IMG/VR virus record: IMGVR_UViG_3300009129_000041 | Coordinates: 1 to 37,814 of that record | Length of the DNA: 37,814 nucleotides | Reading direction: 5' to 3' (one strand) | Origin: a virus | In this document: one piece after another, positions 1 through 37,814 of the stretch | Layout: each line of letters starts with the position of its first letter | How positions within the stretch are numbered: position 1 is the first letter of the stretch | Translations under genes and position numbers: made by a program | The notes under the pieces: model-generated | Seen by the model: the letters and a program-made list of their open reading frames with translations, nothing else | Told to the model about the DNA's origin: nothing | The model's database searches: none

Positions 1-116
1 TCATCGCCTTTAATGTTTCTAGGGACGATTGTTCGGTTAACCATTAGTTGGTCACGGTAATCAACATTATCTGCTGATTTATCACCTAATGAAATTGGGA
101 TCTGTACTTTTGGCAT
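1..116 (-). CDS. N-terminal fragment of packaged-DNA stabilisation protein (duplicate end)
   Basis: This is the first 38 codons plus two bases of the gp10-type protein whose full copy is at 36390-37811. The ATG occupies 116-114. The reading frame runs off the left end of the window and continues at 37695 on the circular map, so it is an end artefact and not a second gene. Confidence 0.95.
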   Translation of the reverse strand, partial: MPKVQIPISLGDKSADNVDYRDQLMVNRTIVPRNIKGD

Positions 117-119
117 TTA
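1..119. repeat. 119-bp direct terminal repeat (same as 37696-37814)
   Basis: Bases 1-119 are identical to the last 119 bases. The copy lies inside the start of the DNA-stabilisation gene and ends on the stop codon of the next gene, so the two ends join seamlessly into a circle of 37,695 bp. A repeat of this length is what a k-mer assembler leaves on a circular contig. A genuine short terminal repeat is possible but not required, because P22-like phages package headfuls and are circularly permuted. Confidence 0.97.
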
Positions 120-1568
120 TCTCGTCTTTGCTATAAAGAAACTGTCAATCTCGGCTGTCACGTTGCTTGTATCAGTGTTATTAGCTATCTCGTAATATAA
201 ATAATCATTCTGATCTAGCTCAACAACCGCGAAATCATTAAAGAACGCCACATCACGCCCGCCAACAAGCGAATTTATTTGCCTTACTTGGGTTTTTATT
301 GGTGAAGCGGTTGAGGTGGAGTCGTCGAAATGCATTAATCTAATCTCAACTTCGTAATTAGGGTTACCATCGATAACAAACCCAGTAATAACTTCGTATT
401 CTATCGGATTTTTGCCTAAATGCCTTAATTGACCGTTAGATGGTTGATCGAAGTGCTCAAGCAAGTCTGCAGTCCACGTCCCGGCTAAAAGCTCAAAAAC
501 ACCAACTGTATTAATGGTGGTTGTGACTTCGGTGGTGATGGCTAACCTTCCGCCAGGGTAAGTGTTCTCAAGCCCGTTATTATCTCTCCAGCTGCTTGAT
601 AACTCTTTTGCTGTTAAATTAGGCGATATGTTGGGGTCGCTAGCATCCTGAACACCATTGCGAGTAATGATTGCTTGAGTTATTTGAACAGTTGATGGGT
701 TAGGGAAATTTGCTGCTGAAAAATCAATAAATGACGCACTAGCCGGCAAATCAACATTTTGATTGGTTCTAAAGCGAGAATTCATAGTAAATCCAGCGCC
801 CGCAGAATAAAGCGCATAAGCGCCATCAGTCAAACCCCTAACAATAGAAGCATCAATAAAGTAACCGCCTAACCACGTTCCAGATAGGGTTAAGCTAGGC
901 GTTCCTCCAAATCGACCTGTACCAGTTTCAAACCCCTGTCGATAATTATTTATTTCTCCCAAAGAAGAGCAGCCATTGTAATTTATTCGAGCAAACTCAA
1001 AAGCCTCAAAGCCTGTTGCAGAGGTTAAATCATAAACTTGAGAATTAGTTCCGGTTACCTCTAAAGCATAATCCGCCCCTAAAAAGTTACCCGAACCACC
1101 TACAGGGCTTGTAAATAATTTGTAGTTGTTATCACTGCATATAAGCTTTGATAGGTCAAAGTTATAGCCTTTTAGATAAATTCCAGTAGCGGGAACCTCT
1201 AAACTTATCCCGGATCCAGTAAAATCAACAATGCCATCGATAAAGTATTCAACAGTTGAGTCAATAGGATTGTCAAAGTCTTCAGGTGAACGAACATATT
1301 TCCTTTGCAATCCCTCTACTTGCGTGTCAAAAACCCTTATTACAGTGTTATTATCAATTACTTTAAGCACCAGAAATCCATCGGCAGTCTCAGCTTCAAT
1401 AAGCGAACCTATCCAATCTTCCTCATTGGCATAGCGAGATTTAGCAAAATACCCAGAAGCAAGTAAGTCAGCTTGAGTATCACCATTACCAGGGCGATAA
1501 ATATACTTATCGAATATACCTCGGGATTGATTAATTGATTTAGATAACTTCCGCTGCTCAAAAGACAT
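117..1568 (-). CDS. Structural protein between neck adaptor and nozzle genes (483 aa), function unknown
   Basis: I do not recognise a named family. It sits between the gp4-type adaptor and the gp10-type nozzle, a position occupied by virion genes, and its stop is directly followed by the nozzle ATG. The first ~80 residues (GYF, W-IGSLIEAE, DGFLVLKVID) resemble a small domain seen in other phage head/tail surface proteins. The rest is beta-rich, low in lysine, and full of Thr/Ser/Gly/Asn, as in decoration or tail-surface proteins. There are no membrane segments or catalytic motif. The ATG at 1568 overlaps the upstream TGA (ATGA, 1565-1568 area), which indicates translational coupling. A head decoration or tail-attached protein is an inference from position. 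Confidence 0.8.
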   Translation of the reverse strand: MSFEQRKLSKSINQSRGIFDKYIYRPGNGDTQADLLASGYFAKSRYANEEDWIGSLIEAETADGFLVLKVIDNNTVIRVFDTQVEGLQRKYVRSPEDFDNPIDSTVEYFIDGIVDFTGSGISLEVPATGIYLKGYNFDLSKLICSDNNYKLFTSPVGGSGNFLGADYALEVTGTNSQVYDLTSATGFEAFEFARINYNGCSSLGEINNYRQGFETGTGRFGGTPSLTLSGTWLGGYFIDASIVRGLTDGAYALYSAGAGFTMNSRFRTNQNVDLPASASFIDFSAANFPNPSTVQITQAIITRNGVQDASDPNISPNLTAKELSSSWRDNNGLENTYPGGRLAITTEVTTTINTVGVFELLAGTWTADLLEHFDQPSNGQLRHLGKNPIEYEVITGFVIDGNPNYEVEIRLMHFDDSTSTASPIKTQVRQINSLVGGRDVAFFNDFAVVELDQNDYLYYEIANNTDTSNVTAEIDSFFIAKTR

Positions 1569-2326
1569 CAGTCTAGCCCTTCTATTTTAGTTACATCAAA
1601 ATAAACTAAGCGTGTCTCTACTCGACCCGCATCAGTTGTAATAACTATTTTTACCCTTAACGAACCCTGCCTTGAGCCGTCTGCTTTTATATTATAATTA
1701 ACATCTCTATCGGTGTTTGAGCTTGAATTAATAACCAAGCCTTGATCGGCATTAATTGTAAAACTCGAAATAACTTCATTAGCATCTAAGTAAGAATCAA
1801 AGTGCTCAACAAAATTATCAATGTCATCAGCTACCATGCGATTAGTAGTATCTTCTGCTGGGGCTGAGTTTGAAATAGAATAGTAGCGTCTCCAACGATA
1901 CTGTCTAAACGTATTACCTGAACCTCTTGCCTGTCTAGATGGATAGCCAACAGGATTAACCTGAGCTTCACCTGAGGACAATAGAGAACATCCAGCATTG
2001 GATTTAGCCATCAATTCTGGAGTTAAAGTTTTACCAAAGTTTGCAGCCAGTCTAGCAGCAAGCATAGCAGCATAAGCATTTAAGTAACTTCTTGGAATAT
2101 TCGATACGGTTGCAGTGTCCGGCTCATCTTCAAAGTTATAATTCGCATCCATATTACGAATACGAAACTCTCCAGCCATGGATTCTAGCTCAACTAAAGC
2201 TAGCTGAACCTCTCCAGGGGTTGGATTTGTTGTTAAGCCGCTAATCTTTAAGTCGGAATATGCTTTATTAATGATGTCCGACTTAAGGACTATGCCGCCG
2301 TTGTAAGCTGATCGACTATTCCTCAT
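1568..2326 (-). CDS. P22 gp4-like tail accessory factor / portal adaptor
   Basis: In P22 this protein forms the adaptor ring under the portal and closes the packaged head. The N-terminal half here has the family signature: SDIINKAYSDL near residues 16-26, then helices with L-ALVELESMAGEF, and the AMLAARLAANFGK stretch near 87-99. At 252 aa it is longer than the ~166-aa P22 protein, with an extra C-terminal beta domain (about residues 160-252) absent from the classical form. The start overlaps the preceding gene by 11 nt (ATGAGGAATAG), and the upstream Shine-Dalgarno is weak, so coupled translation is likely. Position directly after coat plus one small gene matches P22-like order. Confidence 0.82.
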   Translation of the reverse strand: MRNSRSAYNGGIVLKSDIINKAYSDLKISGLTTNPTPGEVQLALVELESMAGEFRIRNMDANYNFEDEPDTATVSNIPRSYLNAYAAMLAARLAANFGKTLTPELMAKSNAGCSLLSSGEAQVNPVGYPSRQARGSGNTFRQYRWRRYYSISNSAPAEDTTNRMVADDIDNFVEHFDSYLDANEVISSFTINADQGLVINSSSNTDRDVNYNIKADGSRQGSLRVKIVITTDAGRVETRLVYFDVTKIEGLD

Positions 2327-2618
2327 ATCCTAATTCTTTTTTAAGTGTATTGATTCGCTTTTTATCCCAGCCTTCTAAGCCTTTTTCTTTGGCTTCTTCT
2401 CGGACATCTTGCGATGATAGCTCTTTAGGTTTTTCTTCAACTTCTTCTGCTACTTCAGGAGCCTCTTCTTTTTCAGGCTCTTTAACTAAATCAAGTGGGT
2501 CAACAACCCAACCTGCAGCTAAATGATTTTGAAGTCTAGATGCTTGAACAAGCTCCATTCGACATTTCACACCTTTTACTTCATGTGAATCGCCTTCAGT
2601 GTATACGTAAACAGCCAT
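2316..2618 (-). CDS. Small head protein with C-terminal HeH/LEM-like (Rho-N-like) motif
   Basis: This is a 100-residue protein between coat and the gp4-type adaptor. Residues 1-45 are a small beta-type segment ending in AAGWVVDPLDL. Residues 46-66 are a Glu/Pro/Val linker. The last ~35 residues (SSQDVREEAKEKGLEGW, then KKRINTLKKELG) fit the helix-extended-helix motif found in many phage small proteins and in Rho N-termini. A good Shine-Dalgarno (AGAGGT) precedes the ATG, and the gene lies just beyond the coat terminator. P22-like phages often have a small gene here. Its role is unknown; a head-completion or DNA-contact role is a guess. Confidence 0.75.
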   Translation of the reverse strand: MAVYVYTEGDSHEVKGVKCRMELVQASRLQNHLAAGWVVDPLDLVKEPEKEEAPEVAEEVEEKPKELSSQDVREEAKEKGLEGWDKKRINTLKKELGYEE

Positions 2619-2634
2619 TAAATACCTCTAAGTT

Positions 2635-2657
2635 AAAAAAAGGGGCCGAAGCCCCAA
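2635..2657 (-). terminator. Rho-independent terminator with UUCG tetraloop after the coat gene
   Basis: On the minus strand GGGGC-TTCG-GCCCC is followed by seven T. The stem is perfect and lies 10 bases after the coat stop codon. No gene starts against it, and the downstream genes (adaptor, nozzle, ejection proteins) are on the same strand. It therefore probably works as a partial terminator that lowers expression of low-copy virion genes relative to coat. Confidence 0.92.
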
Positions 2658-2666
2658 GGGGTAGTG

Positions 2667-3941
2667 TTAGAAAGTAACGGCTACTCCACAGTTTTGTGGG
2701 TTGGCAATTGTAATGCCATACCAAGAGAAGATTCTCCATCTGAAAGTAAATTCATCGATTTTACCATCATAAATCATGTACATCTCTTGACCGTTACTCA
2801 TGCGAGAGCTAATCACTTTCATCCCGTCAAACTCTTTAAAGAAGTTCGCAGGGACAGTACCGCCAATTACTTCAACCGCATCTTTCTCGAAGAAAAGATT
2901 AGTTTTGTTAGTGGGATCGGTGTTAAGTCGATTAACAGTCGCACCGTTAAGGATTTGAGTGTCAATGTTCGCATAAGCTGCTTCAGTTGCGTTTAACGCA
3001 GGGTCATCTAAAGCGATAGGCTTAGGATAAACCGTAATAGTAGTAGCGTCTGGAATTTCGACGATAGTGAACGTCATAGGCTCACCGCTAGGGTTTTTGT
3101 CAGCAAGACCAATAGACTGCACTGGAGTACCGCCATTTTCAAACTGAACTTTGTCGCCCACTGCGTAACTACCACTCGCTGCAACTGGGATGTCAGCTCG
3201 ACGAGCATCAACGTTAGTTACGGTACCTGTAGAAGTGTTAACAGTACCGCCTTCTGGAACAAATGACTGGTCACCAGTAACCGTAGTTGCTGGATCTGCA
3301 CCACCTGCCAAGTTAGGAAGGAATGAGCCATTATACACATCAAACTGAGCGATGTTCTGACCAATTTGACCTGTTTTCCAAGTCATCTCAGGACGACCTT
3401 GAAGCGTTTGACGAGCCGCTAAATCAACACCAAACTTACGATTATCACGGTCATTCAATACGAAACAACGACCATTATCAGCTTGTTGAGTCTCATTAAG
3501 AATCGCTTGACCTTCAGAAACAAAGTCATAACCGCTCGTTACACTAGAGCGATAGAACTTAGAGCCTTGAATTGCGATTGCGTTAGCAATTAGACGATTC
3601 TGCTCAGTAGCCTGTTTACGGCCTGATTGTTCGCCACGCTTTTCCCAAAACTGGGTGTCACGTAAGTCATCTGCACGCTGCTTAATGAAATCATTCTTAG
3701 GCGTACCAAGAATCGAAGGGTAAGTTTCCTCGATAACATCTTGTTCTTGACCGGTTAAATCCCAACCGTCAATAATTGGTGCGTGTTGTTGATAAGGGCG
3801 CCATACCACATTGCCTGCATTTTGCATTGTGCTTGCGTCTGGTTGAATAAAATTCACCAAGTCTAACATCTTGTCTTGGTGTTCGTAGGTTTCCAAGGTG
3901 TTCTCAAAAAGAACCTCGGCAATCTTACCTGTATCTGCCAT
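2667..3941 (-). CDS. Major capsid protein, P22 coat (gp5) family
   Basis: It forms the icosahedral shell on the scaffold. The length (424 aa) equals that of the P22-type coat family. Visible hallmarks are the helical N-terminus (IAEVLFENTLETYEHQ), WRPYQQHAPIIDGWD near residue 47, a GRKQATEQNRLIANAIA helix near 106-122, and an inserted Gly/Thr/Asp-rich segment around 225-310 where P22 coat carries its I-domain. The C-terminus ends in FSWYGITIANPQNCGVAV. The order scaffold, coat, terminator, neck supports the call. A Shine-Dalgarno (AAGAGGTAA) lies ahead of the ATG. Confident at family level. Confidence 0.93.
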   Translation of the reverse strand: MADTGKIAEVLFENTLETYEHQDKMLDLVNFIQPDASTMQNAGNVVWRPYQQHAPIIDGWDLTGQEQDVIEETYPSILGTPKNDFIKQRADDLRDTQFWEKRGEQSGRKQATEQNRLIANAIAIQGSKFYRSSVTSGYDFVSEGQAILNETQQADNGRCFVLNDRDNRKFGVDLAARQTLQGRPEMTWKTGQIGQNIAQFDVYNGSFLPNLAGGADPATTVTGDQSFVPEGGTVNTSTGTVTNVDARRADIPVAASGSYAVGDKVQFENGGTPVQSIGLADKNPSGEPMTFTIVEIPDATTITVYPKPIALDDPALNATEAAYANIDTQILNGATVNRLNTDPTNKTNLFFEKDAVEVIGGTVPANFFKEFDGMKVISSRMSNGQEMYMIYDGKIDEFTFRWRIFSWYGITIANPQNCGVAVTF

Positions 3942-3963
3942 TGTTGCAATTACCTCTTAAAAT

Positions 3964-3994
3964 AGACTTATCCGGGGCTTAATCAGTTAAGTCT
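3964..3994 (-). promoter_or_regulatory. Hairpin between scaffold and coat genes
   Basis: A 7-bp inverted repeat (AGACTTA at the scaffold stop, TAAGTCT 17 nt later) encloses a loop with CCCCGG, followed by ATTTT. It overlaps the end of the scaffold gene. It could slow or partly terminate transcription, or protect the coat mRNA 5' end. The T-run is too short for a firm terminator call. Confidence 0.35.
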
Positions 3995-5016
3995 TACCAT
4001 TTTTTGACATCAACGCCTTGCTTTCTGGCTTCTTGGCGAATATCGAAAGCTTTTTGGGGGTCTCCCGAATCTTTGGCTTTCTTATATCGCTTTTGGTAGT
4101 TCGATAAGTTAATCGGACCACCATCACCTTCAACCTTTTTGGCTGGCGGCTTGGCGCTGCTCTTAATTTGTGGTTTAGTCGAGAATTTAGCCTTTAACGC
4201 ACCTAAGTGCATGCTGGCTTTAATACCACTCGAGTCTTCAGCTAACATGTTTTGTAACTTTCTTAGTTCTGCTGGGTTTCTTCCAAGATAATAAGTTACC
4301 TTTTCCGAACCTTCACCTAAGTTAGCAATTAAACTGTTAGTGACCATCTCACCGTTACCCGGTAAAACATCGTCGATAGCTTGCATTAAGTTAACGCCAG
4401 CTTCTTGGTACTTCTCAGCACTAATACCACTCTCTTGAACGAGTTTGCTCGCTCTTTCATAGTGACTCTCAACAGCATCGTCGAGTTTTCTTTGGGCGGC
4501 TTTGATTTGTTGCTCGCTAGCTTGCTGGGCTGTAATCTCCTGTGCTTTCGCATTCAGTTGATCGGCATACCATTTAGCAGTTGCTTGCTGTAACTTAGCC
4601 TCATCAAAGTCGACATCTTCAAGTGTTGGCATTTTAGAATCGCTTACGCTTTCATTAACACCGGTTACTTTGCCAGATTCTAAGGCCTCAATCTTAGCCT
4701 TTAACTCTTCGACAACCTTGTCATGTTTCTTCTCAAGCTTCGCTTTAAGATTTCTCTTAGCCGCAGCGACATCATGATCAGTAAACTTAACATCATCACT
4801 ATCATCGGACACCTGTTCGTCCGCTTGCATCCACGCTTCTGTTGATTCTTCCTCTTCAGATTGCTGCTCAGACTCCCCAGCCTCAACAACTTCTTCAGAT
4901 TCTTCTTCAACCGCCTCTACCTCAATTTCCTCTACATCGTCTGGGGTGACTGGTGTAGATTCTTCTTCAGCTTGAGCGTTTTCAGCTTTCAGCTCTTCCA
5001 GGGTTTTTACTTGCAT
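3994..5016 (-). CDS. Capsid scaffolding protein (gp8-like)
   Basis: It assembles with coat to form the procapsid and leaves before or during packaging. The call rests on position between portal and coat and on composition. The first ~85 residues are extremely acidic (runs of Glu), the middle (~85-230) is a long Gln/Ala/Lys helical region with coiled-coil character, and the end is basic (QEARKQGVDVKKW). P22 scaffold likewise has a short basic helical C-terminus that docks on coat. The length of 340 aa is close to the ~300 aa of P22 gp8. No sequence motif is diagnostic. The Shine-Dalgarno GAGGAAATG is strong. Confidence 0.85.
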   Translation of the reverse strand: MQVKTLEELKAENAQAEEESTPVTPDDVEEIEVEAVEEESEEVVEAGESEQQSEEEESTEAWMQADEQVSDDSDDVKFTDHDVAAAKRNLKAKLEKKHDKVVEELKAKIEALESGKVTGVNESVSDSKMPTLEDVDFDEAKLQQATAKWYADQLNAKAQEITAQQASEQQIKAAQRKLDDAVESHYERASKLVQESGISAEKYQEAGVNLMQAIDDVLPGNGEMVTNSLIANLGEGSEKVTYYLGRNPAELRKLQNMLAEDSSGIKASMHLGALKAKFSTKPQIKSSAKPPAKKVEGDGGPINLSNYQKRYKKAKDSGDPQKAFDIRQEARKQGVDVKKW

Positions 5017-5097
5017 TTACATTTCCTCGTTTGCCAACGATAAGCCCTTAATTAAAAGGTAATCGCATATTTATACCCGCTTGCTAGCGGTAAAATC

Positions 5098-5126
5098 ATT
5101 ATATAACAACTCTTTAGTAGTTAAAA
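5098..5126 (-). promoter_or_regulatory. Possible promoter ahead of scaffold and coat
   Basis: The 111-bp gap between portal and scaffold holds a perfect TATAAT (5098-5103). At 16-18 bp spacing the -35 region offers only TTTAAC/TTTTAA, so the match is one-sided. Downstream lies a small hairpin, CCGCT-AGCA-AGCGG, in the leader. An extra promoter here would raise the two most abundant head proteins. Weak evidence. Confidence 0.3.
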
Positions 5127-5127
5127 G

Positions 5128-7218
5128 TTATTGTAGAGTTGCCCTTATTTGTCCAAATCGCTTCTGCTGGTTATCAATCGCTTTACCCACGGTATCCGCA
5201 TCAGTATTACGAATATCAGCGCCAACCTTTTCAGCATCAATCATTGTACCCATTCTGTCGGTTTCAGCCTTATACAGGTCAATCTCATTCTTACTAAGCT
5301 TAACTTGAGCATCCACCATATCTTTACTAGCTTCACGCTGCTCTCGCATCTGGTCGGCTTTAGCCTTTTCCATTTCAGCCATAGCGGCGACCATAACCGC
5401 ATCTGGTTGACCTTGAGCCTGTTGAGCTTGCATTAACATCATTTCTTCTTCAGGCGTTTCAGGCGGCTTAATACCTTGCAAAATCAACTGTTTATTAGCG
5501 TAATCTCTTAAATCCTTAAAGTCATTTCCACCTGAGATAGCGATATACTTCATCATAAGAATATTTTGCATAGGGTCGTTAGGTTGCGTCATTTGCATTA
5601 ACTGAATAATTTCTTCTTTATCTTGCTGCTTTTGACTTGAGTAAGATGGGCCGATATCAGAATAAACTTTAAACTCGGCATTTCTAAGATCATTCAACAC
5701 AACTAACTCGCCTGATTCTCTATCGATAACAGCGCTGTATAACTCAGCTTTCTTTGTTCTTCCATCTGGTGTTGCTAATGTGACCTTGCGTGGAGCGTCA
5801 TACACCTCAACGGCCATGCTAGCGTAAACCTCACCATCTCGGCGTTTAGCGTGCTTCAAGTGATTCTGGTAAACCATTGACTGCATATCGACTCGATTTT
5901 GTAATGCAAGTACTGCTTTTCCTGATAAATCTGGATCAGCAATATCTTGCGGAAGTCCTGGGCTAGCAACATCTTCAACCGCCTGCCTTGACTCTGCCGT
6001 CATAGCAACTAGCGATGTAGGCACCTTTTGCTCGGGCATTTCAGCTACAGGACCAACCGGCAATGGCTGACCTTTAGCGTCCTTAGAGTTCATTAAGTAG
6101 TAAGGAAGGTTGTTATCTGCGCCTGTTTCCTCATACATCCACTCAAACCCTTGAACCTGCTCTGGGTTAAATATAGGCTTGTTTCTAGGTGATTGACTTA
6201 CGATGTCAGCTAAATAAGATAACTGGAAATTACGTAGCCTTTGAGGGTCTTTAGCTAAACGCGTAACACCTTGCCATACTTCCTCTTCTTCAACGAATGC
6301 ACGCTCACCATACAAAGGAATCACAGGGATATTTTCACCAGCTATCTTTTCGGACGAAAGAATATCTAATCCGCTAGCGATATACTTAGTCACTTCATAA
6401 CGCTCTACTTCTTTTTCATCAACTATCGTATACCCATCATCGATAAGCTCATCCATTACAGATTCTAAATGAGACTCGAGCACTTGGGTTTCTTGACCCA
6501 TAAAATCAACTAAGGTAAGCAATCGGTCTTTAACTTTTTCTCGATAAAAGAACTCAACAACAAATACTAGCTTGGTCCCTGTAAACCAGGGGAATGTATA
6601 TGAATGCTCTGGCGTTCCAAAATTCTCTGGAGTTATCTCGCCAGGGTCTTCGCCGGTCACATCTTCAACCATTTTGCGATAGCCTTCAGGCGTATAGGAG
6701 TTTAACTTAGAACAATAACAAGCATCTGACTTATCGAGTAGTCGTGCATTTGGGTCCCAAAACAATTTATTGTTAGCTTCATAGATAGGCTTGCGCTTGA
6801 TAATCTGATTCTTATTGCCTGACTTAAGCGATTCGTATTCTGTGTATAATTCCCATGCGCCAACACCGCAAACTACTGATTCATTCTTAGCGTTTTCATA
6901 AGAGTCAATCGTTGTATTATCTCTATCAGAATTACGATAAAGACCGTCCATTAGCTCGCCTGAATCTTCTCTTGACTCATCTTCTGGCTCAAAGTCTACT
7001 TGAACAGGATTGGCGTCTAGGTCAGCCATTATCTGGCGTCCAGCCTTTCTTAAGATATTAAACTCGCCTCGATACTGAAGCTGAGAGGAATTGAGTACTT
7101 GATCGTCCCATTGACTAACCCAGTAAAAAAGCAAATCATCGGCGGCTTCTTCACGGGTCTGTTGATTGGCCTGATACGCCTTGTCATGCATGCTTTTTAA
7201 TTCATCGAGCGTTAGCAT
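5128..7218 (-). CDS. Portal protein, P22 gp1 family
   Basis: It forms the dodecameric portal at the packaging vertex, binding terminase and later the gp4 adaptor. The length of 696 aa is close to P22 portal (725). Family features are an N-terminal helical start followed by LLFYWVSQWDDQV, the EFNILRKAGRQI stretch (about 51-62), and KNESVVCGVGAWEL near 110-123. There is also a WDPNA loop near 155, and a long Gln/Met/Lys-rich helix towards the C-terminus (about 590-680) corresponding to the barrel region. The start overlaps the terminase end by 7 nt. The downstream neighbour is scaffold. Confidence 0.93.
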   Translation of the reverse strand: MLTLDELKSMHDKAYQANQQTREEAADDLLFYWVSQWDDQVLNSSQLQYRGEFNILRKAGRQIMADLDANPVQVDFEPEDESREDSGELMDGLYRNSDRDNTTIDSYENAKNESVVCGVGAWELYTEYESLKSGNKNQIIKRKPIYEANNKLFWDPNARLLDKSDACYCSKLNSYTPEGYRKMVEDVTGEDPGEITPENFGTPEHSYTFPWFTGTKLVFVVEFFYREKVKDRLLTLVDFMGQETQVLESHLESVMDELIDDGYTIVDEKEVERYEVTKYIASGLDILSSEKIAGENIPVIPLYGERAFVEEEEVWQGVTRLAKDPQRLRNFQLSYLADIVSQSPRNKPIFNPEQVQGFEWMYEETGADNNLPYYLMNSKDAKGQPLPVGPVAEMPEQKVPTSLVAMTAESRQAVEDVASPGLPQDIADPDLSGKAVLALQNRVDMQSMVYQNHLKHAKRRDGEVYASMAVEVYDAPRKVTLATPDGRTKKAELYSAVIDRESGELVVLNDLRNAEFKVYSDIGPSYSSQKQQDKEEIIQLMQMTQPNDPMQNILMMKYIAISGGNDFKDLRDYANKQLILQGIKPPETPEEEMMLMQAQQAQGQPDAVMVAAMAEMEKAKADQMREQREASKDMVDAQVKLSKNEIDLYKAETDRMGTMIDAEKVGADIRNTDADTVGKAIDNQQKRFGQIRATLQ

Positions 7219-8699
7219 CGTCTAGTTCTTCCCATAGTTTTCAATGGTTTAGGTATGTAAACTTTTTGTCTATTATACAGCTCCCCTTTACGAACAGCAA
7301 AACGCCTCATCATATAAGCGTAACGCACAGCATCTAGCAAATCATCCATCGATTTAACTATCTTACCTTTCTCATCACGATGATACTGTCGCCATTCATT
7401 CATTAGGTCGGTTTGACCTCTAAATATCTTTAACTTACCTTTGCGTGCTCTTTGTAATAATTCGTATAAGCCGTTCTCTACAGAGTTGCCCCCATCCGCC
7501 CATTGAGCATACTCAAACAACATATTAAAACCTGCATCACTGTAGTGGTCTTTCTGCTGGGCAGCATTATCCCTACCTTTCTCATGCATCAATCCATCAT
7601 GAGGCCATGCGACTGGATATTGTTGTGCCCAATCTTTAACAGCGCCCCAAGCGTCATTAGCGCTAACTCTCGATTGCTTCCATGAGTGAATAATATAATC
7701 GATATCGTTATCTAAATCGGTAGCTATTTGAACAAAGGCTTGAGGATGGTCCCAGCCAAAGTCCATACCGTTAATCACATTAAAGTGTTCGGGTATTTCA
7801 AAAGGGTCACACAACACAAAATCATCGGATAAATCATAGATACGGCCATGACCAAGCATTGGTGTGCCTTTGGTACGCATATCTCTTTGGTGATCGGGAT
7901 ACTGCTCTAATAACCTAGTTTTCTTTTCATCAGTAATATGCGGCGCATCATCCCAACCTTTCTGCATAAAGAATTGGTCAGGGCTTGGGTCATCCATAAA
8001 TTTAACAACAAGGTCGGTTCTGCCATTCTCTGGAGTAAATGTATAAATCCCTCGACCACCTTTACCTTTATCGCCATTTATAGTACGCGTTAATACTTGA
8101 GGCCTAATTGTTTGGTCCCTTGGCTCCTCGTCAATATGAAACCAATCAACAACATCACCCATAATGGCATGCTGACCTTGAGTGTAGGACCAGAATTGAA
8201 TCGTCGATATGCCGCCGCTAACATGCCTAACTCTTACAGTTCGCATAGCATTTGGAGTACCCATAGCTGATTCCCAACTGACTACTTTGTCTTTAGGGAC
8301 TAATCCACCTTGAAACTCGCCACTAACATATTCGCCAAACAAAGCATTCTGGAGTAAGTCTCTACACTTCTCCATGGAATAACCAAGACCCCAACATAAA
8401 GGAGCAAAGTCAAACTTGTGGCCTGGGTAATCTTCTGGATACTCGCCAGTTAAATGGAATGAGTCAATCGTAGTTCCGGTAAATGTCTTACCTATTTGGT
8501 TGGCAGCACAAAGGCATGATTCAAAGTATTCATAAGTGGATTTAGCAAATTCCTTCTGCCAGTCGTAGAATTGATTCCATTGAGTAAATGCGAGCTTATC
8601 CCTACGCCGTCTCTCAAGCTCTCTCTTAATTAATACTCTGCGCTCTAAAACGGCCCGATCAGGCTTATTTGGACTATTGGCTATATTTACTCGGCTCAT
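7212..8699 (-). CDS. terL: Terminase large subunit (packaging ATPase and nuclease)
   Basis: It drives DNA into the prohead and cuts headful-length genomes. The Walker A-type loop is CAANQIGKT at about residues 64-72, the variant typical of P22/Sf6-type enzymes (canonical family form AGNQLGKT). The Walker B strand with catalytic acidic residues is WFHIDEE at about 186-192. The nuclease domain starts at about residue 310 with GMDFGWDHPQA, whose Asp is the expected first metal ligand. The length of 495 aa is normal. It follows the small subunit by six bases and overlaps portal, the standard packaging order. A headful mechanism is inferred from relatives. Confidence 0.95.
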   Translation of the reverse strand: MSRVNIANSPNKPDRAVLERRVLIKRELERRRRDKLAFTQWNQFYDWQKEFAKSTYEYFESCLCAANQIGKTFTGTTIDSFHLTGEYPEDYPGHKFDFAPLCWGLGYSMEKCRDLLQNALFGEYVSGEFQGGLVPKDKVVSWESAMGTPNAMRTVRVRHVSGGISTIQFWSYTQGQHAIMGDVVDWFHIDEEPRDQTIRPQVLTRTINGDKGKGGRGIYTFTPENGRTDLVVKFMDDPSPDQFFMQKGWDDAPHITDEKKTRLLEQYPDHQRDMRTKGTPMLGHGRIYDLSDDFVLCDPFEIPEHFNVINGMDFGWDHPQAFVQIATDLDNDIDYIIHSWKQSRVSANDAWGAVKDWAQQYPVAWPHDGLMHEKGRDNAAQQKDHYSDAGFNMLFEYAQWADGGNSVENGLYELLQRARKGKLKIFRGQTDLMNEWRQYHRDEKGKIVKSMDDLLDAVRYAYMMRRFAVRKGELYNRQKVYIPKPLKTMGRTRRC

Positions 8700-8705
8700 T
8701 TATGT

Positions 8706-9179
8706 CTAATCGTCTCGATTTAGCTCAGCCTCAAGCTCTTCATCTGTCATTTCAGATACATCTCTTACGCCTACAGTGCCGCTATGCTTAGTTTCTGTAC
8801 GTTCTTTAAGCCCTAGGTCTCTAGCTATTATATTTGGGTTTAAGAGGTCTGCAGCGGCCCCTGCGAACTTCTGTTGTCTAATTATTTCATCCACACGCGT
8901 TGTGACATCTGAAAAATCTTTATCTTTCGCATATCTAAACCAAGTATCCTGACAGATCCCTAGGAATATACAAAGACCACCGATAGTCATAGCTCGCATC
9001 TTAGGTAAGTGCGCTTGCTCTCCATTAGAGAATGCTTTTAGTTCAATTAGAGGGTTTTCATCAACCCATTCAAAGTATTCTTGGCAGGCATCCCAAAGCA
9101 CCTCTTTGTCGGAGAATATCTTTTTTCGACCATGAGTAGTGCGAGCTTTCCAAAATTGATTCTCTTTAGGTGCTGGCAT
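8706..9179 (-). CDS. terS: Terminase small subunit
   Basis: It recognises the packaging start (pac) site and regulates the large subunit. The 157-aa sequence has strong family signatures: NQFWKARTTHGRKK near the start, an EYFEWVDENPL stretch (~34-44), KMRAMTIGGLCIFLGI near 60-75, and FAGAAADLLNPNIIARDLG near 104-122. The C-terminal acidic tail (EMTDEELEAEL) is typical. In P22-like phages the pac site often lies within this gene, but I could not pick it out. The start codon overlaps the stop of the upstream GIY-YIG gene (TAATG), so the endonuclease gene is inserted into a tight operon. Confidence 0.92.
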   Translation of the reverse strand: MPAPKENQFWKARTTHGRKKIFSDKEVLWDACQEYFEWVDENPLIELKAFSNGEQAHLPKMRAMTIGGLCIFLGICQDTWFRYAKDKDFSDVTTRVDEIIRQQKFAGAAADLLNPNIIARDLGLKERTETKHSGTVGVRDVSEMTDEELEAELNRDD

Positions 9180-9703
9180 TATATATTACTCCATGATGAA
9201 AATTGGATCGGATACCTGTTAGCAAGAGACCTCATCTTATCTTTTGTTTCTTTAGATACATAACCTTGCCTAAGAGCGATACCTAGACGATGCTTTAGCT
9301 TCCACATCTCCTTTAGTTTTGGGTTTTCGTGAATCTTTCTAGCAACCTTCCTTCCATTAGAAGCCCTTACTTCATCGCTGCAATAAGGCTGCTCCCCACC
9401 GTTGCCCATATTTAAGAGATCGTCATACTCCCTTCTGTAAAGCTCAATTAATAGTGATTCTGCTCTCTGCCAAAAATCAACCTTAACTCTTTTCAGGTAT
9501 ATTAAATTGGGTTCGAGGCTTAATTTTTTTAACTTCTTTATCCATGAACCACATTTTGTAACTCTTCTTAAAGAATCCCTAATATGACCGTAAAGTCTCT
9601 TTTCTGGGTTGTTTGACTTACCTATATATCTAACACGATCATCTCTTGGATCAACTAACCCATATATAAAAGTGTAATCTGTTGGTCTACCTACTTTAGC
9701 CAT
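9179..9703 (-). CDS. Free-standing GIY-YIG homing-type endonuclease
   Basis: The GIY-YIG catalytic domain is visible: IYGLVD at residues ~14-19, VRYIGKSNNPEKRLYGH at ~25-41 with the conserved Arg, a Glu in WQRAESLLIELY (~78-89), and the closing N-GG (MGNGGEQP). The region after ~110 (RASNGRKVARKIHEN, LKHRLGIALR) is basic and has the NUMOD-like look of homing-enzyme DNA-binding tails. It sits between a small membrane-protein gene and the terminase pair, touching both neighbours. Such enzymes commonly lie beside packaging genes and cut phages that lack them. There is no sign of an intron. Confidence 0.88.
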   Translation of the reverse strand: MAKVGRPTDYTFIYGLVDPRDDRVRYIGKSNNPEKRLYGHIRDSLRRVTKCGSWIKKLKKLSLEPNLIYLKRVKVDFWQRAESLLIELYRREYDDLLNMGNGGEQPYCSDEVRASNGRKVARKIHENPKLKEMWKLKHRLGIALRQGYVSKETKDKMRSLANRYPIQFSSWSNI

Positions 9704-9985
9704 CTACCCGCCTTTCTTATGTGCTAATGATTCTAAGTGCTGTAACCTTTCCTCTATTGTTTTTATGCCTATTTGAGGTTGATTACACATGTTCTTTGCT
9801 TCTTCTCGCTTTAATAGTATTTCCATGTAACGATTAATATGATCGTCTGCATCGACTCTAGCTATTAGTAAGGCAACTACAGTTGATAACACTATCGTCA
9901 TGTAAGAAGCGCATATTATCCAAACAAATCTTGGAACTGAGTTAAACAGTCGATTAAATATTCGTTGCTTAGCTTCTTTCTCCAT
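9704..9985 (-). CDS. Small single-span membrane protein (93 aa)
   Basis: The N-terminus is basic, with one hydrophobic segment at about residues 19-43 (VPRFVWIICASYMTIVLSTV onward), then a charged helical tail with a coiled-coil-like stretch (IEERLQHLESLAHK). It starts on a TAATG overlap with the preceding gene. A membrane-anchored spanin-like or holin-accessory role is possible given the lysis genes upstream, but no family is recognised. Confidence 0.7.
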   Translation of the reverse strand: MEKEAKQRIFNRLFNSVPRFVWIICASYMTIVLSTVVALLIARVDADDHINRYMEILLKREEAKNMCNQPQIGIKTIEERLQHLESLAHKKGG

Positions 9986-10149
9986 TACCTTAACTTTTGT
10001 AATTCAATTATCTTAAGTTTAATTCTTTCCTTTTCTTCAGGGTCTTTGCAAGTAAGTAAGTCATAACGCAAGCTCTTTTCTTGGTCAGATACCGATTGAG
10101 GTCTAACCCAACTACCTTTACTGTATTCACCTATTCGCTTGTGTTGCAT
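9985..10149 (-). CDS. Small hypothetical protein (54 aa)
   Basis: ATG at 10149 overlaps the upstream stop (TAATG), and its own stop overlaps the next ATG in the same way, so it is part of a tightly coupled string. The protein is charged and helical: MQHKRIGEYSKGSWVRPQ, then DPEEKERIKLKIIELQKLR. Neighbour spacing is the main evidence that it is real. Function unknown. Confidence 0.65.
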   Translation of the reverse strand: MQHKRIGEYSKGSWVRPQSVSDQEKSLRYDLLTCKDPEEKERIKLKIIELQKLR

Positions 10150-10313
10150 TAATACTTCTTCCTTCGGGTTGTTTTAGCGGGCTTCTTCTTTTTCTTAGCT
10201 GCTGACTTGCTGTTAGCATAATACGCTCTAACTTGAGCTTTAGTCATTACTCTTCCGCTAGGGCTTTTCATCTTGCCCTTGTCTTTACCTGATTTAATCT
10301 CTTTGAAAGGCAT
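10149..10313 (-). CDS. Small very basic protein (54 aa)
   Basis: The sequence opens MPFKEIKSGKDKGKMKSPSG and ends in a cluster of about fifteen Lys/Arg residues (KKKKKPAKTTRRKKY). Such a charge pattern suggests nucleic-acid binding or virion-internal association. It sits nine bases after the spike-base-like gene and couples to the next gene by TAATG. Function unknown. Confidence 0.65.
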   Translation of the reverse strand: MPFKEIKSGKDKGKMKSPSGRVMTKAQVRAYYANSKSAAKKKKKPAKTTRRKKY

Positions 10314-10321
10314 GACATCCC

Positions 10322-10552
10322 CTAATAAAGGATTACTGCTGCTGCAGTGGTTGTACCTGTTGATAGTATCTTGGTTGCCGCAAAAGGTAATACTTGGCCT
10401 GATACCACAGGAATAACTACCTGACTGCCTGAACTATCCTCTAATGCCAAGTCTCCGTCTGCAGTGATATATAGCGCTCTAACGTCTTTAAGCACCTCTG
10501 TATCGCTAGGAGTGGCATTCTCAAAGGTTCTTGATGTTTGCGTTCTGCTCAT
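10322..10552 (-). CDS. Small tail-surface protein, similar in style to spike-base proteins
   Basis: 76 residues. The opening (TFENATPSDTEVLKDVRALY) and the remaining pattern (ITADGDLALEDSSG, VSGQVLPFAATKILSTGTTT, ending in LY) match a small beta-sandwich family that I recall as spike base protein in gene-transfer-agent and phage genomes. The match is from memory of the pattern, not a search. It overlaps the upstream gene by 4 nt (ATGA) and belongs to a run of virion-surface genes. Confidence 0.7.
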   Translation of the reverse strand: MSRTQTSRTFENATPSDTEVLKDVRALYITADGDLALEDSSGSQVVIPVVSGQVLPFAATKILSTGTTTAAAVILY

Positions 10553-11247
10553 AATGAAATACCTAGTTGTAATGAAATTTTAGATTCAGGGCCTAGTGTA
10601 GCAGGGTCTATGCTGCCGCCCAAATTAAAGATAATCTGCTCCCAAGTCCCCGCGTCTTTCTTCCAAAGCCAAAAGTCGATCGTGCCGGTTGTTTGATCAG
10701 TAGTTATTATACCATCTGGGGCGATTGTCGTATTGTTTGCTGTAGGTTGATAAACAATTGACTCATCAACGATGGTGCCGGTTACATTCTCAAATATCGA
10801 ACCCTCAACCTTAGTTGCACTTAATACCTCTACAACTGCATAAGTTGGGGTTTCAGGATTTCTTATAATTACTAAAGATGCCGTTTCGTCTGGAGTTGCG
10901 TCTGTTTCAGTTAACAAAGCCTCTAAGGAATTATTAGCTGTTGTAAAGGGGGCGCCTAGCGTTGGTGTTTCGCCTATATCTCTTACGTTTGGAGCGTCAA
11001 AAGTTCCTGAGCCTGCAGCTAATGAGACATTAGTACAATCAGTGGATGCGTTGGCGTCTGCAGTACTTCTTAATGCTAAAGTAAATGTTCCGCTTTGATT
11101 AGTGAAGTCGGCATAAGTAATTGTGTTACCAGTTTGAGCGTTAGTTATCTCTTCATTGGTGTTTATGTCAGTTATTGACGGACTAGCTGCCGCAGCCTCG
11201 GACGCACCGATAGCAACCGTTCCTATGGCATTAGTTCCGATTGGCAT
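10549..11247 (-). CDS. Probable virion surface/decoration protein (232 aa)
   Basis: Thr/Ala/Ser-rich, very low in Lys/Arg, no membrane segment. It starts MPIGTNAIGTVAIGA and continues as beta-rich repeats resembling Ig-like surface proteins. The C-terminal half holds FWLWKKDAGTWEQIIFNLGG. It stands between the 275-aa surface protein and the spike-base-like protein and overlaps the latter by 4 nt. A structural role is inferred from context and composition. No catalytic motif. Confidence 0.7.
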   Translation of the reverse strand: MPIGTNAIGTVAIGASEAAAASPSITDINTNEEITNAQTGNTITYADFTNQSGTFTLALRSTADANASTDCTNVSLAAGSGTFDAPNVRDIGETPTLGAPFTTANNSLEALLTETDATPDETASLVIIRNPETPTYAVVEVLSATKVEGSIFENVTGTIVDESIVYQPTANNTTIAPDGIITTDQTTGTIDFWLWKKDAGTWEQIIFNLGGSIDPATLGPESKISLQLGISL

Positions 11248-11253
11248 AAATTA

Positions 11254-12081
11254 TTACTCCGCGTAAAGCATGAATGCTCTGGATGTATTGGTTCCCAAGC
11301 TAGTTAATTGAGCTGGATCAGGTAAAGCTGCAAACGTAAATGACGTTGAATAATGCATAATTGGCAAATTACCTGAGTTACTACCAACGTTCATAATTAA
11401 TTCATTGTTGGTTGATGCTGTTAAATCAATATTAGTATCCGAAACAACTGCAGCAAAATAAGTACCTGGAAGCAACTTAAAATCCAACCCCGTGTTTTCT
11501 CTATCACCCGTCGCAGTTGTGTCAATAACACCCGAGTCAACAATAAGTTTTCCAGGCTCACCGTTTTCATTAGGCGCGTAAATACCAACCCTAGCGCTAC
11601 CTCCAGCACTTCCCGAAACATTTAACCCTAAAACAGTAAAAGCATCGCCCTCTTCAAGCCTCATTTTCTGATAGTAAAGCGTATTAGCTGCAAATCCTGC
11701 AAATGAACTACCGTAAGAGCCGCAAGGCCCTAGAAAAGCTCTAGTATTGTATCTTACTGGCGCAAACCCGTTGTCAGTTGGCATCATCTCACATTTAATA
11801 TTATGAGTTCCCCCTGATAAAGTTAAGTTAGAGCCAGGATAAAGCGTTGATGTAGTTCCGTTATCTTGAAATAAATCATAACGAGTGATTTGATTAGCTG
11901 CAGAATACTCCCCTATACCACTAACAATATTGGACCCATCGACAATAGTATAAGCAACTGGGTCGCCGACATTAAAATTACGACTAAAAGGGATTCTGTC
12001 TGCAACGGCACCAGTAAGCGTTATAGTAGCGCCAGTGCCAGTGCAAGTTTCCTCTGTAAATGGTGCGTATACGGTGCCCAT
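11254..12081 (-). CDS. Probable tail-fibre or capsid-surface protein (275 aa)
   Basis: The N-terminal ~100 residues (EETCTGTGATITLTGAV, FSRNFNVGDPVAYTIVDGSN, LTLSGGTHNIKC) follow a module that recurs in phage tail-fibre and surface proteins. The C-terminal domain (from ~115) is beta-rich with LSDTNID/ASTNNEL-type loops typical of carbohydrate-facing beta-sandwiches. No catalytic motif is recognised. It lies directly after the 694-aa spike and a small gene, six bases before the 232-aa protein, so it probably belongs to the receptor-binding apparatus. Confidence 0.7.
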   Translation of the reverse strand: MGTVYAPFTEETCTGTGATITLTGAVADRIPFSRNFNVGDPVAYTIVDGSNIVSGIGEYSAANQITRYDLFQDNGTTSTLYPGSNLTLSGGTHNIKCEMMPTDNGFAPVRYNTRAFLGPCGSYGSSFAGFAANTLYYQKMRLEEGDAFTVLGLNVSGSAGGSARVGIYAPNENGEPGKLIVDSGVIDTTATGDRENTGLDFKLLPGTYFAAVVSDTNIDLTASTNNELIMNVGSNSGNLPIMHYSTSFTFAALPDPAQLTSLGTNTSRAFMLYAE

Positions 12082-12089
12082 ATTAACCT

Positions 12090-12311
12090 CTATTTAACTA
12101 TTTCTGCCCCTTCTGGAGCCTCGTAATAAGATAGAAAATGCTCTCTATCCTCTGAAGTATTAAACTCTATTGCAATTAAATGACGCCCTTCAACGAAAGC
12201 GTCATGCATCTGCATACAGTTATTTCTAACAAACTCGTCATTAAGCACTACTTCTTTGTTTTCTAGTTTTGAATCGAAGTAAATACCTAATTGATTATCT
12301 AGCCATTGCAT
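12090..12311 (-). CDS. Small hypothetical protein downstream of the first spike gene (73 aa)
   Basis: Acidic soluble protein (MQWLDNQLGIYFDSKLENK..., FNTSEDREHFLSYYEAPEG). It lies eight bases after the spike stop and eight before the next ATG, so it is part of the late operon. No family recognised. A spike chaperone or assembly factor is a context-based guess. Confidence 0.6.
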   Translation of the reverse strand: MQWLDNQLGIYFDSKLENKEVVLNDEFVRNNCMQMHDAFVEGRHLIAIEFNTSEDREHFLSYYEAPEGAEIVK

Positions 12312-12319
12312 AAAATACC

Positions 12320-14404
12320 CTAAACTATTTGTATTGGTTCGCCAGTTGGGTCACCACCGAAATTCCCGTTAGCCGGGTCAGGCCACCCTGGATCGGTAGA
12401 TGTATTGCCATCACCATAAGTACCAGCATTAAAACTCGCCAAGGAAACATCAACACCGCCATCTTGAATAACATTTCCATCAACTTTATTAGGTGCGTAT
12501 AAATTATTATCCTTACCTATAAATTGAGGACTAACTCTCGCATCTAACAGTGCTGAGTCATACCTAAAACAATCCACATCAGTGGGAATATGACATTCAT
12601 TCTCTACAATTTCTCTGTCTTGACCGCTTACAAAGAATGTAACTGGACGCCCATACGTCTGATTTCTAAATACTGTGCCTTGGAAAACTGTATTGTCGTA
12701 ACCTGTTCCAGCATTCTCTGCATAAGAGTTTTGTGAATTAAACGTTCCATAATCTTGATTATACCGGAATGCTGTATCGATTCCACTGTAGTAAAAAGCC
12801 AAACCTCTAATAACATTGCATTTATTGTTCATTACCACAACGTTCTGGAACTGCCCGTCACCTGAGTTATTGCTAGCATTCGACAGGTCCATTCCAAAGA
12901 AAGCATCTGCGCTAAAGAAGTTGTTGTTAATAGAAATATATTCAGCAACACCGATACCAGTAATTGAATTGGTGTTAATGCAGTAATTCGTTCCGATCGG
13001 GGCGTTTCTAAAGTTAATGTACGCGAAATGAGCGTAATTTAGTAATCCGTTAGGGTAAATAAAGTGATCGAGTACTAAGTTGTTCGACCTTACATCTAGG
13101 GTAACAGCCACAATTCGAGTAGGCGCTTGGTCATTCCTCGTAAATATAGAATGCTGCTTACCAGCCCCAACCGTACCATTATCAATATTGCCTCGGTGAA
13201 TAAATATTGCGTAAGTTGTGTTAGCTCCTGTGAAATTACAGTTAATGCCTATTGCCGCGTTTGTATTGACGACATCCACATTATCAAGGAAATAAGTGCC
13301 TTGAAGAGGGTTGTTCGGTGCTGTAATAATTGCCCCATAACAAGTTTGAGTATCGGTTCCATCTAGTATTACATTACCAAACCCAAAGAAATCACCCGGA
13401 GTATTATTACCACTCAACCCCCCATTAACTAGTTGAGTCACACCATTAATCGTTGCTTGGCTATTTGTGCCGTATACCGCTGTAGCTCCGCTAATAAGAT
13501 TCCAACGCATTTGCTGGCTGGTTGTGAATGTTTGGCCGCCTTTAAGGTAATGTTCTGTATCATTGGCGAGAGAGCCACTAAATGTTTGCTTGGGTCCGTC
13601 TGAGCTAGATATACCTGTGGCTGGAACACCGGTACCATCAACTAAGCGTATGTTTTCATTATCGATTTTCTCTTCAATTTCTTTCCAGCCAATACCAATT
13701 AAATAAATCCAGTTGGTTCGATAAGTATAAACACCTGTTGTTGCTGCGGCGTGATCATAGCTAAGGAAGTCGTTGGTTGCGCCAGTTAATATTCTAGTCC
13801 CAGAATCAAAGGTTGCGCCGCTAAGGCCAAATCCATGAGGGTCAAAGCCGTCATTGGCATCATTACCAGTGTTATCAAAATATTGCCTACTCTTTGTTGA
13901 TGGAAGTACTGTAAAATCAATAGTCTGAATATCTTGAATAACAAACCCTTTAGTAGCAGTCATACCCCAAGTATATTTAGATAGCCGGTAATCTCCCGGC
14001 TGTCTAGCCACACAAGTAAACTCGCCCGAAATCTGGTCAGTGTAAGGATTCGCCGCATTGCCATTACGAGGGTCAGTCCACCCCTCCAAATCCTCAACAG
14101 GGTCGCCATTCTGAAAGGTTAACTCCCAATGATGATGCAAGTCTTGATAGGGGTTTAATGGTCTTGTGGTTAAATCTCGAGTTCCTACCGCTGTGGTTTG
14201 ATCGGCGCTAGCCATAACAGCTTTAGGCGCTTCATCAGAAGTTTGAATTAGAGTGATTGCAGGAGTACTGATACTCGTTACGCTAATAGGCACATAACCA
14301 AAATAATTCCCTGCTCCACTAGGGCGGGCAGACTTAGGGTAGTTTCCGTCAATAATTGGGCTAGATGACTGCCTAAACCAGTCTGATGCGTCTACTGTAC
14401 TCAT
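12320..14404 (-). CDS. Tail spike-like protein with right-handed beta-helix (694 aa)
   Basis: Residues ~1-165 form an N-terminal domain with an Ig-like look (DASDWFRQSSSP, HHHWELTFQNGDP, EFTCVARQPGDYRLSKY). From ~165 the sequence begins a right-handed parallel beta-helix: YFDNTGNDANDGFDP is the usual lead-in of phage pectate-lyase-like spikes. It is followed by many Asn-ladder turns (NNFFSADAFFG, MNNKCNVIRG, NQDYGTFNSQNS). Such spikes bind or cleave surface polysaccharide; catalytic residues cannot be assigned by eye. Unlike P22 gp9, it lies in the lysis/packaging part of the late operon and overlaps the holin gene by 4 nt. A second beta-helix spike lies at 28439-30838. Confidence 0.85.
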   Translation of the reverse strand: MSTVDASDWFRQSSSPIIDGNYPKSARPSGAGNYFGYVPISVTSISTPAITLIQTSDEAPKAVMASADQTTAVGTRDLTTRPLNPYQDLHHHWELTFQNGDPVEDLEGWTDPRNGNAANPYTDQISGEFTCVARQPGDYRLSKYTWGMTATKGFVIQDIQTIDFTVLPSTKSRQYFDNTGNDANDGFDPHGFGLSGATFDSGTRILTGATNDFLSYDHAAATTGVYTYRTNWIYLIGIGWKEIEEKIDNENIRLVDGTGVPATGISSSDGPKQTFSGSLANDTEHYLKGGQTFTTSQQMRWNLISGATAVYGTNSQATINGVTQLVNGGLSGNNTPGDFFGFGNVILDGTDTQTCYGAIITAPNNPLQGTYFLDNVDVVNTNAAIGINCNFTGANTTYAIFIHRGNIDNGTVGAGKQHSIFTRNDQAPTRIVAVTLDVRSNNLVLDHFIYPNGLLNYAHFAYINFRNAPIGTNYCINTNSITGIGVAEYISINNNFFSADAFFGMDLSNASNNSGDGQFQNVVVMNNKCNVIRGLAFYYSGIDTAFRYNQDYGTFNSQNSYAENAGTGYDNTVFQGTVFRNQTYGRPVTFFVSGQDREIVENECHIPTDVDCFRYDSALLDARVSPQFIGKDNNLYAPNKVDGNVIQDGGVDVSLASFNAGTYGDGNTSTDPGWPDPANGNFGGDPTGEPIQIV

Positions 14405-14814
14405 TTAGCTTTGCCCTTCATTTTTTCCACAGTCCTTAAGCCGCCCAAACCTAAAAGTGAAAGCATTACCGTCATAAGATGCTCCATAGCAAGTTCTGGC
14501 GGCATACTTATTTGAGAGTCTGAATTTGTTATTACCCAAGCCATTATATCGCGAATAACAAAGTTATAAAACAGCGCTATAGCACATACCCAACCGCATG
14601 CAGGTCGCCAGCCGGCAACAAATAAACTTCTGTGAGCGGCTTCTATCTTGTTTAATTCTATCTGGGCCAAGGATGGTTGTTGAGCAAGGCGCTCCATGAT
14701 AATTTGCTTATCAAGCCTCTCTTCATCGCTTGTAAAAAGACCATCTAAAACATTACCTACCGCCTCAATAGGCTTGGTAGCTTCTGAAGCAAATAAACTA
14801 GAAAACCATCCCAT
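14401..14814 (-). CDS. Holin, 3TM family
   Basis: It makes the inner-membrane lesion that lets the endolysin out. The family signature is clear: EAAHRSLFVAGWRPACGWV at about residues 58-76, followed by a hydrophobic segment (CAIALFYNFVI). The closing LLGLGGLRTVEKMKGK lies near the C-terminus. The N-terminus (~1-50) is amphipathic, with ERLDKQIIMERLAQQ. The length of 137 aa is normal. It directly abuts the endolysin gene (shared base 14814) and overlaps the spike gene, forming a compact lysis cassette. Confidence 0.88.
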   Translation of the reverse strand: MGWFSSLFASEATKPIEAVGNVLDGLFTSDEERLDKQIIMERLAQQPSLAQIELNKIEAAHRSLFVAGWRPACGWVCAIALFYNFVIRDIMAWVITNSDSQISMPPELAMEHLMTVMLSLLGLGGLRTVEKMKGKAK

Positions 14815-15200
14815 TACAATAAATACTCTTGTGGATTAACATAAGCAATAACTTCTAAATGAAAATGTTGAGTCATTCCAGGCCATATCTTAGTTAAATC
14901 TTGACTTTTTCCTAAGATATCAGAAGGGTAAATCATATCCCCTTGTGAGACTTTAGGCTCAACATAGAAATATCTGACTCGAGAACGCTCTTTATCAGTG
15001 ACCTCAACGTATCTTAAATGACCTTTCTTTGGGTCGCTAGGGTTGTAAGGGTAGCCTATTTTAGTGACCTTTCCTTCTACATCTGATCGAACATAATCGC
15101 CTTCTTCACAGACGTAATCAATACCTTTGTGTTTCCTAGATACTCTTGGGGCGTGCCATTCTCCCGAGCCGTGCGCGTCTTGACCTCGAACTTTTCTCAT
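14814..15200 (-). CDS. Endolysin, M23/LytM-type zinc metallopeptidase
   Basis: It probably cuts peptide cross-links of peptidoglycan. Zinc ligands of the M23 fold are visible: H24-x3-D28 in RKHKGIDYV, and the H-x-H pair in MTQHFHLEV (about residues 112 and 114). EGKVTKIGY (~42-50) and VSQGDMIYPSDILG (~84-97) are the usual beta-strand landmarks. No signal peptide, consistent with holin-dependent release. I chose ATG 15200 because it forms an ATGA overlap with the upstream stop. Longer in-frame starts would bury the start deep in that gene. 128 aa, a minimal single-domain enzyme. Confidence 0.88.
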   Translation of the reverse strand: MRKVRGQDAHGSGEWHAPRVSRKHKGIDYVCEEGDYVRSDVEGKVTKIGYPYNPSDPKKGHLRYVEVTDKERSRVRYFYVEPKVSQGDMIYPSDILGKSQDLTKIWPGMTQHFHLEVIAYVNPQEYLL

Positions 15201-15553
15201 ATGATTCCAACTATCTTTGCACCTATAGCCGTCAATACGCTTCCTCCAATCACTGTGACAGCCCACTTAAGACTTTTACCGGCTCTATAAACATCCTCTC
15301 TCTCGGAGACTATTTTAGCAACAATAGTCGTTTGCCTCTTAATATCAGCAATTTCTTTATTATTTAAGGCTTTATCAGTATTGTATTGGGCTATATGATT
15401 TTGAAGTATTTTGTGGTTCTGGGTAATGTCATCCTTTAGCAAGGTGTTTGTCTTCTTCACCTCTACAACCAGCTCCTTTAGACTCTCCGTTGTCGCTTTT
15501 TGCGAATCCCTGTAAATGTCTAACTCTGGTCTTGTAACGTAATCGGCGCTCAT
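15197..15553 (-). CDS. XhlA-like lysis accessory protein (coiled coil plus C-terminal membrane anchor)
   Basis: 118 residues. The N-terminal ~80 are a long Lys/Glu/Asn-rich coiled coil (ESLKELVVEVKKTNTLLKDD and on). The last ~22 (LKWAVTVIGGSVLTAIGAKI) are one hydrophobic membrane segment. This layout matches XhlA/hemolysin-type proteins that assist holins. The position immediately before the endolysin (ATGA overlap) supports it. It also overlaps the upstream membrane gene by ATGA. The specific family assignment is tentative. Confidence 0.75.
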   Translation of the reverse strand: MSADYVTRPELDIYRDSQKATTESLKELVVEVKKTNTLLKDDITQNHKILQNHIAQYNTDKALNNKEIADIKRQTTIVAKIVSEREDVYRAGKSLKWAVTVIGGSVLTAIGAKIVGII

Positions 15554-16071
15554 GCCATACCCCTGTTAAAAATCCCACCAGAAACACGGAACAAACGATC
15601 AATACGATCATAATCCACATTACCGGATTTTCGTTCTGAAATATTGACATACTCGCATAACCATCCTAGATACAGCAGTTCCAATATCATTATTGTGCCT
15701 ATAAACATATCTTTTGAATAATAAATCGATATAAATTTTGCATCAAAGAACGCTAAAGGCGTTGAAAAATTGTAAATACAGTTGATAACCATCAATCCTG
15801 ATATAACAAAATGGCATTTTAACTTATAGAGGATATAAATTATAGGGAATTGAATAAACGCGTAAATATAAAATATTAACCAGTTGTGTTCAGATCGTAG
15901 ATCAAGAAGCAGGTGGTTGTAGGCTATTTGATGTAGGAAGAACTCAGCAAATACTGCCCACCCGATATACTTGTATCGATTATGAACACGACCCAATATT
16001 AGGGCCGCGACAACTATACAATACCAATTAAAATTTTCGCTTCCAAATAAGCTATTGATTGAATCAATCAT
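15550..16071 (-). CDS. Multi-span membrane protein of unknown function (173 aa)
   Basis: About five hydrophobic segments can be read (around NWYCIVVAALILG, WAVFAEFFLHQIAY, WLIFYIYAFIQFPIIYILY, FVISGLMVINCIYNF, MFIGTIMILELLYLG), then a charged cytoplasmic tail of ~30 residues. Codon composition is more AT-rich than in the virion genes. It is the third gene of the late operon and precedes the lysis cassette. It could be an additional holin-like or superinfection-related membrane protein. No family recognised. Confidence 0.7.
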   Translation of the reverse strand: MIDSINSLFGSENFNWYCIVVAALILGRVHNRYKYIGWAVFAEFFLHQIAYNHLLLDLRSEHNWLIFYIYAFIQFPIIYILYKLKCHFVISGLMVINCIYNFSTPLAFFDAKFISIYYSKDMFIGTIMILELLYLGWLCEYVNISERKSGNVDYDRIDRLFRVSGGIFNRGMA

Positions 16072-16073
16072 GA

Positions 16074-16205
16074 TTAATTTTGCTTAGGCGGATCAGGCTC
16101 CCCATCATCATTGGTGCCACCTTGACTAGCAACCAACTCGTAATCATCAGTGACACCATCACCATGACCGTGACTTACAGGATTAAAATCATCTAAATAC
16201 TTCAT
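16074..16205 (-). CDS. Small acidic protein (43 aa)
   Basis: The reading frame opens MKYLDDFNPVSHGHGDG and ends DDGEPDPPKQN, with many Asp/Gly and no hydrophobic core. Start (16205) and upstream stop overlap as TAATG, and the next gene begins two bases after its stop. The tight packing is the main support. Function unknown; likely disordered. Confidence 0.6.
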   Translation of the reverse strand: MKYLDDFNPVSHGHGDGVTDDYELVASQGGTNDDGEPDPPKQN

Positions 16206-16369
16206 TATGCAGCCCTTAAATATTGAGTTTTAACTATTTTTGAGACAACGAAGCCATGGGCCTTGCAAATTGCAATACCTGTTTCTAGTCGGCCTTTACC
16301 AAAAAGGACTCTTTCACCCTTTTCGTTAAGTAAAAGCCATTCATTGCGATTGGCTTTAAGTGTAAACAT
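16205..16369 (-). CDS. First gene of the late unit: small protein (54 aa)
   Basis: MFTLKANRNEWLLLNEKGER opens a compact alpha/beta-looking protein ending KIVKTQYLRAA. It lies just downstream of the promoter at 16410-16438. The start is odd: the best Shine-Dalgarno (AAGG) is spaced for another ATG at 16383, which opens a 32-codon peptide in a different frame. The ATG at 16369 has only a weak GAG nearby. Upstream in-frame there is a stop and no other start. I keep 16369 because the encoded protein looks real. Confidence 0.6.
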   Translation of the reverse strand: MFTLKANRNEWLLLNEKGERVLFGKGRLETGIAICKAHGFVVSKIVKTQYLRAA

Positions 16370-16409
16370 TGTCTCGAATTCATAGTTTTACCTTGTAAAT
16401 TAGAGTTTT

Positions 16410-16438
16410 ATTATAATTTAAGATGTTTTTTTATTCAA
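16410..16438 (-). promoter_or_regulatory. Probable late promoter (TTGAAT-N17-TATAAT)
   Basis: -35 TTGAAT at 16433-16438, 17-bp A-rich spacer, -10 TATAAT at 16410-16415. It lies in the 73-bp gap between the last early gene and the first late gene. Downstream, in the same orientation, follow lysis, packaging and head genes with no other comparable promoter before them. Confidence 0.75.
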
Positions 16439-16442
16439 TTTA

Positions 16443-16607
16443 TTAATATAGGTCTTCGTCTTTTATGTTAACAAGCTTGTAAAAACTGCAACCTAACCAG
16501 TTAAAGCACTTGTAAGTAGCTAGCCAGCCAGTATCATAATCAACCCTTTCACCATTATAGTCGATATAACTTGTTTCAGTGCTAAAATAAGGAATTAAAC
16601 AACTCAT
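16443..16607 (-). CDS. Small hypothetical protein (54 aa), last gene of the early unit
   Basis: The start MSCLIPYFSTETSYIDYNGE at 16607 is chosen because it has a strong Shine-Dalgarno (AAAGGAAAG) seven to ten bases upstream. Upstream in-frame extension would run into the preceding gene. Aromatic-rich: GWLATYKCFNWLGCSFYKL. The leader is one copy of a repeat also present at 17071 and 17294. Function unknown. Confidence 0.6.
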   Translation of the reverse strand: MSCLIPYFSTETSYIDYNGERVDYDTGWLATYKCFNWLGCSFYKLVNIKDEDLY

Positions 16608-16623
16608 AAAACTTTCCTTTAAA

Positions 16624-16806
16624 TTATTCGCAGTGGCTAGAGATTGTTTTAAGTAAATGGTTGTAATCTGAAGAGGTCGCATTACTGATTACTGTTTGAA
16701 TTTCTTCCGAAGACCACATTTCTCGCTTTGCTTGTTCGGAAAACTTACCCAGAATTGCAAACGCATTACCGTCGACACCTATCAAATTTAATTTAACTTT
16801 TTTCAT
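16624..16806 (-). CDS. Conserved small phage protein (60 aa)
   Basis: MKKVKLNLIGVDGNAFAILG, then FSEQAKREMWSSEEIQTVI and DYNHLLKTISSHCE. The pattern (GxDGNAFxxxGxFxxQAKRExW...EEI...DYxHLLxTI) is one I recognise as a widespread uncharacterised small protein in phages and bacteria. No function is assigned to it that I know of. It lies between the hairpin-like 57-aa protein and the 54-aa protein. Confidence 0.72.
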   Translation of the reverse strand: MKKVKLNLIGVDGNAFAILGKFSEQAKREMWSSEEIQTVISNATSSDYNHLLKTISSHCE

Positions 16807-16817
16807 AAAGCCCCATT

Positions 16818-16991
16818 CTATTTTTCAATTGCTTCGGATGCGTTAGACATTCTCTCGAATGACTTAATATATCTTAAAGCTGTTTCATGCCTGGTTTCCC
16901 CAGGGAATCTTGATTCAACTGCGTAAATCAGCTCTTGATATAGACCAATTACCTCATCTTTTTTTGATTTAATGTCTACCACATTATTCAT
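16818..16991 (-). CDS. Small two-helix protein, possible Acb2/Tad1-hairpin relative
   Basis: 57 residues, entirely helical: helix one ~8-28 (KSKKDEVIGLYQELIYAVES), a Pro-Gly-Glu turn, helix two ~33-57 (TRHETALRYIKSFERMSNAS, then EAIEK). The layout resembles the Acb2/Tad1 helical hairpin (turn with Pro, then an Arg, A-L, and a final A-I element), a family that sponges cyclic nucleotides made by CBASS-type defence. The similarity is by eye and imperfect, with the W/A-rich end of that family missing. GAGGTGATT is a good Shine-Dalgarno. Confidence 0.6.
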   Translation of the reverse strand: MNNVVDIKSKKDEVIGLYQELIYAVESRFPGETRHETALRYIKSFERMSNASEAIEK

Positions 16992-17070
16992 AATCACCTC
17001 ATTAATAAATGCTCATATTATTAAGCATTAGAGCTTCGCTTTTCTTAGCGCCTACACAACGCAGAAGATT

Positions 17071-17089
17071 AAACTTTCCTTTAAATTAG
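17071..17089 (-). repeat. Repeated leader with ribosome site, three copies (17071, 17294, 16608)
   Basis: The minus-strand core TTAAAGGAAAGTTT occurs at 17071-17084 and, followed by TATG, at 17294-17311 and 16605-16622. The other two each place a strong Shine-Dalgarno before a start codon. In this copy the ATG is replaced (TTTAATC), so it points to no gene and looks like the leader of a lost one. Confidence 0.75.
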
Positions 17090-17296
17090 TTCGTAGTCGT
17101 CATTGAATATCGTTCCAACTTTCGTAGTCTTAGAGTCCTTATCGTTATAAAGCTCCCAAAATCTACCTTTCATGTTTGTTAGCTCAATCGTTCTTTTTCT
17201 GGAGCGAATAAAAACTCCCTTTCGGTTTGGGTTATCAGGACTAGCCCAGCCATTCTCAACAATATCACCAAACTTCAAGCCGATTATTTTTGCCAT
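17081..17296 (-). CDS. Conserved small phage protein (71 aa), unknown function
   Basis: FGDIVENGWASPDNPNRKGVF followed by RSRKRTIELTNMKGRFWELY is the pattern of a common uncharacterised phage family (GDIV-NxWAS..NP.RKGIF...GKFW). A small beta-barrel is likely. The start is set by the repeated AAAGGAAAG leader. It stands alone between a 99-bp gap and the repeat. Confidence 0.7.
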   Translation of the reverse strand: MAKIIGLKFGDIVENGWASPDNPNRKGVFIRSRKRTIELTNMKGRFWELYNDKDSKTTKVGTIFNDDYELI

Positions 17297-17395
17297 AAAA
17301 CTTTCCTTTAATCCTCTTCATCCCAAAACCCAGTCTGAATTCTCGTAAAGCGATAAGTTCAGGCTATACTTAGTTACATATAATAAGTTGACAAG

Positions 17396-17539
17396 CTACG
17401 CCGATATCGGAGACAATCCAAATCGCTCACCTACCATTGAGTAGAAAGAGGTGGCCGTTTCGCCCGCCCCACAATAGGCGACCATTCCTTCCCCCTTGTT
17501 AAAACCACCAATCCCTGAGAACAAATCTAACGCTTTCAT
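17396..17539 (-). CDS. 47-residue stub of a cytosine-5 DNA methyltransferase
   Basis: MKALDLFSGIGGF is motif I (S-adenosylmethionine-binding FxGxG loop) of 5-methylcytosine methyltransferases, at the extreme N-terminus as usual. The frame stops after 47 residues (ending FGLSPISA), so the catalytic PC motif and the target-recognition region are absent. It is either a remnant or a small protein made from the start of such an enzyme. The start forms an ATGA overlap with the upstream gene, and no methyltransferase continuation is seen in other frames over the next 100 bases. Confidence 0.6.
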   Translation of the reverse strand: MKALDLFSGIGGFNKGEGMVAYCGAGETATSFYSMVGERFGLSPISA

Positions 17540-17748
17540 CTTTTTCTGTCTATTCCTCTGTGATTTATATAGACACCTCCAGGAAACTGCTTCCGTAGAC
17601 TACTGAGAAGATTTTGGCTAGAATTTGACACCCTAGCTACAGCCTTAAGCCCTTTGCTGTAATCGCAATATGCTAACAGCATCCAATAAAGCCCGTTTTC
17701 CTTATTTGCCTTTGCAAAATCATTAACTATCTGGCCCTCAGTGATCAT
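17536..17748 (-). CDS. Small hypothetical protein upstream of the methyltransferase stub (70 aa)
   Basis: MITEGQIVNDFAKANKENGL opens it; LLSSLRKQFPGGVYINHRG lies near the end. It starts six bases after ninG and overlaps the next gene by ATGA. A resemblance to part of a LAGLIDADG-type domain (LRKQFPGG-xYINHRG) is faint and unproven. Function unknown. Confidence 0.6.
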   Translation of the reverse strand: MITEGQIVNDFAKANKENGLYWMLLAYCDYSKGLKAVARVSNSSQNLLSSLRKQFPGGVYINHRGIDRKR

Positions 17749-17754
17749 TTCCGT

Positions 17755-18327
17755 CTATTCCTGTAGTTCTTTTAACTTTTGTTTATAGTAAAGCTCAATT
17801 TCTTTATAGTCTTGAGCTGTACGTTTAAGCGGGCCTTTCTCAGTGTTTTCAAGCCTCTCAACCCGTTCTAAACCTATCTTTTCAATTAAGCCTTTTCTGT
17901 ACCCAATAAGGTTTCCGCCTTTATGCTGGTTGCAGTAAACTCGTTGTCCGTGGATGTTATCTTCATCATACCGTATCCTTGAGTTATTACCTGATTCAAG
18001 ATAGTGTCCAGCGTCGAATTTGGTACCAAGCGGCTCACCACAACAGATGCAGGGCTTTCCGAAGTCTCTTGCTCGTATGTAATCGTGACATGCTTTCTTA
18101 GCTGCTTTTTTTCTTGTTTTGATATCATTTTCGTAAAACTCTCTTTTTTTTCTGGCGTTTTCTTTCTTTTGAAAAGCTAATAATTTTCTTCTGCCTTTAT
18201 CGACATGCTTTAATGCGTACTTAACCATGTGATCATCACAGCAAAAATTACCCTTGCTGCATGATTTCATCTGCTCCCTTGGGAAATACTTCTTGCAGTA
18301 AGCACATTTTAGCTTAGCGTTTGGCAT
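17755..18327 (-). CDS. ninG: NinG/Rap-type recombination protein
   Basis: Lambda NinG (Rap) is a structure-specific nuclease acting on recombination junctions. The family pattern is clear: an N-terminal zinc-finger-like region (CAYCKKYF near 8-15, then a second Cys pair and CCDDH), a long Lys/Arg helix (~50-80), then the core. The core reads CHDYIRARDFGKPCICCGEP, FDAGHYLESGNNSRIRYDED and a CNQHKGGN metal site. The C-terminal IEKIGLERVERLEN follows. The length of 190 aa is normal. It follows ninB and a small membrane gene, the usual nin-region company. Confidence 0.9.
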   Translation of the reverse strand: MPNAKLKCAYCKKYFPREQMKSCSKGNFCCDDHMVKYALKHVDKGRRKLLAFQKKENARKKREFYENDIKTRKKAAKKACHDYIRARDFGKPCICCGEPLGTKFDAGHYLESGNNSRIRYDEDNIHGQRVYCNQHKGGNLIGYRKGLIEKIGLERVERLENTEKGPLKRTAQDYKEIELYYKQKLKELQE

Positions 18328-18515
18328 TATTTAGTAAACCTAATAAATACTGTACAAAATACAGAGGCAACCACAGCTACTATAAGCCCAGCCACGATAG
18401 CCATTGAAGAGTCTATTTTTAACTCAACAACCGCATACCAAAGACCAAAGGCAAACCCAGCACAAACTACCAGTATAAAAGCTAATGGCGTCATATATTT
18501 TAAAGGATTAAGCAT
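18327..18515 (-). CDS. Small two-span membrane protein (62 aa)
   Basis: Two hydrophobic segments: about residues 9-30 (TPLAFILVVCAGFAFGLWYAV) and 38-58 (MAIVAGLIVAVVASVFCTVF), with a short basic C-terminus. It overlaps ninB by 8 nt and shares a base with ninG. No family recognised. Confidence 0.7.
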   Translation of the reverse strand: MLNPLKYMTPLAFILVVCAGFAFGLWYAVVELKIDSSMAIVAGLIVAVVASVFCTVFIRFTK

Positions 18516-18963
18516 TTGCGACCCCTCGATACTCGGGATTTGGCACTATAACCCCCATCCCAGCCAATAAGATAATACATTGGTCAATGTACTCACCCAT
18601 CTCTTTAGTATTTAGCTTTGTTGTTGACTTATAGATAGGCAGCTTTTCCTCTGGCCATGCAACCCCGTCTGCGTCTCTAAATGCAGGCCTAATGTAACTC
18701 CCCACAACAGGCAACAAGTGACACCTTAAAGTTTCATGCGCCTCATCCCTGTGATAACCAAGCTCTTTAGACATATACTCGATAATCACACCCCAATAAT
18801 AAGCATTCTGCTCTAGGCTTCGTTTATTTTTATAAACCTTAACAGTAACTTCAAACTCCCTACCTTCCTCTGGCTCCAGGTTATTGATAAAAGTAGTCGC
18901 TCTAAGCTTTAATACTTCTTGTTGGCTGTTAGCTCTTATGATTGTTCGGTGATTAAACTCCAT
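18508..18963 (-). CDS. ninB: NinB/Orf-type recombination mediator
   Basis: Lambda Orf (NinB) helps load recombinase or annealing proteins onto SSB-coated DNA. Support comes from length (151 aa, lambda Orf 146), the RSLEQNAYYWGVIIEYMS stretch at ~50-67 (family form S-eQN-xyW...I), and the C-terminal TKEMGEYIDQCIILLAGMGV helix. Its position next to ninG and downstream of SSB and a Rad52-type annealing protein fits. It starts two bases after the lipoprotein stop. Confidence 0.8.
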   Translation of the reverse strand: MEFNHRTIIRANSQQEVLKLRATTFINNLEPEEGREFEVTVKVYKNKRSLEQNAYYWGVIIEYMSKELGYHRDEAHETLRCHLLPVVGSYIRPAFRDADGVAWPEEKLPIYKSTTKLNTKEMGEYIDQCIILLAGMGVIVPNPEYRGVANA

Positions 18964-18965
18964 CT

Positions 18966-19115
18966 CTAATCCTTACATTTAATATTAACTTTAGCCCACT
19001 TGCTTTTTACTTGGTATTGTTTAACCTGAGTGTCGTCGCACATTGACTCTGCATCGTCAGTTGATACTGGCAGCGAAGAACATCCGCTTAAAAATAAGAT
19101 TAATAAGTATTTCAT
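18966..19115 (-). CDS. Small lipoprotein (49 aa)
   Basis: MKYLLILFLSGCSSLP is a minimal signal peptide with a lipobox (L-S-G-C); Cys12 would be lipidated and become residue 1 of a 38-residue mature protein with two further Cys. ATGA overlap with the preceding gene. Outer-membrane-type sorting (Ser after Cys) would place it in the envelope. It could be an outer-membrane spanin or an early envelope/superinfection factor. No i-spanin partner is obvious, and it lies in the early unit, which favours the latter. Confidence 0.75.
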   Translation of the reverse strand: MKYLLILFLSGCSSLPVSTDDAESMCDDTQVKQYQVKSKWAKVNIKCKD

Positions 19116-19312
19116 TTTGGCACCTGTAGCGCCTGCATGCACATTAGTTGGACTTTTTCTTTTCTTATGTGCCCTAGCTTAATTGATTCTACATAAAGAG
19201 CTTCTACCCCAGATTTAAGATGAACGTTTTCAATACTTAACCTTTCAACTTCATCCTCTAGGACTACAACCCTCTTATCAACTCCGAATAACTTACTTAA
19301 AAACTTAAACAT
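19112..19312 (-). CDS. Small coiled-coil protein (66 aa)
   Basis: MFKFLSKLFGVDK at the N-terminus could be an amphipathic membrane-touching helix. Residues ~17-50 (VVLEDEVERLSIENVHLKSG) have heptad spacing. A strong Shine-Dalgarno (AAGGAGGG) precedes the ATG, and the promoter at 19336-19364 lies immediately upstream. Coupled to the lipoprotein by ATGA, so the two may act together. Function unknown. Confidence 0.65.
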   Translation of the reverse strand: MFKFLSKLFGVDKRVVVLEDEVERLSIENVHLKSGVEALYVESIKLGHIRKEKVQLMCMQALQVPK

Positions 19313-19335
19313 ACACCCTCCTTAACCTTAAAGCT

Positions 19336-19364
19336 ATAATCCCATATATTGCTTTACATGTCAA
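19336..19364 (-). promoter_or_regulatory. Probable early promoter (TTGACA-N17-GATTAT)
   Basis: Perfect -35 at 19359-19364 and a 4-of-6 -10 at 19336-19341 with 17-bp spacing, partly inside the 3' end of the Cro/CI-type gene. It would drive the coiled-coil, lipoprotein, ninB and ninG genes. The sequence CTTGACATGTA is shared with the -35 region at 26007-26012. Confidence 0.65.
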
Positions 19365-19566
19365 GCCTTTTAGAGAGTTTATTGATGTATTCTTCTGTTA
19401 CGTTAATACTTTCCAGTATTTGAGCTAATCGTTTTTCTGAAAGCTTTCTATCGCCCTTTAGCATTTGCTGAAGGTACTGCTTGGAGATCCCCAGATTTTC
19501 AGCGACATCCTTTTGCTGGATATCTTTCTTTAGCATTGCTACGCGCAGTGCAAACCCTATATTCAT
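19354..19566 (-). CDS. Cro/CI-type helix-turn-helix protein (70 aa)
   Basis: XRE-family DNA-binding domain: LKKDIQQKDVAENLGISKQY with the recognition helix at about 28-37 (SKQYLQQMLKG), followed by KLSEKRLAQILESINV. At 70 residues it is a single domain, like Cro. It lies one base after another DNA-binding protein, and its 3' end carries a promoter, so it may tune the nin-region genes. No divergent partner promoter is present, so this is not a classical immunity region. Confidence 0.85.
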   Translation of the reverse strand: MNIGFALRVAMLKKDIQQKDVAENLGISKQYLQQMLKGDRKLSEKRLAQILESINVTEEYINKLSKRLDM

Positions 19567-19567
19567 A

Positions 19568-19987
19568 TTATGCCTTTATTGTTTGGTTTAAAGCTTGGTT
19601 TACTAAATCATAGTATCTTGGTGGTTCGAACTCTCGATCTCGATGCCCTTCTTCGCAAGTTGGTTTTTTAGCTTTTTTCTTTAGTGAGTTTATTAGCTTT
19701 ACGTTAACGCTGTATATCTCAGCTACTTCTTGAGCGCCAACCCCGTCATCTAGAAGATTATTGATTTCTTCTTTTTCGGACTTCGCTTTTTCAATGTTTT
19801 TTTTGCGCTCATTACGTTCTTTTACAAAAATATCAACAGTTTCAATCTTCCAGTAAAACACCTTCCTATATCCGTCGATCTTATCTATTTTATCCGGCTT
19901 AGGTAGCTTGCCGTTTTTTTGGTAGGAAGATATTGTATTAGGCCTAACGCCTACTTTTTTAGCTACTTCTTGTCTATTTAAATACAT
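19568..19987 (-). CDS. Helix-turn-helix regulator, AlpA/MerR-like N-terminus (139 aa)
   Basis: The start MYLNRQEVAKKVGVRPNTIS at 19987 is preferred because AAGGAGG lies five bases upstream; a longer frame reaching 20074 would overlap ssb. The N-terminal winged-helix-like domain (helix-turn-helix ~4-22, then GKLPKPDKIDKIDGYRKVFY) resembles excisionase/AlpA types. The middle is a Lys/Glu coil. A second HTH-like segment lies near 78-97 (DDGVGAQEVAEIYSVNVKLI). Transcription or DNA-architecture role. Confidence 0.8.
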   Translation of the reverse strand: MYLNRQEVAKKVGVRPNTISSYQKNGKLPKPDKIDKIDGYRKVFYWKIETVDIFVKERNERKKNIEKAKSEKEEINNLLDDGVGAQEVAEIYSVNVKLINSLKKKAKKPTCEEGHRDREFEPPRYYDLVNQALNQTIKA

Positions 19988-19997
19988 AATCCCCTCC

Positions 19998-20426
19998 TTA
20001 AAAAGGAATATCGTCGTCAAAATCATTATCAAATCCAGTGTCAACAGGCGCTTCTTGTTTTGGTTTAGAGGCATCTGGATTGCTGGATTTTTGCTTTGAT
20101 GGCTTATTCCCTCCTAAAAACTCCATTTGAAAGCCAACTATCTCAGTAGTGTATTTATCATTACCTTGCTTATCTTGCCATTTACGAGTTTTAATCTTGC
20201 CTTCTATAGCTATCTTTGAGCCTTTAACGAGATACTCTCCCGCTAGCTCTGCTGGCTTGTTATAAAGAACGATGCGATGCCACTCCGTATCTTCTTGAAG
20301 TTGGCCGTCTTTTTTTCGGTATTTCTCTGTAGTCGCTATTGATAGGTTAGCCACAGGCTTGCCATCAGCAGTGTATCTTATTTCTGGGTCTTGCCCTAAA
20401 TTCCCTATGATTATTGCTTTGTTCAT
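19998..20426 (-). CDS. ssb: Single-stranded DNA-binding protein
   Basis: OB-fold [22 protein letters not shown] at the start, [33 protein letters not shown] and [20 protein letters not shown], over about residues 1-107. A Ser/Lys/Pro linker leads to the acidic tip [10 protein letters not shown] that recruits partners. 142 aa, bacterial-type length. It forms a replication/recombination module with the Gp157-like and Rad52-like genes directly upstream. Confidence 0.97.
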
Positions 20427-20434
20427 CTAAACCT

Positions 20435-20932
20435 CTATTTTATTAGTAAAACTCTTTTGCCTTTAGATATTTTTGCCCCTGGAACTTCCTCACCATTATT
20501 AATAGCTTTCTTTATTGCTACTTTATCTGGCGTATAGGTTGTTTTTGCTTTTATGTACTTTTCGGGAACCTTGTCCTGATCAAAAACTTCAGCAACATCC
20601 AATGCCTTTTTAAGAGTTACCGAAAACTCAGGGCATTCGATCTTAGTTATTCCAGATTCCTCCATATTTAATCTTAAATACTCCTTTAATCGATTAACCT
20701 TGTTTTCTAGAGCCAGCCTCCTTGATTTTATTCTTGCTTCTGCACCTTTTAACGCATCAACGTCAACCTCTAAATTTTGAAAATAGGCTGCTACATTTTT
20801 CCCTTTTTCAACCAGTTCGTCCTCAAACATCTCCATGGTGTCTGCAAATGTTTGATTATCCAAATCCTCTATATCGAGCAAATTGCTTAACGCTTCATTA
20901 TATTTATCAGTAAGTTCGTATAGGTTAGCCAT
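20435..20932 (-). CDS. Siphovirus Gp157-family protein
   Basis: Members accompany phage annealing proteins and SSB; the biochemical role is not settled. The family pattern is followed throughout: NLYELTDKYNEALSNLLD (1-20), a central coiled coil (AEARIKSRRLALENKVNRLK, ending YLRLNMEESGITKIE), then VPEKYIKAKTTYTPDKVAIK and EEVPGAKISKGKRVLLIK at the end. 165 aa, normal length. It overlaps the Rad52-type gene by 8 nt and precedes ssb by eight bases. Confidence 0.9.
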   Translation of the reverse strand: MANLYELTDKYNEALSNLLDIEDLDNQTFADTMEMFEDELVEKGKNVAAYFQNLEVDVDALKGAEARIKSRRLALENKVNRLKEYLRLNMEESGITKIECPEFSVTLKKALDVAEVFDQDKVPEKYIKAKTTYTPDKVAIKKAINNGEEVPGAKISKGKRVLLIK

Positions 20933-21467
20933 CTTTTCTCCTAGTCCCCCATTGAAATCTTACATTCTCATTATCTCTCGCCGCTAAAAAGGTTATTTTT
21001 TTATCATCAAACTCAGAGTACCAAAGCCATTCATTCAGCTTTAGCTCCCATGTTTGCTTAACCCTTTCTCCCTGAATGGTATATTCACTAAATTTTAACT
21101 TAACTTGTATTAAAGGATAGTCATAAAGTTCTCGCCCTATACCCCAATTAAAACAAGCTCTTTTAAAAGAATCGCTAGCAAGTCCCTTTTCTGCAGCCGA
21201 CATGCTTTCAACCCCGGTATCCTCCTTTGAAACCCATTCACCTATATCTGAACTGTAAATAGAGACAATGCAGTTATGGTTATTCCTCGAATGCTTCCTC
21301 TTCCAATTCAAAGGACCGACAACATCATCAAGACGTTGCATATCAACTCTAGCGTTCTTATATGCCAAAATAGTCGCATAACCGCCTTTGTTAATAGATT
21401 GCACCCTAAAGTCGATATCGTTTACACTCAAAGGCTCTGATAGTTTTGACAGTCTAGTAATATCCAT
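20925..21467 (-). CDS. Rad52/Rad22-type single-strand annealing protein
   Basis: It anneals complementary ssDNA in phage recombination. The Rad52-type signature is ILAYKNARVDMQRLDDVVGP at ~31-50 followed by LNWKRKH, then GVESMSAAEKGLASDSFKRA plus CFNWGIGRELYDYP at ~80-115. The start ATG 21467 is preferred because AAGGG lies six bases upstream; the upstream frame overlaps the previous gene. 180 aa. It forms a group with Gp157 and SSB; no partner exonuclease is seen nearby. Confidence 0.88.
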   Translation of the reverse strand: MDITRLSKLSEPLSVNDIDFRVQSINKGGYATILAYKNARVDMQRLDDVVGPLNWKRKHSRNNHNCIVSIYSSDIGEWVSKEDTGVESMSAAEKGLASDSFKRACFNWGIGRELYDYPLIQVKLKFSEYTIQGERVKQTWELKLNEWLWYSEFDDKKITFLAARDNENVRFQWGTRRKDG

Positions 21468-21639
21468 GAGAAGCCCTTTCTTGTTCGTGATAACGACGAC
21501 CATACCAATACTCAATCATTTCCATACTTAACCCCTGCATCTCAGCAATAAGTTCTACTGACTCCTTACTAGTGTAGTTACCAGCAAACCAACCCTCACC
21601 CACTGCTTTTTCATGTATTGCTTTTTCTGGCTGTTTCAA
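21454..21639 (-). CDS. Small hypothetical protein (61 aa)
   Basis: MKQPEKAIHEKAVGEGWFAG, then ELIAEMQGLSMEMIEYWYGR and RRYHEQERASHGYY. ATGA overlap with the preceding gene and a 14-nt overlap with the annealing-protein gene, whose Shine-Dalgarno it contains. Soluble and helical; function unknown. Confidence 0.65.
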   Translation of the reverse strand: MKQPEKAIHEKAVGEGWFAGNYTSKESVELIAEMQGLSMEMIEYWYGRRYHEQERASHGYY

Positions 21640-21836
21640 AACTCAGCACCCCCTATTGCATAAATTAAAAAGACCAGCCCCGCAACCAGGGAGATACGTG
21701 CAATACGTTTCAATAATGGAGCTGGCCGAAAGCGATCAACCCTAAATGGGTCGACTAATCGTCCTTCTTTATTTTGGTAATCAAGCATCATAACTCTACT
21801 TTGATTATCCCAAGCCCTAAACTTAATCTCTCTCAC
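21636..21836 (-). CDS. YopX-like N-terminus fused to a membrane segment (66 aa)
   Basis: The first ~13 residues (VREIKFRAWDNQSRVM) match the opening of YopX-family phage proteins. Then, instead of the usual ~120-residue domain, the sequence turns basic (FRVDRFRPAPLLKRIARI) and ends in one hydrophobic span (SLVAGLVFLIYAIGG). I chose GTG 21836: GGAGG lies seven bases upstream and GTGA overlaps the preceding stop. It looks like a truncated YopX gene joined to a membrane anchor. Function unknown. Confidence 0.65.
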   Translation of the reverse strand: MREIKFRAWDNQSRVMMLDYQNKEGRLVDPFRVDRFRPAPLLKRIARISLVAGLVFLIYAIGGAEF

Positions 21837-22132
21837 TCCATATCCTCCCACTGTTTAAGCAAGTCTTCTAACTCAACGCGGTAGAAGTTACGCAGCTTGA
21901 TGCTTTCGAACAATAGGTCAACAAATAGCTCTTTTGGGTTTTGATCATCAATAAAAGCTTGCTTCATATTGTCAGGGTAGGTTCTGATGAGAAATTTGTA
22001 CATTTCATCCTTGTACATATCATCAAATAATTGATAAGCCACTTCCCTGTGGAAATCTGCATTGTTTATTTTAACTGTGATTTCTTTTTCTAACGCCTCA
22101 TTTCGAGGGTCGTATTCTTGTTGTAGGTACAT
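21833..22132 (-). CDS. Hypothetical helical protein (99 aa)
   Basis: Acidic, helical, with FHREVAYQLFDDMYKDEMYK and ELFVDLLFESIKLRNFYRVE. AAGGAG precedes the ATG, and a strong promoter lies 26 bases upstream, so it heads a transcript running into the recombination genes. No family recognised. Confidence 0.7.
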   Translation of the reverse strand: MYLQQEYDPRNEALEKEITVKINNADFHREVAYQLFDDMYKDEMYKFLIRTYPDNMKQAFIDDQNPKELFVDLLFESIKLRNFYRVELEDLLKQWEDME

Positions 22133-22157
22133 AATAAACTCCTTAACTGTTGGGAGT

Positions 22158-22187
22158 ATTATAATATATATGTGATATACCAGTCAA
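22158..22187 (-). promoter_or_regulatory. Strong early promoter (TTGACT-N18-TATAAT)
   Basis: -35 TTGACT at 22182-22187, -10 TATAAT at 22158-22163, 18-bp spacer (GGTATATCACATATATAT). It overlaps the end of the 52-aa gene and sits directly ahead of the 99-aa gene and the annealing/SSB module. The GGTATA of the spacer is also half of the palindrome at the MarR-type gene. Confidence 0.8.
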
Positions 22188-22342
22188 GCAAATATTTCTT
22201 TTGGGGTGCCTATTCTTTTTATTATTTCGACTTTGTTTTTATTAAGGACTTTATATCCGTCTGTTATCCATTTGCCTTTAACTCGCCAGCAATCAAAGGT
22301 TTTGTTTCTGTATTTTATTGTGCATCTAACTATATTTTTCAT
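22184..22342 (-). CDS. Small basic protein (52 aa)
   Basis: MKNIVRCTIKYRNKTFDCWR opens it and KVEIIKRIGTPKEIFA ends it; Lys-rich. ATGA overlap with the 54-aa gene upstream. Too short for a family call; a small nucleic-acid-binding protein is possible. Confidence 0.6.
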   Translation of the reverse strand: MKNIVRCTIKYRNKTFDCWRVKGKWITDGYKVLNKNKVEIIKRIGTPKEIFA

Positions 22343-22503
22343 AGTATCTTTCTTGAGTTAATATAGTTAACGCGTCTTTTAAATAAATCAGCCTCTTCAA
22401 AGCCTTTAGTTCTTTTTATCTCGCTATACCAGTTTTTGGCATGCTCGTAAGTAATACCCTTTACGAGATAGGTCCACCATTGAATTTGCTCTTCTTTATT
22501 CAT
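22339..22503 (-). CDS. Small hypothetical protein (54 aa)
   Basis: MNKEEQIQWWTYLVKGITYE, then HAKNWYSEIKRTKGFEEAD and FKRRVNYINSRKIL; helical, Trp/Tyr-rich. It overlaps the end of the YopX gene and couples to the next gene by ATGA. Shine-Dalgarno is weak. Function unknown. Confidence 0.6.
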   Translation of the reverse strand: MNKEEQIQWWTYLVKGITYEHAKNWYSEIKRTKGFEEADLFKRRVNYINSRKIL

Positions 22504-22882
22504 TTAATAGCTCAGGATTTTCGTGAACATTTCCAATAATAGTTTTGTTATCAAAATCACATAGACTACCCATATAATCACCTTTAACTATTTTATCGAA
22601 AGATACAACCTCCCTAGGCCCGTTCTCTGGAGTGGAATGCCCTAAACTAATTGATAGCGCGTACCAAGAATCTCTATCAAACTCTAAAATATCACCCTCA
22701 AAAATTTGACGCCCAGCCTTGTCAAAGATAGGTAGCTGAAGGCCCAAAGTGCTCTCATTAGCAAGAAACCAATCAAAAGAGCTGCCCGCATTAAAATAAT
22801 GCCATTTAGGGTTTGTTTTTTCATTATTAGCTCTTTGCTCTATAGATGGTTTATCGTAAAGTACTCTAAATTTATATCTCAT
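22496..22882 (-). CDS. YopX-family phage protein (128 aa)
   Basis: The family pattern is visible: YKFRVLYD at the start, LGLQLPIFDKAGRQIFEGDI at ~46-65 (family form TGLKDKNGKEIYEGDIV), REVVSFD at ~90, and the closing IIGNVHENPELL. The function of YopX proteins is unknown; they are common accessory proteins near phage replication genes. AAGGAG lies ten bases before the ATG. A truncated YopX-like start appears again at 21636-21836. Confidence 0.88.
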   Translation of the reverse strand: MRYKFRVLYDKPSIEQRANNEKTNPKWHYFNAGSSFDWFLANESTLGLQLPIFDKAGRQIFEGDILEFDRDSWYALSISLGHSTPENGPREVVSFDKIVKGDYMGSLCDFDNKTIIGNVHENPELLNE

Positions 22883-22884
22883 AA

Positions 22885-23355
22885 TTATGCGACTCCTTTC
22901 TTTGGCCTCATAGAATCAATATGCAGCTCTCTTTCTAAAACCTTAACCCAATCACTGTTTGGCCACCTTCTTTGGCATTGCGCTATATTAATCCTTATTT
23001 GTTTTTCTCCGAGCTGGTAAACAGGGCCGCACATTTTTTTGTGTATCTTGCGAGCTAGCTCTTCGCCTTCTTTCGTATACTCATGAGATTCTGCTGGAGA
23101 TTGATAATCATCCCTTTTCTTTGCTGGGCAAAATTTAAGCAATTGATTTAATTTAGGGAAGTAATCAAAATTTTCCCTACACCTTTGAAACCCACTCTCG
23201 ACTTGAGCTTTTGTTAAATAGCTTATGCTTTCGTAATACCTAGCCATAAACTTGCGCTTGTTAATTTCTCTCTCGTTATCGTTATCGCCAACAAATCTTT
23301 TGCTATGAAAAGCTATTTCATCATCCATAACTTCTTTAAATTCTTTCTTATCCAT
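22885..23355 (-). CDS. Probable replicative-helicase loader/interactor
   Basis: 156 residues. The N-terminal half, FMARYYESISYLTKAQVESG through FQRCRENFDYFPKLNQLL, follows the layout of phage helicase-loader/G39P-type domains (helical, with an F-P-K-L pattern before the last helix). The C-terminal part is basic (KIHKKMCGPVYQLGEKQIR). Placement after the DUF6291-like replication protein fits an initiator plus loader pair (like lambda O and P). No ATPase motif, so it would act without ATP. The family match is by eye. Confidence 0.65.
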   Translation of the reverse strand: MDKKEFKEVMDDEIAFHSKRFVGDNDNEREINKRKFMARYYESISYLTKAQVESGFQRCRENFDYFPKLNQLLKFCPAKKRDDYQSPAESHEYTKEGEELARKIHKKMCGPVYQLGEKQIRINIAQCQRRWPNSDWVKVLERELHIDSMRPKKGVA

Positions 23356-23981
23356 TAGAACGGTTCCCCTGATTCGTTTTTAAATGATTCTGTTTTTAAC
23401 TTAAGCCACCCGGCCTCAAACCCTCTCCAACCTCTAAACACACATTCTTCCAAGCACTCATCAACCGTATATCCCATGCCCTCAGCTTTTGTTAGCTCTT
23501 TACCCATTCGGTTAATTACAGTTTGGGTAACATTAGCCTTCAATCTGGTTCTTAGTTTTTTCCAGTCGGTTAGGATTTGATCAGAAGGAATATTAGGCCA
23601 TGATTTAAAATCGAGCTTAGGCGAGACAGATCTTATATTTTTATTACCATTCTTATTTTTATTCTTATTCTTATTCTTATTATCATTATCTGCTAAGTTT
23701 GCTTTGCTTTGCTTTGCTTTGCTAGCATTTGCTACCTTTTGCTTACCCCCCTTGGAGCCGGCTAAAGCTCTAGCCTCACAAGTTTTTTTATACTTTTCAT
23801 CATCTCTTATGAATTGATTTTTGAATGGTGAAAATGCTATTTTTACTAGTGCGCTTAATTCTATTTCAGAGCCATCTTGGTAGGCTTTTATAGCTTTAAA
23901 TAGCTGTCCCGCCTGCTCATCAGTTAGCTCATCTAAAATAGCTAAGCTATCAATGTGGATTAGAAACGACTTCTTGTTCAA
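23355..23981 (-). CDS. DUF6291-like replication protein with repeat-encoded linker
   Basis: Residues 1-75 (MNKKSFLIHIDSLAILDEL, DEQAGQLFKAIKAYQDG, SPFKNQFIRDDEKYKK) match the DUF6291 layout found in phage replication initiators. Residues ~85-115 are low complexity (AKQSKANLADNDNKNKNKNK). Residues ~130-205 form a C-terminal helical domain (ILTDWKKLRTRLKAN... CVFRGWRGFEAGWLK). I chose TTG 23981: AAGGAG lies eight bases upstream, while the TTG at 23987 is only two bases from it. The linker is encoded by tandem repeats prone to slippage. A structured leader and promoter precede it. Confidence 0.75.
   Translation of the reverse strand: MNKKSFLIHIDSLAILDELTDEQAGQLFKAIKAYQDGSEIELSALVKIAFSPFKNQFIRDDEKYKKTCEARALAGSKGGKQKVANASKAKQSKANLADNDNKNKNKNKNKNGNKNIRSVSPKLDFKSWPNIPSDQILTDWKKLRTRLKANVTQTVINRMGKELTKAEGMGYTVDECLEECVFRGWRGFEAGWLKLKTESFKNESGEPF
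23649..23722 (-). repeat. Simple-sequence repeats inside the replication gene
   Basis: On the plus strand there are five perfect copies of TTTGC at 23698-23722 and, 20 bases away, five copies (one imperfect) of ATTCTT at 23649-23678. The hexamer changes only the number of Asn-Lys pairs. The pentamer is not a multiple of three, so gain or loss of one unit would shift the reading frame of the replication protein. Confidence 0.92.
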
Positions 23982-23987
23982 TGTCAA

Positions 23988-24069
23988 AACTCCTTTGGTG
24001 ATCCGATTTCGGTGACAATTCCGAAACAGGGCGACCAGTGCGATCTAGGGCGGATACGAAATCGAATCC
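23988..24069 (-). promoter_or_regulatory. Structured leader with two competing helices ahead of the replication gene
   Basis: GATTCGATTTCG (24067-24056) can pair with CGAAATCGGATC (24011-24000), 12 bp with one G-T. Alternatively TTTCGG (24026-24021) pairs with CCGAAA (24012-24007) as a tight 6-bp hairpin with an 8-nt loop. Both use the same CGAAA strand and end close to the Shine-Dalgarno AAGGAG, so only one can form. A third hairpin (AGGC/GCCT) lies near 24103-24118. This is the layout of a cis-regulatory RNA. The inverted repeat could instead be part of a replication origin. Confidence 0.6.
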
Positions 24070-24123
24070 CAAAAGAGTCTATTGCATATCCCGTTATTTA
24101 GGCTTGTCACGGCCTGAGTTAGT

Positions 24124-24152
24124 ATTATAACAACCCTGATTTTTATTTTAAA
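24124..24152 (-). promoter_or_regulatory. Probable extended -10 promoter for the replication genes
   Basis: TGTTATAAT at 24124-24132 is a full extended -10 element. The -35 position 17 bp upstream reads TTTAAA, weak, as is common with extended -10 promoters. Transcription would begin near 24117 and give a ~135-nt leader containing the competing helices. Confidence 0.6.
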
Positions 24153-24652
24153 GGACTGTATGTAACTAGATTAAAGATAGTATATGAAGGGGAGCTAGTG
24201 ACCCAGTAGGACTCGAACCTACAACTTTATAGCTACTTGTTTATATCAGGACATGACCCCCTACATCCACAAGAACACTATTTGCGTCTCCCAATTCCGC
24301 CACAGGCCGACACTCTTCACTAGTATGGAGCACCCTTTACTAACTCCACCACATATACTGACTATTGAGGCTAGATAATAGACTTAGGAGATTGGTTCCT
24401 GCCCGTTTCAGGTTGCATCCTTCACTGGATGGGGACGCCCCGTTGTTTAAACCGGATATGACCGGACGCCCTAAATTAACCAATCTATTAAATCTACTAT
24501 CTTTAAACCTGCTTAGGTGATTGAGCTAGAGGGGAATCGAACCCCCTTATTACCGTAATCTCAATACTGGACATTCCATTTACATACATGCGTCAAACCA
24601 TTTAACCAGTAAAGATACTAACTCAATCATTTAAACAGGCTTATTAAAGATT

Positions 24653-24731
24653 TGGTCTGAGTGGTAGGATTTGAACCTACGACCGCCTGCTTTCAAAGCA
24701 GCTACGCGCTACCAAACTGCGCCACACTCAG
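24653..24731 (-). tRNA. tRNA with apparent UGA anticodon, non-canonical, CCA encoded
   Basis: Acceptor CTGAGTG/CACTCAG (7 bp), discriminator A and a genomic CCA; D-stem GCGC/GCGC with AGTTTGGTA loop; T-arm GTAGG-TTCAAAT-CCTAC. The anticodon stem CTGC/GCAG with loop TTTGAAA gives anticodon UGA (serine codon UCA). But the variable region is short (class I), there are two extra bases before the anticodon stem, and one G-G mismatch, so true serine identity is doubtful. A 7-bp inverted repeat (AAAGATT/AATCTTT) flanks it. It lies just beyond the terminator-like element. Confidence 0.75.
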
Positions 24732-24756
24732 ATAATCTTTATTGCTTGAAGGGGTA

Positions 24757-24852
24757 ATAAAAAAGCCCTTATCGCAAGCCTCAGTTGGAATGGGCACTTA
24801 GTGACTAGTGATGATACAACTAAGGCTTCTGAAACTTGCCATAAAGGCTCTT
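24757..24852 (-). terminator. Long branched hairpin ending in a U-run, possibly pseudoknotted
   Basis: AAGAGCCTTTAT...GCAAG pairs with CTTGC...ATAAGGGCTTTTTT (about 14 bp, one G-G mismatch). Inside, GCCTTAGTTG pairs with CAACTGAGGC (10 bp, one G-T), and a CACT/AGTG hairpin caps it. Six T follow the last strand, as in an intrinsic terminator. Just upstream, CTAGTGAT (24853-24860) is complementary over 8 bp to ATCACTAG in the apical part (24805-24812), which would make a pseudoknot. It ends the MarR operon and starts the RNA region. Confidence 0.75.
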
Positions 24853-24893
24853 ATCACTAGATTTTACTAAATACTGATTCCACTCAGCAATAT

Positions 24894-25139
24894 CTATTTT
24901 ACTTTATCCTCCTTAGATTTCAACTCTTTTTCTTTTGTATCAAGAAAATTTGCTAAAAACCTAAACCAAACTGTATAACTTACTTTTTCGCCATAAAGTA
25001 AGCGTTGCACAAAACTAACATCGCAATGAGTTAACTTAAATTGCCATAAGATATTGTCACAAACCTGTAGTTGCTCGATAGTTTCACAGCTATTTATATA
25101 TCTTACGATAACTAAGCCGTCTTTAACTATTTGATCCAT
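24894..25139 (-). CDS. Hypothetical protein (81 aa)
   Basis: MDQIVKDGLVIVRYINSCET, then LQVCDNILWQFKLTHCDVSF and a Lys-rich end. TAATG overlap with the upstream gene; the last gene before the structured RNA region. No family recognised. Confidence 0.65.
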   Translation of the reverse strand: MDQIVKDGLVIVRYINSCETIEQLQVCDNILWQFKLTHCDVSFVQRLLYGEKVSYTVWFRFLANFLDTKEKELKSKEDKVK

Positions 25140-25399
25140 TACAACTCCTTATATTCCATCATTAAATAATCAAGCTTTTCTTCCATAGAATCCTTTATAA
25201 ATGATACATACTCAGTCATGTCGGACATGTAGAGGTAATCTTTAGCGCCAGATATAATATTCATAAATCGAAAACTATCCATAGGCTTATCACCTTCATC
25301 TATCTTTTCAAAAAACCTATCAATATCATCACAAACAACCTTAACTTCTTTTATCTGCCGCTTTAAATTAATTGCTCTTTCTAACTTATCGTCGTTCAT
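25139..25399 (-). CDS. Hypothetical helical protein (86 aa)
   Basis: Charged helical protein: LERAINLKRQIKEVKVVCDD, then FEKIDEGDKPMDSFRFMN and SFIKDSMEEKLDYLMMEYK. It overlaps the previous gene by 4 nt (ATGA) and the next by TAATG. Function unknown. Confidence 0.65.
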   Translation of the reverse strand: MNDDKLERAINLKRQIKEVKVVCDDIDRFFEKIDEGDKPMDSFRFMNIISGAKDYLYMSDMTEYVSFIKDSMEEKLDYLMMEYKEL

Positions 25400-25596
25400 A
25401 CACCCCCCCTACTACCACTTCTATCAACACACTCAAAATAAGCCTGCTGAATATCCTTTTTATCTTCTTTTAGAATCGATTCAATAACCTCAATCCTTAA
25501 CTGTAATTTATTAGCTTCCTTTTCTAGCTTTCTTAAATCATCATAAAGATAAGCAGTTGCTAAAAGCAAGCAGCAAACCGTAATTACAATTACCAT
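25396..25596 (-). CDS. Small membrane-anchored coiled-coil protein (66 aa)
   Basis: I chose ATG 25596 (MVIVITVCCLLLATAYLYDD) because AAAGGTGA lies just upstream and overlaps the MarR-type stop; longer starts lack a ribosome site. One N-terminal hydrophobic segment (2-15), then a coiled coil (DDLRKLEKEANKLQLRIEVI). It has the shape of a very short inner-membrane spanin, but its place in the early unit argues against that. Confidence 0.65.
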   Translation of the reverse strand: MVIVITVCCLLLATAYLYDDLRKLEKEANKLQLRIEVIESILKEDKKDIQQAYFECVDRSGSRGGV

Positions 25597-25600
25597 AAAA

Positions 25601-25957
25601 TCACCTTTTTTCATTAGAACCCCACAGACTTTTAAACAAACCATTAATTAACATTAATCCTTTAGGTGAAAGTTTTACAAGCTTGTATCTTGTGTCTCGA
25701 TCATCAATAAATATCTCAACAAGCCCATAACCTCCTACACGGCCTTTAGGTGGCGTTTTAGATAATATGTACACTAACCTCGAACAACTGCCTTGAGCGT
25801 ATCCTGAACGTTCTGCTAGCTCACTTATCGTTACTCCATACTCCTTAGCTTCGGCTATATTCAAAAGAACCTTCAATTGATTTACTTCTAATCCATCATG
25901 CGTGGCGTCAGTAGCGAGCTTTAACATGCTTTTTATTTTGCTTATTTCTTTATCCAT
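25601..25957 (-). CDS. MarR-like winged-helix transcription regulator (118 aa)
   Basis: The layout is MarR-type: helix LEVNQLKVLLNIAEAKEYGV (~24-43), helix-turn-helix TISELAERSGYAQGSCSRLV (~43-62), wing GLVEIFIDDRDTRYKLVKLS (~79-98), then the post-wing LSPKGLMLINGLFKSL. 118 aa is short for MarR (~140), with reduced dimerisation helices. A perfect palindrome (GGTATA-AA-TATACC) lies 17-30 bases upstream of its ATG, probably its own operator. The Shine-Dalgarno GAGGAG is strong. Confidence 0.82.
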   Translation of the reverse strand: MDKEISKIKSMLKLATDATHDGLEVNQLKVLLNIAEAKEYGVTISELAERSGYAQGSCSRLVYILSKTPPKGRVGGYGLVEIFIDDRDTRYKLVKLSPKGLMLINGLFKSLWGSNEKR

Positions 25958-25973
25958 ACTTACTCCTCATCTC

Positions 25974-26012
25974 GGTATATTTATACCTTAACACATATAC
26001 AATACATGTCAA
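25974..26012 (-). promoter_or_regulatory. Promoter region with palindromic operator for the MarR-like gene
   Basis: A 14-bp palindrome GGTATA-AA-TATACC at 25974-25987 follows a perfect -35 TTGACA (26007-26012). With 16-17 bp spacing the -10 (TAAGGT or AAGGTA) is poor and touches the palindrome, so binding there would block transcription. Autorepression by the MarR-like product is the simplest reading. Confidence 0.6.
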
Positions 26013-26016
26013 GTGG

Positions 26017-26154
26017 TTAGTTATTTTCTTCTATGCAGTCCTCGCAAACAAATATCCATTTGCGCTCTCTAACATCAAAGCACTCGTGTAACTCATCAAA
26101 ATTCGTTGATTTTTCGCATTCATAGCATGGTGAGAACTCATCGTATTCAATCAT
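26017..26154 (-). CDS. Small zinc-ribbon-like protein (45 aa)
   Basis: Two CxxC pairs: CYEC (residues 10-13) and CEDC (38-41), separated by 24 residues, with a further Cys between. This is the spacing of a zinc ribbon. ATGA overlap with the upstream gene. Zinc ribbons of this size often contact nucleic acid or RNA polymerase. Confidence 0.7.
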   Translation of the reverse strand: MIEYDEFSPCYECEKSTNFDELHECFDVRERKWIFVCEDCIEENN

Positions 26155-26333
26155 TTAACTTCCCTTAGCTTAAAAGCGTTTGAGCTTTCTTCAAACTGCC
26201 AAACATAAACCGTTTCTCTGTTGCTTTCCCAGTAAAAACTAACGTCTAGCATTACTGTTTTATTAGTGCTTGGTGAGTAATAACAAACTCCATTATTATC
26301 AACGAATACTTTCATTGGTGCGTTATCTTTCAT
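26151..26333 (-). CDS. Small hypothetical protein (60 aa)
   Basis: Beta-rich: MKVFVDNNGVCYYSPSTNKT, then LDVSFYWESNRETVYVWQFE. It begins inside the end of the 48-aa membrane gene (11-nt overlap) and ends with ATGA. The internal MKVFVDN start (residue 7) is possible. Function unknown. Confidence 0.65.
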   Translation of the reverse strand: MKDNAPMKVFVDNNGVCYYSPSTNKTVMLDVSFYWESNRETVYVWQFEESSNAFKLREVK

Positions 26334-26469
26334 TATTATCCGCCAAATAATTTTTTTGATGGTGGTTATAAATCTCTGTTATTTTGTTTGTTAGTTTGGT
26401 TACTTCTGAACCCAAGCTAACAATTGAAATCGCAATAAGACAAAGCCCTACAAATATAATAATTTCCAT
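26323..26469 (-). CDS. Small membrane protein (48 aa)
   Basis: MEIIIFVGLCLIAISIVSLG is one hydrophobic span, followed by a short hydrophilic tail (TNKITEIYNHHQKNYLADNN). The ATG shares its A with the upstream stop (TAATG), and the end overlaps the next gene. Function unknown. Confidence 0.6.
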   Translation of the reverse strand: MEIIIFVGLCLIAISIVSLGSEVTKLTNKITEIYNHHQKNYLADNNER

Positions 26470-26591
26470 TATTTTAATTTACTCCATAACCAATCCATTA
26501 AAAGAAACCCATATCCGCCTATAACAATCACTACAACAAACAAAAACATTGCTAATACCGATATTAAACCTTTAATTAAAAATTCTATCAT
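26469..26591 (-). CDS. Small membrane protein (40 aa)
   Basis: MIEFLIKGLISVLAMFLFVV and on: a single hydrophobic span of ~25 residues, ending MDWLWSKLK. ATGA overlap with the sigma-like gene upstream and TAATG with the next, a pair of tiny membrane proteins in tandem. Function unknown. Confidence 0.6.
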   Translation of the reverse strand: MIEFLIKGLISVLAMFLFVVVIVIGGYGFLLMDWLWSKLK

Positions 26592-27094
26592 AAGTAATTT
26601 GCCACTCTGTCTCTTAAGTTATTTCTATGCCTAATAGAATTACTAATATCAATCCCCTTCCTTTTGGAATACCGCTTAGATGCTTCTGCAGGCCCATAAA
26701 AATAGATTTCTTTAAAGTAGTTCGAGTCGAATGATTTCTTTGATAATTCCTCTAAGTAAACCATATCCTCTATTAATCCGGGATTTCCAATATCGTATTC
26801 AAGATCGTTGTTTATTGCACAAACATCAAAATACTTAATGTTCTTTTTCTTTCCATCCACTGTCTTGGTTGTCTTTCTATATATTGCGTCATTTATCTGC
26901 GTTCTTATATGCTTGTTAGCATAACTTATAAACTTACCCCTTTTCTCAACATAGGTTTTACTTGCCAAAACAATACCCAGCATCGCTTCTTGATATAAAT
27001 CCATGTATTGAAGACCAGCTTTACCTCCGGTATAAGTGTATTTAGATGCGTACTCTTTAGCTAAAGGAGTCCAATCCATAGGATTTATTTTCAT
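26588..27094 (-). CDS. Sigma70 region-2-like protein (168 aa)
   Basis: Residues ~29-75 (QYMDLYQEAMLGIVLASKTY, then RGKFISYANKHIRTQINDAI) align by eye with sigma70 region 2: DL-QEG-GL--A---F--RG-F-TYA---I---I. This part contacts core polymerase and melts the -10 element. The C-terminal third (APAEASKRYSKRKGIDISNS-like, then RHRNNLRDRVANYL) is basic and could be a residual DNA-binding helix-turn-helix. A classical region 4 is not evident. It may redirect host polymerase to phage promoters or act as a decoy for core. It is followed directly by two tiny membrane genes. Confidence 0.7.
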   Translation of the reverse strand: MKINPMDWTPLAKEYASKYTYTGGKAGLQYMDLYQEAMLGIVLASKTYVEKRGKFISYANKHIRTQINDAIYRKTTKTVDGKKKNIKYFDVCAINNDLEYDIGNPGLIEDMVYLEELSKKSFDSNYFKEIYFYGPAEASKRYSKRKGIDISNSIRHRNNLRDRVANYL

Positions 27095-27105
27095 TACACC
27101 ACTTC

Positions 27106-27342
27106 TTAAAATCTTTTTATCATCTCATCCAATCCAAACAATTTATCCAGCATTTCACCATAAGCTTTAGTCATCCTGACTTTCTTTGACTTTATTTTGT
27201 TTAGTTTTGCTTCTCTTAATCGTTGCTCTAAAACCCATTCAGGATGCCTTTCAAGCAGCTCATTCATTAAAGCTAATCTTTCTTCAATAAATCCTTCTGG
27301 CGGGAAAGGCTTATCTTTTTCTATTTTGATTTTGGAGCTCAT
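27106..27342 (-). CDS. Hypothetical protein (78 aa)
   Basis: ATG 27342 is chosen over the TTG at 27345. Helical and basic: EERLALMNELLERHPEWVLE, then LREAKLNKIKSKKVRMTKAY. It lies twelve bases upstream of the sigma-like gene. Function unknown. Confidence 0.65.
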   Translation of the reverse strand: MSSKIKIEKDKPFPPEGFIEERLALMNELLERHPEWVLEQRLREAKLNKIKSKKVRMTKAYGEMLDKLFGLDEMIKRF

Positions 27343-27409
27343 CAATAAACACCCATATAATCGCTATGATTCCAGCTATTGGAATACCAAAGAATAGAGC
27401 CATAAGCAT
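27311..27409 (-). CDS. Possible tiny membrane protein (32 aa)
   Basis: MLMALFFGIPIAGIIAIIWV followed by FIDELQNQNRKRK-like charged end: a single span with a positive-inside tail. It fills the gap between two genes and overlaps the next by 32 nt in another frame. No clear Shine-Dalgarno, hence low confidence. Confidence 0.4.
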   Translation of the reverse strand: MLMALFFGIPIAGIIAIIWVFIDELQNQNRKR

Positions 27410-27413
27410 TACA

Positions 27414-27758
27414 TCAGTTGAAGTCAGGGTCATCTTTAATCTTCCAACTCATCATGTTTTGAATAAGAATATCTGTGCCTATAGAAACAGCTTTTAGATA
27501 TTCGCTTTGTCTTAAATAATAGTCTTTAGGGAAATCAATCTTATGAACGTTCTCTTCAAATACGATAGCATCTTTCACATTAAAGACTATTTCACCTTGA
27601 ATCCACGGGCCAAATTTAACTTCTTCAAACCAATAGAATCCTTGTATTTTCTGGTCGGCATTGGCAATCGCCACATTAACTCGAGCTTTATCTAAATCCA
27701 TTAAATCAGATCGCGTCTCTATTCCGTTAACTTCGCATCGTATAAAGGCTTTTTTCAT
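27414..27758 (-). CDS. Hypothetical protein (114 aa)
   Basis: The start MKKAFIRCEVNGIETRSDLM at 27758 has a Shine-Dalgarno (AAGGTGG) eight bases upstream; the longer frame to 27800 would overlap the previous gene. Alpha/beta-looking soluble protein with FYWFEEVKFGPWIQGEIVFN in the middle. No family recognised. Confidence 0.68.
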   Translation of the reverse strand: MKKAFIRCEVNGIETRSDLMDLDKARVNVAIANADQKIQGFYWFEEVKFGPWIQGEIVFNVKDAIVFEENVHKIDFPKDYYLRQSEYLKAVSIGTDILIQNMMSWKIKDDPDFN

Positions 27759-27762
27759 ACTA

Positions 27763-28002
27763 TCAACCACCTTGAGGTTTAAAAAAATGTATGTGCTCAA
27801 ATGGACTTATGCCTAAATCAGACGCATCACCAGAATAAGTGAAAGCGCATACTTTGTTTGAATCAATTTCTTCTCCGATTTCTCGCTCCCACTTTTTAAA
27901 TCTTTCTTTAATTAACTGTTTAGCTAGTTGGTCAGCACAAACATGCCTCTCATGACTCTCTGTAGCATTCCAATCATCAACTAATTTCCATAGCGAATCC
28001 AT
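27763..28002 (-). CDS. Hypothetical protein (79 aa)
   Basis: MDSLWKLVDDWNATESHERH, then ADQLAKQLIKERFKKWEREI and a shorter beta part. Excellent Shine-Dalgarno (GGAGGT) and TAATG overlap with the previous gene. Function unknown. Confidence 0.68.
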   Translation of the reverse strand: MDSLWKLVDDWNATESHERHVCADQLAKQLIKERFKKWEREIGEEIDSNKVCAFTYSGDASDLGISPFEHIHFFKPQGG

Positions 28003-28148
28003 TAACTTTTACCTCCTGAGTGATTCTCAAAAGAAAACTTCTGATATTGAGGCTGCTTAACTGTAGAGCTCATACTGACCTTTCTAGTAAGACCCTTTTT
28101 AAACCATCCTTCACGCTCAATCTTGTCTATTTGCTCTTGTCTAGTCAT
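28002..28148 (-). CDS. Small basic protein (48 aa)
   Basis: MTRQEQIDKIEREGWFKKGL, then TRKVSMSSTVKQPQYQKFSF. AGAGGG eight bases before the ATG; 8-nt overlap with the first early gene and TAATG with the next. Function unknown. Confidence 0.62.
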   Translation of the reverse strand: MTRQEQIDKIEREGWFKKGLTRKVSMSSTVKQPQYQKFSFENHSGGKS

Positions 28149-28329
28149 TATCAAAACCCTCTCTTAATTTGGCTTTCTCAACTAATTTATCAATTGCCTT
28201 CCCTCTACCCTCTGGCTGACTATCTAACCAGCTTAAAGTTTCTTGAGATACTTTAGTGTTAACGTTAGGTCTTACCAATTCTTTAGGTAGTCTTGGGCGT
28301 CCTGCCTTTTTCTTAAATTTATTAGTCAT
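28141..28329 (-). CDS. Ribbon-helix-helix-like DNA-binding protein, first early gene (62 aa)
   Basis: The N-terminus KKKAGRPRLPKEL contains an AT-hook-like GRPR. The rest (NVNTKVSQETLSWLDSQP, then GRGKAIDKLVEKAKL) has the strand-helix-helix order of Arc/MetJ-type repressors with an N-terminal strand VNTKVS. As the first product of the strongest early promoter it is a candidate early regulator. Alternatively it is an unrelated small basic protein. Confidence 0.68.
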   Translation of the reverse strand: MTNKFKKKAGRPRLPKELVRPNVNTKVSQETLSWLDSQPEGRGKAIDKLVEKAKLREGFDND

Positions 28330-28357
28330 GTTTTCTCCATTAATTCATCTTAAATAT

Positions 28358-28386
28358 ATTATATACGCATTATTAAAATAAGTCAA
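28358..28386 (-). promoter_or_regulatory. Main early promoter (TTGACT-N17-TATAAT)
   Basis: -35 TTGACT at 28381-28386, 17-bp AT-rich spacer, -10 TATAAT at 28358-28363, ~30 bases before the first early gene. It starts immediately beyond the late-unit terminator, which marks the border between the last virion gene and the early genes. Confidence 0.9.
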
Positions 28387-28402
28387 TATTTATTTATAGG
28401 CA

Positions 28403-28428
28403 GAAAAAAGCCCCGGTTAAGGGGCTTG
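28403..28428 (-). terminator. Rho-independent terminator at the end of the late unit
   Basis: AAGCCCC-TTAA-CCGGGGCTTTTTT: a 6-7 bp GC-rich stem (AGCCCC/GGGGCT) and six T, ten bases after the stop of the 799-aa spike gene. It insulates the early promoter from late read-through. Confidence 0.92.
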
Positions 28429-28438
28429 TTAGTCTTTG

Positions 28439-30838
28439 TTAAAGTTTTACCCATGCGCCGCCTTGCCTGCCATAAAACCCAGCTCCAGAGCCAGGGTTGA
28501 AGCTGGTCCCATCCGCGTAAATCATTAAGCCATCAACAATGTTTGAGGGGGCTGCAGTTAGTATCTGAACCTCTAAACCATCCCCGGCCTTAAGCCTTGA
28601 TCTCGGTGATGAATAACTTGTATCGACACCAGTAGCAACTTTAGGATAAGTGCCGTCTCTGGTAAATCTAAGTAATTGAAGCCCAACAAAAGTGGTTTGT
28701 GTTGTTGGTGTTATGCCTCCACCCGCATCAATCATTAAATTGGCAATACCACCAGAGGATAAAAGACCGTTAGTAAAATCAATACTGGCATCCTTAATTT
28801 TATAGGTTTGACCGCCTATCGCGACTGTACAAGTGAGATCATCTAATCTTTGTAAAGCTGAAGCCACAGGCGTACTGGTGTCTGGATCGTTAACAGTGCC
28901 TATTACTTCGGTGTAAGTAACATCACCTATTAAGCCATCCTCTAAGATAGGCTCTGTGCTTGGCATAATATACTGATTACCATTACCTCTTACCTCATAG
29001 TTATCTGGGAGATTAGAAATCAAGCCAAATTCAAATGATTCACCTTGTGAAACCTGAGTGGTATAGCCGTTTGTTCGAATGTGTGTGTTATCAATTATCC
29101 TTACTGTTCCAGAAACCAACTGACCTTCAAAGTCCACAAAAGGCTCTCCGGCAACCGCTGAATCTTGAGTAGATATCGCGCGATTATCTCTTACCTCGAT
29201 ATTGGTTAAACTTGTCGATGATGCTTGATACTTAATGTAATTTGACCGACTAATATTAAATACATTATTTGAAAGGTAGACGTTCGATGCGTTAGCGGTG
29301 CCACCAGTAATAAACCCTGAAACGCCGTCAAAAGTATTGTTCCTTACTTGAATCTCAGAACCGCCAAAAGTAACACCTTCATACCGTATAGCATAAATAG
29401 TGCCGTTGCTTCCATCTGTCGCATCAATAAGATTCCCGTCAACCACAACGTCATTACAGTCTCTTATCGATAAGTCGCCGTTTTGTATCCAAATATTACC
29501 CTCAATATTAACTTTATTAAGTTCTTGTGCATAAACGGCATGACCGTTATTGTTTCCTGCAATAAACTCACCGGTATTATTACTAATATCAATAATTGAG
29601 CCTTGTACAGCAAAGAAAAATCCACCCCTGCCAGTAATATTGACGTATTCGATATTGTTTTCAGTAATACTCATTGCTGAGCAATTACTGGAGAATATCG
29701 AGGTTACGCCGCCGTTAGCTGTTGAGTTGCCGCATTCGTTTCTATGGATATCGACGTTTCTAGTGCCTGAACCAGAAAACAAGTCAACACCATCAACTCT
29801 ATTATCATTAACCTTTACCCGCTTACAATTTTCGACATAAGCTAAAACCCCAATAAGGACTTCATCGTCAATAGGGCCGGTCCCTGGTGCTGCAGGACTA
29901 GGGTTAACAATAAAGCCATCGTCCGACTTGCAATTATTAACCGTAATATCATTACAAGTAATAAAAGATAATACTCTACTGTAAACTGGCCCTGGCCAAG
30001 TAATCGAATACTCGGTAACCCCCATGTCAAAACTTAGCTGAGGCGAGCCTTTTATTGTCACGTTATCGCAAGTTGTGAAGCGAATTAGTTCAGTTTGAGG
30101 GGAAGTACCTAAAATAGTAGCGTTGCCGCTTATAGTGAAATTGCTTTTACTAGTGATCTGAATATTACTTATTAAAATACTTCCTGAGCCTTTTTCTATT
30201 ATCAGTTCACTATTATTATCCGCTACAAACTCAATGGCGTTTTTCAATGCCGCTGTGTCGTCTGTAACTCCATCCGAGACAACACCTAACGCAATAGAAG
30301 AGTTTTTTTGCTTGTTGCGGTATTCGTACTGAATAGATCCATCAGTTGAAGATTGTAAAATATCATACCCATTAGCAGTTAATCCGGTCTTAGCATCAAA
30401 GATGCCACTTGCTCTATCAGCTACCGCAAACGCTTCTCCAACGCTCACGCCATTTCTATCAATTAGGTTTTGAGCGGTATCGATATTAACTATATCGTTA
30501 CTAACATCTGAGGTTAGCCCTTGAGAATACGTTAACCCCGCGGTTGTGGCAATATTTTCATAAGCAGCAGAAGTCCCACCCAATACATTTAAGTCAATTA
30601 TTCCTGCTTCCTCTAAAACTAACTCATATTCATTGCCAGAAGCATCACTTAACTTAATGTCATTTAAGGATAATGGATCTTGAGAAACTGCTATTACGTT
30701 CCCGGTAGCTTTCCATCGAGCTCCACCAACACCGCCAGATGTCGTATAGCCAAAGGTTTTAATAATCTCTCCAACAGATACCGCGCTAACTGTCACGCGA
30801 CTGTTTATAAAATCATTAGTAGTATTAAAATTTAACAT
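28439..30838 (-). CDS. Tail spike-like beta-helix protein, last late gene (799 aa)
   Basis: Residues ~1-170 are an N-terminal adaptor region (FGYTTSGGVGGARWKATGN near 30-48). From ~180 (SIALGVVSDGVTDDTAALKN, the usual lead-in of phage pectin-lyase-like spikes) to ~640 it is a right-handed beta-helix with many short strands and Asn turns (ENNIEYVNITGRGGFFF, NNTGEFIAGNNNGHAVY). The last ~60 residues (ADGTSFNPGSGAGFYGRQGG) form a C-terminal tip. A polysaccharide-binding or -degrading receptor spike is likely. It shares an 18-bp leader motif with the head-binding protein gene upstream. Confidence 0.85.
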   Translation of the reverse strand: MLNFNTTNDFINSRVTVSAVSVGEIIKTFGYTTSGGVGGARWKATGNVIAVSQDPLSLNDIKLSDASGNEYELVLEEAGIIDLNVLGGTSAAYENIATTAGLTYSQGLTSDVSNDIVNIDTAQNLIDRNGVSVGEAFAVADRASGIFDAKTGLTANGYDILQSSTDGSIQYEYRNKQKNSSIALGVVSDGVTDDTAALKNAIEFVADNNSELIIEKGSGSILISNIQITSKSNFTISGNATILGTSPQTELIRFTTCDNVTIKGSPQLSFDMGVTEYSITWPGPVYSRVLSFITCNDITVNNCKSDDGFIVNPSPAAPGTGPIDDEVLIGVLAYVENCKRVKVNDNRVDGVDLFSGSGTRNVDIHRNECGNSTANGGVTSIFSSNCSAMSITENNIEYVNITGRGGFFFAVQGSIIDISNNTGEFIAGNNNGHAVYAQELNKVNIEGNIWIQNGDLSIRDCNDVVVDGNLIDATDGSNGTIYAIRYEGVTFGGSEIQVRNNTFDGVSGFITGGTANASNVYLSNNVFNISRSNYIKYQASSTSLTNIEVRDNRAISTQDSAVAGEPFVDFEGQLVSGTVRIIDNTHIRTNGYTTQVSQGESFEFGLISNLPDNYEVRGNGNQYIMPSTEPILEDGLIGDVTYTEVIGTVNDPDTSTPVASALQRLDDLTCTVAIGGQTYKIKDASIDFTNGLLSSGGIANLMIDAGGGITPTTQTTFVGLQLLRFTRDGTYPKVATGVDTSYSSPRSRLKAGDGLEVQILTAAPSNIVDGLMIYADGTSFNPGSGAGFYGRQGGAWVKL

Positions 30839-30847
30839 GTTCGCCTC

Positions 30848-30865
30848 TTGGTTTGGTTTTGGCTT
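30848..30865 (-). repeat. 18-bp leader repeat of two tail genes (copy 2 at 32395-32412)
   Basis: The minus-strand AAGCCAAAACCAAACCAA occurs identically just upstream of the 799-aa spike (30848-30865) and of the head-binding protein (32395-32412). Each is followed directly by an AGGC Shine-Dalgarno region (GAGGC, AAGGC). It looks like a shared translation-enhancing leader or the trace of a cassette exchange. Confidence 0.9.
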
Positions 30866-30868
30866 TCA

Positions 30869-31219
30869 TTAAAGTTCGAATTCAAATGTAAAATCAACAT
30901 TAATATCGGCAGTTGTCGTATTGGTTAGGCTATCTTCTACAGTCACACGCCAAGTCGATTGCTGAAAAACTCCATTACTTGATTGAGCTGAAAAAGTAAC
31001 CATGTCGCTAGTATCATCGCTAATAGTAATTGGGTCGCCACTTAACTTAAGCCATGAGTACGTAAAAGGGGCGGTTCCAGCATTTACGTTAACAGTAGCA
31101 ACAGGGCTAGTAGCACTTCCAGGCGGAGATACTTCTGATATTCCAGAAGGGGTTATAAAAGCACTATAAACTTGTATCGCACCAACACTGCCTAGGGATT
31201 TAGCTGCACCTACACTCAT
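30869..31219 (-). CDS. Ig-like tail-associated protein (116 aa)
   Basis: TAPFTYSWLKLSGDPITISD, then FSAQSSNGVFQQSTWRVTVE are typical of Ig/PKD-like beta-sandwiches of phage surface proteins (Y-W-x-pattern). ATGA overlap with the head-binding protein gene. It probably decorates or links the spike. No signal peptide. Confidence 0.75.
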   Translation of the reverse strand: MSVGAAKSLGSVGAIQVYSAFITPSGISEVSPPGSATSPVATVNVNAGTAPFTYSWLKLSGDPITISDDTSDMVTFSAQSSNGVFQQSTWRVTVEDSLTNTTTADINVDFTFEFEL

Positions 31220-32382
31220 TTAATATCCTGCCCAATCGTAGCGCCTTCCCAAGTAACACCTCCGTCCCAAGTGGTAAACGTGTACCTATCAACAGCATTA
31301 GGAGCAACGGTAAAAGTAGGTATCACCCCTCCAGGCCATTTAACCGAAGCTCCCCACGTAATACCCCAACCACCAACACCGTCTTGAACCACTCTTACAT
31401 TAACTGTGCTAGCTAGCGCAGAGTCAGGGTTGAAGTTTGCGAATGTAACGGAAGCAATATTTTCAGTAATGGTAACTGTTTGGGAAACACCCTCGTCTAG
31501 ATCAATAGTCAATACACCTGCAGCAATAGCGGGAGAACCAATTATTTCTGCGTAATTCTGAAATCTGTAATAATTTGATTGAAGCGATAGTTGTAAGGTG
31601 CCATTTAAATCAATGTAATTAACCCCGTCATTTGGAAAGGCAGTAGCTATTACAGAGTATTTATCCCCACCAAGGCCGTCATTAGCCGAAGCGTTACCGT
31701 TTAATGTAACCGTATCCCCAGCAGAAACATTACCATTCGTTGCGGCTGCTTGAGCTGCTGTCACGTCATCAAAAACAAGTAAAGGATTGGCATCTTCATT
31801 AACAGGAACTAACTGGCCTAATGGGTCGTTTTGTCTAAACTGAATAACGTCACCAGCGTTTCTTGAACTGGTTAGTGTAATTTGTTGAGGCCCGGTTACT
31901 GTGTAATCACTAGGATTATAGAGCCATCCTTGATCGCCAATACCGCCAATAGGCGTGTAATAAGGTAGAGATTCGTTAGCACCTAAATTAGTTAGGTTAA
32001 TAACTGTTTGTCCTGCAGTTAGCGTAATGTCTTCAGTAGCTACAACGCCACTAAAACCTTGACTACCATCTTCAGGATTAGTGATTCTAGGAAAATAATA
32101 AACCTGAGTGTCATCGCTTCTATCAGCGGCATAAGAAAAATCACCGTCAATAGAAAGTATTACTGGAGAGCCGTTATAAGTAGGACTACCGCCCGAATTG
32201 GTAGAAATAGGTTGAGCTAGATTTACCTCTGAACCGTTTTCTAAAACACCTTTAACAAGTTTTTGATTAGCCGCTATTCTTGGGTCGGTATCGACTACGC
32301 CAAAATATAGTTTTCCGTTAAACACGGCCCTTGAAGTAACAGAATCTGGTACATATTGCGGTTGTAGCTGAATTTGAGTCAT
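31216..32382 (-). CDS. P22 tailspike-type head-binding protein without a catalytic beta-helix (388 aa)
   Basis: The first ~105 residues match the P22 gp9 head-binding domain: SRAVFNGKLYFGVVDTDPRI, then ANQKLVKGVLENGSEV, AQPISTNSGGSPTYNGSPV (family: ANGKIYIGQIDTDP...ANQIPVY...Q-LINAAGK-VYNG). From ~105 a different beta-rich region follows (VVATEDITLTAGQT), with a C-terminal module (VVQDGVGGWGITWGASVKWPG) common in phage surface proteins. There is no beta-helix, so the spike is split, with the beta-helix encoded separately two genes on. Confidence 0.85.
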   Translation of the reverse strand: MTQIQLQPQYVPDSVTSRAVFNGKLYFGVVDTDPRIAANQKLVKGVLENGSEVNLAQPISTNSGGSPTYNGSPVILSIDGDFSYAADRSDDTQVYYFPRITNPEDGSQGFSGVVATEDITLTAGQTVINLTNLGANESLPYYTPIGGIGDQGWLYNPSDYTVTGPQQITLTSSRNAGDVIQFRQNDPLGQLVPVNEDANPLLVFDDVTAAQAAATNGNVSAGDTVTLNGNASANDGLGGDKYSVIATAFPNDGVNYIDLNGTLQLSLQSNYYRFQNYAEIIGSPAIAAGVLTIDLDEGVSQTVTITENIASVTFANFNPDSALASTVNVRVVQDGVGGWGITWGASVKWPGGVIPTFTVAPNAVDRYTFTTWDGGVTWEGATIGQDIK

Positions 32383-32417
32383 ATCTTTTGCCTTTTGGTT
32401 TGGTTTTGGCTTGTAAC

Positions 32418-34154
32418 TTACTTTATCAATTCTTCAATAGATTTTAATGCTGCGTCTTCATTAATATTCCTTGCTTTGTCATAAGCCTTTCTTAAGCTTT
32501 CGTCAATAAGAGAGCCTTTACTCATTGGTAACTCGCCAACACCCCGCCTAACAGCCGAATCGATATCAGTTCTTCCTATTCTAGGGAAAGCATCATCAAT
32601 TATCTGAGCAAAAAGCGCTTGTGCATCAATACTGTCTTTAAAGTTGCCACCATATTTATTGGCTAATGCGTCTATGCCATCTACAGCATTCATCAAATCA
32701 GTTCTGGTTTGAGAGTTGCCCATCAGTCTCCTTAGTAATGTGCCAAGTCTTTTGTCAGCGTTAGGCCCTAGCAAATCAAATCTCTTTCCAGAAATAGACT
32801 GCAAGCTATCAATCATATCAATCGTTTCGGCATATCTTGCATTTGCGTCAGCATAATTATCAGAAGACTTGGCTAACTGCTCATTAATTCCGCTTCTAAG
32901 CTTTTTTAGCGCGCCTTCAACCTTGCTATCGATAGCTGTCGATGTTTTACCATAAGAAACATTGTCATCAATAAATCGCTTCATTCTATGAAGGTTGTAA
33001 CCGTCTCTAGATTTAGTTGACTTGAGCCGATCAACTATATTTTTAATAGCTTCTTTACCCCCAACAACATCAGAGGCCTTAAAATTAGGGTTTAGGTTTT
33101 TATCAAAATCCACCCCCATCTCGCTTAGGTCATTGATAAAATCATCGACTTGACTGGATATATCTACTCGCGAACCTCTTAGCTCTTTCTTTGCAACTCT
33201 ATCAATATCAGAGCCAGCCTGACGATTAATTTTCTTTATATGCTTAAATCTATCAAGCAGTGAATCGCCTGCAACATCGCTTGGTCTAGCCCTTACATCT
33301 AAAGGGGAAGCCTTCGCTTTACGGTATGTCTTTATCATATTCCGCATTTTTATCTTATCGACAAGGCTTGACTGATTGATTGCTGTGGCTACACCCTCAT
33401 CAAATCCCTGTTTAACAGCCTCGCTAATGCCTTTTACATTCTTGGCTGTTTTTAACGCTGGAGCTGCGCCTCGCTCAGTTACTTTAAGTGTTTTTTGTGC
33501 AAGGCTTTTTGTTAAAGGGCTAGCTTTTATTTTTAATGGTGCAATCATAGATGCGCCTGTTGCCGCTGTTTCTGGCAACGCCTCTCCAATAGCAGCGCCT
33601 GCAGATTCAGCTTGTTGCTTAAATTGTTGTAATTGTGGGTCATCAGACATACCAATAAGACCTACCGGGTCAGCAACCATACCTCCGGTTCTTCGCGTTA
33701 CCTCAGTAGTAATATCCTGTAGTGTTTTAGCGCCTTCGACAATAGTATCAATACCAGGGATTTGAGAGATATAGTCAATAGCCGAACCTAAGTCTTGAGC
33801 TACAGCCTGACCTCTCTCGCTTAATTCAGGAGTTACTTGAGCTTGCATTTCCCTCGCTGCCTGACCACCAGCAAGACCGCCTTCACCTCGCAGCAATTGA
33901 CCTATACCAGCACCGCCAGCAGCCATTTTAGCGGGAATATCGCTAGCGACCTGTCCAAATACTTCTCCAGCACCTCGAAGATAATCTATAGCTTGCCCTG
34001 GTGCTGCCATCACAGTTCTAGCAAGAGATAAGTCCTGCTGTGCAGGTTGAGATTGCATTTTTCTGATTTCAGCAGCCAACATACGAGCAGCCTGCTCATC
34101 ACCAGCTTTATCTGCGTTAATTAATGCGTTTTGTAGTTGCTCAAGGGTTGCCAT
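32418..34154 (-). CDS. DNA-ejection protein, gp16-like (578 aa)
   Basis: It is the last of three ejection-type proteins, expected to leave the capsid with the DNA and help cross the host envelope. Ala/Gln/Gly-rich N-terminal third with amphipathic helices (ARTVMAAPGQAIDYLRGAGE, DITTEVTRRTGGMVADP). From ~200 it becomes a Lys/Asp/Arg-rich helical rod (MRNMIKTYRKAKASPLDVRA, INEQLAKSSDNYADANARYA) with no enzyme motif visible. The start overlaps the 389-aa gene by 14 nt. The gp16 name follows position and composition. Confidence 0.72.
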   Translation of the reverse strand: MATLEQLQNALINADKAGDEQAARMLAAEIRKMQSQPAQQDLSLARTVMAAPGQAIDYLRGAGEVFGQVASDIPAKMAAGGAGIGQLLRGEGGLAGGQAAREMQAQVTPELSERGQAVAQDLGSAIDYISQIPGIDTIVEGAKTLQDITTEVTRRTGGMVADPVGLIGMSDDPQLQQFKQQAESAGAAIGEALPETAATGASMIAPLKIKASPLTKSLAQKTLKVTERGAAPALKTAKNVKGISEAVKQGFDEGVATAINQSSLVDKIKMRNMIKTYRKAKASPLDVRARPSDVAGDSLLDRFKHIKKINRQAGSDIDRVAKKELRGSRVDISSQVDDFINDLSEMGVDFDKNLNPNFKASDVVGGKEAIKNIVDRLKSTKSRDGYNLHRMKRFIDDNVSYGKTSTAIDSKVEGALKKLRSGINEQLAKSSDNYADANARYAETIDMIDSLQSISGKRFDLLGPNADKRLGTLLRRLMGNSQTRTDLMNAVDGIDALANKYGGNFKDSIDAQALFAQIIDDAFPRIGRTDIDSAVRRGVGELPMSKGSLIDESLRKAYDKARNINEDAALKSIEELIK

Positions 34155-35310
34155 ATTTATTTAATAAATCTTCAATGCTTGGTTGTTGGATGTCTTGCTC
34201 TACTGGTTGTTGAGGTTGCTGCCCTTGTTGACGTTTTTTCATCCTCAAGAAGCTGGCCACTGTACCGCCTTGATCTAAATGTTCAATCTGCTCTTCAAAG
34301 TAAGCTCTTAGCTTTTCCTGAGCTGCTCGCTTTCTACCTAAATAATCCTTTAGCTCTTCCTCGTTAAGACCAGTATCCAAAGCGGTTTCTTTAGCTAGTT
34401 TAAGCTCGCCTTCGCTTAAAGCGCCAAAAGTAACAGATCCGATAACATCTAACGCCAATTCATTTTGAATTTGATTAAGCTCTCTTGACGCCGCTTTAAT
34501 ACTAGGAAAGAATTTGCCCTCTACAACACCAGTCTTGGCGCCTCTATCTAATGCATCTAAGGCTCTATCTATGTTTCCGATGTTTTTATTGATTTTACCT
34601 ATAGTTTCAAAGCCCATATCAATGTATTTTGCTCTTGATGCGCCAGTAGCTTCTGCAAATTTTTCTTGCTGTTTAATCAAAGCATTAGCATCAGCTAAGT
34701 TCTTTACATCACCGCTTTCTATCGCAGATAGCACCGCATTACTCATGGCGCGACCCCTTAGCCCTGCTTTAACTAGACGCGCATTTTTTTGCTGCTCCGG
34801 AGTAAAATCTTTAATCAAGTCTTCAAACGCTCTAGTTTCTGCTGGAATCGCTTGTGCAGCTTGGGTTAAATCCAAACCTTGTTGCTTTAAAAACAAATTC
34901 GCAGCTAGATCGAACTGCTCATCTGTCATATTTTGTTCGTCTTCACCGAAATCAATTTGGTCATCAAGAAAGAATCTTTCTTTAAGGATCTCTCTTTCCA
35001 TAGAGCCTGGTTCGCTTCCGGCCCACTGAATAGCTGCACCTCTTGTAGCCTCTAGCCGACCTTCTTTCTCTAATTGACGCGCATTCTCTTCCATGCTCAT
35101 CGCAAGATTAGGATTAAGAGAAAACAATCTATCCATGGCCGCTTGATCACCTTGTCTAGCCCCCATCAAAGCCTCTTGCATTTCAGCTTGTCTAGCCTCT
35201 AAATCTTCTTGGGCCTGCTTTCGCTCTAAGGTCTGACCCAATTGCTGGATACCTCGACCTAAATCAAAACCACCTAAAGGAGTGATGCTAAAAGGATTTC
35301 CGTTAGCCAT
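34141..35310 (-). CDS. DNA-ejection protein, gp20-like (389 aa)
   Basis: Long alpha-helical protein with Gln/Glu/Ala bias (GIQQLGQTLERKQAQEDLEA at the start, FAEATGASRAKYIDMGFETI near 215, EEQIEHLDQGGTVASFL near 345), and a Gln-rich end (KKRQQGQQPQQPVEQDIQQ). The composition and the middle position among the three ejection-protein genes resemble P22 gp20. No catalytic motif. Confidence 0.72.
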   Translation of the reverse strand: MANGNPFSITPLGGFDLGRGIQQLGQTLERKQAQEDLEARQAEMQEALMGARQGDQAAMDRLFSLNPNLAMSMEENARQLEKEGRLEATRGAAIQWAGSEPGSMEREILKERFFLDDQIDFGEDEQNMTDEQFDLAANLFLKQQGLDLTQAAQAIPAETRAFEDLIKDFTPEQQKNARLVKAGLRGRAMSNAVLSAIESGDVKNLADANALIKQQEKFAEATGASRAKYIDMGFETIGKINKNIGNIDRALDALDRGAKTGVVEGKFFPSIKAASRELNQIQNELALDVIGSVTFGALSEGELKLAKETALDTGLNEEELKDYLGRKRAAQEKLRAYFEEQIEHLDQGGTVASFLRMKKRQQGQQPQQPVEQDIQQPSIEDLLNKYGNP

Positions 35311-36064
35311 TAATCAATGCCCCGTAATTAACTTTACGATATTCACCGTCATAAAAAACCAAGTCTGGGCGAGACTCTTCAACCTCTTGAGCTAATACAC
35401 CGACAGAATTACCAGACAATCCCAATTCCCCTGCTTTATCATTCCAATCCCAAGAATATAAATCAAATCCACCAAGCTTTCGGTTTAACGGCTTAATGTT
35501 TTCTTTTAGTCTTACATCAGAAAATAAGCCCGCAAGACCTAATCCAGCACTTAAAACCTGACCGCCTAGATTTTGCCCTGCTTGAGCTGAAGCAATACCA
35601 GCCTGACCAACGTTCTGACCCATCATATTTAATTGGTTGGCAATATTCCCGGTGTTTAAAGGAAGTCCTGCAAGTCCTTGTAAACCGCCTATACGTTGTC
35701 CGACTAGCCCTTGAAGAACAGCTTGATTGCTTCGAGATAAGTCTTGCGCAACATTACCCGAACGAGTTAACCCCATAGCTCCAGCTCTATCAAGAACACC
35801 TTCTTGCCCAGTTTGAATCATCTGTTGGTAAAAGGGGGATTCTTGAACTTGCGATATCAGCTCTTGTTGGGCGCCTGGGTCACCGCTATAAAATCCTTGA
35901 AGTGCCTGTAGAGCTTGATTTCTTGCTTGCAAAGGAAGCTTATCAATCTCTTTCATGTAATCAAAAGCTTCTCGTTGAAAAGCTAGCTGGGCGGCTGAAG
36001 ATCGGCGAATATCCTTGCCAGGATCGCCAAACAACATCTTCCCAATTCCTGAAAATAAACCCAT
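35303..36064 (-). CDS. Ejection/tail protein, gp7-like, with S74-chaperone-like C-terminus (253 aa)
   Basis: Residues 1-170 are Ala/Gln/Gly-rich and helical (AAQLAFQREAFDYMKEIDK, GMTRSGNVAQDLSRSNQAV, with Gly-Leu repeats) and resemble the first ejection gene of P22-like phages. The last ~75 residues (FSDVRLKENIKPLNRKLGGF, then GVLAQEVEESRPDLV) match the core of the intramolecular chaperone/S74-type tail-fibre domain. Its presence at the end of an ejection-type protein is unusual. It precedes the gp20-like gene with an 8-nt overlap. Confidence 0.72.
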   Translation of the reverse strand: MGLFSGIGKMLFGDPGKDIRRSSAAQLAFQREAFDYMKEIDKLPLQARNQALQALQGFYSGDPGAQQELISQVQESPFYQQMIQTGQEGVLDRAGAMGLTRSGNVAQDLSRSNQAVLQGLVGQRIGGLQGLAGLPLNTGNIANQLNMMGQNVGQAGIASAQAGQNLGGQVLSAGLGLAGLFSDVRLKENIKPLNRKLGGFDLYSWDWNDKAGELGLSGNSVGVLAQEVEESRPDLVFYDGEYRKVNYGALING

Positions 36065-36105
36065 AATTTCACCTATAATTTACGGTTTTCAATAGTTTAA
36101 CACAA

Positions 36106-36393
36106 TTAAGGAACACTTACCCATCCAGTATCAGCTCCAAAAGTCGGGTTAAAATACAATACATTAGGACCAGTTAAGTCCACATACATTAAAGAATAAT
36201 TGGCTGTCACAACCCCTTCTGGACTTCCAGTGCCAGACTGAGGGGATAAGCCGCCATCATTCAAGACGCTTAATAGCTCGGTAATGTCGAGCTTTGATCC
36301 CATATAATCCTCAACAAAATTGTCAGACCACGCCGGCTGCTCTTCCGAACAAGAAGCCCAATCAGCAATGGTTTGTCTAGTGTCGATTGTCAC
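36106..36393 (-). CDS. Small virion-associated protein (95 aa)
   Basis: It overlaps the nozzle gene (ATGA) and stands where P22-like phages have the tail-needle gene, but is far too short and lacks a trimeric coiled coil. The second half (SGTGSPEGVVTANYSLMYVD, then GADTGWVSVP) matches a short C-terminal module found in many phage surface proteins. A tail plug or cap is a positional guess. Confidence 0.65.
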   Translation of the reverse strand: MTIDTRQTIADWASCSEEQPAWSDNFVEDYMGSKLDITELLSVLNDGGLSPQSGTGSPEGVVTANYSLMYVDLTGPNVLYFNPTFGADTGWVSVP

Positions 36394-37811
36394 GAGAAAG
36401 TCACCTCTAACTTACTTAAAGCGGTTCTTCCGTCAGCCACTATTCTGAACTTAAAATTAAACTCATCCCTTATATAACCTATTCTCCTAGCAATAAACCG
36501 AGTGTTGTAATTATTTATTCTACTAATAGGAATGACAGCCTCTTGACTAAATACTACGCCGTCATAACTAATCGAAAAGAAACAATCTACATCACCAGTA
36601 GAAAAACCAGGAAGCGAATCAAGTTCAATTTTATCAATGCTTTGACGCTCCAGCTGTACGATCGGAGTATAAAATATCTCTTCAATTTGGTCGCCATACT
36701 GTAAATTAGTTGTATTGTCTAACTGGCCAATACGCGAATCCAGCCTATCGCCGTAAATCCACTTAGAGATACGAGGGTCATATACCCCGTTAATAGCGCG
36801 CCAAGGGTTGTCGCCTGCTATATCGGTCTTAACAAGAGTCCAAGCCATTCTAGTGCCGGCTATCTTGGCTACTGTGTGACTGTAAAGTAACGTATGTCGC
36901 GGCAGGTGAATAATAACAAACTTCTCTCTATCCTCTACCCGGGCTTCCATGACTAAGCCAGCCAATTCAGAATCAGTGTATTCAGCTAGTATCTTATCGA
37001 TTTCGCGGGTCGCTATAGTTTGCTCTGTGCCTCCGGCCAATATATGAACTGATGGAGATTCTTCTTTCCGATTGCCTACTATAAATATTTGACCATCCAT
37101 CTCACACTTGGCGTGAGTACCCACTATTCCAACCTTAACCGCTTTACCTTCAATTCTTCTGAATCTAAATAAAAATGCACCAGATGAGGTTGTGGTTGGT
37201 TGGTCGACAAACCATTCAGTAGTAAATCGATTAAATACGACAACTTGATTTTGCTTGTTCTTTAACAATCCAACCGTTCTATCAGGTGAGAATTCCGAAG
37301 TAGCGAATGCCTGAGGGTCAATCGCTTGTTCATTAGTTGAGTCAGTATGGTAAAGCGTTTCGCCGTCAGTAAAAAAATACACGCCGTTAATCCATACGGC
37401 GTCAATAGGACTGCCTAAGTCTGGGTCGAGAACTTCAGTTAAAGTTGACCCATCATAAAGCCAAAATCGACCACTAGAAACAATACCTTGGGTTAAAAAT
37501 GAATAAGGTAGTGAGGCTTGAGATGTGCCAGGTATTACACCAATAGTATTGGTGGAACCATCTGAATTAACTTCGACTAGTCTGTCACCAGATATTCTTA
37601 ATTGTGTTCTTTGTCTAGAATTGTAAATAGCGCCTCGATCAGTACCTTCAGCAGCACCAAACTCGCTTAACCCTGGATGTGAAAGCGTGTAACCTTCATC
37701 GCCTTTAATGTTTCTAGGGACGATTGTTCGGTTAACCATTAGTTGGTCACGGTAATCAACATTATCTGCTGATTTATCACCTAATGAAATTGGGATCTGT
37801 ACTTTTGGCAT
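36390..37811 (-). CDS. Packaged-DNA stabilisation protein / tail nozzle, P22 gp10 family
   Basis: In P22, gp10 forms the nozzle below the gp4 adaptor and seals the DNA in. The 473-aa sequence follows the family from the start: VDYRDQLMVNRTIVPRNIKG, then GYTLSHPGLSEFGAAEGTDR and GAIYNSRQRTQLRISGDRLV. It continues with beta-propeller blades (AVWINGVYFFTDGETLYHTD, NRFTTEWFVDQPT). P22 gp10 is 472 aa. Its start lies in the 119-bp end repeat. Confidence 0.9.
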   Translation of the reverse strand: MPKVQIPISLGDKSADNVDYRDQLMVNRTIVPRNIKGDEGYTLSHPGLSEFGAAEGTDRGAIYNSRQRTQLRISGDRLVEVNSDGSTNTIGVIPGTSQASLPYSFLTQGIVSSGRFWLYDGSTLTEVLDPDLGSPIDAVWINGVYFFTDGETLYHTDSTNEQAIDPQAFATSEFSPDRTVGLLKNKQNQVVVFNRFTTEWFVDQPTTTSSGAFLFRFRRIEGKAVKVGIVGTHAKCEMDGQIFIVGNRKEESPSVHILAGGTEQTIATREIDKILAEYTDSELAGLVMEARVEDREKFVIIHLPRHTLLYSHTVAKIAGTRMAWTLVKTDIAGDNPWRAINGVYDPRISKWIYGDRLDSRIGQLDNTTNLQYGDQIEEIFYTPIVQLERQSIDKIELDSLPGFSTGDVDCFFSISYDGVVFSQEAVIPISRINNYNTRFIARRIGYIRDEFNFKFRIVADGRTALSKLEVTFS

Positions 37812-37814
37812 TTA
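37696..37814. repeat. 119-bp direct terminal repeat (same as 1-119)
   Basis: Second copy of the end repeat described at 1-119; it contains the first 38 codons of the DNA-stabilisation gene and the stop codon of the next gene (37812-37814). Confidence 0.97.

Follow-up and report, generated by a model that had tools for sequence, protein, structure and literature searches.

What does a phage encode in a long stretch that holds no genes? In the virus record IMGVR_UViG_3300009129_000041, such a stretch is bounded by a small gene upstream (24894-25139) and an O-like gene (23355-23987). A first-pass annotation of the window (the whole stretch of DNA that was analysed, 37,814 nucleotides) had proposed that it forms one large, ornate RNA of the kind of the phage RNAs GOLLD and ROOL. 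We analyzed the folding, the parts, and the relatives of this region.

Genomic setting and folding of the gene-free region

The record carried a perfect 119-bp terminal direct repeat (1-119 and 37696-37814), and contig L077 read across the junction of this repeat, which together indicate a complete circular assembly of ~37.7 kb. The window phage, a P22-like podovirus, encodes a portal, a terminase, and a head-binding tail protein domain, and its replication/recombination region is lambda-like (O-like/DUF6291, Erf, Gam-like, SSB, NinB, and NinG). All of its main genes are on the minus strand. A 168-aa protein encoded at 26588-27094 (minus strand) weakly matched phrog_351, a phage RNA polymerase sigma-factor family. 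No close relatives of the gene-free region were found, including via neighbouring genes; the portal relatives of the phage lacked the RNA region, and no portal relative was found in bacterial genomes. In one portal relative (L073, record G010), a row of tRNA genes of the three class II isotypes (Leu, Tyr, and Ser), all with low scores, was found at 1787-2052.

All the helices that the first-pass annotation had named on the transcribed strand were present, and the region folded well beyond dinucleotide-preserving shuffles, with z from about -4.5 to -7 (z = -4.55 for 24195-24640 and z = -7.2 for 24185-24870, both minus strand). Among its parts, the fold z was -5.7 for module B, -5.5 for module C, -4.5 for a terminator-like hairpin, -3.3 for module A, and only -2.2 for module D. 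The annotation had overlooked that every block is a tRNA-like unit of its own, enclosed by a separate outer helix. Closure of the entire region by the 7-mer CTAGTGA, which it had suggested, is not needed.

One large ornate RNA of ~650 nt, either of the GOLLD/ROOL kind or new, would agree with the global fold (z = -7.2), with the adjoining tRNA, and with some long-range complementarity. However, an Rfam search returned no match to GOLLD, ROOL, or other large-RNA families, whether at the gathering threshold or at E ≤ 10, and the single match over threshold in the region was a tRNA at 24656-24731. The modules are self-closed, module A is a complete tRNA that encodes its CCA and would be excised, and the terminator-like hairpin separates off the 5' flank. 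A single large RNA is therefore highly improbable. What stands of the earlier proposal is a non-coding RNA region with an unusual degree of structure next to a tRNA, and the best reading is that this region is not one giant RNA and is a modular array of tRNA-shaped RNAs. The annotation was also right that there is more here than ordinary tRNAs and spacers: against the Rfam tRNA model RF00005 (threshold 29), module D scored 25.9 bits, module B matched as a fragment with 10.3, and module C was unmatched.

Many inverted repeats beside the DUF6291/O-like gene could instead function at the DNA level, for example as protein-binding sites or as an origin of replication close to this gene. We consider this extremely improbable, because the repeats form tRNA arms that contain T-loops and RNA-specific G-U pairs, no GC-skew switch was found at the region, and the members of the tRNA-Leu-like family described below occur in varied gene contexts. 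A tmRNA in the region was rejected as well, as the permuted tmRNA match was at chance level (E = 7) and the relaxed ARAGORN tmRNA calls were not credible.

Modules A, B, and C and the flanks of the array

Between the upstream gene and the array, a branched terminator-like hairpin ending in a U-run was found at 24764-24856 (minus strand), as had been noticed at the 5' end of the region. None of 500 shuffles matched its minimum free energy, and a simple terminator scan did not list it. The hairpin is followed by module A (24653-24731, minus strand), a tRNA with encoded CCA and a full cloverleaf that scored 56.9 bits with RF00005. ARAGORN called it Ser(tga), and its best BLAST matches were phage tRNA-Pro. 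Given this proline-type body together with a UGA anticodon and a short variable loop, module A may not work as a serine tRNA. In the sequence immediately before it, no good promoter was identified.

Module B (24504-24643, minus strand) is tRNA-like and is built on the previously noticed 12-bp helix 24618-24629/24518-24529, which is of acceptor type and contains one G-U pair. This helix is extended by a 12-bp outer helix (24632-24643/24504-24515). The module has a perfect T-arm at 24530-24546 (GGGGGTTCGATTCCCCT); a TTCRANY T-arm is present in no fewer than three of the modules (A, B, and D). A canonical anticodon arm was absent from module B. In a permissive Rfam search, it scored 27.5 bits with the tRNA-Sec model, which is below the family cut-off. 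Module C (24373-24502, minus strand) consists of a 9-bp stem (24478-24486/24389-24397) closing several hairpins, and it is extended by a 14-bp outer helix (24489-24502/24373-24386). It carried no tRNA sequence signature and no T-arm, and had no relative in Rfam or BLAST searches.

The outer duplexes of B and C had energies of -14.6 and -15.6 kcal/mol, respectively, which none of 1000 shuffles reached in either case. Both were stronger than the flank duplex of any of the 61 phage tRNAs used as controls (mean -3.3, strongest -11.1 kcal/mol). In A, B, and C, an internal loop lies between the inner and outer helices with CC on its 3' side, at the place of C74C75 of a tRNA, and in module D a CC also follows an alternative inner helix. 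This placement would be consistent with processing of the modules as tRNA precursors. When modules B, C, and D and the 5'-UTR region described below were compared with phages by BLAST, the only matches were tRNA fragments or due to chance. Among the modules and this 5'-UTR, notable similarity was found only for A/D, which share the T-arm, and D/5'-UTR; that of B/D was not significant.

Downstream of the array, a promoter-like site with an extended -10 (TTTAAA-17-TGTTATAAT; 24124-24152, minus strand) was identified by consensus match only and would serve the next operon. The DUF6291/O-like gene has a long 5'-UTR hairpin at 23993-24075 (minus strand; fold z = -4.0), with a 3' strand overlapping the gene's Shine-Dalgarno region. 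A 20-nt stretch of this hairpin resembled the D-arm of module D (uncorrected p = 0.005, with 15 comparisons made), and the 5' UTR also contained 11 nt resembling a T-loop.

Module D and a tRNA-Leu-like family without an anticodon arm

Four relatives by the Erf gene (L166, L189, L133, and L135) contained tRNA-like elements that ARAGORN did not call, with an acceptor, a D-arm, and a T-arm, and with the anticodon arm replaced. Two such elements were in tandem in L166. Outer helices as in the window were found in L133 (18 bp) and L135 (10 bp), while most family members had none. We searched for further members with a pattern of a Leu D-arm, a gap of 48-78 nt, which is too long for tRNA-Leu, and a T-arm. 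Canonical tRNA-Leu has 33-44 nt at this place. The pattern demanded two inner T-stem pairs and placed no constraint on the outer ones, on U48, or on the acceptor. It recovered at least 120 stretches in IMG/VR and 59 stretches in one-per-species bacterial and archaeal genomes. Some of the genome matches, in clusters around L333 and L319, were rejected as ordinary tRNA-Leu with internal duplications. Four class II tRNAs with a Leu-type D-arm and an apparent GGA (serine) anticodon were seen in gammaproteobacterial MAGs/genomes (L321, L342, L355, and L357).

The features left free by the pattern were kept in most elements. Among the matches listed, 93 of 111 unique, unselected viral elements had all seven acceptor pairs, 103 had all five T-stem pairs, and 105 had U48. 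The acceptors of the selected elements comprised 82 distinct strand pairs with a mean of 6.88 of 7 pairs, compared to 3.62 when the strands were re-dealt. In alignment A1, covariation was 0.674 versus 0.176 after shuffling; the 100% pairing in this alignment results from selection, and the unselected counts are those of the 111 elements. Position 73, the discriminator, was A in 67 of 88 elements, which the pattern did not impose. In the core of a tRNA, A15 is the partner of U48, and the retention of U48 suggests that the elbow is kept. A canonical anticodon arm with a 7-nt loop was found at chance level (8 of 96 elements vs 6.1 expected by shuffling), in a count that left out tRNA-Leu with internal duplications and canonical class II tRNAs.

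The elements are easily overlooked, as ARAGORN called only 13 of 175 and the Rfam tRNA model labelled several as plain tRNA. They occurred in varied gene contexts, usually in the orientation of the neighbouring genes, and no neighbour gene recurred; the commonest, an Erf-like protein identified by eye, was found in 6 of 118. CAA/CTA 3' ends were rejected as a family hallmark, because the canonical tRNAs of these loci have the same 3' ends as the elements. Genes for tmRNA were seen in two viral contigs (L200, 5468-5866; L210, 2992-3317), a few hundred bases from anticodon-less elements. A cultured phage, Bacteroides phage BS-TP2, carries an example in a stretch without annotation between positions 19523 and 19677 of its record. 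This element lies between DUF2303 and NinG, within an SSB-NinB-NinG-helicase-O-like block whose gene content resembles that found in the window phage. No description of the family was found in Rfam or in the open-access papers searched, and the family is widespread in phages and apparently undescribed.

The inserts that replace the anticodon end were 48-78 nt long and mostly unrelated between phages (98 of 139 were singletons). For 76 non-redundant inserts, the best crossing helix pair scored 13.88 versus 12.00 ± 0.27, and the best nested helix pair 14.08 versus 12.53 ± 0.23, and in both cases none of 100 dinucleotide shuffles did as well. The inserts are hypervariable yet structured, and often compatible with a pseudoknot. 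In the best crossing pair, the 3' strand ended at most 4 nt from U48 in 64% vs 41%. Compensatory changes were found by eye in L200/L289 (GACCA/UGGUC to GACCC/GGGUC) and in L234/L255 (GUAAC/GUUAC to GCAAC/GUUGC). A stem at the base of the insert was not enriched, which argues against a simple intron or a merely lengthened anticodon stem. In a subgroup (L214 596-718, L334, and L360), the insert contained a second conserved domain (UUGAGA..C.GGAUG.UAAA), in which helices showed compensatory changes.

Module D fits this family. Its core (24198-24309, minus strand) has a Leu D-arm (GGCGGAATTGGGAGACGC) with A15-U48, a 64-nt insert, which exceeds the gap of tRNA-Leu, U48 as the U before the T-stem, and a T-arm at 24206-24222. 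The covariance model R1, which was built from 53 viral members and none from the window, scored module D at 58.1 bits (E = 6.3e-14), well above A (20.3 bits) and B (19.7 bits, with no match to the D-arm and no Leu-type D-arm); C was unmatched. The RF00005 score of D stayed below the cut-off. The acceptor of D has six of seven pairs, several of them G-U, and position 73 is C rather than A. The insert of D was no more structured than shuffles (p 0.35-0.47). By sequence, module D is a member of the tRNA-Leu-like family, if a weak one, whereas B and C are only structurally analogous: they are grouped with D by position and module architecture and not by sequence. The relaxed ARAGORN calls were inconsistent, and the one for D, Leu(aag) with a 36-nt intron, is doubtful.

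The first-pass annotation had overlooked a competing outer closure of module D, which extends the module to 24179-24359 (minus strand). In this closure, AGTATATG and GGAGTTAGT (24352-24359 and 24339-24347) would pair with ACTAGCTCC and CATATACT (24191-24199 and 24179-24186), corresponding to inverted repeat I3 (21 nt, 81% complementary). The flank duplex had an energy of -8.8 kcal/mol, which 37 of 1000 shuffles reached, and the z of -2.2 refers to D with this closure. The 3' strand of D is contested by the GGAGTTAGT helix, by the tRNA-Leu acceptor, and by the CTAGTGA/TCACTAG helix (24317-24323/24195-24201), whose presence had been recognized before.

Modules B, C, and D might also be decaying tRNA genes, in which T-arms and acceptors persist as remnants and the flanking helices stem from earlier duplications. 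The mismatch between body and anticodon in module A, the weak acceptor of D and its discriminator other than A, the lack of relatives of B and C, and the tRNA remnants present in other phage tRNA arrays all fit decay. It would not be expected to leave perfect or near-perfect helices of 12, 9, 12, and 14 bp in B and C with z near -5.5, or flank duplexes outside the range of all 61 control tRNAs, and the family of D is under clear structural selection. Decay appears unlikely.

A proposed tRNA-derived scaffold and its known counterparts

We favor, with a probability of about 0.6, the reading that 24179-24740 is a row of tRNA-derived modules, with A near-canonical and B, C, and D self-enclosed, and that the family of D carries a phage-specific insert on a tRNA-Leu body as a processed scaffold. 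The flanking helix of each of B, C, and D would allow it to fold independently. The family of D keeps the acceptor stem, D-arm, T-arm, and apparently the elbow of tRNA-Leu, with the anticodon and variable arms swapped for a structured, phage-specific insert. In the most probable mechanism, host enzymes would recognize the tRNA body and excise the RNA from the operon transcript, with RNase P at the 5' end, trimming at the 3' end, and CCA addition, and the body may then keep the excised RNA stable while the insert performs a phage-specific job, such as protein or RNA binding. Sequence comparison establishes the conserved core without an anticodon arm, the structured hypervariable inserts, and the membership of D; an effector function of the tRNA-scaffolded RNA is suggested by these features, and from their architecture B and C may do the same job as D. 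More tentatively, and with the odds somewhat against it, phages across many hosts may rely on tRNA as a natural scaffold, in which the tRNA-Leu elbow would serve in processing, in stability, and perhaps in charging, with the fast-changing and often pseudoknotted insert domain as an effector against the host or its defences, and the window phage would carry a tandem array of such RNAs.

Another explanation for the family is a leucylated tRNA mimic, which LeuRS would charge although it does not decode, and which would either provide Leu-RNA to a reaction outside the ribosome or tie up LeuRS, EF-Tu, or defences that target tRNA. According to a review (PMC9976931), A15-U48, G18G19, and A20a are required for leucylation, and the anticodon arm of tRNA-Leu is dispensable for charging and essential for editing. 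The features retained by the family include those reported as required, and U48 (105/111 among the matches listed) and discriminator A (67/88) were not imposed by the pattern. In contrast, the Leu-type D-arm was imposed by the search and other modules have different D-arms (L133, L189 12017-12129, and window B), D of the window has C at position 73, and charging leaves the structured, phage-specific inserts unexplained. We consider a charged mimic to be quite unlikely.

The family shares with tRNA-Leu the acceptor, the D-arm with A14/A15/G18/G19/A20a, U48, and the T-arm, and differs from it by the 48-78-nt insert and the lack of an anticodon arm. The tRNA-like domain of tmRNA also combines an acceptor and a T-arm without an anticodon, with pseudoknots in the remainder of the molecule. 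Unlike tmRNA, the family has no Rfam tmRNA match and no tag reading frame, and it has a proper D-stem and a length of about 110 nt. GOLLD and ROOL resemble the window region as phage RNAs near tRNA genes (PMC12286853), and the region is distinguished from them by its modular architecture and the lack of an Rfam match. The pseudo-tRNA tRNA-Other of Bacillus cereus is likewise tRNA-like, with a role outside translation and a tie to a mobile element (PMC3399842), but it has an anticodon and is a single bacterial pseudo-tRNA rather than a phage family.

The nearest known analogue is species 1 RNA of phage T4 (RNAC, rnaC), a small stable RNA of the phage tRNA cluster that has a T-arm, acceptor-like ends, and a long arm at the place of the anticodon arm (PMC3014915, PMC9697503). 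It differs from the family by lacking the Leu-type D-arm and U48, and it scored 24.9 bits with R1, about the score of T4 tRNA-Ser. RNAC and RNAD are stable tRNA-cluster RNAs without a known role (PMC3014915, PMC9697503). With more than 100 sequences, clear covariation, and a member in a cultured phage, the tRNA-Leu-like family makes the purpose of such non-decoding phage tRNA-like RNAs directly testable, and it would be a natural counterpart of the tRNA scaffolds used in biotechnology.
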